Below, one piece after another: positions 1-64,000 of a DNA stretch of 64,000 nt (the first letter of the stretch is position 1; every line of letters begins with the position of its first letter). A program made the translations under genes and the position numbers. Where the stretch lies: NCBI GenBank assembly GCA_016938675.1, contig JAFGUF010000012.1:62001-126000 (forward strand), in the 5' to 3' direction. Origin of the DNA: Clostridia bacterium. Its GTDB lineage: Bacteria > Bacillota > Clostridia > Christensenellales > UMGS416. The notes below the pieces were generated by a model. The model was given only the letters and a program-made list of their open reading frames with translations. It ran no database searches and was not told the DNA's origin.

Positions 1-1641
1 CTCCCATGGCACTAGGCAATTATGCTTGAAGTTTTTGTCATCGCGCTCTTCCGCGTATTCCCATCCATAGCGCAGCTTGCCCTGCATCCAGTCTTCATGT
101 TCCATTATTGCATACTGCTCCACTACATTAGCCGGCAGCTTATCCACCTCTTCGGCGTCATAGCCTGCAGACACCAGCGCATAGCCCAGCTTTCTTAGCT
201 TTTTGTCCATGTTCATAGCCTGCCGAAGATTGGAGTACCTTTCATCCGGCTTCAATTTATAGTAGTCCTCATCAACTTTTATATCTTCCTTCAGGAGCTT
301 TCTATTCTGAATATATTTGTTGTGTATCTCTATTGCGAGCAGCTCCATATTCTCAAGCAGCGGGCGTGGTACATCGATGTTTTTGCTTGCTTCAGCGAAT
401 ATTTCATCCAATGTGTCGCACTCAATTTTTAGCCCGTCGCTGAATACTTCATTAATGTTTAGTATTTCCTCGAAAAGCTGCTTTTTCTCATTTATAAACT
501 TCTCCGGGAATATGCCTCTTGCGGCTAAATATGTTATGGTAAGAGACTTATCATCAATGCTTATATTCGCGCTGCACGCCTGGGTTTTGTACTTCTCTAT
601 TATTCCGTAGCCTGCCCTGTTCCATTCCTGCAGCTCATCGCATAGCATCAGCAGATAGGCTATCGGGTATTCTTCTGCATTTAATGGCCTGTGGGTAAAA
701 TCCTTCTCTATTACATTGCGGTAATAGTTATGCAGCAAAATTGCGCCTGCGCTGTCTACAATAGCATTGTAGAATCTCGCCGGGGCTCTGCCCGTCACCT
801 GAGTTAAGTACCCATACCATTTAAGCACAATTATTGCGCTGTAGAAGCCATGGTCTATAAATGCACCCTTTGCCATAACCTCCGTGAAGTTATCCAGCTT
901 ATTTTTTATATCATCAATTGGTATATTAAGAGCAAGATGAATCTTCTGTGCCAGCAAGTCTATTGGCTGCAACAGGTCTATATACACGCTGCTTTCATTT
1001 TTCTCATACTGCTCTTTTATGAATTCCTTTTTAGGCAGCACTTCGGCTATTGAATTAAGCCTGCGGAAGTTTTCAAATTCCAAATGCGCCTTTATTTGTC
1101 CATTTTCTTCATCATGATCGGCATCCGTTGCGAACTTTAGAAAATTAAGCACCTGCTTTCCTATTATCTCAATGGGGTAACCCACATCGTGGAAAAGAGA
1201 CGCAAGCCCCCAGCGAAAGAAAAACTCCTCATGTTTTGTTTTGTAGTTTTCAGAGTATTTTTCTTCATCGAGAGTAACTTTGGTGAATATATCCCTGTAG
1301 TTTTTGTTCTGTATGTATATGCATATGCCAAGGATAAACACATTGACTGAATGAATATAGTGGTCTCTTTGTTTTTCTATCAATGTGGCTGCCTTCTCCT
1401 CATATGCGCTCAATACATCCAACAAATCCATGAATGGGTTATTCGAGCCTTCCAGCACTATGCGGTAAGTTCCGAAAAAGAGCTTGTATACATCAAAAGC
1501 TGTGTCTTTTCTCTCATCATCTAGGAATTCCTTTATAGACTGTTCCAAAGCATCTTTCAGTATGTTTCTTGAGTCGTCCGCTGATATTTCCAGCTCTCTA
1601 AAAAAATTGCTGATGTAGGTTTTTATGATATTTTCTTTCAT
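1..1641 (-). CDS. HD-domain protein with C-terminal RyR-like domain (C-terminus truncated by window edge)
   Basis: Not in the ORF track because its stop lies outside the window. Manual translation from ATG at 1641 is open to base 1. Starts MKENIIKTYISNFFRELEIS; has HSVNVFILG...WGLASLFHDVGYPIE...DHGFYSAIIVLK...LLMLCDELQEWNR (HD-like); ends EHEDWMQGKLRYGWEYAEERDDKNFKHNCLVPWE (RyR-like). Confidence 0.75.
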   Translation of the reverse strand, partial: MKENIIKTYISNFFRELEISADDSRNILKDALEQSIKEFLDDERKDTAFDVYKLFFGTYRIVLEGSNNPFMDLLDVLSAYEEKAATLIEKQRDHYIHSVNVFILGICIYIQNKNYRDIFTKVTLDEEKYSENYKTKHEEFFFRWGLASLFHDVGYPIEIIGKQVLNFLKFATDADHDEENGQIKAHLEFENFRRLNSIAEVLPKKEFIKEQYEKNESSVYIDLLQPIDLLAQKIHLALNIPIDDIKNKLDNFTEVMAKGAFIDHGFYSAIIVLKWYGYLTQVTGRAPARFYNAIVDSAGAILLHNYYRNVIEKDFTHRPLNAEEYPIAYLLMLCDELQEWNRAGYGIIEKYKTQACSANISIDDKSLTITYLAARGIFPEKFINEKKQLFEEILNINEVFSDGLKIECDTLDEIFAEASKNIDVPRPLLENMELLAIEIHNKYIQNRKLLKEDIKVDEDYYKLKPDERYSNLRQAMNMDKKLRKLGYALVSAGYDAEEVDKLPANVVEQYAIMEHEDWMQGKLRYGWEYAEERDDKNFKHNCLVPWE

Positions 1642-1722
1642 ATTTAGCTCTCCGTTCTTCTTGTCGCAGTGTGCGCTCTGTTAATATTATACACTGTATG
1701 CCAGCATAAAGCACATGCCGGC

Positions 1723-3345
1723 CTAATTATATTCAATCTCAAATGCAGCTCCTTCCAGCTGCTCTTCTGCTTCGCCGCGCATTGACTCGTCCATATACGC
1801 TTTTTTAAGGTTTGGAAGATTCAGCAACGGCTTAAGGTTTCCGTCTGCAGCGTCAGACAGAGTAATATATTCAAGATAGTTCAGTTCTTCAATTCCGCTG
1901 TAGCTTTTTATCGGCGTCTCTCGGATATCAAGATCATTTAGATTCTGCAGCCCCGCAAAAGCATCCATTGACGTAATCCATGTTTTGCCGACATCCAGGC
2001 TTCTGAGCATCGGGCACGTGGAAAGCGACGACACATCGGAAACCTTAGTGTCAAACAGGCTCAATGTTTTAAGCCTCTGCAGATTAGCAAGGGGTGATAT
2101 ATCTTCAATTGGATTATGCCGCAAATCAACAATCTCAAGCGATTCAAGGCCCGCAAGCGAAGATATGCCGGTAATATCCTGCAGAACTATGCGCACAATA
2201 AGCAAATTTTTCATTTTTTTCAGGTCATCAAGCGACTCGATGCCGCCGTTTTTTAGATATCCGTCATTCAGCGCCATATGTGTGCCCAGCTCATCGAACG
2301 ACGGGGAGTCCTCGGCTATGTGAGCGCCGTAAATATATATCTCCGTAATATTCAGCAGTTCAGTCTCTGATATTGGCTCGCCTTCTGCTTTATCAAGCTG
2401 AAGCCTGACCGCCTGCTCAATTAGCGGCTCAGAAAACCTGACATTATCCGGCGATGCAAAAGGCTCAATATCGGTATACCTGCCAAGCGCAAATCCTGTG
2501 CAGAGAAACACAATGCATGCAGAGGCGGCTATTATCAGCCTGAGCCCCCCGTTCCTGCTTCGCCTGGCTGCGAGCAATGCCTTCTTTGCCTTTTCCACAG
2601 TGGCGTAGCGCTTGTCCGGTGCGAATTCGCAGCACCTTTTGATCACCTTTCTGATGCGCTGGCTGCCTATTTTCTCCAGAATTTTCTTTACTTCATATTC
2701 TCCGGTTATCAGCCAGCCCAAAAGCACCCCCATGGAAAATATGTCTGTCCTCTTGTCGGTCTGTGCAAATCCATACTGCTCCGGTGCAGCAAAATACTTT
2801 GTGCCATAGCACACTGTGTCCTCGCCGGCCTCACTGTTGTATACCCGTGATATGCCGAAGTCAATCAGCTTCAGTTCGCCTTTTTTGTCTATTAGAATAT
2901 TCTGCGGCTTTATGTCGCGATGGATAACCGGCGGCTTCCGGCTGTGCAGATATATGAGTATGTCGCAAAGCATAATCCCAAATTCTGCAGCCTTTTGCTC
3001 ATCAACAGTGTTTTTCTTTATGTATTCATCCAGCGGCGTGCCGTCAATATATTCCCGCACAACGCAAAGCATCTCGCCGTTTTCATATGAGCCTTCAAAT
3101 CGCGGCAATCCGTGATGGCTAAGATTTTTCAAAATGTCCGCTTCCGTATAATCAGAAAGCAAAGATTTATCAGTGTAGCACTTGGCGACCAAAAGCCTGC
3201 CCTCGCTTTTTTCCTTGATAAGCAGAGTCATGCTGTCCGCGCTGGATGATAAGCACTCAAGTGTTTCGTATTTGTCTATAAACTCGTCGGGGTATTTATT
3301 GCAGCCGCTGCCTTCAATTATGCTTTCAATGTAGGCATCATCCAT
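1723..3345 (-). CDS. Membrane Ser/Thr protein kinase with C-terminal leucine-rich repeats
   Basis: Kinase motifs HRDIKPQNILID, DFGISR, APEQYG; one TM (LIIAASACIVFLCTGFALG); then SDS22/internalin-like LRRs (LQRLKTLSLFDTKVSDVSSLSTCPMLRSLDV). Confidence 0.9.
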   Translation of the reverse strand: MDDAYIESIIEGSGCNKYPDEFIDKYETLECLSSSADSMTLLIKEKSEGRLLVAKCYTDKSLLSDYTEADILKNLSHHGLPRFEGSYENGEMLCVVREYIDGTPLDEYIKKNTVDEQKAAEFGIMLCDILIYLHSRKPPVIHRDIKPQNILIDKKGELKLIDFGISRVYNSEAGEDTVCYGTKYFAAPEQYGFAQTDKRTDIFSMGVLLGWLITGEYEVKKILEKIGSQRIRKVIKRCCEFAPDKRYATVEKAKKALLAARRSRNGGLRLIIAASACIVFLCTGFALGRYTDIEPFASPDNVRFSEPLIEQAVRLQLDKAEGEPISETELLNITEIYIYGAHIAEDSPSFDELGTHMALNDGYLKNGGIESLDDLKKMKNLLIVRIVLQDITGISSLAGLESLEIVDLRHNPIEDISPLANLQRLKTLSLFDTKVSDVSSLSTCPMLRSLDVGKTWITSMDAFAGLQNLNDLDIRETPIKSYSGIEELNYLEYITLSDAADGNLKPLLNLPNLKKAYMDESMRGEAEEQLEGAAFEIEYN

Positions 3346-3802
3346 TGTGTGTTTCCTCTCTGTCCAGAGGCGTCAGATTCAGCATTGAAAGTATCTCCTG
3401 CGCTTCGTCAAAGCTTTTCTTGTCATGTATGCATCGGAGTATTGCAGCGTCCCTCAGTATTCTAGGATAAAGCGGGCTCATCTGAGCAATTTTCAGCATA
3501 TCCTGTGTTGTTTCCTCGTCCATCTGCATCCCAAATGCCAGCTGAATCAGCTTGTCCCGGGAGGGCTTTCGCGTTCCGTTTAGTATCTGATGCAGGTAGT
3601 TCCTGTCAATATTGCACCGCAAAACGATCTCCGCCACTGAAATGCCGCTGCTTTTCCTCTGCGCACAAAGAAACTCATTCAGCCTTACAGGCCGAAGGTC
3701 GTCGGTGTTTTCTTTAATGAATGTTTCAATATCGGGGGCCATAAAAAGCCTGCGCCGCAGCGTCTCTGTAGCATGCAGTTTAATAAGTTCATCATACGGC
3801 AT
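3338..3802 (-). CDS. XRE-type HTH protein, overlaps the kinase start by 8 nt
   Basis: ISVAEIVLRCNIDRNYLHQILNGTRKPSRDKLIQLAFGMQM; paralogous to 3971..4402. Confidence 0.75.
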   Translation of the reverse strand: MPYDELIKLHATETLRRRLFMAPDIETFIKENTDDLRPVRLNEFLCAQRKSSGISVAEIVLRCNIDRNYLHQILNGTRKPSRDKLIQLAFGMQMDEETTQDMLKIAQMSPLYPRILRDAAILRCIHDKKSFDEAQEILSMLNLTPLDREETHNG

Positions 3803-3970
3803 TTTTTGTCTCTCCTCACAGATGCTATATTAATATTATAGTCTTTGCCGCACGATGTATCAAGCATTGTTTGCCATAGTTTCAAACATATATTCATTAT
3901 TACAGCAAGCAGCCTGTAAAAAATACAGGCTGCTGATCTTTTTTCTTACGGCACTTTCATAGAGCCTATT

Positions 3971-4402
3971 TTATTCTGCCTGCGTGCAAAGAGCCTCCAT
4001 GCCGAATTCTGCCAGCAGCTCACCAGTTTCGTTAAGGCCTAATCCGTGCTCTATTGAATACAGTATGACTGCGTCCCTTTTAATCCTCGGGTAGAGCATG
4101 CTTTTGCGTGCTGCTCTCAATAGCTCCTGAGTCTTTTCAAGGTCCAGCCCGAAGCCGAATGCCAGCTGAATCACCTTGTCCCTCGCCGGCCTCCTCGTCC
4201 CGTTGAATATCTGATGCCCGTATGTTCTTGTTATCCCTGAGCGCCTGATGACATGCTCTCGCTTCATTTCAAGTTCGCGGCATAGATTATTTAAATACTC
4301 CGGAAAAGGAGGCAGCGACGCCTCATCCAGCATTTTTTTATCCAGTCTGCCGGATATCAGTTCCTTTAATAAATCATCGGTCTTCAGCTCTCGTTTGCTC
4401 AT
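3971..4402 (-). CDS. XRE-type HTH protein, paralog of 3338..3802
   Basis: HVIRRSGITRTYGHQIFNGTRRPARDKVIQLAFGFGLDLEKTQELL; ATG at 4402 preceded by a GGGGGAAA RBS (track ORF begins at 4429). Confidence 0.75.
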   Translation of the reverse strand: MSKRELKTDDLLKELISGRLDKKMLDEASLPPFPEYLNNLCRELEMKREHVIRRSGITRTYGHQIFNGTRRPARDKVIQLAFGFGLDLEKTQELLRAARKSMLYPRIKRDAVILYSIEHGLGLNETGELLAEFGMEALCTQAE

Positions 4403-4445
4403 TTTCCCCCACCATATTTCCTTGCCCAATCGCCGTCTTTACCTA

Positions 4446-6068
4446 TCAATATTCACCCGCAGGCATTGCATAGAGTTCCTCAATACTCATTCCGAAGGTA
4501 TCATTAATGTATTTAATCATCAATTCTACCGGGTATATATATATGTCATCTATGCTTGGGTCATTGAACGCGTTTTTGAAGTATTGCTCCGATGTAATGC
4601 TGTTGTCGCTGCACCAGCCATCAATTGCCTCATGTGTATCATAATAGAATTCGTATTTTGCTCCGCCCCCGAAGTTGTCATCGCCGCCTACGAGGAACTT
4701 ATTTTCTCCGACGTAATACTTAACCACAATCCTGTAATCATCACTTATTGAGGTAAAGAAGCTGACGTCGCCGCCTTCTTCCCATTCTCCCCATTCTGGA
4801 TTGCGCACCTCCACATTAAAATACTTGCCGGCTTTTTTCTCGTAGTAATAAGCGTTGTCTTCCCTCTTCTCAGTAAATCCCCAGCCAGCCAGAGTCGATG
4901 TATCCGGCTCTACTACCTCATATGGCAGTGCATAAATGTCGTTAGCGTTCGTGCCGAAAAGCACTGCCAGCCTGTCATTGATAAACTTAATTGGAGCTTC
5001 TAATATATCCATTGTGCCCATTGCCTCCGGCAGCATCTCATTGATCAGGTTCTCTGCTTCCTGCTGCTCTCCGTATATAAATTCAGTATTTTTGCTATCT
5101 ATATAGTAATTATATCTCTGAACAAAAACACCGTCTTTTACAATAGAAACGACATATCTTTTTTCATTCGGATAGTAGCCCACCTCAAAACGGTTTTCAT
5201 TGCTGAAGTCCGGTATTACCATAACCGGGCAGTTTTCCTCCGGGCCAATATTCTGATAGCGCAGTATGACTACGTCTTCTTCCGTCTTATACCCGAAAAA
5301 GTCGTCTACCTGCCCAAATCCCATATCTTTCAGAGAAGAGTACACACTAAAATCAGCTTCTTCAAGATTAGGGTAAATATCCTTAAGCGGAGTGAAGTCC
5401 TCTATCGGGCATCCTGCCAGCTCCAGCTTTTTAAGGTTTGTAAGCCCTGCAAGGGGCGATACGTCACTTGCCCAGCAATCATTCAGTGATAAATCGTGCA
5501 GCCCGATAAGGCCGGAAAGCGGGCTCAAATCCTCTATTGTCGAATATCCTATAAAAAGAGTACCAAGGTTAGTCAGGTCCGCAAGCGGCGAATAGTCGCT
5601 TGCTTCACAGTTGAATATGCAAAGAAAGCCAAGCTGCGGCAGATTGGAAAGCGGCGAAATATCCTTAATATGGTTGCCGCCGATTGCAAGCCCTGTCAGC
5701 TTAGTAAGGCCTGAAAGCGGGCTTATATCTGTAATTCCATGAAACTGCACAGAAAGGTCTTTCAGATTCACAAAATATTTCAGCGCGCTGATATCCGTTA
5801 TCACTTCCTCCGGCGGCGGCCAGCTGTTATCCATACTGAGCTTTTCAACAGCGGCTGCTTCCTCTAGGGTTATGTCGCCTTCCGGTTTGCCCATTTCCTC
5901 CCTTATGCGCGCCTCCAAAATAGCATCATTGAAAATAACGATGTCTTCATTTTGCTCAGGCTCTGCCTGCTCTGTCGGCGTTGGCTCATCCTGCGCAGGC
6001 GTCTTGCCGCAGGCAGCCATGGATAAAACCATGATGAGCGCTAAAAAAACAATAACAACTCTTTTCAT
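4446..6068 (-). CDS. Leucine-rich-repeat lipoprotein
   Basis: Lipobox MKRVVIVFLALIMVLSMAACGKT; repeats such as LTGLAIGGNHIKDISPLSNLPQLGFL; GGAGGAG RBS before ATG 6068 (track ORF begins at 6167). Confidence 0.85.
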   Translation of the reverse strand: MKRVVIVFLALIMVLSMAACGKTPAQDEPTPTEQAEPEQNEDIVIFNDAILEARIREEMGKPEGDITLEEAAAVEKLSMDNSWPPPEEVITDISALKYFVNLKDLSVQFHGITDISPLSGLTKLTGLAIGGNHIKDISPLSNLPQLGFLCIFNCEASDYSPLADLTNLGTLFIGYSTIEDLSPLSGLIGLHDLSLNDCWASDVSPLAGLTNLKKLELAGCPIEDFTPLKDIYPNLEEADFSVYSSLKDMGFGQVDDFFGYKTEEDVVILRYQNIGPEENCPVMVIPDFSNENRFEVGYYPNEKRYVVSIVKDGVFVQRYNYYIDSKNTEFIYGEQQEAENLINEMLPEAMGTMDILEAPIKFINDRLAVLFGTNANDIYALPYEVVEPDTSTLAGWGFTEKREDNAYYYEKKAGKYFNVEVRNPEWGEWEEGGDVSFFTSISDDYRIVVKYYVGENKFLVGGDDNFGGGAKYEFYYDTHEAIDGWCSDNSITSEQYFKNAFNDPSIDDIYIYPVELMIKYINDTFGMSIEELYAMPAGEY

Positions 6069-6256
6069 ATATTCTCCTCCGTCATTATATAATATATTGT
6101 TTTGAATGCAGATCAGCGAATAATTAAATAGCTGTTCCGCATTTTCATTTCTGTAATATAATAACATAAATGTTTTTTAGAAAGGTATGCAGCCTGCATT
6201 CTTTCTTACGGAATATATGTGTATAAAGGTGTGTGACAAGAAAAACGATTCATTAT

Positions 6257-7303
6257 TTAGTGCCTGTGCCTGTGATGCTCATCAGGATAATGGCTGTGGG
6301 AGTGCTCCATTTTTTCATGCTGATGCTCATGAGAATGATATCCTTCAATGTTTCCCTCATGCACATGATCATGGTGTCCGTCGTCGTGCCTGTGCTTATG
6401 CTCATGCAGCTGCAGCTCATGGATATGTGCATGGTTATGCAGCTCTGAAGCCATCATATATGCAGCTATCATCATTAGAAAAAGCGCAGCGATAAAGCTG
6501 GCTGATATGCTTTCGCGCAGAATTATCCAGGATAGTATCACCCCGATAAAGGGCGCAATGGAATAGTATATGCTTGTCCTCACAGCGCCTAGGCTGCGCT
6601 GCGCAAATACATAAAAAAGAATGCTGAGCCCATAAGACACAAAGCCAAGGATCAAGGCGCAGGCTATGTAGAAAATATCCGTTGTAAATTCTCCCCACGC
6701 TGCACATGCTATCAGCGCGCCTATACCTGAGCCAAGGCCCTTTATTATAACTATCTGAACAGGGTCTTTCAGTGAAATCTGCCGTGTGCAGTTGTTTTCA
6801 ACGCCCCAGCTTAAGCAGGCAAGCAGAATATAAAGAGAGCCAAATGAAAAATGAACCTCATTTCCCGAGCTGAATGTCAATATAGCGCTTGCGGCGATAA
6901 TCAGCGCCATAGCTACCCATTGCCTTTTACCGATGGCTTCCTTAAAAAATACCAATGCAATAATAGATGTTGCTGCAATTTCAAAATTATTTAATAACGA
7001 GGCCGTTCCCGCGGTGGTTTTTTGCAGGCCAAGGAGCATCAAGATAGGCGCTATAATATCCAGAAGAATGATCGCTGCTAAATAAGGCAATTCTTTCTTG
7101 GTTAGGCTGGCTTCTTTCGTCTTCTCTGTTCCTGCTTTTGAAGCAAAATGATATATCAGCATACCTGTTCCTGCACCTATATATAAAAGCGCAGCCATAA
7201 AAAGCGGATTTATATAGTCCAGCAGTATTTTGGATGCAGGAGCGCTGATACCATATAGCGCGGCCGCAAGGATTGCCAATATGATTTTATTGCTGTTTTT
7301 CAT
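6257..7303 (-). CDS. DMT/EamA-family transporter with C-terminal histidine-rich tail
   Basis: Multiple hydrophobic helices of EamA type; C-terminal tail ELHNHAHIHELQLHEHKHRHDDGHHDHVHEG...HHRHRH. Confidence 0.85.
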   Translation of the reverse strand: MKNSNKIILAILAAALYGISAPASKILLDYINPLFMAALLYIGAGTGMLIYHFASKAGTEKTKEASLTKKELPYLAAIILLDIIAPILMLLGLQKTTAGTASLLNNFEIAATSIIALVFFKEAIGKRQWVAMALIIAASAILTFSSGNEVHFSFGSLYILLACLSWGVENNCTRQISLKDPVQIVIIKGLGSGIGALIACAAWGEFTTDIFYIACALILGFVSYGLSILFYVFAQRSLGAVRTSIYYSIAPFIGVILSWIILRESISASFIAALFLMMIAAYMMASELHNHAHIHELQLHEHKHRHDDGHHDHVHEGNIEGYHSHEHQHEKMEHSHSHYPDEHHRHRH

Positions 7304-7413
7304 TTACACCTCATTTTATTATCTGCATGATCTGTTATCTATTTTATCATAATATTGTATTTAAATGAATCCTGCTTCATTCAGATAAACCTAACCGCCT
7401 GCGATTTGAATCA

Positions 7414-7442
7414 AAAAGCACACCGAAAAAACGGTATGCTTG
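7414..7442 (-). terminator. Intrinsic terminator downstream of the HAD-IIA gene
   Basis: Minus strand AAGCATACCGTTTTTTCGGTGTGCTTTTTG. Confidence 0.7.
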
Positions 7443-7486
7443 TATTCTGTGTTAATTTTTTAAATTTGTTATGAAGCAAGAATCTA

Positions 7487-8260
7487 CTATTTGAATATAT
7501 CCCCTACGCCGTCTAATATGTACTTCGGCCTGTATGAGAATTTCTTCATAGATTCTAGCGATGTTACTCCGCTTAATACCAGCACAGTATCGACTGCGGC
7601 CTCAATGCCTGCAACGATGTCTGTATCCATCCTGTCGCCTATTATTACGGCGTCCTCGTTGTTAACGCCTAGTGTGCTTAGTCCGTGTCGCATCATCAAA
7701 GGATTAGGCTTTCCTACAAAGTAGGCTTTCTTTCCTGTGGCCATCTCAATCGGGGATATCAGCGCTCTGGTTGCCGGTGCTATTCCGCCGTCTACCGGGC
7801 CCGTGACGTCAAAATTGCAGCCTATTAATTTCGCGCCCTTTAAAACGAGCTGTGTCGCCTTCTCCATCATCTCGTAATTGTATGTCCTCGTTTCGCCCAG
7901 CACTACGTAGTCCGGGTCGACATTATTCATCAGAAACCCAACATTATACATGGCGTTGGTCAGCCCTGTATCGCCGATTACATATGCGCTGCCGCCGGGG
8001 CACTGCTTCTTCAAAAAGCTGGCAGTGGCCAGAGCAGATGTATAGAAATGCTCCTCGTTTACGTTTATGCCCATGTTCTGCAGCTTCATCTGCAGTTCTT
8101 TTCTTGTCTTTGATGAGTTATTCGTCAAAAATAAGAAATCTTTATTTTCTTTCTGCAGCCAGTCGACAAATTCCTTTGCTCCCGGGAGCAGTTTGCTTCC
8201 ATGATATATAACACCGTCCATATCGCATATGAACCCTTTTTTGCTCTCCAATTCTTTCAT
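7487..8260 (-). CDS. HAD-IIA family hydrolase (NagD-like)
   Basis: ICDMDGVIYHGSKLLPGA, FLTNNSSKTR, GKPNPLMM, VIIGDRMDTDI. Confidence 0.9.
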   Translation of the reverse strand: MKELESKKGFICDMDGVIYHGSKLLPGAKEFVDWLQKENKDFLFLTNNSSKTRKELQMKLQNMGINVNEEHFYTSALATASFLKKQCPGGSAYVIGDTGLTNAMYNVGFLMNNVDPDYVVLGETRTYNYEMMEKATQLVLKGAKLIGCNFDVTGPVDGGIAPATRALISPIEMATGKKAYFVGKPNPLMMRHGLSTLGVNNEDAVIIGDRMDTDIVAGIEAAVDTVLVLSGVTSLESMKKFSYRPKYILDGVGDIFK

Positions 8261-8381
8261 TTCATTTCCTCACATTATTTTTCCTTTTATTCATATATCA
8301 TTATAGTATACCTTACTGTCTATTGTAAATTGATTTTCTGTAAATTCTTCCTTAATAATAGTAAAATTGAAATTATCTTTT

Positions 8382-8430
8382 CACGACCACCACCCTTATT
8401 TTAAGGGGCTATCGCCCCTTAACAACCCTA
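8382..8430 (-). repeat. Interspersed repeat family C, copy 1
   Basis: Minus strand GGGTTGTTAAGGGGCGATAGCCCCTTAAAATAAGGGTGGTGG; matches copies at 18075 and 63178. Confidence 0.7.
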
Positions 8431-8486
8431 TAAGCAATCATTTCTATTTTTAGTTAAGCGAGTTGAGCTTTTAAGCACAGTCTCAG

Positions 8487-8546
8487 CCTCCAATAATCAG
8501 GAAAGGTGGCGCTCGCAAGCGACGGAGGCGTTTTTATATAATATTC
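8487..8546 (+). repeat. Interspersed repeat family B, copy 1
   Basis: cctccaataatcaggaaaggtggcgctcgcaagcgacggaggcgtttttat; near-identical to 57338..57390. Confidence 0.7.
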
Positions 8547-8708
8547 TCTATTGGCATTTTTTCTATGCGGGGTTAAGCGCATTGCGCTTTCGCAGCCCCA
8601 AATATCAAGGGGAGGGGCGGAAAAAGAACAAAGCACCTGTGTATACAGATGCCTTATTCAATATAGATATACGAAAATGAAGGATTGCCAAATCAGTAAT
8701 TTCTATCA

Positions 8709-9332
8709 TTAAATCATGATGTCAAAGTCCGCTTCCGTTGCCGCAGCCACGTCATCTAATGTTACGCCTTCTGAAAGCTCGGTTAATGTGAGCTTGCCTT
8801 CCAAAAATTTAAACACACATAGCTCCGTCACTATCATGTCCACAACGCCCACTGCAGTTAAAGGCAGTGTGCACTTTTTGAGTACCTTTGGCGCTCCCTT
8901 TGCTGTGTGCTGCATCGCTATAATAACACGCTTTGCTCCGGTTACTAGATCCATTGCCCCGCCCATGCCGGGAACCATTTTTCCGGGTATCATCCAGCTT
9001 GCGAGGCTGCCGGTTTCATCCACCTGCAGAGCGCCAAGCACAGTAACATCCACATGTCCGCCTCTTATAAGGGCGAATGAATATGCTGAGTCAAAATACA
9101 TTCCGCCGGGAACTATTGTTACGGGCTGCGCTCCTGCGTTTGTTATATCCCTGTCTTCCTGGCCCTCTTCCGGCTTGCAGCCCATGCCCAGCATGCCGTT
9201 TTCGGACTGGAAAGTTAAATCCGCTTCCAGATAATCAGCAACCATTGTAGGCAGCCCTATGCCGAGGTTCACCATATAGCCGTCTTTCAATTCCTTAGCC
9301 ACTCTTCTGGCTATCATTTCTTTAGCGTCCAT
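8709..9332 (-). CDS. atoA: Acetoacetate/butyrate-type CoA-transferase beta subunit
   Basis: CoA-transferase subunit B motif ([52 protein letters not shown]); RBS GGAGG before ATG 9332. Confidence 0.88.
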
Positions 9333-9333
9333 A

Positions 9334-9987
9334 TTATTTACCTCCCTCGACAATATAGTCAACCAGTGTTGCAGGCGTCATTACGAGGTGAGGGTCTATT
9401 TCTCCGACTTCCACTATTTCTTCCGCCTCCATTATCACGGTGTCTGCCGCCATTGCCATCAGTGGATTAAAGTTCCTTGTTGTCTTGCTGTGGAATGCAT
9501 TGCCGCTTTTATCTACTTTTGTTCCGAATATGATAGCGACATCCGCATGCAAAGGCATCTCCAGAAGGTAATCTTTGCCCTCAATTTCCAGCACCTGCTT
9601 GCCCTCTCCAACTATTGTGCCCACGCCTGTAGGTGTCAGCACTCCGCCGAGGCCTGCGCCTGCCGCGCGCACTCTTTCCGCCAATGTTCCCTGCGGCACC
9701 AGCTCTATCTCTGTTTCGCCGGCCATCAGCTGCCTGCCTGTTTCCTTATTTGTGCCTATGTGGCTGGTTATTATTTTCTTAAATTGCTTATTAACCACCA
9801 TTTTGCCTACGCCTACATCTTCCATAGCGGTGTCATTGCAGATCAGGGTAAGGTTGTCTGCACCGGCCTTTACCAGCGCGTCAATAATCCTGTGGGGCGA
9901 ACCTACGCCCAGAAAGCCTCCTACCATTATGGTATAGCCCGGCTTTACCAGCTTTACGCATTCCTCCATTGAGCAAATTTTGTTCAT
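9334..9987 (-). CDS. atoD: Acetoacetate/butyrate-type CoA-transferase alpha subunit
   Basis: [65 protein letters not shown]. Confidence 0.88.
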
Positions 9988-10004
9988 AGATTCTCCTCTC
10001 TTCC

Positions 10005-11261
10005 TTATGCTTTAACAGGGTATTTCTCCATCACATATTCCATGGCTTCATCTATACATTTCAAGGCATATTTCAGGTCATCATCTGTGTGCCTGTAGCA
10101 TATGTACCAGTGGTGATATGGCTGCACAAAAAGCCCTCTCCTTATTGTCTGTGTGTAGAATTCCCTTCTGCGCTCCTTGTAGTCTTCATCCACCTTGTCG
10201 AATGTTATAAACGGCATTGGCGGAATGCCCGAAACCGTAACAGGAGCGTTATGCCTTGCCTTTATATGATGCAGTTCCTTAAGGAATGCTTCTCCCTTTT
10301 CCCATATTTGCTCGATAACATTCTCTCTCTGCAGTATCTCTATGCACTTTAATGAAGCCGCCATCTCCAAGCTATTGGGGAAGAATGTTGAGCTGACGAA
10401 TACTTCGCTTTCCATCACTTTCATTATTTCCTTTTTGCCCACCAGCGCGCTTATGGGGTATCCGTTGGCCATGGCTTTGCCGAATGTCGCCAAGTCCGGC
10501 ACCACGCCGTATCTTTCGCCTGCCCCGCCCATCGCCGCGCGGAAGCCCGTACGTATTTCATCAAATACCAGTACTGCGCCGTACTCATCAGCCAGCTTCC
10601 TTACGCCCTGCAGGTAGCCTTCCGGCGGAGTAATAACGTCCTTAGCTGTTGGGTGCCCAACCGGTGTAATTATTATGCAGGCTGTTTCGCCCTTGTTTGC
10701 TTCCAGCTTTTCTTTCAGCTCGTTTAAGTCGCCGTATTTGAATTCTGTTGTAAATTTTGATATCTCTTCCGGCACGCCGCCTTTGTTTTCCACGCACCAA
10801 TCGTGCCATCCGTGGTAGCCGCAGCGCAGTATATGGTTTTTACCTGTGTAGCCTCTTGCCACGCGTATTGCCATCGTAGTTACGTCAGAACCGGTCTTTG
10901 CTATTACTGCCATCTCAGCGCAGGGGATAAGCTCAATCAACTTGTTTTCAAGGTCATTCTGCAGCTTCTGAACCAGCGAAAAGCAAAAGCCTTTTTTCAT
11001 CTGCTCAGCGGCCGCCTCGTTTATTTCATCCTCAACATAGCCCAGTATTATAGGCCCGTAGGAGCAGAGCATGTCTATGTAGTCGTTGCCGTCAACATCC
11101 ACTATGTGTCCGCCATATCCTCTTTCTATAAACACGGGGTACTCGCCCTCTATAAAATTATATGGCCTGCGTATGCCCAGCATTCCTCCCGGGGTTATCT
11201 CCACAGCCTCTTTCAGCAAGGCCATTGATTTAGTAAGGTTTAGTTTTTCTGCGCTCTTCAT
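10005..11261 (-). CDS. kat: Class III PLP aminotransferase, probable 3-aminobutyryl-CoA aminotransferase (Kat-like)
   Basis: Glutamate-1-semialdehyde-aminotransferase-like fold (KTGSDVTTMAIRVARGYTG, VFDEIRTGFR, FGKAMANGYPISALVG). Lies inside the lysine fermentation operon, with ATGA overlap to kamE. Substrate is inferred from context. Confidence 0.7.
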   Translation of the reverse strand: MKSAEKLNLTKSMALLKEAVEITPGGMLGIRRPYNFIEGEYPVFIERGYGGHIVDVDGNDYIDMLCSYGPIILGYVEDEINEAAAEQMKKGFCFSLVQKLQNDLENKLIELIPCAEMAVIAKTGSDVTTMAIRVARGYTGKNHILRCGYHGWHDWCVENKGGVPEEISKFTTEFKYGDLNELKEKLEANKGETACIIITPVGHPTAKDVITPPEGYLQGVRKLADEYGAVLVFDEIRTGFRAAMGGAGERYGVVPDLATFGKAMANGYPISALVGKKEIMKVMESEVFVSSTFFPNSLEMAASLKCIEILQRENVIEQIWEKGEAFLKELHHIKARHNAPVTVSGIPPMPFITFDKVDEDYKERRREFYTQTIRRGLFVQPYHHWYICYRHTDDDLKYALKCIDEAMEYVMEKYPVKA

Positions 11262-12055
11262 TTGCTCCTCCTTCGTGCACTCTTTCTTTTTGCCATTTCT
11301 TTTACTATATACGTCGCTACGTCATCTGCGAATTTGCCGCTGCCGAATCCAGCGTCGTAGCCCAGCTCCTTTGCCAGCCTGTGGGATATTCTCGCGCCGC
11401 CGCAGATTAATAGCACGTCTTCGCGGATGCCTTCTGCCTCCGCCATCTCAACTAGCTGGGTTAGGTTCTGTATATGTATGTCCTTCTGCGTCACAGTCTG
11501 CGATACCAACAGCACATCGGCTTTCTTCTCCAGGGCATACCTGATCATGTCAATGTTGGCTACCTGCGCGCCCATGTTGTGGGCTTCAATCATTTCGTAT
11601 CTTTCCAGCCCATAGTGGCCTGCGTAGCCCTTCATATTCATGATGGCGTCTATTCCCACGGTGTGGGCATCTGTCCCTGTAGATGCTCCTACGACTACTA
11701 TCTTCCTGCCGATGTCGCGCTTTATGCATTCATCTGTTTCCTTCATGGACATGGCTTTGCTCACGGCAGACGGCGCATCTATAGCAGTGTAGTCTATGCC
11801 TGCATCCACGGAGCCGTAAAGCACATAGAATGTAAAATCATCATCAAGCGGCTTTACGCTTGCTACTACTGTTTCTTTTAGCCCCATCTTAGCAGCCAGT
11901 GCCTTGGCTGCCTCAGTTGATTTTTCGCAGTTTTTTACAGGCAGCGTAAAGCTGAGCTGCACTCTGCCGTCATTCAATGTGTCTCCGTAGGGCTTAAGCT
12001 TCGTTAAGTCCAGTTTTTTATCGTAATTTTTTTTTGCTGTGGAATATCCGCTCAT
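11258..12055 (-). CDS. kamE: Lysine 5,6-aminomutase beta subunit (B12-binding)
   Basis: VVVGASTGTDAHTVGIDAIMN (DxHxxG cobalamin motif); N-terminal KLKPYGDTLNDGRVQLSFTLP. Confidence 0.93.
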   Translation of the reverse strand: MSGYSTAKKNYDKKLDLTKLKPYGDTLNDGRVQLSFTLPVKNCEKSTEAAKALAAKMGLKETVVASVKPLDDDFTFYVLYGSVDAGIDYTAIDAPSAVSKAMSMKETDECIKRDIGRKIVVVGASTGTDAHTVGIDAIMNMKGYAGHYGLERYEMIEAHNMGAQVANIDMIRYALEKKADVLLVSQTVTQKDIHIQNLTQLVEMAEAEGIREDVLLICGGARISHRLAKELGYDAGFGSGKFADDVATYIVKEMAKRKSARRRSK

Positions 12056-13629
12056 GGCCTTTCCTCCAGTTCCTTCTTCATCCGGTCCATGAAGGGGTTG
12101 ACATAGTCTTTGTTCTTCTTGAATACGCCCTCCAGTCCTCTGCCCTCCGTCTCGCCACGCTTTATGTCGGCGAATACTCCCTCGCTTAAGGATGCAAAAA
12201 GGCCTTTCTTCTCTATTTTGTCCAGCAGCTTTTCAGCCTTCCCCAAAACTTCGTCGGCACGGTTTGCCATCTTGCCGTCCTTTTTAAATGTTATCTCGTC
12301 TCCCAGCGAATCCATGGCATTGAAAATATACTGGGCGTTCTGTATGGAAAGCGCACGGTCGGACATAAACGGCGTGTGTATAGCCTCCGTCAGCATCCCA
12401 AGCAGGTGTATCCTCTGCCCCGTTACCTTTGTAACCATGTTAAAGAGCGCATCCTGCACATTTGCCATAAATATGTCACCCGTTTTGTGCTTGGTAGGCG
12501 GCATGTATTTAAGCGGCGCATCGGGGAATATCTCCCGTGCCATCTGCGCCTGCGCCAGCTCGTAGACGAAGCTGTCCTTTAGCTGTGGGGACATCTCAAA
12601 GGCGTGCCCCAATCCCATCTGGCTTTCCTTAAGGCCGGCCTTTTTTGCCAGCTGCTCATTGATAAACTGGCTTGCAAGCACGGTGTGCGCCTGTTCGTAG
12701 GCATCGGATGTTGTAAGGTAATTATCCTCGCCTGTGTTTATTATTACGCCTGCGTAGGCGTTTATTATCCTTGAAAAATATTGGTCAATAAGCGTGCGCT
12801 TCATGTTGATATTGCGGAAAAGTATGCCGTAGAGCGCGTCATTGAGCATCATATCCAGCCGCTCAAATGCCCCCATTACGGCGATTTCGGGCATGCACAG
12901 CCCTGAGCAGTAGTTGCACAGGCGGATATACCGGCCTTCTTCCCTGCCCGCTTCATCCAGCGCTTCACGCATTATCCTGAAGTTCTCCTGAGTTGCGTAT
13001 GTGCCGCCGAATCCTTCGTGGGTTTCGCCGTATGGCACATAGTCCAGCAGGCTCTGCCCTGTAGTCCTGATGACGGCTATTACGTCGGCGCCCTGCTTCG
13101 CTGCGGCAACGGCCTGCACTGCGTCCTCTCTGATGTCGCCAGTGGCAACTATCACATACAGCAGCGGGCCTTGCTTTTCGCCGAATTCCTTAAGGTACAC
13201 TTCTCTTTGAGCAGTTCTTTTTTTTATGCGCTCCAATGCCTTTGCAGTCTCCTTTTGCAGCACTTCCTTCTTTTTATCCTCAGAAAACTGCGGCAGCGCG
13301 TCAAATTCGAATTTGTATTCCGCTATGCTTTCGGCAATCTCCTGCGGAGTCATCTTCGTATGGAGAATGCTCCTCGCGAAAAAATCAGCCGCTCCACTTC
13401 CTAAAAGGTTATTGTCGGCCAATGCCTCAACAACAATGTTAGGAAGCGGAACGTCATATTCATCTATGCCGTCTACGCCAAATAAACGGCAAAGTGTTCT
13501 TTCAACGGCCGTAGTTGAGTGTATATCAATGAATTTCTGCACCTTTGAGGCTATTTTCGATGCGTCCCTCCTGCAGGATTTCACTTTGTTTTTATCAATA
13601 TTCAGCTTGCTCTCCATCATTTTCCTCAT
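12052..13629 (-). CDS. kamD: Lysine 5,6-aminomutase alpha subunit
   Basis: Long KamD-like protein (VIRTTGQSLLDYVPYGETHEGFGGTYATQENFRIMREALDE); 4-nt overlap with kamE. Confidence 0.93.
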   Translation of the reverse strand: MRKMMESKLNIDKNKVKSCRRDASKIASKVQKFIDIHSTTAVERTLCRLFGVDGIDEYDVPLPNIVVEALADNNLLGSGAADFFARSILHTKMTPQEIAESIAEYKFEFDALPQFSEDKKKEVLQKETAKALERIKKRTAQREVYLKEFGEKQGPLLYVIVATGDIREDAVQAVAAAKQGADVIAVIRTTGQSLLDYVPYGETHEGFGGTYATQENFRIMREALDEAGREEGRYIRLCNYCSGLCMPEIAVMGAFERLDMMLNDALYGILFRNINMKRTLIDQYFSRIINAYAGVIINTGEDNYLTTSDAYEQAHTVLASQFINEQLAKKAGLKESQMGLGHAFEMSPQLKDSFVYELAQAQMAREIFPDAPLKYMPPTKHKTGDIFMANVQDALFNMVTKVTGQRIHLLGMLTEAIHTPFMSDRALSIQNAQYIFNAMDSLGDEITFKKDGKMANRADEVLGKAEKLLDKIEKKGLFASLSEGVFADIKRGETEGRGLEGVFKKNKDYVNPFMDRMKKELEERP

Positions 13630-14551
13630 CTAATACATTATAAACCGGCAGGTTCATGTGCTCTTTCATTTGCTCTAAGAATTTCTTTTTATCGTACCAC
13701 ATGCCATATGGCGACATCGGGTTGATCGTTACAGCCACTAGGTTTGTGCCGCTTTGCACCAGTATTCTGCCCTGCTTCCTTGCGAATTTATCATACATTC
13801 TAGGCGTAATAAAAATACACGATGCGTCATTAACCACGGCAATTTTTATGTATGCTTTGTATTCCTTCATTATTTTAGCAAGGTCGTCTGCAACCATCGC
13901 ACCACGGAAGATAAACCTGGCTTCGTTATCGTTTTTAAGCACAGCATACGGCCTGTCATTTGTGAAATTAACTGAGTAGCTCTCCTCGCTCGTTTCAATC
14001 GCGAACATCTCCGCCTGATGCTTTGCCGCCATTATTGTCCTGTGCATGTCATGATGCATAGCCGCACCTACTGATAAAACTGCAGCCTCCATTCGGGATA
14101 CAAATGATGTCCTTCCCGCTGCGCCGTCTACTAGTATCTTCTGGCAACCCAGTTTCTGAAGCATTGCGCCTATAACCTCAATCTGTGCCACCATTGACGG
14201 CCCGGCAACCTCCAGATAGCCTTCGCTTTGTACCTTTACAATGAGCACTTCTCCAAGCGCTGTCATTATTCCTGTTTCCAGAGTGGTTTTGCATTTCGCG
14301 GTGGAATCTGCAAGGCATACTCCGCACGTTGCCGCATACATTCCCGGATATACTCTTATCCTTGGTTTTTCAAGCCGCGTCACTTCGTCCTGCTTTTCGC
14401 CGTCGTATCCGATGGATGTAATGCCCAATACATAGTCATTTCGATATTCTTTTATCAGGTAGTTTAAAACCGTCGTTTTGCCGGCGTTTTTGCACATGCC
14501 TGCTACGCCTATGCTTTTATATTCCTTTAAGCTTTCCGCTAGGCTATTCAT
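13595..14551 (-). CDS. kamB: P-loop protein, KamB-like lysine 5,6-aminomutase reactivation component
   Basis: Walker A GMCKNAGKTTVLN; sits between kamA and kamD with overlapping ends. Confidence 0.7.
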   Translation of the reverse strand: MNSLAESLKEYKSIGVAGMCKNAGKTTVLNYLIKEYRNDYVLGITSIGYDGEKQDEVTRLEKPRIRVYPGMYAATCGVCLADSTAKCKTTLETGIMTALGEVLIVKVQSEGYLEVAGPSMVAQIEVIGAMLQKLGCQKILVDGAAGRTSFVSRMEAAVLSVGAAMHHDMHRTIMAAKHQAEMFAIETSEESYSVNFTNDRPYAVLKNDNEARFIFRGAMVADDLAKIMKEYKAYIKIAVVNDASCIFITPRMYDKFARKQGRILVQSGTNLVAVTINPMSPYGMWYDKKKFLEQMKEHMNLPVYNVLDEENDGEQAEY

Positions 14552-15794
14552 GCTCTTTTTCGTGCCTTTTTCCGTTACGTTTCAGGTCTTTTGGCTCAAT
14601 GGTTATCTTCTGTCCGTTCAAAAGCCCGGCTATGCCGTCAAGTTCAATATCTTTTTGATCGTGTTTTCTGTTGAAGCTGTAGTTTTCCGGCTCGGCGTAG
14701 GATGATATCATTCCCTCAAAATTCCTCAGCACTATTCTTTCGTACCCTTGCGATATGATATAGTTAGGCATTACGGGTATCTTGCCGCCGCCGCCCGGTG
14801 CGTCTATTACAAATGTAGGCACGCAAAAGCCCGATGTATGCCCCCTTAGCCCTTCTATTATCTCAATGCCCACAGATACCGGCGTGCGGAAATGCTCAAT
14901 ACCTGTGGATAAATCGCATTGATACAGATAATACGGACGCACGCGCATCTTTACAAGCTCATGCACCAGCTCTTTCATGATGGTTATTTTGTCGTTTATC
15001 CCAGCCAGCAGAACGCTCTGGTTTCCCAATGGTATGCCCGCATCGGCCAGCATTGCGCATGCCTTTTTGCTCTCCTCTGTTATCTCACTTGGGTGCCCAA
15101 AGTGCAGGTTTATCCATAGCGGATGGTATTTTTTCAGCATACCTACGAGCTCTGGTGTTATCCTTTGGGGCATCACTATGGGTGAGCGTGTGCCTATTCT
15201 TATTATTTCAACATGCTCAATTTCCCTTATGCTTGAAATTATCTTCTCCAGCCTGTCATCGGATAGCAGCAGCGGGTCGCCTCCGGATATAAGCACATCC
15301 CGCACTTCCTTATGCTCTCTTATGTACTCCACGCTCTTTTCTATTGCTGAAAATTCCATGGCGCAGTCCTTATGCCCTGCAAAGCGCCTGCGTGTGCAGT
15401 ACCTGCAGTACATGGAACACTGGTCAGTCACTAAAAGCAGCACCCTGTCGGGGTATCTGTGGGTAAGCCCCGGCACTGGTGAATCGGTGTCCTCATGCAG
15501 CGGGTCGTCAATGTCATCTTCACTTACCTTTAGCTCCGCCAATGTCGGCACCGCCTGCTTCCTTATGGCGTCGTCCGGGTTATCCGGGTCAATTAAGGAC
15601 AGAAAGTACGGAGTAATTGCCATGCGAAGCTTAACCAAGCATTGGGATATTGCCTGCTTCTCATCATCTGATAATGCCAGGTATTTTTCAAGCTCGTTCA
15701 CCGTGGTTATTCTGTTTCTAACCTGCCAGTGCCAGCTGTTCCATTCCTCGTCTGATGCATCGGGAAATAGCTCTATTCTTCTGGAATAATTCAT
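14544..15794 (-). CDS. kamA: Lysine 2,3-aminomutase (radical SAM)
   Basis: CSMYCRYCTRRRFAG radical SAM motif; DVLISGGDPLLLSDDRL; FVIDAPGGGGKIPVMPNY. Confidence 0.95.
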   Translation of the reverse strand: MNYSRRIELFPDASDEEWNSWHWQVRNRITTVNELEKYLALSDDEKQAISQCLVKLRMAITPYFLSLIDPDNPDDAIRKQAVPTLAELKVSEDDIDDPLHEDTDSPVPGLTHRYPDRVLLLVTDQCSMYCRYCTRRRFAGHKDCAMEFSAIEKSVEYIREHKEVRDVLISGGDPLLLSDDRLEKIISSIREIEHVEIIRIGTRSPIVMPQRITPELVGMLKKYHPLWINLHFGHPSEITEESKKACAMLADAGIPLGNQSVLLAGINDKITIMKELVHELVKMRVRPYYLYQCDLSTGIEHFRTPVSVGIEIIEGLRGHTSGFCVPTFVIDAPGGGGKIPVMPNYIISQGYERIVLRNFEGMISSYAEPENYSFNRKHDQKDIELDGIAGLLNGQKITIEPKDLKRNGKRHEKEHE

Positions 15795-15886
15795 ATGGTT
15801 CCTCTTTTTTAGTTGGACTCTTAGTCCTATATAGATTAGTATTGCAGTTCCGCCACTTTTGTTTTATGCTTATGTAATTAGCGCCT

Positions 15887-16001
15887 CTTATCCCCCTGAA
15901 AGCTTCGCTTTCTTTCCCCCTTTGGCAAGGGGGAGTCGCTGCGGCTCCAAGGACGCCTCTCGGTCACACTTCACGTGCCAGCTCCCCTTCAAGGGGATAA
16001 G
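15887..16001. repeat. Palindromic element with CTTATCCCC/GGGGATAAG ends; contains a family A repeat on the minus strand
   Basis: Inverted ends at 15887..15895 and 15993..16001; minus strand CCCCTTGAAGGGGAGCTGGCACGTGAAGTGTGACCGAGAGG matches 63074..63120. Confidence 0.65.
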
Positions 16002-16056
16002 GGGTTTTAAGTTTTTATGTTGGCTAATGCCCATTTGTAATGATAGGTTAAGAAAA

Positions 16057-17097
16057 CTATCCTACATATGTCTTTTCAAACAGCTCCCTTATCTGGCTAT
16101 TTTCCCTTAGCTCTTCCAGAGTGATTTCGGCATGGTCTTTTGTATAGCCATTTCCTATTATCATGTTTACATCCTTGCCCACGCCCTCTGCGCCCAGCGC
16201 AGCCTTTGTAAAGCTGGTTGCCATTGAGAAGAAGTATACTGTTCCGCCATCCTTAACAGGAAGTATGCTGCTCATTTCAGTGTCTGGAATGTTTACGCAG
16301 TTTATGCACAAATCATATTCTTTTCCGCCGTTTGCTTCCAGAGCCTTGTTGTATACGTCCATGGCCTCCACTGCGTTTGCGACTATATGCTCATGGCATA
16401 GGTTAAGGTTTGCAAGCTTTTCCTTGCTGCTTTCTCTGCTGGCAACGCCTACCACGTTGCCGGTCGGTCCTACGCGCTTTTTTGCCTCGTAGCAGCAGAG
16501 TATGCCTGATTTGCCGCTGGCTCCCAGTATCAGCACGCTGTCGCCGGGCTTCACCAACTTCGCTGCCTGTGCAGGCGCTCCTGCTACGTCAAGAGCAGCA
16601 AGTGCTAGGCTTTCATCCATGTCCTTAGGCAATTTTGCATATATGCCGCTCTCAAATAGTATTGCCTCGCCCTCAATTTCCACCTTGTCTATATTCATGT
16701 GAATTTTCTTAATTTTCTTTATCTTAAGCGGGGTTAATGAAAGAGAAACCAGCGTCGCTATATCATCGCCCTCTTTAAGCGGTGTTTTGCCCTTCAATGC
16801 AGGGCCGATTTGCTTAACAGTGCCCATCAGCATTCCGCCGGAGCCAGTAACCGGATTTTGCATCTTGCCGCGCTCGGCAACGATATCCATTATCATCTGC
16901 CCGATTTTTTCTGGGTCGCCGCCGTTTGCAGACTTCAGCTGGGTGAAGCTTGCTGAGTCGATATTTAGCGCTTTAACCTCAAGCAGTATCTCATTGTCAT
17001 AGATATCCATAGTGTTATCAATTTTCTTTGCCGGCTGCGGCAGAACACCTTTCGGCTCGATTACTCTGTGTGTTCCGTATTTACATCCCTTTTTCAT
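16057..17097 (-). CDS. kdd: L-erythro-3,5-diaminohexanoate dehydrogenase
   Basis: GDSVLILGASGKSGILCCYEAKKRVG; MDR-like fold in the lysine fermentation operon; starts MKKGCKYGTHRVIEPKGVLPQPA. Confidence 0.9.
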   Translation of the reverse strand: MKKGCKYGTHRVIEPKGVLPQPAKKIDNTMDIYDNEILLEVKALNIDSASFTQLKSANGGDPEKIGQMIMDIVAERGKMQNPVTGSGGMLMGTVKQIGPALKGKTPLKEGDDIATLVSLSLTPLKIKKIKKIHMNIDKVEIEGEAILFESGIYAKLPKDMDESLALAALDVAGAPAQAAKLVKPGDSVLILGASGKSGILCCYEAKKRVGPTGNVVGVASRESSKEKLANLNLCHEHIVANAVEAMDVYNKALEANGGKEYDLCINCVNIPDTEMSSILPVKDGGTVYFFSMATSFTKAALGAEGVGKDVNMIIGNGYTKDHAEITLEELRENSQIRELFEKTYVG

Positions 17098-17109
17098 ATG
17101 TGCACCTCA

Positions 17110-17925
17110 TTAAAGTTTTAATATATTTCTTGCATCCGCCGGGCTTGCCGGTTCTCTGCCTAGTTCCATCGCTATGCGTACTGCCTTGCTCACCAATTTG
17201 CCATTGGACTCAGCTAGTACACCGGGCGAAATGAAGATATTGTCTTCAAACCCTACCCGAATGTGTCCGCCTGTTATTGCTGACATTGCCGCAACATTAA
17301 ACTGATGCCTGCCTATGCCTGCCGCTGTGAATGTCGCGCCCTCCGGAAGGCTCTCCTTGAGAAAGTTGAACTCGCTCATGCTTGCGCCTATGCCCCCTGT
17401 TACGCCCATCACTAAGTTAAAATGCAAAGGCTCCAAAATAAAACCTTTTTTCACAAGGTATAGCGCCGTGTTTATCATGCTTCTGTCGAAAACTTCGATT
17501 TCCGGCTTTATGCCCTTTGCTTTCATTTCGCTCGCAAAGTGCTTTATTGTGCTTATGGAGTTTACGAATATGTCATTTTCGCCGAAGTTTAATGTGCCGC
17601 AGTCCAGCGTCGCCATCTCCGGGTTTAATGTAAGCGGCTGCAGCCTCTCTTCGTCGCTCATGCCCGCTGCTCCGCCTGTAGATGGCTGAACAATTACTTC
17701 AGGGCACTGGCGCTTAATCGCGTCAATGCATTCTTTGAATCTTTCTGCGCTCTGAGTGGGTGTACCATCATCATATCTGACATGCAGGTGGATAATTGCC
17801 GCTCCTGCCTCATGTGCCCTTCTTGCCTCATCTGCAATCTCTGTCACTGTGTACGGGACATTCGGATTGTGCTCCTTTGTTACCTCAGCTCCGCATATCG
17901 CCGCAGTGATTATAACCTTCTCCAT
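17110..17925 (-). CDS. kce: 3-keto-5-aminohexanoate cleavage enzyme (BKACE family)
   Basis: EKVIITAAICGAEVTKEHNPNVPYTV, AGAAIIHLHVR, GHIRVGFEDNIF. Confidence 0.95.
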   Translation of the reverse strand: MEKVIITAAICGAEVTKEHNPNVPYTVTEIADEARRAHEAGAAIIHLHVRYDDGTPTQSAERFKECIDAIKRQCPEVIVQPSTGGAAGMSDEERLQPLTLNPEMATLDCGTLNFGENDIFVNSISTIKHFASEMKAKGIKPEIEVFDRSMINTALYLVKKGFILEPLHFNLVMGVTGGIGASMSEFNFLKESLPEGATFTAAGIGRHQFNVAAMSAITGGHIRVGFEDNIFISPGVLAESNGKLVSKAVRIAMELGREPASPADARNILKL

Positions 17926-18074
17926 TGTCGCCTCCGCATAAATTTGAAAATAACCATCAAGTCTCTCAGTTTTTAGTAAAATTCATAAGCTAGTTCGTAT
18001 ATATACTCTTGTACAGATTCTTCATTTCAATCTTGTTTTCCTTTGGTAGAACACCTTGCATTTTTTAATCCAAT

Positions 18075-18118
18075 GGGTTGTTAAGGACGCAGCCCTTAAT
18101 TTCAGGGTGGTGGGCGGG
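18075..18118 (+). repeat. Interspersed repeat family C, copy 2
   Basis: GGGTTGTTAAGGACGCAGCCCTTAATTTCAGGGTGGTGGGCGGG. Confidence 0.65.
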
Positions 18119-18220
18119 ATTAGATTATCTGCCAATGCATATATTTTTCGTTCACTTCAAAGTTAAACACAGCTTTGTAAAAATCCTACTGCATAGTGAT
18201 TGCTTTTTTAATATTAGGCA

Positions 18221-18259
18221 AATAAAAAAGCTATCTCAATTTAAACAATTGAAATAGCT
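18221..18259 (-). terminator. Riboswitch-controlled intrinsic terminator
   Basis: Minus strand AGCTATTTCAATT-GTTTA-AATTGAGATAGCT-TTTTTATT: 13-bp stem, 5-nt loop, T-tract. Confidence 0.85.
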
Positions 18260-18425
18260 CATTGCAATCAATAAAGCAACAGTCAGCCGAAGTTCCTTCA
18301 ACTAACCAAGACACAGGCGCCGGCACAGCCTGTACTTTCGGCGGATAAAGCCTTATCTCACGGCATCAGCCTGTCGGAACCTTTGCATCCGTGAGGTACC
18401 CTCATATCCGCTCCTCTATTTACTC
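18251..18425 (-). promoter_or_regulatory. Lysine riboswitch (L box) aptamer
   Basis: Minus strand has AGAGGAGCGG...GGTACC..., GTGAGATAAGGCTTTATCCGCCGAAAG, ...TCTTGG..., GACTGTTGC...AATGAGCTATTT, in the order of the L-box core (AGAGGnGC, GCCGAAG, CTGG, ACTGTCA, GGAGnGCTAT). P1 is AAATAG/CTATTT. Lies upstream of the lysine fermentation operon. Confidence 0.8.
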
Positions 18426-18464
18426 AAAAAACGTATAATATTTTACTGGGTTTTCAACAGATTT

Positions 18465-18493
18465 ATATTATCATAACGGATTTAGAATGTCAA
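18465..18493 (-). promoter_or_regulatory. Sigma-A type promoter for the riboswitch/lysine operon
   Basis: Minus strand TTGACA-N17-TAATAT, about 40 nt upstream of the aptamer 5' end. Confidence 0.85.
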
Positions 18494-18700
18494 TTAATTT
18501 GCTTCTATGCCGTAAAATAATAAGGCAGTATAGGTAAAATAGTTAATATAAATAGTGCATTCTGTTTATATTATATATGTAATTAAGTTAGTGTTTCAGT
18601 GAAATGGGCTTCATTCTCTGCAAATTGGCTGCCTTTCTATCATAGTCATGATAATTTCTGAAGCGGGAAGAAAAACTATTGATGATTATATAGACAGACC

Positions 18701-18732
18701 AAAAAAGGAAAGCCCTAAAGCTTTCCTTTTTA
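18701..18732 (-). terminator. Intrinsic terminator
   Basis: AAAAAGGAAAGCTTTAGGGCTTTCCTTTTTT on minus strand, downstream of 18759..19226. Confidence 0.75.
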
Positions 18733-18758
18733 AATCTTCTTCACAAATCTCCCGCTCA

Positions 18759-19226
18759 CTATTCAACCACTTCATTCGGGTTGCTCGTGCCTTCGGGGGA
18801 TACAGCGCGCTGCGCCCAGTCAAATGAATGATACCCCTGTATGCTGTAATACTGCTCTTTATTCTTGTACTTATATATTACGAAGACGGCATCATCCATA
18901 GATTCGTCTACTGCAATTATGTATTCCGCACCGTCCGAAAATGTGAGGTAAATGGCCTCATCTTTGTTGTATTCAGGCTCTTTGAATAGACGCCTCTTTT
19001 CGTAAACATTAACAACCTTGGATATTCTCGATACGTTTCCACCCAATATGCGGGTCGTCATTCCGTTATATTCGCATATCAGTTCGCCGCCGTCTTGAAG
19101 GCGCAGATTATGAAACAGCAGATCTTTATCATACTGCACTTTACTATAATTTAAATATATTGCGAATACCGCAGTCACCAGAAATATTCCCAGTATTGTT
19201 AAGACAGGAATTAAAAATTTTTTCAT
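18759..19226 (-). CDS. Hypothetical membrane-anchored protein
   Basis: N-terminal TM helix (MKKFLIPVLTILGIFLVTAVFAIYL); no family recognised. Confidence 0.6.
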   Translation of the reverse strand: MKKFLIPVLTILGIFLVTAVFAIYLNYSKVQYDKDLLFHNLRLQDGGELICEYNGMTTRILGGNVSRISKVVNVYEKRRLFKEPEYNKDEAIYLTFSDGAEYIIAVDESMDDAVFVIYKYKNKEQYYSIQGYHSFDWAQRAVSPEGTSNPNEVVE

Positions 19227-19364
19227 ACATTTACCCCTTCATATGGAATATCATATAATGCTTTCAAAGTCAAGCCTCTGCGCCTGAATGCATCATAATA
19301 ATGTTTTCAGCATACAAATAGCCTTGCTTCTATTAATCATAAAAACAAGGCTTTGCATAAAAAC

Positions 19365-19646
19365 TTATTTAAGCCAGACTTTTGTCAGAAACAGCAGAAA
19401 CAGAAATGCAGCCCCAATGAATATTGATCCCAAAAGCAGAGCAGCCAATATTGCATTTGCTATCACCTGCCTGGTTTCTTTTTTGGTCAGCTCAGGCTCA
19501 ACCTCATGCGCAGGTTTCTCAGCCGATGGTACTGCCTTCTTTTTTCTTGGAATTCCTCCATGCATACGCAGGCCGTACCATGACTTGTCAATACTGCTCA
19601 TGTCAGCTACTTGTCTGCCGTCATCTTCAAAATCCTTTTTTTTCAT
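19365..19646 (-). CDS. Small single-TM hypothetical protein directly downstream of oppF
   Basis: C-terminal TM (AILAALLLGSIFIGAAFLFLLFL); 11-nt gap after oppF. Confidence 0.55.
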   Translation of the reverse strand: MKKKDFEDDGRQVADMSSIDKSWYGLRMHGGIPRKKKAVPSAEKPAHEVEPELTKKETRQVIANAILAALLLGSIFIGAAFLFLLFLTKVWLK

Positions 19647-19657
19647 AATAATCTATT

Positions 19658-20725
19658 CTATTTGTCGTTATATAAATGGCACACAACCTGATGGCCCGGC
19701 TCAATTTCCTTCTGCTTCGGCACTTCCACTTTGCATATTTCCATGCACTCTGAACAGCGTGTGTGGAATTTGCATCCCTTAGGCGGATTAGCCGGAGAAG
19801 GAATGCTTCCTTCTAGCAGTATGCGGTTTACCTGCTTTGTCGGGTCTGGTATTGGTATAGCAGAAAACAGTGCCTTTGTGTAGGGGTGCAGCGGATTTCT
19901 AAAAATATCCTTCTTTGATCCGAACTCCACCAAATCGCCCAAATACATAACACCAATAGTATCTGATATATGCTCAACAACTGATAGGTCATGTGATATA
20001 AACAGATATGTCAGGTTATACTTATCCTGCAGGTCCATCAAAAGATTTATAATCTGTGCCTGAATAGAAACGTCCAATGCGGATACAGGCTCGTCACATA
20101 CAACGAACTCGGGGTTCAAAGCCAGCGCTCTGGCTATGCATATTCTCTGCCTTTGCCCGCCGGAAAATTCATGAGGATAGCGCTGCTTGTGGTATGGCTG
20201 AAGACCGCAGTTTTCCATTATTTCATCTAGGTACTCTGTGTATCTCTCCTCCGGCACTATTCCGTGTTCACGCACGGCTTCACCAATTATTTCGCCAATA
20301 GGAAGGCGTGGTGAAAGGCTGGAATATGGATCCTGGAATATGATCTGCATCTTCGGGCGCATTTTCTGCAGCTCTTCTTTGTTCAGGTCGTATACTTCCT
20401 GTCCGTTAAAGAGCACCTGGCCTGCTGATTTCTCAGAAAGCCTTAGTATTGTCCTTCCGACTGTGGTTTTTCCGCATCCGGATTCGCCAACAAGGCCCAT
20501 TGTTGTGCCGCGCTCAATTTTGAAGCTTATGCCGTCCACCGCACGAACGTAGCCAACTATTCTTTGAAGAACGCCGTCTTTGATTTCAAAGTACCTTTTT
20601 AACTCATTAACTTCAAGAATATATTTATCTTCGTGTACTAAAGGCTCGTAATTGTTGTCTATCGTCAGCCTTTTTTTACGCTCTTCTCTTGTTTCAGTAT
20701 TTGCATTTTTTAATTTATTTGCCAT
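19658..20725 (-). CDS. oppF: Oligopeptide ABC transporter ATP-binding protein OppF
   Basis: GLVGESGCGKTTVGR, FSGGQRQRICIARAL, VCDEPVSALDVSIQAQ; C-terminal oligo_HPY with Cys cluster. Confidence 0.92.
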   Translation of the reverse strand: MANKLKNANTETREERKKRLTIDNNYEPLVHEDKYILEVNELKRYFEIKDGVLQRIVGYVRAVDGISFKIERGTTMGLVGESGCGKTTVGRTILRLSEKSAGQVLFNGQEVYDLNKEELQKMRPKMQIIFQDPYSSLSPRLPIGEIIGEAVREHGIVPEERYTEYLDEIMENCGLQPYHKQRYPHEFSGGQRQRICIARALALNPEFVVCDEPVSALDVSIQAQIINLLMDLQDKYNLTYLFISHDLSVVEHISDTIGVMYLGDLVEFGSKKDIFRNPLHPYTKALFSAIPIPDPTKQVNRILLEGSIPSPANPPKGCKFHTRCSECMEICKVEVPKQKEIEPGHQVVCHLYNDK

Positions 20726-21928
20726 TTACTTTTCCTCTTCATAAAGATAACATGCCACAGAGTGAGTCGGGCTCAATTGTATGTGGCCGGGATAAGCTCC
20801 ATTGCATTTATCAATACTTTTTTCACAACGGTCTTTAAAATAACAATAATTCGGCATATCAATAGGATTAGGCACCTTGCCCGGAATGCTGTAGAGCCTG
20901 CTTACGTTCTTGTGCACGCCCGGCCTTGAGGCCATCAGTCCAATTGTATATGGGTGTGCCGGCTCTCCGAACACCTCATAAACTGTGCCTCTTTCCACAA
21001 CACGCCCTGCGTACATAACTACTACATAGTCTGCCATACCGGCTATTACGCCCAAGTCATGGGTAATCAGCATGATGCTTGAATTTATCTTGTCCTTGAG
21101 CTCATGCAGAATATCAAGTATCTGGGCCTGTATTGTAACATCCAAAGCTGTTGTAGGCTCATCCGCAATAATCAGGCTGGGGTTGCACGCCAATGCCATA
21201 GCTATCATTACGCGCTGCCTCATTCCGCCTGAGAGCTCGTGTGGATACATCTTGTATACGCCTTCGCTGTTTGCGATGCCAACCAGATCGAGCATTTTTA
21301 TTGTATGCTCTTTTATCCTTTCTCTCTCATCTACTGTGAATTTGCTTACTTTTCCGGTTTTCTTAGCATCTGTTGTGAAGTCACCGAATAGCTCGCTGCT
21401 GTGCAGCGCAATAACCTCGTCTACCTGAGCACCGATTCTGAAAACCGGGTTGAGGCTGGTCATTGGCTCCTGGAATATCATCGATATCTGGTTTCCACGG
21501 ATATTATACATTTCACTGATCGGAGTCTTTGCGATATCGTATACTTTTTCTCCGGTGTTGAATCTAATTGCGCCTTCTGTTATCTGTCCCTGTGGCCTTT
21601 GTACCAATTTCATCAGTGAAAGGCTGGTAACTGATTTTCCGCATCCGGACTCGCCGACTATACCTACTGTTTTTCCCTGAGGTACTTCAAATGTAACGCC
21701 GTCAACTGCCTTTACTACGCCGATATCAGTGTAGAAATATGTATGCAGATTATCAAATTCAACTACATTTTTAGGATCCTTCATAGTAGTTAAGTATTCA
21801 GCTTCAGGAACATTCTTCCTGTTGTTTTCACGCTCAAACTTTCTTGTTATCCTGCGGTTTTCTCTGGAAATCTTCTGAACTTCCTTAGCAGAAAGGTAGT
21901 TTGAGTTATTTTTCTTTTTCTCTTTCAT
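20726..21928 (-). CDS. oppD: Oligopeptide ABC transporter ATP-binding protein OppD
   Basis: GIVGESGCGKSVTSLS, LSGGMRQRVMIAMAL, IADEPTTALDVTIQAQ. Confidence 0.92.
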   Translation of the reverse strand: MKEKKKNNSNYLSAKEVQKISRENRRITRKFERENNRKNVPEAEYLTTMKDPKNVVEFDNLHTYFYTDIGVVKAVDGVTFEVPQGKTVGIVGESGCGKSVTSLSLMKLVQRPQGQITEGAIRFNTGEKVYDIAKTPISEMYNIRGNQISMIFQEPMTSLNPVFRIGAQVDEVIALHSSELFGDFTTDAKKTGKVSKFTVDERERIKEHTIKMLDLVGIANSEGVYKMYPHELSGGMRQRVMIAMALACNPSLIIADEPTTALDVTIQAQILDILHELKDKINSSIMLITHDLGVIAGMADYVVVMYAGRVVERGTVYEVFGEPAHPYTIGLMASRPGVHKNVSRLYSIPGKVPNPIDMPNYCYFKDRCEKSIDKCNGAYPGHIQLSPTHSVACYLYEEEK

Positions 21929-21939
21929 AATAATTCCTC

Positions 21940-23709
21940 CTACCTTTTCATCTTCGGGTCAAATGCGTCGCGCAGGCCGTCACCAATAAAGTTGAAGCCA
22001 AGAACTGTAATAAGTATGCAGAAACCTGCTGGTATCCATACAAACAGATAATTTGTCATTACATATACATTGCTGACAGCATTTATTATGTTACCCCACG
22101 AAGCAAAGGGGAATTTAACACCAAGTCCTAAGAAGCTGATAACCGACTCTGTCAGAATAACTCCGCCCAAACTTAGTGTTGATATTACGATAAGCTGGGG
22201 CATTACATTCGGGACAAGGTGCTTGAATATACGCTTGCTCACGGATATTCCTGTGGCTTCCGCTGCAATCATAAATTCCTGCTCACGCAGAGACAATATC
22301 TGTCCCCTTACGAGCCTTGCTATTCCCGGCCAGCCCAGCACGCCGAGAATGATCATCAGGTACATCATGCGCACCATTGGGTCAACTCTCTGTGCGTCCA
22401 TCATTGCGCCCAGTATAATCAGCAAAGGCAGTGAAGGAATACTATTGAAAATATCAACAATACGCATTATAAGGTTATCTACGAACTTGCCGAAATACCC
22501 TGCGATGCCGCCTAGTACAACTCCTATAAATGTCTCAATTATAACAACTATAAAGCCGATAATCAGCGAAATACGTCCGCCGTACATAAGACGAGTCAAT
22601 ACGTCCATTCCGTTACCGTCTGTTCCCAGCGGATGCACGCTGTCCGGGAATGAAAAAGTATCGAGAACTCGTGTTTCCTCAATCCATTTCATTGACCACA
22701 CATCATTGCTTCTGTGCAGCGTATACGTGCCTAATTTTCCGTCTATATGGTCATATGTGAATTCTTCAACGCCTGCTTCAACCAGCTCGATTACCTTGGT
22801 CTTAAATTCCAGAGTAAAGAAAACATCAGCATAAATAGGCTGAACCAAATACCTTGATGCGTTAGCATATTCTATCAGTTCATCTCCCTTTACCTCTGAT
22901 ATTATCGCCCTGTCGTTTTCAACAGTCATCTGATATTTAACGCCGCCCGATGTGAACTCCTGAACGGCTGCGCCGCCGGATGCAATCTCTGCAAATGCAA
23001 TCTCTGACTTCATGCAGAAATCGAGATTGTTACTTGTTTCAGGTGAAGCATAGTCATATATGTTCTTAAGCGCCAAGGCTACAGGCTGCAGAACTCCTGC
23101 AGTGTAGTTTTTTCTTTCCTGGCTTACGACATACTCGTTTCCTCCGAATTCAAAGAAGGCTGCGCCTTCGCTGATCGCATCGGAAAAAGCAGCGCTGAAA
23201 TCAGCGTTTAGAGTGCTGTCTTCTAATTCAATCGCATAATTTCCGCCAAGCGCAGTAGCTGAGGCTACCTGCTGCAGTCCGTATATCAGGTGAACATCCT
23301 CAGCCAGTTTTTTCTGGCTATAGGCAATGTCCAGAGAAGAGAATACTTCATCTTCCTTATTCGCGGCCTGCACAAACTGTGCCTGCGCAGAAAGCGGGAA
23401 GTCATAGCCCTCATCGATTACGAACTTGTAGTCCTTGTTTATGGAAATACCGGCATAGTCCTTTGACATTTCAACTTCTTTTTTGAATGTTTCGCTTTCT
23501 CTGTAGGGCATCAGCCAACCGCCTACAAATGAGAAAATAAACATTGCCACAATGAAAATTGAGCCGGTTATCGCAAGCTTATTTCTTATAAACCTCTTAA
23601 ATACCAGCATGCCCGGAGAAAGGACCTTTATGCGTTGCTCATCGTCCAAGGCCATCTGCGGATTATTATTTTTCTCTTGGGTATCTTTATTTTTTAAATC
23701 ATTATTCAT
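21940..23709 (-). CDS. oppC: Oligopeptide ABC transporter permease OppC with large extracytoplasmic insertion
   Basis: HPLGTDGNGMDVLTRLMYGGRISL and EAA loop (EATGISVSKRIFKHLVPNV) are canonical; about 280 extra residues follow the first TM. Confidence 0.9.
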   Translation of the reverse strand: MNNDLKNKDTQEKNNNPQMALDDEQRIKVLSPGMLVFKRFIRNKLAITGSIFIVAMFIFSFVGGWLMPYRESETFKKEVEMSKDYAGISINKDYKFVIDEGYDFPLSAQAQFVQAANKEDEVFSSLDIAYSQKKLAEDVHLIYGLQQVASATALGGNYAIELEDSTLNADFSAAFSDAISEGAAFFEFGGNEYVVSQERKNYTAGVLQPVALALKNIYDYASPETSNNLDFCMKSEIAFAEIASGGAAVQEFTSGGVKYQMTVENDRAIISEVKGDELIEYANASRYLVQPIYADVFFTLEFKTKVIELVEAGVEEFTYDHIDGKLGTYTLHRSNDVWSMKWIEETRVLDTFSFPDSVHPLGTDGNGMDVLTRLMYGGRISLIIGFIVVIIETFIGVVLGGIAGYFGKFVDNLIMRIVDIFNSIPSLPLLIILGAMMDAQRVDPMVRMMYLMIILGVLGWPGIARLVRGQILSLREQEFMIAAEATGISVSKRIFKHLVPNVMPQLIVISTLSLGGVILTESVISFLGLGVKFPFASWGNIINAVSNVYVMTNYLFVWIPAGFCILITVLGFNFIGDGLRDAFDPKMKR

Positions 23710-23725
23710 GGTTTTATTATCATCC

Positions 23726-24712
23726 TTAGTTTACTCTAACCCGCGGGTCAACAACGGCGTATAATATATCAGCAATCAATGTTCCAAGCAATGTCAGTGC
23801 AGCAAGGAACAATAAGTAGAACATTGAGAATGGTATGTCGCCGTTAACCATGGCGTCATACGATGTCTTACCTATTCCAGTGATTCCGAAAAGTGTTTCA
23901 GTAATAAGTGCTCCCGCGAACAATCCGGGGATACTTCCGCCGATAATTGTTACAATAGGTATTAATGTGTTTCTGAACGCGTGGTAATTTATGACCCTTT
24001 TCTCGCTTAAGCCTTTTGCCCTGGCTGTGCGGATATAATCAGAGTTTAATACTTCAAGCATATTTGTGCGGGTATATCTCATTAGTCCGCCGATGCTTAT
24101 TATAACAAGGGCAAATACAGGCAGTACATAATGCTTACCTATATCAAGCAGCTGCCCCCATCTGCTAAGCTGGTCGAAATACCGCCCAACTGTGCCGTTT
24201 AAATCGAACCATCCAAGCTGAATTGAAAATACCAGTTTGAGAATTGTAGCAAAGAAAAAAACCGGCAGTGAAATTCCTACAAGCGCTATTACTGTAACAG
24301 CATAGTCTACTGTGCTGTACTGCTTTCTTGCTGCTAATATTCCCAGCGGAATAGCAATTACGAGTTCTAACGCAAAAGCTACTGATCCTAAAGCAAATGA
24401 AAACCAAACTGTTTCCTTAAACTTTTCAGTTACAGGTATATTATAATACCAACTGTCGCCAAATTGGCCCCTTACAGCTCTACCTATCCAACTGAAAAAT
24501 CCCTTAACGACTCCGCTGTCCAGTCCGTAAATGCTGTTTAATTGTGCTAGCCATTCTGTATAGCTTTTTGAGCCGGGCAGGTTCGCCCTTTCTCTGGCTA
24601 CTGCCTCTACATATGATGTGGGCATGCTTCTCATAAGTGCATAAATTACGAAAGCCACAAGAAAAAGTATGCCTACACTTAAAAATAATCTTTTAATAAT
24701 ATAAGTACGCAA
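23726..24712 (-). CDS. oppB: Oligopeptide ABC transporter permease OppB
   Basis: MRTYIIKRLFLSVGILFLVAFVIYALM; ARAKGLSEKRVINYHAFRNTLIPIV EAA loop. Confidence 0.92.
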   Translation of the reverse strand: MRTYIIKRLFLSVGILFLVAFVIYALMRSMPTSYVEAVARERANLPGSKSYTEWLAQLNSIYGLDSGVVKGFFSWIGRAVRGQFGDSWYYNIPVTEKFKETVWFSFALGSVAFALELVIAIPLGILAARKQYSTVDYAVTVIALVGISLPVFFFATILKLVFSIQLGWFDLNGTVGRYFDQLSRWGQLLDIGKHYVLPVFALVIISIGGLMRYTRTNMLEVLNSDYIRTARAKGLSEKRVINYHAFRNTLIPIVTIIGGSIPGLFAGALITETLFGITGIGKTSYDAMVNGDIPFSMFYLLFLAALTLLGTLIADILYAVVDPRVRVN

Positions 24713-24773
24713 TGTAACATCCCATCCTCATCACGCGGATACGCTCCGCATATTTTAAATTAAGAAAAATATA

Positions 24774-24806
24774 TAAAATTGAGTCCACCATACAAGATGG
24801 ACTCAA
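24774..24806 (-). terminator. Intercistronic hairpin between the SBP gene and oppB
   Basis: TTGAGTCCA/TGGACTCAA stem; minus strand followed by TTTTATA. Confidence 0.6.
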
Positions 24807-24851
24807 TTATATGGTTAATCTTAGTTAATCATTATCAATTTAGCTGATAAC

Positions 24852-27317
24852 TTAGTTCATTTCTAACAACTCAGTGTCGTTTGCCCATCCCCAGAATGTT
24901 GTAATGTCAGGAGTTACTGTATCCATATTTACACGCTCTGTTGAGAAGATGATGCAGTTCTGTCTCTGATAGATTGGAACTTCAACAGCCCAGTCAATTA
25001 TGATATCCAAGCATGCTTTGTATGTTGCTTTTCTGAATGCCTGGTCATCGCTTGTTCTGGCCTCGAGGATTAATCTATCGAGTTCAGCGTCCTGGATGTG
25101 GTAGTGGTTAGATTCTGAAGAACCTTCATTACCAACGATGTTGTTTGAATAGTATATCTGATACATATCTGGGTCAATGGTTGCTCCCCATGCAGCAGCC
25201 CACATTTCCTGTGTATTAGCATCAAGCTTATCCCACAATACGTTTGTATCAGCCGGATCATTGATTATGATTGTCATGCCAACCTTAGCCAATTCTTCCT
25301 TGAGTGTTGTTGCCAGTGCGAATGACGGGTGGTCACCAGCGCCGTCGCCTGGGATGATGATTTCGTATTCTAATTTTGCGCCTTCTGGAGCAGCTGTCAG
25401 CATACCTGTTGCTTCATCATATGTGTAGCCTGCTGCAACGAAGTAATCAAGCGCTGCTGCCATAGCTGCTGCATACTTAGCATCGTTATCCATATCTGAT
25501 GTATAGATGTCACTTCCGTCAAGAGCTGTTGAGAATGCTACTTTATAGCCTTCGTCACTAACCTGTGGTGCTGCCCATGAAGTGTTAGATATCGGATAGT
25601 TGATTATGGATGCTCTCTCGCCGTAATATGAGTCAATTGAGAGGTACCTGTATTGTGCAATCAATGTAGCAAGAGCTTTACGCAGATTCTTTGATGCTTC
25701 TGAGCTTGGGTCTCCGCCAACATTAACTGTAGCAGCGTTGATACCAATATAGCCGTAGCCAAGGTTGTCAACTGTGCTTGTTGTTATAACGTCACCTGTG
25801 ATTTCGCCATTTGAGTTGTAGCTAGCAATTTCTGCTACTTCGTCTGTGCCGAATGAAGGATCTGTGATATCAAATGTTCCTGATGCAACACCTGGGATCT
25901 TGTCCGCGTCTGATGTTACCTTGAACTGCATGTATTTTGTCTTAGGTTCGCCTTTGAAGTAATATTCATTAGCTTCAAAGTATACAACCTTGTTTTCGAA
26001 CTTAATGAACTTATATGGGCCGGCTCCCATTGGCATTGTTGTCTTAGCCTGAATTCCGCTCATGTCGCCGAAGTCGAAACCGAACATATTGTTTTCATAG
26101 TCATATTTTGCTGTATCGCCGTAGTAATGAAGTGGTGATACCTGGATGCCGAGTTTGTAAACAGCAGATGCGTCAAAACCGTTAACTGTTACTTCAACAA
26201 CTGTATCGCTTACCTTCTTAATACCTGCAATGTTAGGAATTCCGTCTTCTCCAAGTGATGGGTCTTTCGGGCCTTCCTGTCTGATGAACTTGTCTCTTAA
26301 TACATCAGCAGCATTTTCGCCTGGTGATTCAACGCCTGCATAAGCAACAACGTCGCCTTCATAGGCTACATATGTTTCATTGTAATAGTCGTCAAGTGTT
26401 GGGAAGTCGTCGCCTTCTAATGTCCAGTTTGTGCCTGTTACATATGAAGTGAATGTTCCGTCTTCGCCTACTTCGCCGAAGCCCCAGAGTGCCATACCGG
26501 CAACAACTTTAACTCCGTCAGATGCAGCTACGTCTTCTTCTGTGAATCCTGTGTAAGCTTCAACATAGCCAAGATAGTCTGTTATGCATACATTTACGAT
26601 GTCAGCAACGTCCTTCTTCCATACTTCTTCCTGAAGTGCGAAGAATGCGTCTTTCTGATCCTGTGTAAATGAATCTGCTTCTGTTGGAACATAGTCTATT
26701 CCAGCAGCATAGATATCATCAAACATAGCATCATATTTCGCAAATACGTCATCTGATGTCTGTGTACGATAGTTGCTCATTCCAACGATTGGAACTGAAT
26801 AAAGTGTTGATGAGCCAGCGTATGCAGGATCTGAATATACATAATATGAGAATATTACGTCATCAGCAGTCATCATTTCGCCATCGCTGAACTTTACGTC
26901 ATCCCTTAATGTCCATGTATAAACAGTCTGGTCCTTAGCTTCATCGTAGTTTACATCAAGATCAGCTATACCTGTATACAGATAGTCAACTCCGTTGTAA
27001 GGAATTGTTTCGCCGTCAATCGCGTTGTAAACGATTGCGCCTGTTCTGTCTGTTGTGAGTAATGCCAGCTGAGTCATTGCAACTACGTCAGCGTCGTATC
27101 CTGAATCACTGAAGAATGGGCTGAACTTCTCGCTGAATTCGAGGTAACCAACAACTAAAGGTGTTGTATTTTCAGGTTCTTCTGTTACATCAGGTGCTGC
27201 CGTTTCAGTTTCATTTACTTCTGTTGTCTTAGTATCTTTTGTGCATGATGCAAAGACGCCGAGAAGCATAATCAAAACCAAAACTAAAGCAAGTACTTTG
27301 AATGTTTTGTTTTTCAT
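24852..27317 (-). CDS. oppA: Oligopeptide-binding lipoprotein (SBP family 5), 821 aa
   Basis: Lipobox LVLIMLLGVFASCTKD; YTWTLRDDVKFSDGEMMTADDVIFSY. Confidence 0.9.
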   Translation of the reverse strand: MKNKTFKVLALVLVLIMLLGVFASCTKDTKTTEVNETETAAPDVTEEPENTTPLVVGYLEFSEKFSPFFSDSGYDADVVAMTQLALLTTDRTGAIVYNAIDGETIPYNGVDYLYTGIADLDVNYDEAKDQTVYTWTLRDDVKFSDGEMMTADDVIFSYYVYSDPAYAGSSTLYSVPIVGMSNYRTQTSDDVFAKYDAMFDDIYAAGIDYVPTEADSFTQDQKDAFFALQEEVWKKDVADIVNVCITDYLGYVEAYTGFTEEDVAASDGVKVVAGMALWGFGEVGEDGTFTSYVTGTNWTLEGDDFPTLDDYYNETYVAYEGDVVAYAGVESPGENAADVLRDKFIRQEGPKDPSLGEDGIPNIAGIKKVSDTVVEVTVNGFDASAVYKLGIQVSPLHYYGDTAKYDYENNMFGFDFGDMSGIQAKTTMPMGAGPYKFIKFENKVVYFEANEYYFKGEPKTKYMQFKVTSDADKIPGVASGTFDITDPSFGTDEVAEIASYNSNGEITGDVITTSTVDNLGYGYIGINAATVNVGGDPSSEASKNLRKALATLIAQYRYLSIDSYYGERASIINYPISNTSWAAPQVSDEGYKVAFSTALDGSDIYTSDMDNDAKYAAAMAAALDYFVAAGYTYDEATGMLTAAPEGAKLEYEIIIPGDGAGDHPSFALATTLKEELAKVGMTIIINDPADTNVLWDKLDANTQEMWAAAWGATIDPDMYQIYYSNNIVGNEGSSESNHYHIQDAELDRLILEARTSDDQAFRKATYKACLDIIIDWAVEVPIYQRQNCIIFSTERVNMDTVTPDITTFWGWANDTELLEMN

Positions 27318-27763
27318 CTTTTCTACTCTCCTTTTAAGATTAGTGAATTAATTACAAAATCAACTCCATTTTGGCTTTTAAAAAAGCCACAAAAGTTATA
27401 AATAATTCCAAATTAGAACGTAATAATATGTGCATAGAACACACAAATATTCTTACACAATATCTTTTTATTGTCAATAAGATTTTGCATCGCTAAGCTA
27501 ATTCACACAATCTGATATATTATTTTCGCTGCTTATGAATTTTTATCAAATTATATGATTATTATGCACTTTTTAGTGTATATTTTTCAATTTCCGACTT
27601 ATTTTCTGGCAAAAAAATCTGCCCTTAGTTTTAATTTATATTATAGAACAAAGGAATTGTATTTTCAAGCTTTGATTTCAAAGGTTTAAGCCCTTGAACA
27701 TGCAGCAAAACTAACAAAATACACTTTTTTTATTTATGCAAAGAAAAATATTTTTTTTGCTCA

Positions 27764-27808
27764 TTGACTTATTCGTGTGTATGGTGTATTATACAACATA
27801 GTACACAC
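27764..27808 (+). promoter_or_regulatory. Promoter overlapped by inverted-repeat operator
   Basis: TTGACT-N17-TATTAT; GTGTGTA (27775..27781) and TACACAC (27802..27808), plus inner TGTATTATACA palindrome over the -10. Confidence 0.7.
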
Positions 27809-27836
27809 AGTATACCAAACGAAAGGAGATGGCAAA

Positions 27837-28211
27837 GTGCTGATTAATAAAAATTCCAGCGAACCCGTATACGCCCAGATCATCAACCAGTACAAAAGGC
27901 TGATAGCAACCAGTGCGCTTAAGCCGAATGACCAGCTGCCCTCAGTGAGAAACCTCTCATATGAGATGGGTATCAATCCGAATACTCTGCAGAAAGCATT
28001 TTCACAGCTTGAAATAACAGGCATCTGCTATTCAGTGCCGGGAAAAGGCCGGTTTGTATCCGAGCAGGCTCTTGATATTATCAGGGCCGACGCAGAAACC
28101 TACTTTGATAATCTTAGAAAGATAATCGCCGAATTGGCTATGTGCAGTATCGATTTAGAGCAAATTATTCTAAGAGCTAGGGAATACTACGGCGAAGCTA
28201 TGAAAAAATGA
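27837..28211 (+). CDS. GntR-family regulator, YtrA subfamily
   Basis: EPVYAQIINQYKRLIATSALKPNDQLPSVRNLSYEMGINPNTLQKAFSQLE; GTG start 27837 after AAAGGAG. Confidence 0.9.
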   Translation: MLINKNSSEPVYAQIINQYKRLIATSALKPNDQLPSVRNLSYEMGINPNTLQKAFSQLEITGICYSVPGKGRFVSEQALDIIRADAETYFDNLRKIIAELAMCSIDLEQIILRAREYYGEAMKK

Positions 28212-28242
28212 AAAATTCAAGTAGTCAGAAAGGAATTATAAA

Positions 28243-29166
28243 ATGATTGAGATAAAAAACGCTGTCAAGAGTTTCGCGGAATACAAAGCGATAGATAACA
28301 TCTCCTGCAGCATTGAGTGCGGCTCAATATTCGGCATCGTCGGCTCAAACGGAGCCGGAAAGTCAACACTGCTAAGAATGCTCTGCGGAGTATACTCAGC
28401 AGACAGCGGCGAAGTAATGCTGGATGGCAAAGCTGTATATGATAACCCGTCTGCAAAAGAAGACATTGTCTTCATTGCCGATACGCCGCCCGTTGAGCTT
28501 GGCATCACACTTAAAAACCTTGCTAAGGAATACGCAGCATACTACGAGAATTTCGACAAAGATGAATACAAGACCCTGATCAAAATCTTCAGCCTGGATG
28601 AAAGCATGCCGTTAAGCAGCTATTCCAAGGGGATGCTCAGGCAGGCAATGATCATCATTGCGCTGTGCTGCAACACAAAATATATAGTGCTTGACGAAAC
28701 TATGGACGGCCTGGACGCCGTAGTACGCGGCCTCGTGAAGAAAAAGATATACGCCCGAGTGATGGATTCCAATACAACGGTCATCATATCTTCCCATTCA
28801 TTAAGGGAGCTTGAGGATTTCTGCGATTCCCTTATCCTCATCCACAAAGGCTCTGTCGTATTCGAGCGCAAGCTTGATGAGCTAGGCTCTGACTACGTCA
28901 AAATTCAGGCAGCTTTCAAGGATGACTCCGCAGTTGAAATCCTGAAAAAGATGCCTGAGATTATTAAATGCAAAAAGACCGGCACAGTATACAGCCTGAC
29001 TGCCAAAGGCGCTGAGGAGGCTATCGTTGCGAAGCTTAAGGGACTCAATCCTTTGCTTCTGGATGTTGTCCCGCTGTCACTGGAAGAGATCTTCGCCTTT
29101 GAGCTGCAGGAATTAGGCTACGCAGTGGATATTGAAGAAGACGAACTTAACTCGGAGGAAAAATAA
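28243..29166 (+). CDS. ABC transporter ATP-binding protein
   Basis: GIVGSNGAGKSTLLRML, LSSYSKGMLRQAMIIIAL, IVLDETMDGLD. Confidence 0.9.
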   Translation: MIEIKNAVKSFAEYKAIDNISCSIECGSIFGIVGSNGAGKSTLLRMLCGVYSADSGEVMLDGKAVYDNPSAKEDIVFIADTPPVELGITLKNLAKEYAAYYENFDKDEYKTLIKIFSLDESMPLSSYSKGMLRQAMIIIALCCNTKYIVLDETMDGLDAVVRGLVKKKIYARVMDSNTTVIISSHSLRELEDFCDSLILIHKGSVVFERKLDELGSDYVKIQAAFKDDSAVEILKKMPEIIKCKKTGTVYSLTAKGAEEAIVAKLKGLNPLLLDVVPLSLEEIFAFELQELGYAVDIEEDELNSEEK

Positions 29167-29167
29167 C

Positions 29168-31375
29168 ATGAAGAAATTTTTTACAAAAGATATCTATAAG
29201 CAGGTTATGAAAAAACTCAGCCTTACAGCACTTTTTACATTGGTGATTTCTGTAATGGCAACTATTATCATGATAGGTGAGCAGTTTTCCGGCTTTTACG
29301 GAATAGGTTCATTTTACTACAGGTATAACGGCTTTACTTTTATTGGCCAGCGCGGCTATACAGCGGCAGGCATTGCGCCCGTGCTTATCTTTGTTATGTA
29401 TATAGCGCCTCTGCTTTTCAGCTATCTCGCGTTTAAATATCAAAACAAGAGATCGCTCTCGGATAAACAGCACTCCCTGCCCTACACTATGACTCAGCAG
29501 TTTGTTTCCCGCTTTCTTGCTGTAATTACTATTCTTTGGGCAATAATTATAATTACGCTGATTACCGCCTGGATAGCCCTCGCCGCGAAGTCAGCCATCT
29601 ATCAGCCTTCCTATCTATTGCTTTCAGCTTTGGGATACATGGCAGGCTCGGCTTTAATAGCCGCCGTGATGTCCGCCGCCATGAGCTTTACGGGCAATTT
29701 GTTCGCCAATATTACAGTAGCGGGCGTACTGCTGTTTCTTCCGAGAACCATACTGTTTATTATTGGCCAGTCCTTCACAGGAATGATAGGCAATTATGTC
29801 CTGCTCAACAATACCAATATATTTCTTAACCCGGCATCTAATATACCCGTCGGCATACTTCTCGATATCTCAATGCTATGGGAATACCGCGGCGTGTCCG
29901 AGATACTGACAAGCGGGTCAAGCATTATATACACTTTGATTCTTGCGGCTTTTTACTTTGGTTTAGGTCTTTTGTTAAGCAAAAAAAGAAAATCAGAGCT
30001 TGCAGGAAGCAGCTTCAAAGGGAACACTCTTAAGTACATTTTCGCTTCGCTTATTGTCACGCCTATTGTTGCCTTTATGGCGTATTCACTCATATCAGAA
30101 TTTGGCCGCAGCCACAGCCTGGCATATATTGAATTTAAACCATATATTATTATCCTGGCCTTCGCCATAATAATATTTACAATAGTAGCATTTTTGTTTA
30201 AGATAAAACCAAAAAGCCTTCTTAAGGGATTACTTGTATTTGTCTGCGTTTCAGCAATATCTTCCGGCATACTCGTATCCGGAGCTGCTATTGCAAAGGC
30301 TGCATATCTGCGCCCTGTAGATGCTGACAAAGTAGAATATGTAATGATAGACTTAAGCCCTGAAAAAACATACAGGAATACTCCTGTGTATACATACGGC
30401 ATGCTGCAGGCAAAAGGCGTAAAAGTATACGATACAGAGCTAATAGAGCTGCTTGCCGAGAATACACGCATTCAGTCAGGCATAATAAACGGCACACTGC
30501 CGACAGCAGAATATGAAGAATACGGATTATTCAATCCTAATCTTGTATGGTGTGAATTTCACCTGAAAAGCGGAAGGAAAATCGTGAGGAACGTAATGCT
30601 GAACGAAGGAGAAAATTCCCTCAATTTCACGAATCTTCTTCTTGCCAATGACGAATACTCCGAGGCTCTGCTAAAGACTCCCGATAAAGATGAACTGCAG
30701 GGATACCACGCTGGATATATTTTAAATGAAGAAAAACAAGCCATAGATATTGTTGTATCTACTCTTCTTGATGAAATAAAGCTGGCCGATTCAGAGAAAA
30801 GAAACGTTATGCCCTATTATCTGGACATGTATGTTTCAAATATATACAATCCATACGATTCATACGGCTCGGTAGGCAGTATCTATGTATATGGCCAAAC
30901 AAAGGATGGCGCCTACTCCAACACTTTCCAGATAAACAACCTTGTACCGGTATCCAAGCAGCTCTTCCTTAAGTCGAGTTTTATCATTAACAAGGACGCT
31001 GCGCAAAATGTCTACAAGATGATTCTTGAAAGAAACGACAGCATAAATTACATGAATATTCAGGTATGGCTGTGGGATAACAGCACCCCGGATGCCCCCT
31101 TTAGCAGTCTGATATATTATTCTGAGCCCGAAGAACGCAACACCATGGATCCTGAAGATATGGCTGCAATGCTGGAAGCTTTCAGCAAAACTACAGCGGA
31201 TGAATTTGATACAACTGATAAATACGCTATTGTAAACATACAAATTAATACAATAGATGAATACTACGACACGGATTATCTGGATGCCTACATTCCACTG
31301 ACTGACGAACTGTATGAAGCCCTTATGCTGTTCGCTGAGGAAAGTATGATGCAGCCTACGCTCCCGAATGGCTAA
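29168..31375 (+). CDS. ABC transporter permease (multi-TM)
   Basis: Multiple TM helices; ATG 29168 immediately after the ATPase stop. Confidence 0.75.
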   Translation: MKKFFTKDIYKQVMKKLSLTALFTLVISVMATIIMIGEQFSGFYGIGSFYYRYNGFTFIGQRGYTAAGIAPVLIFVMYIAPLLFSYLAFKYQNKRSLSDKQHSLPYTMTQQFVSRFLAVITILWAIIIITLITAWIALAAKSAIYQPSYLLLSALGYMAGSALIAAVMSAAMSFTGNLFANITVAGVLLFLPRTILFIIGQSFTGMIGNYVLLNNTNIFLNPASNIPVGILLDISMLWEYRGVSEILTSGSSIIYTLILAAFYFGLGLLLSKKRKSELAGSSFKGNTLKYIFASLIVTPIVAFMAYSLISEFGRSHSLAYIEFKPYIIILAFAIIIFTIVAFLFKIKPKSLLKGLLVFVCVSAISSGILVSGAAIAKAAYLRPVDADKVEYVMIDLSPEKTYRNTPVYTYGMLQAKGVKVYDTELIELLAENTRIQSGIINGTLPTAEYEEYGLFNPNLVWCEFHLKSGRKIVRNVMLNEGENSLNFTNLLLANDEYSEALLKTPDKDELQGYHAGYILNEEKQAIDIVVSTLLDEIKLADSEKRNVMPYYLDMYVSNIYNPYDSYGSVGSIYVYGQTKDGAYSNTFQINNLVPVSKQLFLKSSFIINKDAAQNVYKMILERNDSINYMNIQVWLWDNSTPDAPFSSLIYYSEPEERNTMDPEDMAAMLEAFSKTTADEFDTTDKYAIVNIQINTIDEYYDTDYLDAYIPLTDELYEALMLFAEESMMQPTLPNG

Positions 31376-31401
31376 TATTCAACAATAGATAATATCGTTA
31401 A

Positions 31402-31436
31402 TGCCCCCGGCTTAATTACCGGAGGCATTTTTGTTT
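31402..31436 (+). terminator. Intrinsic terminator
   Basis: ATGCCCCCGG-CTTAATTA-CCGGAGGCAT-TTTTG. Confidence 0.7.
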
Positions 31437-31454
31437 TAAACTTTTATATTTTAT

Positions 31455-32273
31455 CTAATCTTTTCCTGTCTGTGCAGGGCCATCGTACATAATGCTGCCA
31501 TCTGTAAAACTATCAAAATCCAATACAAAGTATTCCATTAGTCCCATGCTGGAGTTGGGCTCAACACTGAAAACCAGATTCCACTCTCCGTCCTCCGTTG
31601 ATGTGTAGTCCTGATAATAGGCATTGTTTTCATAGTTGCCGTCTTCCCATACAGCCGCGCGATAGAATCCCTCATTATCCACAGCCAAAAGCGCCCAGTA
31701 CCATTTGCTGGCTTCCAACTTGAGACTGCTTTCCCTGAATTCTGAATACTTCGCTATAAATACATGCCCATAGTTTACATGGTATGGCTCTCCGTTTTCA
31801 AACTGCATATACATTTCATTGTTGCCAAGCAGCATAATACGGTACATATCTGTGTTATCTGTCATAAATTTTACAAGTACAGCCTGTCCGTTGTTGCGGT
31901 TATCATACTTCAATGATTCATTCCTTCTAAACCATGTACCTTCATTTTCTGCAGCGAATATAAAATATGTGCCGTCATCACTTGGCTTTTTGATATCAAT
32001 GTAGGCGAACTGTCCGCCCTCGTTTTCCGTCATGGATATTACATCTTCTCCGTTTATAACCCGTGGATTATTCAAAAGCTCTCCTGCCATAATCAATGGG
32101 TCATTTAGGTCAGGCTCGGGCTCTGGTGTCGGCTCTGGTGTCACTTCCGGCGTAGCTGGGGCTTCGGTTGCCTCCTGTGTCGGTACCATCGTTGGTGCGC
32201 TCTCCTCAGGAGCCGCACACGATGCCAGCAGCATAGCCGCAATTACAATTAATAGCAAAAATCCTCTTTTCAT
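31455..32273 (-). CDS. Hypothetical lipoprotein
   Basis: Lipobox LLIVIAAMLLASCAAP followed by a Pro/Thr/Glu-rich linker. Confidence 0.7.
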   Translation of the reverse strand: MKRGFLLLIVIAAMLLASCAAPEESAPTMVPTQEATEAPATPEVTPEPTPEPEPDLNDPLIMAGELLNNPRVINGEDVISMTENEGGQFAYIDIKKPSDDGTYFIFAAENEGTWFRRNESLKYDNRNNGQAVLVKFMTDNTDMYRIMLLGNNEMYMQFENGEPYHVNYGHVFIAKYSEFRESSLKLEASKWYWALLAVDNEGFYRAAVWEDGNYENNAYYQDYTSTEDGEWNLVFSVEPNSSMGLMEYFVLDFDSFTDGSIMYDGPAQTGKD

Positions 32274-32531
32274 CTCATTCTTCCCTTCTTTTTGTTTTCA
32301 TTCTCAGTATATATTAATATTATACATATAATGCTATTAATATACACATTTATACTATATTATACTCTATTTACTAAATATATCAATGTGCATGCTTATT
32401 TGCCACAAATTAAATATATATTTATGCACTTTACACCAATGTTAATTATTAATTAATTTGATATTACGAGTTGACTTATATTCAATTATTTGATATTCTA
32501 TTCAATATTATTTAACATTTTGGAGAAAACA

Positions 32532-33710
32532 ATGAAATTATTTAAACTCATAGGAAAAATTATTCTTGCTTTACTGGCTATATGCGTAATTGCCATAGGT
32601 ATATTCCTGGCAGTTAACGTGGATTTTTCGAATCCTGACAGCCTTGAAGCATTTTTAGACAACAAAATGAAAAAGATGGGTGTTGCAGGGCTTGCCTTTG
32701 CTGTAGTCGACGGTGAGGAAATATCGGAGTTCTATTCATACGGATACGCCGATATCGCAAACAAAACACCTATTAATGAAGATACCATTTTCCAGATGGC
32801 CTCCGTTTCAAAAACCGTTACCGGTACAGCCATCATGCAGCTTAGCGAAGCAGGAAAAATAGATATAGATACGGATATCAACGAGTACCTGCCGTTTAAG
32901 GTCAGCAATCCGCATCACCCGGAGACAACAATAACAACGAGAATGCTGCTTACACACACTTCCTCTATAATTGATAACTGGGATGTCTACGATTCCTTCT
33001 ACACCATTGATTCAGGCGGCGGGGACCCAACTATTAGCCTCGCTGACTTCAACAAAGGTTATCTGACACCAGACGGAGACTACTACGACACAGAGCTGAA
33101 TTTTTCTGAGGAAGCTCCCGGAGCATATTATGAATATTCCAATTGCGGCTACGCGCTGCTTGGGTACATAGTAGAATGCGTATCAGGCACAGAATTTAAT
33201 AAATACTGCAATGAGAATATATTTACGCCCCTTGGAATGGACAGCACCAGATGGTTTTTGTCTGAAACTGATTTATCCAGGCTGGCAAAACCTCACGAGG
33301 GTGAAAACGCACTTCCCTATTACAGCTTCGCCACATACCCGGACGGCTGCCTGAGAACTTCAGCAAATGACTACAGTAAATTTCTTTTGATGTATATGAA
33401 CGGAGGCACGCTGGGCGGCGCAAAAATATTGGAGCAAAGCACTATTGAGGAGATGCTTAGGCCTCAGGTAATTGATTTATATGAAAATCAGGGCATAACA
33501 TGGGATCTTAAGGTGCCTGAGGAGATATTTATTAATTGCGACAGCTACGTATACGGTCATAGCGGCGGCGACCCGGGAATATCAACAATGGTTATGTTTA
33601 ACCCGGAAACAAATAAAGCGGCTATTCTGCTTATAAACAGTGATCTGGAGCTGAAGGAAGTTCTTACATATCGTCAGATAATAAAGAGAATGGTTAGCGA
33701 GATATCATAA
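32532..33710 (+). CDS. Membrane-anchored serine hydrolase (beta-lactamase/class C-like)
   Basis: SVSK motif (FQMASVSKTVTGTAIMQL), YSNCGYALLG, HSGGDPG. Confidence 0.9.
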   Translation: MKLFKLIGKIILALLAICVIAIGIFLAVNVDFSNPDSLEAFLDNKMKKMGVAGLAFAVVDGEEISEFYSYGYADIANKTPINEDTIFQMASVSKTVTGTAIMQLSEAGKIDIDTDINEYLPFKVSNPHHPETTITTRMLLTHTSSIIDNWDVYDSFYTIDSGGGDPTISLADFNKGYLTPDGDYYDTELNFSEEAPGAYYEYSNCGYALLGYIVECVSGTEFNKYCNENIFTPLGMDSTRWFLSETDLSRLAKPHEGENALPYYSFATYPDGCLRTSANDYSKFLLMYMNGGTLGGAKILEQSTIEEMLRPQVIDLYENQGITWDLKVPEEIFINCDSYVYGHSGGDPGISTMVMFNPETNKAAILLINSDLELKEVLTYRQIIKRMVSEIS

Positions 33711-33730
33711 TAATAGTCCTAGCATATTAC

Positions 33731-33757
33731 AAAGCGCCGCAATACTGCGGCGCTTTT
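33731..33757. terminator. Bidirectional intrinsic terminator
   Basis: AAAGCGCCGC-AATACT-GCGGCGCTTTT between convergent genes. Confidence 0.75.
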
Positions 33758-33779
33758 AATATTTATTTGATATTTGATT

Positions 33780-34988
33780 CTATTTCTTTCTTCCCCTGTT
33801 TATTATCGGCCTTGCAGCCGCACCCATTAATTTTAGCAGCGGGCTTTCCATTTCTTTGCCTATCTGCTTCATCGCATTCCTTATTTCTAGGTTCTGCGGA
33901 CATTTTTTCTCGCATTTGCCGCACTCAATGCAGCTGCTGGCGTAGTGCGCATTGCCGTCTGCCGTCATTATGCCGTTGTAGGCTATGTATTTCAGCTTGG
34001 CGCCTGCCTTTGAGAACATATGGTAGTTATTAAGCTCCTTCAATACTCCCGGAATATCAATCCCAACAGGACACGGCATGCAGTATCCGCAGCCAGTGCA
34101 GCCTATTGTCAATAGCTCAAGGTATTTATTTCTTACATCCGCTATTATTTTGTTTTCCTTTTCGTTCATAGCGCCGGGCATGGATTCGCTCGCCACTTTT
34201 ATGTTTTCGTCTATATGCTCCATTTTGTTCATGCCCGATAGCAGCAGCGTAACCTGCGGATGATTATATATCCATCTTAGTGCCCAGTCAGCAGGCTTTC
34301 TTTTTATTTCCGCTGTGTCGTATATTTTCTGTATCTCTTCGGGTATTTTATCCGTCAGCGAGCCTCCGCGCAAAGGCTCCATCACGATTATTCCCAATCC
34401 TTTATCTGCAGCGTATTCGATGCCCTTTATGCCCGCCTGATAGTTCTCGTCCAGAATATTGAACTGCACCTGACAGAAATCGAAATCATATCCGTCTACT
34501 ATCTTGAAAAAGTCCTCCTGCTTGCCGTGGAAGGAGAAGCCCATGTGGCGCACTTTGCCCTCTTTTTTTATTTTGTCCATCCACTCCTTTATGCCAAGGT
34601 CCACCATCTTCTGCCAAGTGGATCCGCTGAGGCTGTGCAGCAGGTAATAGTCCACATAGTCAATATTAAGCTTGCTTAACTGCTTATTGAATATTTCGTC
34701 AAACTTTTCAGATTTGCTGATGGTAAAGCACGGCAGCTTCGTAGCAACATACACCTTTTCCCTTACTGCCTTGTCATTGAGTATATGCTCCCCCAAGAAG
34801 CTCTCCGATGCCCCTCTGTGATATGGCCATGCTGTGTCCAGATAGTTTACTCCGCCTTCTATTGCGTGAAGCACCTGTCTTTTTGCTTCCTCTGCGTCTA
34901 TGCTGCTGCCCTTCGTCGGCAGCCTCATGCATCCGTATCCGAGAACTGATAATTTGTCTTCGGACTTCGGCATTTTTCTGTACTGCAT
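33780..34988 (-). CDS. Aldo/keto reductase with C-terminal 4Fe-4S clusters
   Basis: AKR N-terminal domain; CTGCGYCMPCPVGIDIPG and CIECGKCEKKCPQ. Confidence 0.92.
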   Translation of the reverse strand: MQYRKMPKSEDKLSVLGYGCMRLPTKGSSIDAEEAKRQVLHAIEGGVNYLDTAWPYHRGASESFLGEHILNDKAVREKVYVATKLPCFTISKSEKFDEIFNKQLSKLNIDYVDYYLLHSLSGSTWQKMVDLGIKEWMDKIKKEGKVRHMGFSFHGKQEDFFKIVDGYDFDFCQVQFNILDENYQAGIKGIEYAADKGLGIIVMEPLRGGSLTDKIPEEIQKIYDTAEIKRKPADWALRWIYNHPQVTLLLSGMNKMEHIDENIKVASESMPGAMNEKENKIIADVRNKYLELLTIGCTGCGYCMPCPVGIDIPGVLKELNNYHMFSKAGAKLKYIAYNGIMTADGNAHYASSCIECGKCEKKCPQNLEIRNAMKQIGKEMESPLLKLMGAAARPIINRGRKK

Positions 34989-35037
34989 ATTTTCTCCTTT
35001 TTTCTACTTTATCCTTTATGTTACACCATGTAACTTA

Positions 35038-35544
35038 TCACTTTTTGACTGATAATTTGATGTCCTTAACCATTATAAGCCAGTCGCCCATATCCCTATA
35101 TACTTCAAATCCCTGATTTATGTAAAGCTTCAATGCGTAGTTATCCTTAGACACTGCAAGGCTGATTTTATCAATCCCCTGCTCTGCCGCTAAGGCCTCC
35201 AGCTCCTTTATTAGCTTTGCTCCTATTCCTTTGCCGCGGAATCCCTCGGCTACTGCAATAGCTAGAACCGGCACACAATCGTCCATGTATCCGCGCATTG
35301 CATCCTGCTCTTTCCATAGCCTGAACCACGCCGCTCCGGCAGGCACGGAATCAGCCATAGCTATTACGCCGGTGTCCTTTTCTCTATGCCCAAAGCCCTC
35401 CAGCGCCTTTTTTACCTCCGGATAGCTTAATCCTTCCTCAAAGCCCGGTGGGTTTTCGCCTCTGCGCCAGAATACAGCTTCATAAAGCATCTTCCTTAAG
35501 AATTCAAAATCATTTACTTCTGTTTTTCTCAGGGTTACCTGCAT
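35038..35544 (-). CDS. GNAT-family N-acetyltransferase
   Basis: LAIAVAEGFRGKGIGAKLIKELEALAAEQG motif. Confidence 0.9.
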   Translation of the reverse strand: MQVTLRKTEVNDFEFLRKMLYEAVFWRRGENPPGFEEGLSYPEVKKALEGFGHREKDTGVIAMADSVPAGAAWFRLWKEQDAMRGYMDDCVPVLAIAVAEGFRGKGIGAKLIKELEALAAEQGIDKISLAVSKDNYALKLYINQGFEVYRDMGDWLIMVKDIKLSVKK

Positions 35545-35683
35545 TTTTCCTCCGGCAGTTTATCTTTTATTGTGCTTTTTATATATTCTATCACAAGTAG
35601 TTGATTTTATAAATTTCTTTTGTACATTATGGATTTGAAATGTATAATAATAGAAATATAAAAAAATGACTTATGAGGCAAAA

Positions 35684-37192
35684 ATGATTAAGAAAATAAC
35701 TATAGTGACCCTTTTTCTTTCTCTCCTATTGTGCGGCAGCGCTATGGCCAACGACGCAGGCAGCGTTTACATAGCGGAGGATCTATTCATTAAGGCCGCC
35801 CCAATCACCAAAAACCTGACAATCGGAGAGGAATTCAAATTCGAGGTTGAGTTTACAAATACCACCCCATACAAAATGCGCATAGGCTACTGCACCAAAG
35901 TATTCGGCGGAGAGTATGATGTGTTCTATAATGACTCCGGCCAGCTTCATACAGAAATTCAAGACGATGATATCTATATCGAGATTGAGCCCTTTGAGAC
36001 ACTGGAGGTTGAGTTTTCCTATATAATTTCTGATTCACTGGACTGGTACTATAAAAATGGCGAGTTCTACACCAGCTTGGACTGCCAATTCAGGTATTGG
36101 TTTGATTTGTCTGATGATGACAGGGATCAATTCCAGGCAGAAGGATACGAAGAATACGATTATGTAACCTATCTTAAAAATCCCATACCAATTAAGATAA
36201 ACAATCTCAATGACGGAAAAGGCGTTTTTGATATATCAGTTACTTATCCTGAAAAACGGATTTCCTTCGTTCCCATCAATTCTGATCTACAGGTACACTA
36301 TGAAAGCAACACTTATACCGCAGAATATGAGACTATCGCATATTTGGCCAGTAATGCCGGAGCAATAGCTCACGTTAACAAGGGCGGCAGCATAGTTGAA
36401 GCAGGTGAAAACAGCACTGATATTGAATTCTCTTACTGGAATACATACTATATAGTTCGTGATGATATAGAGGAAAGCCTGAACGCGCCTGTAAAAATAA
36501 TCATCCAGCTTGATGACGGGATGTATTACGCACTAGAATATAGTGAAGAGCGCGAGACATATTTTCCTGAACCCATCGGTTTTTATATAGAGTATACGAT
36601 ACCCACAGATACTGACGGCGCAAATGTAACTGTAACAAACAAATACGATTGGGCTATAAAAAACATAGTTCTAAGCTTCCCCGTTGACATATTTAGTTAT
36701 GAACCCAGCAGTGAAGATATTTTGATTTCCTACCTTGCGCCCGGAGAGAGCGTCACCTTCTACGCCGAAATGAAAAGTGAATATAAGGGTTCCTTTATGT
36801 ACGGCTATATAGGAGATAACGATGATATGTATATGTTTTATTACTCTGGTTCCTACGATGGTAAGGTGTCTAAATTCATCGAATACTCCTCCCACTTTGA
36901 AAGGGCATATGAGCCAAGCCCCTTGATGCACGCGCCCTATCCCCCAGCTACGCCAACTCCGGAATCAGCAATTGAGGCAACGCCCGATGTTTTGCCCACG
37001 CCTAGGCCATCTTCCATCGCTTCGTCGCCGCCTCAATACACAGATGCGCCTGCAGCGACACATATGAGCATCGTGAGCATCAGGAGCAAGGGCGATTTCC
37101 CAGCGTGGGTTTGGATGCTTTTTGCGCTGGCTTCAATAGCCTCGGTTATTCTCACTCTCTATTTGCTGATTAAAAGCAGGGATTCACAGTAG
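35684..37192 (+). CDS. Hypothetical secreted protein with C-terminal membrane anchor
   Basis: Signal peptide (IVTLFLSLLLCGSAMA), Pro-rich stalk, C-terminal TM (VWMLFALASIASVILTLYLL). Confidence 0.65.
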   Translation: MIKKITIVTLFLSLLLCGSAMANDAGSVYIAEDLFIKAAPITKNLTIGEEFKFEVEFTNTTPYKMRIGYCTKVFGGEYDVFYNDSGQLHTEIQDDDIYIEIEPFETLEVEFSYIISDSLDWYYKNGEFYTSLDCQFRYWFDLSDDDRDQFQAEGYEEYDYVTYLKNPIPIKINNLNDGKGVFDISVTYPEKRISFVPINSDLQVHYESNTYTAEYETIAYLASNAGAIAHVNKGGSIVEAGENSTDIEFSYWNTYYIVRDDIEESLNAPVKIIIQLDDGMYYALEYSEERETYFPEPIGFYIEYTIPTDTDGANVTVTNKYDWAIKNIVLSFPVDIFSYEPSSEDILISYLAPGESVTFYAEMKSEYKGSFMYGYIGDNDDMYMFYYSGSYDGKVSKFIEYSSHFERAYEPSPLMHAPYPPATPTPESAIEATPDVLPTPRPSSIASSPPQYTDAPAATHMSIVSIRSKGDFPAWVWMLFALASIASVILTLYLLIKSRDSQ

Positions 37193-37316
37193 CAAAGTAA
37201 AACCGTCGTAAATGGCGGTTTTAAATTATTATTTTATACTAATAAATAAAATATTTGGTATGTTCTTTTACTAATACAAATAGATAGGCTAATTTGTCAA
37301 CATTAATGATTTGCTT

Positions 37317-38693
37317 TCAATTTGCGCCACAACATTTCTTGTATTTTTTACCACTGCCACATGGACATGAATCATTACGACCAACATTCCTATATATTTT
37401 TACATCTTCCTTTGTTTTTGCAAGATAAAAGTCTTTTTCATTTATTTCTCCTTTAAAAAGCTTGATTATATCAACTAAACAATGTATTTCTTTACTAATA
37501 GCCTGATTATTAATGTCAAATTTCATATCGGCTTTTTTACATATTGATAATTTTGAAAACCCACTCTTCATCCTGTTTATAACCTCTTCCATATGCATAT
37601 TAAGTCTTTTGTCTATTACTAAATCCTCGGCTTCCTCTAGAATGTATAATATGTATTCACAATCACTAACTAGCTCTTCTGCGAGCTTAGTGAGAGAGAT
37701 TGGCAAGCTATTACCAAATAGTAATCCTCTTTTCATCTCAACAATACCCTTTATTTTATCTAGTAAATGGGTGATTATATTGAAATACATATCGTTAATT
37801 AGGTTCTTTTTGTTTGGAAAGGAGGGAAGCTTACTATTAAATATATATCTAATAAAGCCAAGCATATATATGGAATTACTGTTCTCCAAATCTAGCTCTT
37901 TTAAATATCTAGTCTCCATTTGTATAGCACATAAAAGATTCCCATTTGAGTCATCAACATTTAAAAAAATCTTATCATATTTTTCATCATATTTTACAAT
38001 GGTATAGAATATTGATAATAAATTTTCACATGAACCTAGCCCCTCATCTTTTATGCATATTCCATTGATTTGAAGAATATACTCTCCATCTACTTCTTTC
38101 TCTGTTTTATTTGTTATAATAATACCTCGAAGCAATGGAACCATGTCGGCTTGCGTAATTGGCACATGCGTTTCCAAAGCTGAATGGACATCCTTGGCAA
38201 GTTGTATGAAATCATCATGGTTTAATAAGAATATCTCAAATGCATTTATTATTACATTTATGGTCTCTTGCAAATGTGAGAATAGCTCCATGAACTCATC
38301 AAAACTAATTTCCTCATTTAACCCTTTCTTTTTATTTCTAAAATTTATTACTCTGTCTGTATTGTTGATTTCGTAATCTACGTGAGCTTCTGCATGCCGA
38401 ATAATTTGATTTACTCCATCAGTTAATCGGTCTAATTTATACTTGCTACTTAATGAACTAAACCTATTTACAATATCGGAAAAGCCAATTGGCTTATTAA
38501 GCATACTAGAGTCATATGATTTATTTTTAAGAAGATCACAACAAATATAAAGAATAATTGAAGTATCTCTATATACCCCTTCACATAAATCTTTATACCA
38601 TTTTATAGTATTCAATATCACAATTTTTTCATCTGCGTTATTTGAACATATAAAAGAAGTTAATATATGTAGTTCATAAATTTTATTCATCAA
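37317..38693 (-). pseudogene. SEC-C motif protein, C-terminal part of a reading frame interrupted by TAA at 38823..38825
   Basis: C-terminal [20 protein letters not shown] (SEC-C). The frame is open upstream to 38822 and in phase with 38823..39674. Confidence 0.6.
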
Positions 38694-38822
38694 AAATATA
38701 TATCTATCTTTATAGTCTGTAAAATATGCAGTAAATTCAACAGGTGCATTTGCGTAAGCTTTTTCTAAAATATTGTAAGCAGTGCTTAATTTTTTAAAGT
38801 ATTCATTTTCATCAAAAAGTAT

Positions 38823-39674
38823 TTAGCTGCCGTTCATATATACAGATAACAAAAGAAAATCATCAACTTTGTAATCTTCATAATTTTTTGTTAGGTATTT
38901 TCTGAAATAATAAAATGAATCTTGGCTCAGCAGCTTTATTGTTTCATCAATACTTCCTTCGTTTTGGTTGAACAAAGTTAAAGCTGAAAAAGCAGAATAA
39001 TTCATACCTCCATTGCTAAATAAATCAATTGCACTATCAATAGAAGCAGAGGAATATAATCTGTCTAAGATTCTAGTTTCACTAGATATTTCATTAAGTT
39101 TTTCCTGTCCAAGCATTTCTTTTTCTTTTGCAGATTCCAAGCTGTCAACAATAGTACAATCCAAAAATGTTATATACGCACTTTTTGTTGCTAACGCAAT
39201 TCTTAATAAACGATTTTTTGCATTTTTGTTAAAAATATCTTTTGGCTTAAATTTCAGAGTATTAATTATTGGATTATATATCTTTGAATAGAAATGCTCT
39301 AGCTCTGTGAGAGTATTATGAAAATCGTCAGAAGCAAGTGCTTCAGATGTTAAGTCTAGTTTTTCGAATAATTCAGGAGCTATAATTTCTTGTAGTATAT
39401 TTATCTGTCTATGTATGTATTCGTGTTCATTATCTATTTTATCTAGTTGAATAGTATTTCCCCTAATTTTTTCCCTAAGTTCTCTAAGTTGAGATTCTTT
39501 TTGGGCAACAATATTAAATACTTGTTCCAATTTTCGTTGTCTTGTTTCATGCAATAACTCTTTTTTTTCTAAATCATCAAATACTTCACCACAAATAGAA
39601 CATTCTTCAGCTTTTGCATTGTTGATATGTCCTTGATTGCATTTAATTACACTAAAGTCTAGACTTATAATCAT
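38823..39674 (-). pseudogene. N-terminal part (zinc-ribbon plus coiled coil) of the same interrupted reading frame
   Basis: CNQGHINNAKAEECSICGEVFDD zinc-binding motif then long helical region; stop TAA at 38823..38825, in frame with the SEC-C ORF. Confidence 0.6.
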
Positions 39675-39846
39675 TACTTCTCCTTATTTTGAGCGTTAGA
39701 AGTCAATATATTTTTAAGTTTACATAGTTATTATAACATACATAATATAATTAATGTGGCTAAATATGTTAATATAAAGAGTAATGATACTTAATTACTA
39801 TAGATATCAGTGCTAATATGGGTTTGAGTCTAATAATTTCCATAAT

Positions 39847-39893
39847 TAAAGTGCATCTCATTAGACTGTATCTAGTCTAAAAGGTGCACTTTA
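39847..39893. terminator. Long hairpin, probable terminator
   Basis: AAAGTGCA...TTAGACT-gtatc-TAGTCTAA...TGCACTTT. Confidence 0.5.
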
Positions 39894-39913
39894 TTAGTTG
39901 GCGGTTTTTTAAT

Positions 39914-40837
39914 TTAAAGTTTCTTCACCAGGAGATAGATATCAATGAAGTGCTTCCTTTCCGGGTGCTGTGACGGGTCATTTGCGTATACTTCGAACAC
40001 GGGGTTATCCGCAGGCTGGTATCCGCTTTGCGGCAGCCACTGTCCGTATAGGTATTCCCAAGCCATACTGTGCTGTGCGGCCGCATCCTTATCGTCTATT
40101 TCGAAGTGGGCTATGGCGTACTCTCCTCCTGCTATTTCCAAAGAGCCTATTTCTTCATCCACTTTTGTTCCCGCTGGTACAGTTACGCAGATGCTGGTTT
40201 TCAGCTTGTCTTCCTCTGTTATGTTGGGATTGTCGTGGTATATGGCCAGAAGCTTAGTCTTTTCATCCAGCAGCCCTTTGGCGCCTGCCCATTGCATTAT
40301 CCTAGCAATCATGCCCTTAAACTGCCTGCCCAACTCCTCATATGTGCCTATATGCCGCAGGTAGGCGGCCGTCATCGGCTCAATAGGCTTTACTTCAATA
40401 TTGCATTTCACGTCCATATAATCAAATCTCCGTTTCTTTGTTTTTATGCTTTGATTATATCCCGTTTTATTTTTTCCTTCTTTGCTAATCTTGCTGAATG
40501 CTTTTCTGTATTGTGTTGCGCTCATTAAATATTGCTTTTTGAATGCTCTGGCAAATGTAGCAGAGTCTGCAAAGCCGTAATCCAATGCAATATCCGTCAC
40601 ATCCTTTTGAGGCAGCATAATTAGCTCGCCAACTGCCCTCTCCAGCTTCAGCCTTGTAATATAACTATATAGCGTTTCTTTCATATAGCCAGAAAACATC
40701 CTATGAAAATGGTATTTTGAAAAGCCTGACACGCTGGATAGCTCATCCAATGTAAACGCGCCGCAGAGATTTTTTTCAATATAATCGCATACTATGTTTA
40801 TGCGGTTTATGTATTCGGTGTTTTGGTTGCTTTTCAT
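39914..40837 (-). CDS. AraC-family regulator with GyrI-like effector domain
   Basis: FTLDELSSVSGFSKYHFHRMFSGYMKETLYSYITRLKLERA; C-terminal half GyrI-like. Confidence 0.9.
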   Translation of the reverse strand: MKSNQNTEYINRINIVCDYIEKNLCGAFTLDELSSVSGFSKYHFHRMFSGYMKETLYSYITRLKLERAVGELIMLPQKDVTDIALDYGFADSATFARAFKKQYLMSATQYRKAFSKISKEGKNKTGYNQSIKTKKRRFDYMDVKCNIEVKPIEPMTAAYLRHIGTYEELGRQFKGMIARIMQWAGAKGLLDEKTKLLAIYHDNPNITEEDKLKTSICVTVPAGTKVDEEIGSLEIAGGEYAIAHFEIDDKDAAAQHSMAWEYLYGQWLPQSGYQPADNPVFEVYANDPSQHPERKHFIDIYLLVKKL

Positions 40838-40930
40838 CTATCTCCCCTTTAATAGCCATATTTTGCTATCATAGCATATTCTCATTGCGGAGTGCTTTGC
40901 AGATATTGCTATCACTATTTGTAAAAGGCA

Positions 40931-40954
40931 TTAAAAAAGCTCCCTTAAGGAGCT
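40931..40954 (-). terminator. Intrinsic terminator
   Basis: Minus strand AGCTCC-TTAAG-GGAGCT-TTTTTAA. Confidence 0.7.
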
Positions 40955-40960
40955 AATTGG

Positions 40961-42424
40961 TTATCTTTTGATTTTCAGCTGCCAGTCTTCCGTGTCGCAT
41001 TCGCCGTATTCATTGCTGCCGAATGAAACAACGCTGCCGTCAGATAGCAATATTGCGCTGTGGGCTCCTCCGGCTGCCGCCGCTATTACGTTGTCATATC
41101 CTGAAAGGTCGATTTCATCTCGTTTGTCGAAAACAACTGCCTCTGCGCTGCCGTCTGATAATAGTGCTATCAGCATATTGCTGCCTGCGGATATGGCTAT
41201 GGCGTCCTCCCAGTCAGGATTATTCTCAAGCGTCGTTATAACCTTTCCATTTGGCATGAGCGCCGCTATATAAGCCGTGTTCACGTCCGCCGCCGCAGCG
41301 CCCAGCTCGCTGACTAGCATGGATGGGTGAGTCGCGAATAGTATTCCTTCATCATTTATGCATACTGCCGCGTATGCCCCCGCGCCAATATAGCGGATAT
41401 TTTTAAGCGTTGCAAGGGAGTCGCCATCAGCAAAGCCCGTTGAGACCACAGTGCCGTTTTTCAGAAGGCCATATGTGTTGTATGCCCCGGCCGCTATTTT
41501 CACGACATTCTTCCAGCTCTCTACGTCGCACTGGCCTTCTTCGTTCCTGCCTGATGCAACTACTGTGCCGTCCTCTTTTAGCCCCACTGTGTGGTATGCC
41601 CCCGCGTCAACTGCCGTGATGCCGCTCCAGCCGCTTATGTCGCACTGTCCCTCGTCATTGAGCCCAGCTGCCAGCACTGTGCCGTCTTCAGCTAATCCCA
41701 CGGTGTGCTTTGCGCCCACTGCCAGCACGCCCTCCGGCAGGGCATTCCTCGCCACTGTCAGCTCGGATATCTTCTGCATTTCCTTTAGGTTCATGCCCTC
41801 TAATATCTTGTAGGCCTCATCTATATTCTTCGCGCCGGTCACCTCCAGCGCTATTTCGTCCGCTTTTTCTTTTGAGTCTTCGTATTTACCTAGGCTTATG
41901 TATACTTCCAGCGCGGCTGCCTTCTCGCCCGCATCGTATGAATCCCCCGCTATTCGGTATCTGGCCTCCTGCATCACTAAATCAGAATCTTTATAGTCAG
42001 AAAGCATGGCATAGATTGCGTATGCCTCGTCGTAGCTGCCCTCATCCATCAGAACGCCAGCGTCAATATAGTCGCACTCTAGTAGCAGCTCATCTGTCTC
42101 CATGAATCCGTCAAGGTCTTTCAGCCTGTACCTTGCTGCCTCCGTATCGCCCTCTTCCAATGCTTTAGCAGCGATATAATAGCTGCACAGCTGCTTTTCA
42201 TCGCCTAGCTCTGCCTTTTCTGCCGCTTCGTATTTTTCTATCAGGCTTTCTGCCGCCTCGTATTTTTCATTCTCTATCAGCCTGTCTATGCGCCCTAATG
42301 TCCTCTGCGGCCATGTATTGACCGCAAACACTGTCAGCGCAACCAGCGCAGCAAAAAGCACCGCCGATATAATAAGCGTTCTTCTCACAAATTTATTTTG
42401 TTTATCTTTAATCTGTTTTTCCAT
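40961..42424 (-). CDS. Membrane protein with TPR-like region and RCC1-type repeats
   Basis: N-terminal TM; repeats VGLAEDGTVLAAGLNDEGQCDISGWSGITAVDAGAYHTVGLKEDGTVVASGRNEEGQCD. Confidence 0.8.
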   Translation of the reverse strand: MEKQIKDKQNKFVRRTLIISAVLFAALVALTVFAVNTWPQRTLGRIDRLIENEKYEAAESLIEKYEAAEKAELGDEKQLCSYYIAAKALEEGDTEAARYRLKDLDGFMETDELLLECDYIDAGVLMDEGSYDEAYAIYAMLSDYKDSDLVMQEARYRIAGDSYDAGEKAAALEVYISLGKYEDSKEKADEIALEVTGAKNIDEAYKILEGMNLKEMQKISELTVARNALPEGVLAVGAKHTVGLAEDGTVLAAGLNDEGQCDISGWSGITAVDAGAYHTVGLKEDGTVVASGRNEEGQCDVESWKNVVKIAAGAYNTYGLLKNGTVVSTGFADGDSLATLKNIRYIGAGAYAAVCINDEGILFATHPSMLVSELGAAAADVNTAYIAALMPNGKVITTLENNPDWEDAIAISAGSNMLIALLSDGSAEAVVFDKRDEIDLSGYDNVIAAAAGGAHSAILLSDGSVVSFGSNEYGECDTEDWQLKIKR

Positions 42425-43772
42425 AATCATTATCCAAAGACCTGCCGAGGTAGGTGAGCATATATCCTGAGTTCATGCTCGATGATGTCGATAGCATTAC
42501 ATAGATGTCGTCTATGCCGTAGTGTTCCAGATAGCTTCGCACGTCTCCCCCAGCCATATATACATTGAAGTATGCAGGACGCAAATCTACTACATGCACT
42601 TCATCATAATACGGGAATAAATACGGCGTAAAGGCGTTGCCGAATGAGTCGGTGATAACCAGACACTTGCGCCCGGTGTCCGCTCCAGTTTCGATTCTGC
42701 GCCATGGGCCGAGAGTGCCTGAAAGGTAGGCAAGGTAGCTTTTTAAGTTGTAGTACATATATGGCAGATCACCCGTGTCCTCCATATTAACCACCTGATA
42801 GCTCCCCAGCACAGGATAGAGCATATGCATCACTTCCAGCCTGTCCGTCCTGCTTCTTGCCGCTGGATTGTCCAAATTGCCGTGCCCCACATAGCAGTCA
42901 TATACAGTGTAGTCATAATCATCATATCCGATGCTCGGCAGATGCATGTCGCTGCGAATGCCCCTAAGCCCGTAGTATGCTCCCAATGCCGACCAGTGAT
43001 AGTCCGTAGTATAATATAATAACTCCCTCTCCATAAGATAGGGCTCCAGTATCTCCGGTCCGTTATGTATGTATACGCCCTCTACTGCGTGCTCTTGCAT
43101 ATAGTCCTCTGCGTTGCAGCCCCAGCCTGCGTATTTATTCGTGGTGTCTTCTATCAGCATATTGGCAAGGTAGCCGTAGGGTATCTGGAAAAAGTGCAAC
43201 TGCCCGTCCTCCGGCAGAGCCTCCCTATATGCATTAAGTGAATCTATTGCTATCTGCAGGTTTTCCTCCGGATAATCGTATACTATTCTCGTGCTGCCGT
43301 CTGCTAAGTCCAGCCAGAATGTATAGTCTCCCTGCGCAATCGCGTCAGTTCCTGTTTCTTCGCTTGTTTGCTCTGTTCCTGTGCCGGGTTTATCGATGCC
43401 TGCGCCCTCATCTTCAGGGTTTTTTATGTTTTCTTCCGCCGCTTCATCAATGAATTCATTTACCGCCTGCTCCATGTCTACATTCAGCATCTCTTCTTCG
43501 CTTTTTATGTTGAATACGCCTTTAATATCGGATGATGCCCTAACCAGCTCTCCGCGCATGAAAAATCCGTCCGCAAGGTAGCTCTCAACACCCTGCATAA
43601 AGCTGCCGTCTATGACATTCTCAAAGCTGAATTCGGGCGCGCCTGCAAGGTTTCTGTTCTCGTCCTCGCTCATTCTTTCCTCTCTGGGCGCAAGCCAAAG
43701 AAGCATCCCCCCAAGAAATCCCATCAGGAGAACCCACCAAAGCGTTAATATAAATGAAAATTTATACTTCAT
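42408..43772 (-). CDS. DHHW/AlgX-like polysaccharide O-acetylation protein
   Basis: YYTTDYHWSALGAYYGLRGI, CLVITDSFGNAFTPYLFPYYDEVHVVDLR. Confidence 0.85.
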   Translation of the reverse strand: MKYKFSFILTLWWVLLMGFLGGMLLWLAPREERMSEDENRNLAGAPEFSFENVIDGSFMQGVESYLADGFFMRGELVRASSDIKGVFNIKSEEEMLNVDMEQAVNEFIDEAAEENIKNPEDEGAGIDKPGTGTEQTSEETGTDAIAQGDYTFWLDLADGSTRIVYDYPEENLQIAIDSLNAYREALPEDGQLHFFQIPYGYLANMLIEDTTNKYAGWGCNAEDYMQEHAVEGVYIHNGPEILEPYLMERELLYYTTDYHWSALGAYYGLRGIRSDMHLPSIGYDDYDYTVYDCYVGHGNLDNPAARSRTDRLEVMHMLYPVLGSYQVVNMEDTGDLPYMYYNLKSYLAYLSGTLGPWRRIETGADTGRKCLVITDSFGNAFTPYLFPYYDEVHVVDLRPAYFNVYMAGGDVRSYLEHYGIDDIYVMLSTSSSMNSGYMLTYLGRSLDNDYGKTD

Positions 43773-43781
43773 ATCAATCTC

Positions 43782-45206
43782 CTAGAACCTGAAGTAGATA
43801 AACGGATTGTAGCTCTCGCCGACTAAGAACATGATTGAAAGGATAAGCACCCCAGTAAGCAGCACAGTGCTTATGATTATTCCTGCTCTTTTGAGCTGAT
43901 CATTCTTATCTGTTATTTTATCCGCCAGCTTAGCAAGCGGAGTGGAAAGCGCCATAGCAACAACGGGAAAAACCGTATATGTCTTTAATACGTCCAGCGT
44001 TGCAGCGTCCATCATTCCGCTGCCTGCGCCCACCATCGCCTTCAGGTGGCCTATCATGTCCGCCGTGTTGGTGTGATAGAATATCACCCAGCCGACTAGC
44101 ACAATTACAAGCGTAGCAATATGCCGCAGCACTTTCGGCGTCTTTTCAATGGCCTTTGCCAGAATGAATTTCTCCACCATCAGCAGCACGCCGTAGTATA
44201 CGCCCCATAATACGAAGTTCCAGCTGGCGCCATGCCAAAGGCCTGTCAATGCCCATACGATCATAATATTGAGCGCAGTCCTTCTGCCGCCCTTCCTATT
44301 GCCGCCTAATGGAATATACACATATTTTCTGAAAAATCCCGACAGTGACATGTGCCACCTGCGCCAGAAATCCGTTATGGACGATGAAATGTAGGGGTAG
44401 TTGAAGTTTTCCTTGTATTTAAATCCTATAATTCTGCCCAGGCCAATAGCCATGTCAGAATATGCTGAGAAATCAAAATAAATCTGCAAAGCGTAGAATA
44501 TCGCAAATACCCATGCACCCGCCAAAGACATATTATCAGACGGCAGAGAAAGCAATGCCTTGCCGCAGATATTTGCAATCAATACTTTCTTGCCGAGGCC
44601 TATTACGAACCTGCGCATTCCGGCGGAGAAGTCGTCCATTGATGTAGATCGTTTGGATATCTCCGCGGCCACATCGCCGTACTGCACAATAGGGCCTGCT
44701 ATAAGCTGCGGGAAGCAGCTGACATACAAAAGCAGCCTTAACGGGTTTTTCTGGTAAGGGGCTTCCTCCCTGTATACATCAATTGTGTAGGTTAATATCT
44801 GGAATGTGTAGAATGATATCCCGATGGGCAGAACCAGAGCCGGCAGCTCAATTGGCAATGAGAATATCCCGGCAAAGGTATTTACAAAGAACGCCGCGTA
44901 TTTGAAGTAAACCAAGCTTGCAAGCGATATCACAATTCCTAATGCCAGAACCGCCTGCTTGAGCCATTTTTTCTGCGTTTTTACTATGACAAGAGCGCTG
45001 ATATAATTCACCAGAGTGGAAAAAAGCATGGCAAGTATCCACACAGGCTCTCCCCAGCCATAAAATAGAAGCGAAAAAACCAACAGCACGCCGTTTTTCC
45101 ATATAATATTCATTCCGCTCTTTCTAAAGACTAAATCTCCAAAAAAATAGAGCGGTATAAAAGCCGTCACAAAAAGCAGCAAAAAAGTAAGACTGGAAAA
45201 AACCAT
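43782..45206 (-). CDS. MBOAT-family O-acyltransferase (AlgI/DltB-like)
   Basis: YFDFSAYSDMAIGLGRIIGFKYKENFNYPYISSSITDFWRRWHMSLSGFFRKYVYIPLGG; GLWHGASWNFVLWG. Confidence 0.95.
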   Translation of the reverse strand: MVFSSLTFLLLFVTAFIPLYFFGDLVFRKSGMNIIWKNGVLLVFSLLFYGWGEPVWILAMLFSTLVNYISALVIVKTQKKWLKQAVLALGIVISLASLVYFKYAAFFVNTFAGIFSLPIELPALVLPIGISFYTFQILTYTIDVYREEAPYQKNPLRLLLYVSCFPQLIAGPIVQYGDVAAEISKRSTSMDDFSAGMRRFVIGLGKKVLIANICGKALLSLPSDNMSLAGAWVFAIFYALQIYFDFSAYSDMAIGLGRIIGFKYKENFNYPYISSSITDFWRRWHMSLSGFFRKYVYIPLGGNRKGGRRTALNIMIVWALTGLWHGASWNFVLWGVYYGVLLMVEKFILAKAIEKTPKVLRHIATLVIVLVGWVIFYHTNTADMIGHLKAMVGAGSGMMDAATLDVLKTYTVFPVVAMALSTPLAKLADKITDKNDQLKRAGIIISTVLLTGVLILSIMFLVGESYNPFIYFRF

Positions 45207-45508
45207 TTATCAAAATCCCTTAATATAATCTGGCAAAATATTCTCTAATTATACAATTGAGGACAGTATTAGTCAATGAGATATAGGGGAAAGAAAACTT
45301 GCTTTTATTTATCGGGCTTTCTTGAGAACTGCTTGGTTTTGACGAGAGTAAGCTTTCGCATCACACGGCGCATTTCAAAATCAAACTCGCCAGTCATGCA
45401 AACTCAACATACGAAAAATCACACCCGTAAGTGTGATCCTTCGCCCTTTTATGCATTTTTACCTTTGCTTTTGTCATTTACTGAGATAGTGAGGAGTTTT
45501 AAGCTGTG

Positions 45509-46102
45509 TCAGTCTTGAATGAACAGCGGAGTTACACTAAATTGCGTCTCCTGAACAATACCTGATGCAGCTCCGCTGCCCTCCTCAAATGTTACCACCA
45601 TTTCCAGTAGGCAATAATCTTCTGCTTTGCTGCCCGCCGGAAGAACAATATCAGCGAACGAAACATCTTTTTGTCCGCCGGAGAAAGCGAGCAATTCATT
45701 TTCAGAAGCATTTGTAACGAAATTAACCGATTCGCTGCCTCTGTAGTGAGTGACAGTCCAGTTAAAAGATAGGTTATTTGAAAGCTCTTCGTTGTCTGTT
45801 GTTATTTCTAGTCCATCCAGTTGTGCATCTACGCTGCCGTAGTTGACAATTTTGTATACCATAGTAACGGTGTCTCCGGGGGCTAGGTTGCTGATGGTTT
45901 CGTTGATGGTTGACGCGGCTCTATCCATACCGCTCGCATATTCACCACGGCTGTAGTTTATTTCCCTTTCCACTATCTCTATATCCATTGAGCCTGATGA
46001 GGCATAGGCGTTTGTGTCCGGTCCTACGCGCCTGCCAAGTGCCACGTTCGTTAATAACATGGCCAGAATCAATGCTGCTGCGATAAATATAACCTTCTTC
46101 AT
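45509..46102 (-). CDS. Secreted TasA/CalY-like protein (weak call)
   Basis: Signal-like N-terminus from ATG 46102 (MKKVIFIAAALILAMLLTNVALG) and LAPGDTVTMVYKIVNYGSVDAQL motif. Confidence 0.5.
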   Translation of the reverse strand: MKKVIFIAAALILAMLLTNVALGRRVGPDTNAYASSGSMDIEIVEREINYSRGEYASGMDRAASTINETISNLAPGDTVTMVYKIVNYGSVDAQLDGLEITTDNEELSNNLSFNWTVTHYRGSESVNFVTNASENELLAFSGGQKDVSFADIVLPAGSKAEDYCLLEMVVTFEEGSGAASGIVQETQFSVTPLFIQD

Positions 46103-46785
46103 AGTAGTCACCTTAAATCTGAGTCCGCTTGTTTCCATACCCTTTTTAGGCCATAATAGAAAAGTTCCGCTGATGTATCCCACTTGTATATTTATATTGA
46201 GTGGACTCTTTAGTGTGTTGATAGAGTAACAGTAACTTAAGGTTAGTAATAATGTTTATATATTTGTTTACAATATAATATTAAGCTTATAATAGTGTGT
46301 TTAAAATGGCGTTATTTATAAAATTAGTTAGCAATTTTTATGTGATAGTAATATGATATAAAAAAAGTATACCTTTTATATTAAAAATGTATGTATTTTG
46401 TAAATATACCTTAATATATGGAAAAAAGCGGCACTTTAATGGTGTAAAATTATCATCAGATATAATCGCCGAGCGAAACCGGTTACGGTGGATTAAAATA
46501 ACACAATATCTGCTGCCTTTTCAAAAGAGGCAGATGATAACCGGATTAATGTATTTATTTAATATGGGAAGTATAAATGGTTATATATGGCATATATGTT
46601 CTAATATTATTCATACATTGTGAACCCGGCATTCATTTTTATTGATTATAATCATAAATCAAATGCCGCTAGCTTGTATGAAAATGGAATGTTTAAAACA
46701 GGGTGTAATATATTATATAATTTTTAATAAATGCTTAATGCTATCAGTTATAAGCTGATAACAATATTTTTAGAAAGAGGGTAGT

Positions 46786-49700
46786 ATGAAGTTAACTGCA
46801 AAGTTATTTACTGTATTTGCGATTTTTGCAGTTTTTATATTCCTGCTTATAACGCAGCAACTGATTCCCCGGCTTAAGGATCAATACCTTGACGAGCAGA
46901 AAAATGAGCATATGGAATCCCTGCAGAACAACGTTAAATTTCTAGAAAACTATGTTAGCGAAATATCATTTGACATCAATTATATCAGCAACAGGGATAT
47001 CATTTATCCGCCTGTGGAAAATTACTACACTTCTTATATAAATGCTGAAAGCAATGATTTTGTATACAGCCCAAATACTGATGAAACCGCGCTTGTTGAC
47101 TTTATCAGAAATTACAAGGAAGCAAACCATCATATTGAAGATATTTTTATTGGCTTTCCCGACGGAAGCTTTATTGCGGAAAACCCCTATGTATTGATTG
47201 GCGACGAAAAAAGCCGAATATTTAATTATGACCCCAGAATACGGCAATGGTATATAAAGGCTATGGAATCCCCGGGTGAAACAATAATTTCATCGCCTTA
47301 TCACAGGATTCATATTCTGGAGGGCACTGAGTCATCTGACCCCATCAATTATTATTTAACTGTAGCACGAATGATTCAAAGCCCGGACGGCACGCAGACA
47401 GCCGTAGTAGGCATCAACATATGCCTTGAAGACATTATGCATATGCTGATGTATTCATCCAACGGCGGCATCTACTCCCTTGGCATGTTGTTTGATAACG
47501 GCAAATACTGCTTGATGGGAAGTGATGGGCTCAAAGTAGAAGATACAGAAGCAGCGCCTGAGTTCAGCGCAATATTAATGTCATCCGACAATCACATACA
47601 CTTTGACTCAGAGGAAATAGGAATAAATTTCTGTGTAACAAAGCAGGATATGTCCTATGTCGGCACCAAGCTTTTTTACCTGACTGACCTAAAAATTATT
47701 GAGGAAAATTCACAGGAATTTATACGCCCGATTATTATCGGAGTCAGCATAATAGCAGCATTTTTCGCTGCTGTCATTATGATACTTTTGGAGTATTATA
47801 TAGTTTACCCTTTGGGCAAGCTGGATAAGGTGACTTCACATATACGCGATACTATGGACCTATCGCAGAAAGTTGAATACACGAGCAAAGACGAGATAGG
47901 CATACTGGCAAACAATTTCAACTTCATGATGTCCGAGATAAAAGCATACAGGGACAATATGGATTTGATAGTAAAGGACCGCACAAGGGAGCTTGACATA
48001 TTCAGCACAGTAATTACTCAGAGCACATCAGGAATTATAATGACAAATACTGATGGCGTAATTGAATACGCAAATCCACGATTCTCGGAAATGACAGGCT
48101 ACGAACCGGATGAAATAATCGGGAAAAAGCCTGACTTTATAGCAGTTGAAGGCCATAACAGGCAGTATTACAGCGAACTGATAAGCACAGTACTAGGCGG
48201 CAACGGATGGGAAGGCACATTCCTGAACAGGAAGAAAAACGGAGAAATATTCTATGACAAGAGCAGAATATTCCCAGTAAAAGATGAAAACGGAAAAATA
48301 ATAAACCTGGTTGCAATTAAAAATGACATTACCCAGAGAATACTGACTGAAGAGCAGCTTAAAAACACCAGAGAAGACTATCAGATGATACTGGACTCTG
48401 TGGATGAGGGCATAATCGGGATAGAGAAATCAGGCAACATCAGCTTTGCCAATAGAAAGGCCTGCGAGCTGCTTAATTGCACAAAGCATAAGCTTGTGGA
48501 GGAAAACATCAGCCGTTTATTCGTAAGAAACTACGATATTGTCGGCAGTGAGATATCCAATATCGAGCAGATTATGGAGGACATTAAAAACTCCAAAGCT
48601 GTCTATATTGAGCGCGAAGTAATAAATAGAACCGAAGGAGAGCAGTTCGTTGCAGAGCTTAGCATAGCGCCTGTAATCAGGAACAATGCTCATCTTGGCG
48701 CAGTTGTATTGATAAAAGACCTGACAGAGCGGCTTAAAATGGAAAGCAGCCTTGAGATACTCTTTGAAAATATGCCTAATGGATTTGCTGAGTATGAAAT
48801 GGTATATGACACAAAAGGAAAGGCTGCAGACTATCGGTATCTTAAAATAAACAGCTCCTTCAAGGCCCAGACCGGACTCGGAAATGATGTGATCGGCAAG
48901 TGTGCTGTTGAGGAAATGCCGGAAATTGAAAAGAACCGCAGCGAAATGTTCAAGGAGGTTGTCGGCACAAGGCTGCCTATAACATTCGAGGAATATTCCG
49001 CCGTACTTGAAAGGCATTTCAGAATAACAGTATTTCCAACTGGCAGAAGGACATTCGCGGCAATATTTGACGACATTACGGAATCACGCCAAAGCGAAAA
49101 ACTGATGGCCGAGAATGAAAGAAGGCTGCGCTTTATATTCGAAACAACGCCCTTTGGCATAGTGACAACTGTTAGGGGCATAATATATTACGCCAATCCG
49201 AACTTTGAAAGAATGACCGGCCTTAGTGTAAGGGATTCAGCATTTGAGGCATATTACGATACCAATGACCGGAACGAGATGCTAGACAGGCTTAATAAAG
49301 GAATCCCCGTCCTGAACTACGAAGCCCGTTTCTTCAAGGCATCCGGCCAGATTGGCTACGCGCTGGTATCTATGGTAAAGACGGATATTGAAGGCGAAGA
49401 GGGCCTTTTGGCATGGCTGCTTGATATTACGGATATTAAAAAGTCAGAAGAGCAGCTGATAGTAGCCAAGGAGCAGGCGGAGGCGGCAACCAAAGCAAAG
49501 AGCGATTTCCTTGCAAATATGAGCCACGAGATAAGGACGCCTATGAACGCCGTTATAGGGCTTAATAAGCTATTGCAGGATACAGAGCTCAATACAAAGC
49601 AGGCAGATTACGTAGACAAGATAGACCGATCAGCAGTGCAGCTGATGAACATAATCAACGATATACTTGACTTTTCCAAGATAGAATCCGGCTGGATGGA

Positions 49701-51681
49701 GACTGAGAACATAAAGTTCCGCCTGGAGGAAGTCATAAAAGACCAGATAAGCATTGTATCGCTGCAGGCATATAAAAAAGACCTGGAAATCATTGTTGAT
49801 ATCGGCAGCGACGTGCCTGAAATAGTGGCCGGAGACCCCCACAGGCTGGGGCAGATCATTGGCAATCTTGTAAACAACGCGATAAAATTCACCCAAAAAG
49901 GCCACGTCATCGTTAAAATAGAGAATGAAACCGGCAGCGATGGAGCCCGCAGGCTGAAAATAGCCGTCAATGACACCGGAATAGGCATGAATAAAAAACA
50001 GATGAGCAAACTCTTTATTCCGTTCTCTCAGGCGGATACATCCACCACGCGGAAATACGGCGGCACAGGGCTTGGGCTTGTTATAACCAAGGAACTGGTT
50101 GAGCTGATGGGCGGCACAATAGCAGTAACCAGCCAGGAAGGCAAGGGCAGCACATTCGAAGTTTCCCTGCCTGTCAAGGATGCAGAGGGCGCAACCTCGG
50201 ATTACCGGTTTGTCAATGAAATAAAAATATTGCTAATCGAAGAAAATGAAGCAGCTGCCGAAGTAATATGCGGCTACATTTCCCTGTCCGGATGCGAATG
50301 CACTGGAGTGAACAGCCTTGCTAAAGGGATCAAGCTGATAAAGGAAAATAAATACGACATAGTCCTCGCCAGCAGCATGGAGAACGAAGCACATGACAAA
50401 ACATTCGGAAAAATCAAAAAAGCTTTCAGGAAAAGCAGCCACGCAAAGGTAATATTTATGCAGGGCGGCAAAAGTACTGAGCAGCCTATAGAAGACAAGG
50501 AACAGTATCTGGTTCTGCTTAAGCCCATATTCCCCTCAAACCTGTATAACGCTATCAACCTGAGCCTGACTGACACGCAAACTATTGTGAAAGAACTAAC
50601 AGGAAATAATGCAGGCGGTGAAAAACTATCCGAAGTCGAAAAATCCAGAATTCTGATTGTGGAGGACAACGAAATCAACAGGCTAGTTGCTAAAGACATT
50701 CTGTTGAAGGCTGGCTTCCGCATAGGAGAGGCAGAAAACGGCGAGGAGGCCATAAACGAGATTCACAGCCGTAAATATGACCTGATACTTATGGACATAC
50801 AGATGCCTGTGCTGGACGGATACGAGGCCACCGAGATTATTAGAAAGGAATTCACCAAGGAAGAATTGCCTATAATAGCACTGACGGCAGACGCTGTAGT
50901 GGAAACAAGGAACAAAGTATTTGAAATAGGAATGAACGACTACCTGAGCAAGCCTATTGATATGGATAAACTTTTCAGTAAGCTTATAAAGTGGCTGAAG
51001 ATAAAAGACACCTTTGTAACTGAAGGCCCCGTTGAGGACAAGGCTCACATTATAGAAATTATGAAGACAATTCTTTATGATTTCAATGTGGAAGAAGCCC
51101 TCAAAAGAATCGGAAACAACATTGAGTTCTACTCAAATATACTCAATAAGTATTCCGGCGAAAACGCAGACCTTGCGGAGACTATGAACCTTCACTACGA
51201 AAATAAAGACTACGATAAATTCAGGTTCATTGTACATTCAGCAAAAGGCGTGGCGGCATACCTCGGAGCGGACGCATTGAAGAATATATTCCTGGAGATA
51301 GAGACAAAATTGCGCGAAAAAGGCCCCGGAATATACATAAAGACGCTTATTTTTGACTCGGAAAAGCTGCTTAAGAATATGTTCAATGAAATAAGAATGA
51401 TGAACATAAAATTAAGAGAAATGGGCGTAACAGATTTATCAGAAAACAGGCAGCACGAAAAAGAGCAGGTGCTAAAGGACCTGCATGCTCTAATAAGGCT
51501 TACTAAAAGCAGTGACCCGGCTGCAGCAGACAAGATTGAAGGGCTGAAGTTCACCATAGGCAACAAGAACATTCATGGAATGCTGGATGTAGTGGCCGAA
51601 TACCTCAAAGCCCGGGAATACGATAAAGCGCAGATAGTAGCAAGAAATATTCTGGACATTGTGCAGGGACTGGAAAGCTAA
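46786..51681 (+). CDS. Hybrid sensor histidine kinase: dCache-HAMP-multiple PAS-HisKA-HATPase-degenerate REC-REC-Hpt
   Basis: [13 protein letters not shown] (Cache); [21 protein letters not shown] (HisKA); [35 protein letters not shown]...[13 protein letters not shown] (REC); [15 protein letters not shown] (Hpt). Confidence 0.93.
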   Translation: [1631 protein letters not shown]

Positions 51682-51714
51682 AAGAGCGTAAAAGCAAAAA
51701 AAATGAGCTGAATT

Positions 51715-51739
51715 GAACCTGTTTTTCAGGTTCTTTTTA
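51715..51739 (+). terminator. Intrinsic terminator after the histidine kinase
   Basis: GAACCTG-TTTTT-CAGGTTC-TTTTT. Confidence 0.8.
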
Positions 51740-51899
51740 TAAATATTCTGAAAATAATTCGAATTCACAAAAATGTGATATTTTTAACAAAGAATGTTTA
51801 TCTTTTTATGGTAGCATTCTTTAACATTGGGGCGCAGCGAAATAGATAGATAAAGAGCGTAGATAAAGCACACTGCTGCATGAAGCCTGAGGAGGAGAA

Positions 51900-52412
51900 A
51901 TGAAGAAAACCTATTTCACAAGCATAGCAAACACTATTATTGAAGGCCTAATTAATGTATTCATAATAACAGGCCTTATTATATCCTTTTTTTTCATTCT
52001 TCGCCAAACAGGTGTGTTCCATATTGATGCCGCATGGCTTGCATTTTTCACGCTGTTATTTTTTGTGTTTGTAATTAATGTTCACTTTGCACGCATAGGA
52101 ATGTACAGCAGGGTGACCCTATCCGAGGAAGGCATATACCACAGGCAGGTCATTATAGTTCAGAGCATGATAAAATGGTCTGACGTGAACGAGGTGAAAA
52201 TCGTCAACGAACTCAAGTCCTATCACAGGACAGTTGAAGTGCCTGTTATTCTGGTAATTGGAATGGATGACAAGGGAATGGAAAAGGCAATCAAGATAGA
52301 TTTCAGGAAAAGTATATACAACAGGATAATTGAAAATATGCGGCTGGACAGAGTAAAGCACACTGAAAAGATGGATAAATATTTCGATGAGATGGAAGAA
52401 AGCGGACTATAA
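51900..52412 (+). CDS. Hypothetical membrane protein
   Basis: Two N-terminal TM helices followed by a basic/acidic cytoplasmic region. Confidence 0.6.
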   Translation: MKKTYFTSIANTIIEGLINVFIITGLIISFFFILRQTGVFHIDAAWLAFFTLLFFVFVINVHFARIGMYSRVTLSEEGIYHRQVIIVQSMIKWSDVNEVKIVNELKSYHRTVEVPVILVIGMDDKGMEKAIKIDFRKSIYNRIIENMRLDRVKHTEKMDKYFDEMEESGL

Positions 52413-52425
52413 AGTCCGCTTTCTT
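52399..52425 (+). terminator. Terminator overlapping the stop codon of 51900..52412
   Basis: GAAAGCGGACT-ATAA-AGTCCGCTTTC. Confidence 0.7.
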
Positions 52426-52450
52426 ATAAAAGATTGTTTTTTTCGTCTGC

Positions 52451-52858
52451 TCAGTTCATTCTTCCATGCCTTGCGGCCTTTATTTCGCTGTCTTTAATAT
52501 GCGGCTGAAGCACGACTTCATTGATTGCTATCTCCTCGGCCATTTTTTCCAGCTGTGCATTGTGCTCTGCAAGGGTGAAGAAGTCATCAGTCTTCGGCGA
52601 TGGATACAGCCTTTTGAGCTCCGCTTTGGCCTCTGCCATCCTCCTCGCTGCCCTATCGTTGATTTCCGCCAGTATATACTGGAATTCGTTGTAGGCGCTG
52701 TAGGCCTCGTATGCTAGCGGTGCGGTCTTTTTCATGTGCTCCATAGCCATTGAGCCGTATTTTCCTATAATTACATTAGTTCCAAAGTTATAAATGGGCG
52801 TAAAACTTCTGTAGTGTTTTGCTTGTTCAATATTTTGAAATACCAGATTGCTGTTCAT
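52451..52858 (-). CDS. TnpV-like small protein (tentative)
   Basis: GKYGSMAMEHMKKTAPLAYEAY...LAEINDRAARRM...EEIAINEVVLQ resembles transposon-encoded TnpV layout. Confidence 0.4.
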   Translation of the reverse strand: MNSNLVFQNIEQAKHYRSFTPIYNFGTNVIIGKYGSMAMEHMKKTAPLAYEAYSAYNEFQYILAEINDRAARRMAEAKAELKRLYPSPKTDDFFTLAEHNAQLEKMAEEIAINEVVLQPHIKDSEIKAARHGRMN

Positions 52859-52931
52859 TTTCAGTACCCTCTTTCATTGATTATGTCTTTATTGTACACA
52901 AACCAATGTCCGAAAATACGGACTTTGAACC

Positions 52932-53906
52932 CTATTTATATGCCTTCAGCACTGTTTTTAGGTGATTTTTGTACTTTTCTGCTACACTTTCCGGCGAAAC
53001 TATCATCACGTCACTGCCAAACTGAAAAAGCCATGCAAAAAATGTGCTGCTGACAGCTACATTCACCTTAACTGCAAATGCGTTTTCTGAGTGCCTTCTT
53101 AATGTTATATCCATTCCGAATTTATCTAGAAAAGCGCCTGCTAAGTGGTTGCCTGCGGATATCACCACATCCTCATATTCGCCATGGAACATGGAAAACA
53201 CGCTGGTTGCGTAGACTGCTGCGTCCGGCTTTTGCTTGGGTATGTCTGCATCATCTGGGAGTACCTTTACATTGATCATCTTGTCTGCGCGGAAATTGGT
53301 GAATTCCTCTCGGTCTTTATCGTATGCAACCAGATAATATTTTTCATCGTCCCACAGAAGAAGCGACGGAGTGTAGATATATTCCCTGCCGCCTTTTCTC
53401 GGCACCAGGTTTTTGTTTGTGTCATATTCGCAGTACTGGAAGGATATTTTCCTGCCGTTTGCTATGGCTTCGTGTATTGCGTCAATGCTGTAGTAGAGCC
53501 TCTCATTTGCCATCTTTGCCCTGCCCGTCACAACGACCTGCCTCTGCAGCCTAGCTGCGCTGTTTATATCCGTTAATTTCTTTATCTTGTTTATCAGTTC
53601 AATGCTCTTTTTGCTGGTTATCACTCTGGAGGATAGCACAGCATCCATCAGAAGCTTTATCTCCGCCAGCTCGAAGTCCCTTGAAGCCATATAATAACCC
53701 TTGGGTTCTGCCTTGCTGTTTTGTATATCATATCCGAAAGATATCAGCGTCTCAATAGCCGAATATATGGACTTTCGCTCCATCTCCGCACCGTAATTAG
53801 CAAGCCTTTCAATCAGCTCGTTTGCGGTTAACGGGTGCTCTTCATTTGTATTTTCGATGAGTATTTTCAGCAAATACAGCATTTTTTCATTCTGCTTCAT
53901 GGTCAT
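52932..53906 (-). CDS. WYL-domain transcriptional regulator
   Basis: N-terminal wHTH; ISFQYCEYDTNKNLVPRKGGREYIYTPSLLLWDDEKYYLVAYDKDREEFTNFRADKM. Confidence 0.9.
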   Translation of the reverse strand: MTMKQNEKMLYLLKILIENTNEEHPLTANELIERLANYGAEMERKSIYSAIETLISFGYDIQNSKAEPKGYYMASRDFELAEIKLLMDAVLSSRVITSKKSIELINKIKKLTDINSAARLQRQVVVTGRAKMANERLYYSIDAIHEAIANGRKISFQYCEYDTNKNLVPRKGGREYIYTPSLLLWDDEKYYLVAYDKDREEFTNFRADKMINVKVLPDDADIPKQKPDAAVYATSVFSMFHGEYEDVVISAGNHLAGAFLDKFGMDITLRRHSENAFAVKVNVAVSSTFFAWLFQFGSDVMIVSPESVAEKYKNHLKTVLKAYK

Positions 53907-54050
53907 TACCTTTTTAATTATTATGATGTCATTTTATCATCTGGTGCATGCCTTTGCAATCCATTTACATATAAGAAAGCCAAGAAAAGCTGCTGGAATA
54001 TTTCGATATGGAGTATTATGACGACTAATATTCTTAACTGAATGCAATGT

Positions 54051-54078
54051 AAAAGCCTCGGAAAATCCGAGGCTTTTT
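54051..54078. terminator. Intrinsic terminator hairpin
   Basis: AAAAGCCTCGGAAAATCCGAGGCTTTTT. Confidence 0.7.
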
Positions 54079-54110
54079 AAATTCAATATATGCTATTTTA
54101 AATATTGTTC

Positions 54111-55265
54111 TTATCCGAAGTTTGTATATACCAAAGCTGCATCAGTGTATCCTAAATCAGGATCGAAGAGATACAGGTATCCATATGCGCCGTCATATTC
54201 ATAGTCAATCATGAATGAGTATGATTCTCCGTCGGAATACAAGAAATAGATATAGCCGTCATATACATACCATTCTATCTCATAATACTCATCTTCGAAT
54301 TCGTCTTCGCCTGTATAGTATGATGAAAGGAAGATGCGATTATAAAAATCAGTATACTCATAGGAGCCATCCGGATTGTATACATATGTAGCATACCAGT
54401 CAATATCGGTAATATAGTATTCGAGCTCTGCATCTGACAGGTAGTCTGCAAGAAGAATTGAATCGCCGTAGTCAGGAACTTCCACCTGTCCGCCCATGTC
54501 CTTATATTCCATCATTCCGTCATAGGTAGTCTTTTCAAGGTATATGCCAATGCCGTTAACTGTCATTACCAGCACATTTAATCCGTCTACAGTTTCAAAG
54601 GAAAGATCAACCGTATATTCGTCGCCCTCCTCGGTGTAGTTGATAGTGTCGTCATCTAAGAATGTAAATGCATTGTTTGATGTGTCGGGCTCAAAATTAT
54701 CATAAAAATCCATTGACTGTCCGTCAAAATCAATTGCCTGTCCAAAAACTCTGTAATCATCTGAAAGCTCACCATCATATCCGCAAATCAGCCAGAATCC
54801 CTGAATCTCAGCGAGTATTTCTTCGCCCAGCTCATATGGGGTAATAACGACTTCAACTACGGTTGCAAAGGCTCTCTCCTCATAGTTGCCGCTTGCTTCC
54901 TCGGCATTTATTTCGAATTTATACCCGTCTCCTCTGCCCGCGGCATAATATTCTCCCTTTCCGTCGTCGCTTTCGTCAACCGTAATGCCATTGCCGTCAA
55001 ACAAATCTTCGTAAAAATCTATTACATCGTCAATTTCATCTTCAGTTCCGTATTTTATTACTATTTCGTCGTCGTCTTCGTCAGCTTCAAATACAATTGC
55101 GTCATCATAGATTTCCAGCTCCTTGTCGGGATAATCTCTGCTGTATTTTACTCCGTCCACATATTCATCCGGAAGAGGATCGAGAATATTTGTGATTACT
55201 GCGCATCCGCTCAGCAGCATAGCAGCACTCATCATTAAAACCAAAAGTAATGTAATCTTTTTCAT
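54111..55265 (-). CDS. Acidic hypothetical lipoprotein
   Basis: MKKITLLLVLMMSAAMLLSGCAV lipobox; Asp/Glu/Tyr-rich. Confidence 0.7.
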   Translation of the reverse strand: MKKITLLLVLMMSAAMLLSGCAVITNILDPLPDEYVDGVKYSRDYPDKELEIYDDAIVFEADEDDDEIVIKYGTEDEIDDVIDFYEDLFDGNGITVDESDDGKGEYYAAGRGDGYKFEINAEEASGNYEERAFATVVEVVITPYELGEEILAEIQGFWLICGYDGELSDDYRVFGQAIDFDGQSMDFYDNFEPDTSNNAFTFLDDDTINYTEEGDEYTVDLSFETVDGLNVLVMTVNGIGIYLEKTTYDGMMEYKDMGGQVEVPDYGDSILLADYLSDAELEYYITDIDWYATYVYNPDGSYEYTDFYNRIFLSSYYTGEDEFEDEYYEIEWYVYDGYIYFLYSDGESYSFMIDYEYDGAYGYLYLFDPDLGYTDAALVYTNFG

Positions 55266-55421
55266 ATCTCCCACACTTTCTTTTTGTTTATTTAAAGAAT
55301 AATTATATCATAAAATACAGTATTTGTTTATTTTTATTTAGCTTTTCGGTCTTTTGACACACAAAAAAGCGCCTGATTCCGGCATAAAAGCCGTATTAAG
55401 CGCTTTAGTACTATATAGCTG

Positions 55422-55832
55422 TCATTTTCTGCTGGTTATGACAGGTATGTAATAAAAAATTGGTATAATGAGAAATGCTACCCATGATATTGCCCATCCG
55501 CCATATATAAAATTCCACAAAAAGAAGATTATTATAGCAAGCACCGATCCGATAGCCGCCCATGCCTCCTGCTTTTTCTTGATTCTGTTTTTGTACTCCC
55601 TGTTTTCAATGGCTTTGTCGCTTATTTCTATATCTCCGTTTAGTATTTCATCAATGCTGATACCATAAAGCTCAGACAGTGCAATAAAGTTGTCGGTATC
55701 AGGCGATGATTCCGCTCTCTCCCATTTTGATACGGCCTGCCTTGATACCCCCAGCCTCTCTGCAAGTGTCTCCTGAGATAGGCCGTGGCTTTTTCTTAGC
55801 TTGACCAGTTGGTTTGCTGTCTCGACGTTCAT
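55422..55832 (-). CDS. XRE-family regulator with C-terminal TM helices
   Basis: MNVETANQLVKLRKSHGLSQETLAERLGVSRQAVSKWERAESSPDTDNF. Confidence 0.9.
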   Translation of the reverse strand: MNVETANQLVKLRKSHGLSQETLAERLGVSRQAVSKWERAESSPDTDNFIALSELYGISIDEILNGDIEISDKAIENREYKNRIKKKQEAWAAIGSVLAIIIFFLWNFIYGGWAISWVAFLIIPIFYYIPVITSRK

Positions 55833-55950
55833 AAGCGCCTCCTTTTTTTGATTTTATTGTACCTTTGTTGTGTGGCGCTTTCCACCAAGTCTGCTTTCAT
55901 TTTTCGCAACTATTGGTTGCATTAGCATGAAAATGCTCTGTTTAGGGCGT

Positions 55951-56874
55951 TTATGTGTGATTCTCCGTTTGTTCTGCCTGCTCGGCCAGCGGCAAATCCC
56001 TCTTACGGTATGTGGAAAGATAAACTGCAGCCACGACCAGTATTCCGCCTATTATCTCATTAGGCCTGAGGTACTCCTTCAATATTATCATCGAGGCGAT
56101 TACCGTAATAATGGGCTGAATGTTGATAAAAAGCGTCGTTGTAACCATTCCAAGGCTTTTGAAAGCATACATATACAAAAGTATGCCGATTGCAGAGCAG
56201 AAAACAGCTAGAAAGAGCAGATGCGACCCTAATTCTAAATTGATGACCGGCATGCCTTCACCCGTAAAAAGGAATATTGCAATCAGTGATACAGCTCCTG
56301 AAGTCATTTGAACAGACGTGATGGCAAGGGGCGAATAATGCTCGTACAAAGGAAATGTGATATAGTTAAACACCACCCATGAAAGCGCTGCCCCCAGCAT
56401 AAAAACATACCCTATCAATTTGCCTGTCATCTCAATCTTTTCAAACCCTATCCCCATTACTGCCGCCACACCTGCAAGGGACATTATGACGCCCAGTATT
56501 TTAAAGAGCGTCAGGCTTTCTCTGCCGGATACCCTCTGAATGATCAGCGACATTACAGGTATTGCTGCGAGTATTATGGCCGCCAACGCCGGGGAAGTAT
56601 ATTTCACCCCATAGATTTCGCACACAAAATAGCACACTATGCCCACAAATCCGCTCAATATTAGCCGCGGCAAGTGCTTTGGGTTGACTTTTGTGTTTTT
56701 CTCCTTCAGCTTCCATATAACCATCAGTATAGCCGCCGCAATTATGCAGCGAAGCATAGCCAGAGTAACAGGCTGCATATACCGAAGGCAAACTGCCGTT
56801 GAAAGATAGCTGAACCCCCAGAAACTGACTGATAGTATTATTGCAACGTAGGGAAATATCCCTTTTTTGTTCAT
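55951..56874 (-). CDS. DMT/EamA-family transporter
   Basis: Ten hydrophobic helices with two EamA halves; ATG 56874 (MNKKGIFPYVAIILSVSFWGFSYL). Confidence 0.88.
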   Translation of the reverse strand: MNKKGIFPYVAIILSVSFWGFSYLSTAVCLRYMQPVTLAMLRCIIAAAILMVIWKLKEKNTKVNPKHLPRLILSGFVGIVCYFVCEIYGVKYTSPALAAIILAAIPVMSLIIQRVSGRESLTLFKILGVIMSLAGVAAVMGIGFEKIEMTGKLIGYVFMLGAALSWVVFNYITFPLYEHYSPLAITSVQMTSGAVSLIAIFLFTGEGMPVINLELGSHLLFLAVFCSAIGILLYMYAFKSLGMVTTTLFINIQPIITVIASMIILKEYLRPNEIIGGILVVAAVYLSTYRKRDLPLAEQAEQTENHT

Positions 56875-57101
56875 ATATTTTAATCCCCTTTTAGATGGGT
56901 ATATATTATCATATTGCTGCATTATAATAAAGTGGAGTTTTTAGTAAAAGAGTTAAGGAAAAGCTTGCTTTAGTGCTAAAGTGCCTATCACCCTTCCGCC
57001 CTCATTCTTCAGGCACCTCGGCTTTCACAATTTCTACGAAATTGCTTGCGCCCAGCGCCTCAATGGGAGGCTTATCGAAAAATATGCAATTCTAACTATA
57101 A

Positions 57102-57150
57102 GGCTCCCCTTAAGGGGAGCTGTTGAGCGCAGCGAAACTGAAGGGTGTCG
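57102..57150 (+). repeat. Interspersed repeat family A copy
   Basis: GGCTCCCCTTAAGGGGAGCTGTTGAGCGCAGCGAAACTGAAGGGTG. Confidence 0.65.
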
Positions 57151-57337
57151 CTACCCTTTTTAGTGGCTTTCAGGGGAATGGAGAAGTGAACTGCTCGCCT
57201 TTCCGACCTCTCTGCCTTCCTTCGTCAGGCATCTCCCCTTAAAAGGGGAGACTTATCGCTGCATAAACTAAGTTAATTATGAGGCTCTCCTTGTAGGAGA
57301 GCCCGACTAATAATTAAAGTAGAACGAAATTCCCCGC

Positions 57338-57390
57338 CTCCCATAATCAGGGGAGGTGGCGCCCGCAGGCGTCGGAGGGGTTTTTATTCT
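57338..57390 (+). repeat. Interspersed repeat family B, copy 2
   Basis: cctcccataatcaggggaggtggcgcccgcaggcgtcggaggggtttttat; matches 8487..8546. Confidence 0.7.
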
Positions 57391-57569
57391 ATATTAACAA
57401 AACCCTCCTAAGACGTCCCCCTTGGAATAGCTAAAGCCAATTTTTAAATAAAACTAAAGAAAAATCAAAATACCTCTTTTATAATATTTAAAAGGTAGTA
57501 TAATCTAAATTGATATGTGAAAATATATCGGGTGAATATTATATTTTTATTTATGAGAGGATAAAAAGA

Positions 57570-59504
57570 GTGAACAACAACCAGGTTTTGGACAGATGGA
57601 CAAAAGAAAAATCAGAAGAGCTATATAATATAAAGAATTGGAGCTCAAAATACTTTGCGGTAAATAAAAAAGGCGAAGTCACAGTTAATCCGTATAAAAG
57701 AGACGACACGGCCTCTGTAAGCCTGCTTGACATCATATCAGGCCTGCAGGAGCGAGGCATAGATATGCCGGTTCTTTTAAGGTTTGAAAATATTCTGGAT
57801 TCCCAGATTACATTCATAAATAATGCTTTTAACAACGCAATGAAAAAGCTGGAATACAAGGGCAAATACCGCGGCGTATACCCCATCAAGGTAAACCAGC
57901 AGCAGCAGGTTGTCGAGGAGGTCGCGAAATTCGGCCAGAGATACCACCACGGCTTGGAGGTAGGCAGCAAGGCCGAGCTGATAGCCGCGCTCTCTGCCAT
58001 GAAGGACAAGGAAGCAGCCCTGGTATGCAACGGCTACAAGGACACCGAATTCATAAACCTTGGGCTATATGCTACCAAGCTTGGTTTTAAATGCTTTTTC
58101 GTTATAGAGATGCAAAATGAGCTCGACATTATTTTAGAGCATGCTAAAAGGCTGAAAGTTGAGCCGCATATCGGCGTAAGAATAAAGCTATCATCCACAG
58201 CGGGCGGACACTGGTCCGAGTCATCAGGTGACAGGAGCATATTCGGGCTTAATACCGCTCAGCTGATAGAAATAGTGGATAAGCTAAAGTCGCAGAATAT
58301 GCTGCACTGCCTGAAGCTGCTGCACTATCACCTTGGCTCCCAGGTTCCCAATATCAGGGATATCCGTTCAGCTGTACTGGAGGCCGCAAGAGTATATGCA
58401 GAGCTTAAAAACGAAGGCGCAGCAATGGGCTATCTGGATTTAGGCGGCGGACTGGCTGTGGACTACGACGGCTCCCAGACCAACTACTCAAGCAGCCGAA
58501 ACTACACAGTGGATGAATACTGCGCGGACGTTGTGGAGGCCGTAATGCACGTGCTGGACAAGGTCGGCATTGAGCACCCGACCATAATGACGGAGTCCGG
58601 CCGCGCACTGGTTGCATACTATTCCGTGCTGGTATTCAACGTACTGGATGTTGCAGAGTTTGAGAAATTCGAAACGCTGCAAGTGCCGCCTGAGGATGCC
58701 AACGAAACCATAAAGAGCCTGTATGAAACCAGCCTCAATATAAGCCCAAAGAACATTCAGGAGTGCTACAATGACGCGCTATACTACAGAGACCAGATCA
58801 GAGAGATGTTCAACCATGGGCGCATTTCGCTGCGCGAGAGGGCAATGAGCGAAAAAATATTCTGGAATATAATAAATGACATAGCAAAAACCAAGAAAAA
58901 GGTGCGCTTTGCGCCGGAGGAGCTTGAAAACCTGGAGTCAGCCATTGCGGATATCTATTACTGCAATTTTTCATTGTTCCAGTCCATACCTGACAGCTGG
59001 GCAATAGACCAGCTCTTCCCTATAATGCCCCTGCAGAGGCTGAACGAATGCCCCGCCACCAACGCAGTGCTTGCAGACATCACCTGCGACTGCGACGGCA
59101 AGATAGACCAGTTCATTGACCTCCATGACATCAAAAAAACCCTGCCGGTGCATAAGATAGCAGACGGCGAGGACTACTACCTGGGCGTATTTTTGGTGGG
59201 AGCCTATCAGGAGACCCTGGGAGACCTGCACAATCTTTTCGGCGACACCAACGTCGTCAGCATCAAGATCGATGAAAACGGCGGCTACGACCTTGTCAGC
59301 GAAATACAGGGCGACACCGTAGCAGACGTATTATCCTATGTGGAATTCGACATCAAGCAGATGCGCCGGAATTTCCGCCAGACGTCCGAGCAGGCTGTAA
59401 AGGAAGGCAAAATACTCCTCAGCGAGCAGCGCACCATTATGGATGCTTTTGACGTGGGCCTTGCAGGATACACCTACTACGAAAAGGATGAGAAGAATGC
59501 TTAA
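57570..59504 (+). CDS. speA: Biosynthetic arginine decarboxylase
   Basis: YRGVYPIKVNQQQQVVEEVAKFG, GLEVGSKAELIAAL, HYHLGSQVPNI, YLDLGGGLAVDYDG; GTG start 57570 after GAGAGG. Confidence 0.93.
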   Translation: MNNNQVLDRWTKEKSEELYNIKNWSSKYFAVNKKGEVTVNPYKRDDTASVSLLDIISGLQERGIDMPVLLRFENILDSQITFINNAFNNAMKKLEYKGKYRGVYPIKVNQQQQVVEEVAKFGQRYHHGLEVGSKAELIAALSAMKDKEAALVCNGYKDTEFINLGLYATKLGFKCFFVIEMQNELDIILEHAKRLKVEPHIGVRIKLSSTAGGHWSESSGDRSIFGLNTAQLIEIVDKLKSQNMLHCLKLLHYHLGSQVPNIRDIRSAVLEAARVYAELKNEGAAMGYLDLGGGLAVDYDGSQTNYSSSRNYTVDEYCADVVEAVMHVLDKVGIEHPTIMTESGRALVAYYSVLVFNVLDVAEFEKFETLQVPPEDANETIKSLYETSLNISPKNIQECYNDALYYRDQIREMFNHGRISLRERAMSEKIFWNIINDIAKTKKKVRFAPEELENLESAIADIYYCNFSLFQSIPDSWAIDQLFPIMPLQRLNECPATNAVLADITCDCDGKIDQFIDLHDIKKTLPVHKIADGEDYYLGVFLVGAYQETLGDLHNLFGDTNVVSIKIDENGGYDLVSEIQGDTVADVLSYVEFDIKQMRRNFRQTSEQAVKEGKILLSEQRTIMDAFDVGLAGYTYYEKDEKNA

Positions 59505-60345
59505 GGATAAAAAACCGCAGAGCGAATTTTTCTACTGCTCATATGACGAATGCGAAATTGCAGTATTCGGCATTCCCTATGACGGCACAGCCAGCTATCG
59601 CCCCGGCACAAGATTCGGCCCCGACGCCATACGCAACGAAATGTACGGCCTGGAGACATACAGCCCGTATCTTGATAAGGATCTGAATGATTACAGAGTG
59701 TGCGACCTAGGCGACCTGGAGATACCCTTCGGCAACAGGGAAGGCGTGCTTCAAGAGGCGGCATTTGAAACAAAGAGCATACTGCAGGACAATAAAAAAA
59801 TAGTTATGCTGGGCGGAGAGCATCTGGTCAGCTACCCTGTAATAAAGGAGCTTCACCAAAAATACAGTGACCTGCACGTCATTCATTTCGACGCCCACAC
59901 GGATCTGCGGGATGAATTCTTCGGCGAAGCGTTTTCCCATGCGACAGTAATAAAGCGTGTGCACGATTTTTTAGGCGACGACAGGATATATCAGTTCGGC
60001 ATAAGGAGCGGCACAAAGAAGGAGTTTGAGTTCGGCCGAGCCCACACCAATCTTCATGCCTTTGATACTGAAGGGCTTAAGGATGCTGTAAGCAAGCTTA
60101 AAGGCAAGAGCGTATATATAACAATAGACCTTGACGTACTAGACCCATCCATATTCCCCGGCACAGGCACGCCGGAAGCGGGCGGCATAACATTCAAGGA
60201 GATGATGGAGGCGATAAAGGACATGAACGGGCTCAATATTGTGGGCGCTGACATCGTGGAGCTATCCCCCCATTATGACGCAAGCGGCGTATCCACAGCA
60301 GTCGCATGCAAAATACTTAGAGAATTACTGCTAATTATGGCATAA
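59497..60345 (+). CDS. speB: Agmatinase/ureohydrolase
   Basis: GGEHLVSYP, VIHFDAHTDLRDEF, YITIDLDVLDPSIFPGTGTPEAGG. Confidence 0.92.
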   Translation: MLKDKKPQSEFFYCSYDECEIAVFGIPYDGTASYRPGTRFGPDAIRNEMYGLETYSPYLDKDLNDYRVCDLGDLEIPFGNREGVLQEAAFETKSILQDNKKIVMLGGEHLVSYPVIKELHQKYSDLHVIHFDAHTDLRDEFFGEAFSHATVIKRVHDFLGDDRIYQFGIRSGTKKEFEFGRAHTNLHAFDTEGLKDAVSKLKGKSVYITIDLDVLDPSIFPGTGTPEAGGITFKEMMEAIKDMNGLNIVGADIVELSPHYDASGVSTAVACKILRELLLIMA

Positions 60346-60375
60346 ATATTAAACCATCATTCGGAGGTAAATTAA

Positions 60376-61575
60376 ATGGCAAAAGTTATGATTATTGGCG
60401 CAGGCGGAGTATCCAACGTGGTAGTGCATAAGTGCGCGCAGAACGCTGATGTATTTGAGGAGATACTGCTGGCATCACGCACAAAATCAAAGTGCGACGC
60501 CATTAAAGAAAGCGTAAAAAACACAAAATCAAAGATAACAACGGCTCAGGTGAACGCCGACAACACAGAAGAATTAGTAAAGCTAATCAATGAGTTCAAG
60601 CCGGAGCTTGTAATAAACGTTGCCCTGCCCTATCAGGATTTGACCATTATGGATGCATGCCTTGAAACAGGAGTGCACTATCTGGACACAGCCAACTATG
60701 AGCCGCCTGAAGTGCCTAAATTTGAGTACAAATGGCAGTGGGCATACAAAGAGAAATTCGAGAAGGCAGGCCTGACTGCTGTGCTTGGCAGCGGATTCGA
60801 CCCCGGCGTAACGGGCGTCTTCTGCGCATATGCTCAAAAGCACTATTTTGATGAAATAGACTATATTGATATACTGGACGCCAACGGCGGCGACCATGGC
60901 TACCCCTTCGCGACCAACTTCAACCCGGAAATAAATATCCGCGAAATTACAGCAAACGGCAGATATTATAAGAATGGCGAATGGCTGGAAACGCAGCCTC
61001 TGGAATTCAAGAGGGAATTCACCTTCGACCAGATCGGCGAAAAGGACATGTACCTTTTGTATCATGAGGAGCTGGAATCATTAAGCAAAAACATAGAAGG
61101 CGTAAAGCAGATAAGATTCTGGATGACCTTCTCGCAGAACTACATTAACCACTTAACAGTGCTGCAGAATGTGGGCATGACATCCATTGAGCCCATTAAT
61201 TTCGAGGGGAAAATGATACAGCCGCTGCAGTTTCTTAAAGCTGTACTTCCCGATCCTGCATCCCTTGGCCCGCGAACAAAGGGCAAGACAAACATCGGCT
61301 GCATCATACGGGGCAGAAAAGACGGGCAGGAAAAGAAATACTATGTATACAATGTATGCGACCATCAGGAAGCATACAGCGAAGTCGGCAGCCAGGCAAT
61401 ATCCTACACTACAGGAGTGCCTGCCATGATTGGCGCGATGATGATACTAAAAGGCCTTTGGAAGAAGCCCGGCGTATACAACGTGGAGGAGTTCGACCCC
61501 GATCCTTTCATGGATGAACTCAACAAACAGGGACTGCCTTGGCAGGTAGACTTCAGCCCAGTAATACCCGAATGA
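60376..61575 (+). CDS. Carboxynorspermidine synthase (saccharopine dehydrogenase family)
   Basis: MAKVMIIGAGGVSNVVVHKCAQN; GSGFDPGVTGVFCAYAQKH; adjacent to nspC. Confidence 0.9.
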   Translation: MAKVMIIGAGGVSNVVVHKCAQNADVFEEILLASRTKSKCDAIKESVKNTKSKITTAQVNADNTEELVKLINEFKPELVINVALPYQDLTIMDACLETGVHYLDTANYEPPEVPKFEYKWQWAYKEKFEKAGLTAVLGSGFDPGVTGVFCAYAQKHYFDEIDYIDILDANGGDHGYPFATNFNPEINIREITANGRYYKNGEWLETQPLEFKREFTFDQIGEKDMYLLYHEELESLSKNIEGVKQIRFWMTFSQNYINHLTVLQNVGMTSIEPINFEGKMIQPLQFLKAVLPDPASLGPRTKGKTNIGCIIRGRKDGQEKKYYVYNVCDHQEAYSEVGSQAISYTTGVPAMIGAMMILKGLWKKPGVYNVEEFDPDPFMDELNKQGLPWQVDFSPVIPE

Positions 61576-62705
61576 TGAACTATGATTTTTCAAAACTGAA
61601 TACCCCATGCTATGTGGTCGACAAGGAACTGCTTGAAAAAAACCTTGATATATTAGGCGAAGTCCAGCGGCGCACAGGCTGCGAGATACTGCTGGCTTTG
61701 AAGGGATTTTCCATGTACTCGCTTTTCGGGCAGGTTGGCAAGCATCTTTCCGGCATAACAGCCAGCTCATTGAATGAAGCGCGCCTCGGATATGAGGAGA
61801 TGGGCAAGCAGGTGCATATATTCGCGCCCGCCTACAGAGAAGATGAATTCTACGATATTTTAAAGATTGCAGACCATATTGTCTTCAACACCTTTGACCA
61901 GTATGATCAATTCAAAGACAGAGTGCTGGCCGCTGACAAAAAAATAGAGATGGGCATACGCATAAACCCTGAGTACTCTGAAATAGAGACTGATATTTAT
62001 AATCCCTGCTTTGCAAATTCCCGCCTCGGCACTGTGCTTTCTCAGTTTGACGAAAGCCGCCTTGAGGGAATAGACGGCCTGCATTTCCATGCAATGTGCG
62101 AGCAAAACAGCGATACCTTAAGCCGGATACTTGACGTAGTTGAAGAAAAGTTCGGCAAATACATGCATCAGATGAAGTGGATAAACTTCGGCGGCGGCCA
62201 CCATATTACAAGGCCGGACTATGACATTGAGCTGCTTGTAAAATCCATTATCAGGATACGGGATAAATATAATGTTAAAGTATATCTAGAGCCCGGTGAG
62301 GCCGTTGCACTAAACACCGGCTTTTTGGTTACAACGGTTCTGGATACATTGAAAAACGGTATGGATTTAGCCATTATTGATGCATCGGCTGCCTGCCACA
62401 TGCCGGATGTAATGGAGATGCCCTACCGCCCGCAGATAATCGGCGCGGAGCTGCCCGGCGTGCTTCCCTATACTTACCGCCTCGGCGGAAATACATGCCT
62501 TGCGGGTGATGTAGTGGGCGATTATTCATTCGCTGAGCCCTTAAAGCCCGGCGACAAGCTGATATTTACGGACATGGCGCACTACACAATGGTGAAGAAC
62601 AACACATTCAACGGCATAAACCTGCCCTCCATTGCAATATACGACGAGGAGGAGATAACCTATGTCAAGGAGTTTGGGTATGAGGACTATAAGCGGAGGC
62701 TGTAG
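61572..62705 (+). CDS. nspC: Carboxynorspermidine decarboxylase
   Basis: NTPCYVVDKELLEKNLDIL, GCEILLALKGFSMYSLF, INFGGGHHITRPDYD; ATGA overlap with the upstream gene. Confidence 0.92.
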   Translation: MMNYDFSKLNTPCYVVDKELLEKNLDILGEVQRRTGCEILLALKGFSMYSLFGQVGKHLSGITASSLNEARLGYEEMGKQVHIFAPAYREDEFYDILKIADHIVFNTFDQYDQFKDRVLAADKKIEMGIRINPEYSEIETDIYNPCFANSRLGTVLSQFDESRLEGIDGLHFHAMCEQNSDTLSRILDVVEEKFGKYMHQMKWINFGGGHHITRPDYDIELLVKSIIRIRDKYNVKVYLEPGEAVALNTGFLVTTVLDTLKNGMDLAIIDASAACHMPDVMEMPYRPQIIGAELPGVLPYTYRLGGNTCLAGDVVGDYSFAEPLKPGDKLIFTDMAHYTMVKNNTFNGINLPSIAIYDEEEITYVKEFGYEDYKRRL

Positions 62706-62729
62706 GTAATTAAAAGAGAAACACAATAT

Positions 62730-62759
62730 AAGCCGTCGGTAATTCCGACGGCTTTTTTG
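62730..62759 (+). terminator. Intrinsic terminator of the polyamine operon
   Basis: AAGCCGTCGG-TAATT-CCGACGGCTTTTTTG. Confidence 0.85.
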
Positions 62760-63073
62760 TAGTTTTGTGGTAGTGTGTTGTAGAGTATAAATATATCGCC
62801 TGTGAGCGGGATACCCCTCCGCCAAGCATAGCGTTGCTGGTTTTCGTCACTTATAGATTGCAAATAACTTAGGTGTAAGGCACACATTACTTTCGAAGTT
62901 CTAACGAACGTCTTTCGTAAAGTGTCGCCATCTAGTATATTGCTTTTTTAATTGTGAAAATATCTACCTTCGGTAGATATTTTCCTTTCGCTCATCGCAG
63001 CCTGCTTCGCAGACGTGCTTGCCGTCCCTTTACATGGTAGGCTTAACGGATAATATACATTATTCAAATGCTA

Positions 63074-63120
63074 GGCTCCCCTTGTAGGGGAGCTGTCACG
63101 CATTGCGTGACTGAGAGGTT
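63074..63120 (+). repeat. Interspersed repeat family A copy
   Basis: GGCTCCCCTTGTAGGGGAGCTGTCACGCATTGCGTGACTGAGAGGTT. Confidence 0.65.
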
Positions 63121-63177
63121 TCAGATTGCATAACTGCCTTCGAAATTAATCCTAATCTATGGCATTATTTTAATTAA

Positions 63178-63219
63178 GGGGTTGTTAAGGTACCTTAATT
63201 ACAAGGGCGGTGGGTGGGT
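63178..63219 (+). repeat. Interspersed repeat family C, copy 3
   Basis: GGGGTTGTTAAGGTACCTTAATTACAAGGGCGGTGGGTGGG. Confidence 0.65.
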
Positions 63220-63324
63220 TAAGATTGAACTAATTCATTTAGAAAACTATACACAAGGAGCTTCAATTAATAAACAAAAACCCGCTGATATTTCAACGGG
63301 CTCTTCATTATAATTTAAATCTAA

Positions 63325-64000
63325 TTATGCTTCCTCCTCATAATACTGCGCCTGCGCCTGCCATAGCTCGCTATATTTTCCGCAGCCTGCTTTGAGCAGC
63401 TCATCATGGGTGCCTCTTTGTATTATTTCGCCCTTGTCAAATACCATTATGTCATGGCAGAACCTGCAGCTTGAAAGCCTGTGGCTTATATAGATGGCCG
63501 TTTTGTTCCCTACCAGACTATCAAACTTTGAGTATATTTCAAATTCGCTTATGGGGTCTAGCGAGGCTGTGGGCTCATCAAGGATTATGATTGGTGCGTT
63601 TTTATACAGCGCTCTGGATATTGCCATCTTCTGCATCTCGCCGCCGGAGAAGTCAACGCCTGCCTCATCGAAATCGCGCTTTATGTATGTGTCGATGCCA
63701 TTTGGCAGCATTTGCATTCTTTCCTTGAGCCCTGCCATATCCGCGCACTCCCCTACTCTTTTTTCATCGGGGCTAACCGAGGCGGATATATTCTGCGCCA
63801 CGCTGAATGAAAACATCTTAAAATCCTGAAAAACTACCGAAAAGAGCGACATATATTCATTTAAATCATATTTTTTTATGTCTATGCCGTTTAGGTATAT
63901 CTCGCCTTCTGTCGGGTCGTACAGCCTGCAAAGCAGTTTGATCATCGTGGTCTTGCCCGCTCCGTTCATGCCCACAACCGCCAGCCTTTCGCCGATATTG
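63325..64000 (-). CDS. ABC exporter-type ATP-binding domain (5' end outside window)
   Basis: VVGMNGAGKTTMIKLL, FSGGEMQKMAISRAL, IILDEPTASLDP; frame open to base 64000. Confidence 0.88.
   Translation of the reverse strand, partial: NIGERLAVVGMNGAGKTTMIKLLCRLYDPTEGEIYLNGIDIKKYDLNEYMSLFSVVFQDFKMFSFSVAQNISASVSPDEKRVGECADMAGLKERMQMLPNGIDTYIKRDFDEAGVDFSGGEMQKMAISRALYKNAPIIILDEPTASLDPISEFEIYSKFDSLVGNKTAIYISHRLSSCRFCHDIMVFDKGEIIQRGTHDELLKAGCGKYSELWQAQAQYYEEEA

Follow-up and report, generated by a model that had tools for sequence, protein, structure and literature searches.

Genes and sequence features of the locus

The window, a stretch of 64,000 nucleotides from a Clostridia bacterium contig, begins with five consecutive minus-strand genes, all of which were found where an earlier note on this DNA had placed them. 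Read from the lipoprotein gene towards the HD-RyR gene, they are separated by 43 nt, 168 nt, an 8-nt overlap (XRE1 and kinase) and 81 nt. The features are as follows.

4446-6068, minus strand: LRR lipoprotein, with lipobox LSMAAC (Cys20 codon at 6009-6011), LRRs at about 5313-5936 and a C-terminal domain of unknown fold
3971-4402, minus strand: XRE2, second XRE-family member, with Thr8 aligned with Thr12 of XRE1
3908-3934, no strand: perfect 11-bp hairpin between XRE2 and XRE1, with a T-run on the plus side only
3835-3863, minus strand: promoter-like TTGATA-17-TATAAT 5' of XRE1 (11/12 match), from a consensus scan whose promoter-like matches are as frequent in shuffled sequence
3338-3802, minus strand: XRE1, stand-alone HTH protein of 154 aa, proposed dedicated partner of the kinase
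3767-3769, minus strand: codon of XRE1 Thr12, proposed phospho-acceptor from its conservation in the family alignment
1723-3345, minus strand: membrane Ser/Thr kinase with LRR ectodomain, 540 aa (Pfam and AlphaFold model)
2563-3270, minus strand: cytoplasmic kinase domain, residues 26-261 (Pfam and model)
2482-2556, minus strand: single TM helix of the kinase, residues 264-288, preceded by an Arg-rich cytoplasmic side (model)
1726-2451, minus strand: extracytoplasmic cap and LRR solenoid of the kinase, residues 299-540 (Pfam and model)
1686-1722, minus strand: 8-bp hairpin directly 3' of the kinase stop and, after it, a TATAAT box, 5' of HD-RyR (read from the sequence)
1-1641, minus strand: HD-RyR protein, cut by the window end (full gene of 578 aa, L004:6906-8642)

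Both the 168-nt and the 81-nt gap contain hairpins and promoter-like boxes, and one five-gene transcript is therefore not to be assumed.

The kinase is matched by the Pfam models Pkinase (PF00069; 124.6 bits against a cut-off of 31.7) and LRR_4 (51.7 bits). In its AlphaFold model (mean pLDDT 86) the kinase domain is followed by one TM helix and, at the C-terminus, by an LRR solenoid; together with the Pfam matches the model agrees with the topology given in the earlier note, in which the LRRs lie on the opposite side of a single membrane helix from the kinase domain. The catalytic residues K55, D144, N149 and D162 are all present, and the protein is a Hanks-type kinase by its domain and its catalytic K, D, N and DFG. 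D144, N149 and D162 are invariant in the kinase alignment (A6) and K55 is nearly invariant, D176/T177 of the activation loop are invariant across 27 kinases, and the P-loop is degenerate, with SSSADS in place of GxGxxG.

The closest solved kinases in a structure search include M. tuberculosis PknB, the nearest fold among the bacterial structures listed. Like the PASTA-type Hanks kinases (PrkC/PknB/StkP), the kinase has a cytoplasmic Hanks domain, one TM helix and a C-terminal extracytoplasmic sensor; it differs from them in its LRR or other ectodomain, its dedicated XRE gene and the lack of an adjacent PP2C gene. Membership of the PASTA kinases was ruled out, with 103 bits against NF033483 (Stk1/PrkC; cut-off 450) and no PASTA domain found. 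The absence of a PASTA kinase and of PP2C noted earlier holds for the locus, where no PP2C gene was seen next to the kinase among the genes of L004, but not for the genome, which encodes a canonical PASTA kinase and PP2C pair at L006:5759-8549. Assignment to the MAD6, PD-T4-6 or Stk2 defence kinases was rejected because the PADLOC matches are confined essentially to the kinase domain (MAD6 model: 82 bits, cut-off 460). Plant LRR receptor kinases also have LRRs outside, a single TM and a Ser/Thr kinase inside. In comparison, the kinase here has a reversed domain order, internalin-like LRRs and a bacterial HTH partner, and nothing indicates that the two architectures share an origin.

Pairing of the kinase with a small XRE protein

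The XRE-kinase module was defined as a stand-alone XRE of 140-155 aa with an N-terminal Thr adjoining a Hanks kinase, and XRE1 and the kinase, whose genes overlap by 8 nt, are of this kind. A kinase was found within 400 bp of 55 of 67 stand-alone XREs in a first, class-wide survey and of 72 of 81 in a scan of named genomes. In 40 genomes, 48 of 54 XREs lay within 2 kb of a kinase, with about 0.7% expected by chance. With the best-scoring kinase of each genome set aside, 46 of the remaining 98 kinases also adjoin an XRE. The XRE and kinase trees of 124 pairs agree with a mirror-tree rho of 0.80, against at most 0.16 after permutation, a raw tree agreement that may include shared species descent. 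A second XRE-kinase copy is present in the same genome at L005:7457-9461. The ectodomain of the paired kinases varies, from LRRs to other domains or merely three membrane helices, and the pair is retained throughout. The neighbour counts, the mirror-tree result and the second genomic copy bear out the earlier suggestion that XRE and kinase act as a unit, and strongly support XRE1 and the membrane Hanks-type kinase as a two-gene core module.

The pair recurs across Clostridia, Anaerolineae and Eggerthellaceae, and the lineages of cultured carriers include Acetanaerobacterium elongatum, Papillibacter cinnamivorans, Lutispora saccharofermentans and Pelolinea submarina. In Acetanaerobacterium elongatum an LRR lipoprotein was seen as well as the XRE-kinase pair. 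In the open literature, with subscription journals mostly outside the coverage, neither bacterial TIR-TM-LRR receptors nor the pairing of an XRE with a Hanks kinase was found described. The pair is widespread in gut and anaerobic bacteria and without a published description among the sources found.

The HTH matches of the two XRE proteins are weak (XRE1, HTH_3 at 25.3 bits against a Pfam cut-off of 23; XRE2, HTH_31 at 21.7 bits against 27). The nearest solved folds to XRE1 are XRE repressors and controllers, with a best Foldseek E of only 0.03. Thr occupies the T12 position in 142 of 144 family members; the position is the fourth most conserved of 154 and lies outside the HTH. Among the orphan XREs listed for the first survey, most retain this Thr despite having no neighbouring kinase, and in larger fused proteins the XRE-profile match begins past the N-terminal part that contains T12. 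Since the N-terminal Thr is near-invariant in the kinase-paired family, phosphorylation of the XRE by the kinase is plausible, and we propose T12 of XRE1 as a candidate phospho-acceptor site; XRE1 is probably the dedicated partner and substrate of the kinase. The XRE1 model has a helix at residues 3-21, with low confidence at residues 1-10; T12 may alternatively be a mere helix cap, and this helix counts against a phospho-site.

A rather unlikely explanation is that the XRE acts locally as a conventional repressor of the kinase gene, that T12 serves structurally as a helix cap, and that the kinase acts on other substrates. It would fit the 42 of 67 first-survey XREs that are divergent from their kinase, the classic repressor arrangement, as well as the likeness of the fold core to XRE repressors and controllers and the position of T12 at a predicted helix. 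However, about 80 further pairs are tandem and have no shared intergenic region, and an alignment of eight divergent XRE-kinase intergenic regions showed no conspicuous operator-like palindrome beyond the overlapping promoter boxes. The HTH residues Y69, G76, P80, R82 and D83 are conserved across the XRE paralogues, unlike operator-specific recognition helices, and a strict Thr, in place of Ser, Asp or Asn, would be odd for a helix cap. A HipBA-like toxin-antitoxin system, with the XRE as antitoxin and the kinase as growth-arresting toxin, is very improbable. Such a system would agree with the adjoining XRE and Ser/Thr kinase genes and with the kinase-like fragment beside an intact XRE in L086, but the kinase is a membrane-anchored PF00069 protein with a sensor ectodomain, no HipA-type model was among the Pfam and NCBIfam matches shown, and many pairs are divergent and not compact autoregulated operons. 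HipBA membership was ruled out on these grounds.

The lipoprotein, XRE2 and HD-RyR as neighbours

The LRRs of the lipoprotein and of the kinase match internalin LRR models, and the lipoprotein matches solved Listeria internalins including the cap; the proteins here differ in being lipid-anchored or kinase-fused, and their scores fall well short of the NCBIfam cut-offs for named internalins. The earlier note had taken the likeness of the pre-LRR caps as a sign that lipoprotein and kinase form a sensing pair. This argument does not hold, as the cap is generic: two further proteins of the genome, of TIR-TM-LRR architecture, carry it as well, and against these the lipoprotein LRRs score 76 and 67 bits, compared with 62-67 bits against the kinase. 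Full-length lipoprotein orthologues were found in L117, L118 and L183. The lipoprotein-XRE2 gene order is also present in L183, the best match of XRE2 is L117b (57%), and L117 contains the lipoprotein, XRE2, XRE1 and kinase genes. In Christensenella sp. UBA7703 the four genes stand in a changed order. Lipoprotein and XRE2 thus appear, with moderate support, to be a second unit that accompanies XRE1-kinase in a minority of relatives.

The full HD-RyR protein has a RyR domain (PF02026, 57 bits against a cut-off of 27.4) with the ligand residues, and its HD motif is conserved in homologues. Its His, Trp(+3), His(+25) and Asp(+42) have spacing identical to H75/W78/H100/D117 of phage RyDEP, four residues that bind cyclic ADP-ribose (PMC13232231). 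The closest known proteins are RyDEP and other RyR R12-domain proteins (PMC13232231) and the structures of putative bacterial ryanodine receptors (PDB 3nrt, 6uag); the protein here differs in its additional HD domain, its bacterial origin and its place beside SLOG-SLATT or TIR genes. HD-RyR is uncommon, at about 1% of genomes (5 of 391 and 4 of 399), and its usual partners elsewhere are TIR proteins. In this locus it faces a SLOG-SLATT gene (weak Pfam matches), and the TIR genes of the genome are confined to contigs C15, C28 and C30. In these respects it recalls Thoeris (TIR and SLOG effector), but with no TIR in this neighbourhood and no ThsA, the arrangement of a ThsB TIR next to a ThsA SLOG is absent. 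The XRE-kinase pair here thus stands beside genes of nucleotide-based immune signalling.

The earlier note had treated the five genes as one co-evolved module with HD-RyR as its output, a reading now judged unlikely. XRE-kinase-LRR does adjoin HD-RyR in six other loci, largely of one rumen clade (directly downstream of kinase-LRR in L153, L164, L176, L166 and L161, nearby in L179), and in the class sample HD-RyR occurs in 3 of 3 genomes with full-length kinase-LRR and in 2 of 378 others. No HD-RyR homologue was found in any other locus of the class-wide set, whereas the named-genome scan did find adjoining ones. However, HD-RyR is apart from the kinase in G312, G381, G727 and G807, far off or on another contig and adjoining a TIR gene, and it is present in G244 and G764, where the XRE was not found. 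A hairpin and a TATAAT box lie in the 81-nt gap, and the orthologues of the lipoprotein in L117, L118 and L183 were not in HD-RyR-bearing loci in phmmer and cluster searches. A fixed five-gene operon was rejected because relatives reorder or split the gene set. Of the recurrence proposed for the five genes, the XRE-kinase core stands strongly and the lipoprotein moderately, and HD-RyR is a recurrent neighbour from another system.

It also appears unlikely that the locus is an anti-phage defence unit, in which the LRRs would sense envelope damage or phage adsorption and pass the signal to nucleotide effectors (HD-RyR, SLOG-SLATT, TIR). Neighbours of conflict-system type (TIR in L164 and L179, SLOG-SLATT in L004, a DUF4062 protein in L206) and the RyDEP-like RyR residues (PMC13232231) are consistent with such a unit, but the PADLOC kinase matches cover essentially the kinase domain only, HD-RyR has no PADLOC match, and for most XRE-kinase pairs the recurrent neighbouring gene clusters include nothing of defence type.

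Proposed mechanism and significance

The best explanation, with a probability of roughly 55%, is an XRE1-kinase receptor module in which the XRE is phosphorylated at T12, with lipoprotein-XRE2 as an accessory and HD-RyR as a separate system. The LRR ectodomain would sense a surface or envelope ligand outside the membrane, and the cytoplasmic Hanks domain would then phosphorylate the partner XRE at the near-invariant T12, which may switch binding of its HTH core to DNA or protein. Lipoprotein and XRE2 may serve as an accessory sensor and regulator, added to the pair in some lineages. HD-RyR would belong to a separate ADP-ribose-type nucleotide system that recurs next to LRR-type modules or in the same genomes as they do. 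More speculatively, and with low probability, the window may hold a bacterial counterpart of an innate-immune receptor, in which LRR receptors (kinase-TM-LRR, the LRR lipoprotein and TIR-TM-LRR proteins elsewhere) would sense envelope attack, a phospho-XRE adaptor would control an ADP-ribose-type system, and HD-RyR and SLOG-SLATT would read or clear the signal.

To our knowledge, for most Hanks kinases not of the PASTA type neither the substrate nor the signal is known. Here a kinase gene stands nearly always with the gene of one small XRE, which carries one near-invariant Thr, and this offers a kinase-substrate pair that can be tested directly. The HD-RyR/TIR-LRR pair is a further candidate for a system without a description so far. 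If true, the recurring HD-RyR/TIR neighbourhood would link outer-surface LRR sensing to immune signals of the cyclic-ADP-ribose type, and the XRE-kinase pair would offer gut and anaerobic bacteria an alternative to two-component systems in the form of a phospho-relay.

The five-gene locus

The earlier note described five consecutive minus-strand genes at the start of the window, and all five were confirmed:

4446-6068, minus: LRR lipoprotein
3971-4402, minus: XRE2, small HTH protein
3338-3802, minus: XRE1, small HTH protein
1723-3345, minus: kinase-TM-LRR (Hanks-type kinase)
1-1641, minus: HD-RyR (HD and RyR domains), continuing past the window end; full frame of 578 aa at L004:6906-8642 (the locus extended beyond the window edge)

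The assignments are backed by Pfam, weakly so for the two HTH domains, and the HD part of HD-RyR is based on conserved H...HD...D motifs. The kinase retains the catalytic residues K55, D144, N149, and D162 with a degenerate P-loop. The predicted structure comprises a kinase domain, one helix (264-288) that follows Arg-rich residues, and, on the outside, an LRR solenoid. The window spans C23:62001-126000 of a genome of 2.6 Mb in 45 contigs. Elsewhere, at L006:5759-8549, this genome encodes a PASTA kinase of the canonical kind together with its PP2C. Genes resembling CoA transferase subunits, an aminotransferase, and an aminomutase subunit (window 8709-12055) probably form an amino-acid fermentation cluster.

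Pairing of XRE and kinase genes

The core of the locus is a two-gene module of XRE and kinase. An XRE profile searched against 391 genomes of the class (E 1e-8) matched in 93 genomes. There are two groups of matches: proteins of ~140–155 aa that stand alone, and weaker matches on larger proteins of ~330–370 aa, one of which bears a macro domain. In L011:844-1812 a macro-domain protein ends in the XRE-like domain; larger XRE-domain proteins of similar size are common in the class, including one in this genome (L025). In a first survey, covering the neighbourhoods of 60 stand-alone matches and the first five loci, a Hanks kinase was found within 400 bp of 55 of 67 XREs (42 divergent, 12 tandem XRE-kinase, and 1 tandem kinase-XRE). 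Divergent pairs often have as a neighbour either a VanZ-like membrane protein or a small protein that is secreted or lipid-anchored (L058, L059, L089, L091, L099, and L101). A separate survey of named genomes (80 loci; Clostridia, Anaerolineae, and Eggerthellaceae) showed a kinase adjoining 72 of 81 XREs, almost all in tandem. Of 54 XREs in 40 genomes, 48 had one of the 138 kinases no more than 2 kb away (~0.7% expected by chance). With the best-scoring kinase of each genome left out, 46 of the remaining 98 adjoined an XRE. The tree of the XREs is mirrored by that of the kinases; over 124 pairs the Spearman correlation is 0.80, and permutations reach at most 0.16 (computed without a species-tree control). 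This genome carries a second copy with another ectodomain (L005:7457-9461). Ectodomains differ among pairs, being LRR, other or unassigned domains, or three membrane helices; the XRE-kinase pair is the constant element and the ectodomain the variable one.

Position 12 of XRE1 is Thr in 142 of 144 distinct XREs, ranking fourth in conservation among 154 positions, and the surrounding N-terminal segment otherwise conserves only two leucine-type positions. The profile match in the larger fused proteins begins past this segment. T12 is a candidate phospho-acceptor, and strict Thr rather than Ser, Asp, or Asn would be more in keeping with a kinase site than with a helix cap alone. In the predicted XRE1 structure, however, T12 lies within a helix, so it may serve either role. 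The conserved HTH positions (Y69, G76, P80, R82, and D83) hint at one common binding partner over many operators; eight aligned divergent intergenic regions contained no palindrome beyond the promoter boxes.

The genes, their pairing, co-inheritance, predicted topology, and conservation are observed, whereas kinase activity, the T12 site, the ligand, and the output are inferred. The data best support a receptor kinase that would sense an outside ligand through its LRR domain and phosphorylate its partner XRE at T12 through its kinase domain, resembling a one-substrate version of a phospho-relay. A PASTA kinase, a HipBA pair, and a catalogued defence kinase were all ruled out for the module. 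No description of it was found in the open literature, which misses most subscription journals.

The LRR lipoprotein and XRE2

The earlier note joined the lipoprotein to the kinase by their similar repeats and pre-LRR caps; the link survives through gene context in relatives, and the cap argument fails. Two TIR-TM-LRR proteins of this genome have the same cap as the kinase, and the lipoprotein LRR matches them at 76 and 67 bits vs 62–67 bits for the kinase. These two (L213:1129-2529 on C28 and L214:214-2778 on C15) are membrane proteins in which TIR is N-terminal and LRR C-terminal, with a hydrophobic segment between them, a Toll-like layout inverted. The LRRs of lipoprotein and kinase are of the class found in internalins. 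Christensenella sp. UBA7703 (L117) has the order XRE1-kinase-lipoprotein-XRE2, with 54% identity to the window proteins in the lipoprotein LRR region, 50% in the kinase ectodomain, and 57% in XRE2. The order is XRE1-kinase-lipoprotein in L118 and lipoprotein-XRE2 in L183, and shorter LRR lipoproteins adjoin the XRE-kinase pair in L123 and L130. On this context, lipoprotein and XRE2 therefore behave as a second unit. An 11-bp hairpin lies in the 168-nt XRE2-XRE1 gap, as does a promoter-like site.

HD-RyR and proposed nucleotide signalling

HD-RyR is rare (5/391 class and 4/399 phylum genomes). Its proposed place in the module is partly supported. In favour, four similar rumen loci (L153, L164, L176, and L166) have it directly downstream of the kinase, L161 has it close behind the kinase, and L179 farther downstream. 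Each of the three class genomes that encode a full-length kinase-LRR (this genome, G312, and G381) also has HD-RyR, vs 2 of 378 other genomes (p 1e-6; 8e-5 if this genome is excluded; 0.008 with the shared family counted once). Kinase-LRR and HD-RyR are likewise both present in G727 and G807, on separate contigs or ~88 kb apart. Against a fixed module, HD-RyR adjoins a TIR or TIR-LRR gene in genomes G312, G381, G727, and G807, and XRE was not found in two HD-RyR genomes. A hairpin and a TATAAT box lie in the 81-nt gap between kinase and HD-RyR, so the two genes may or may not share a transcript.

A TIR-domain gene directly follows HD-RyR in L196:6828-9534, L197:7663-10341, L207:5477-9102, and L208:8019-11647, with LRR also in L197 and L207; HD-RyR and TIR are a candidate undescribed nucleotide-signalling pair. 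The cluster of XRE, kinase-TM-LRR, and HD-RyR in L164, from a rumen genome, also contains a TIR-TM-LRR gene (L164:13870-15030). Downstream of HD-RyR there is another TIR gene in L179 and a DUF4062 protein in L206. In this genome HD-RyR is convergent with a SLOG-SLATT gene at L004:5191-6867, which Pfam matches weakly. The gene next to SLOG-SLATT has a weak match of proteasome type (T1), and the two together span L004:4198-6867, just outside the window.

The phage protein RyDEP binds and cleaves 2'/3'cADPR through H75, W78, H100, and D117 (PMC13232231, preprint). The RyR domain of HD-RyR has His, Trp (+3), His (+25), and Asp (+42) at the same spacing. From these residues, the neighbours, and the distribution, we read HD-RyR as a putative part of an ADP-ribose-type signalling system recurrently beside or co-occurring with LRR-type kinases. 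A link from the receptor to this nucleotide signal would be a more novel, though less probable, reading.
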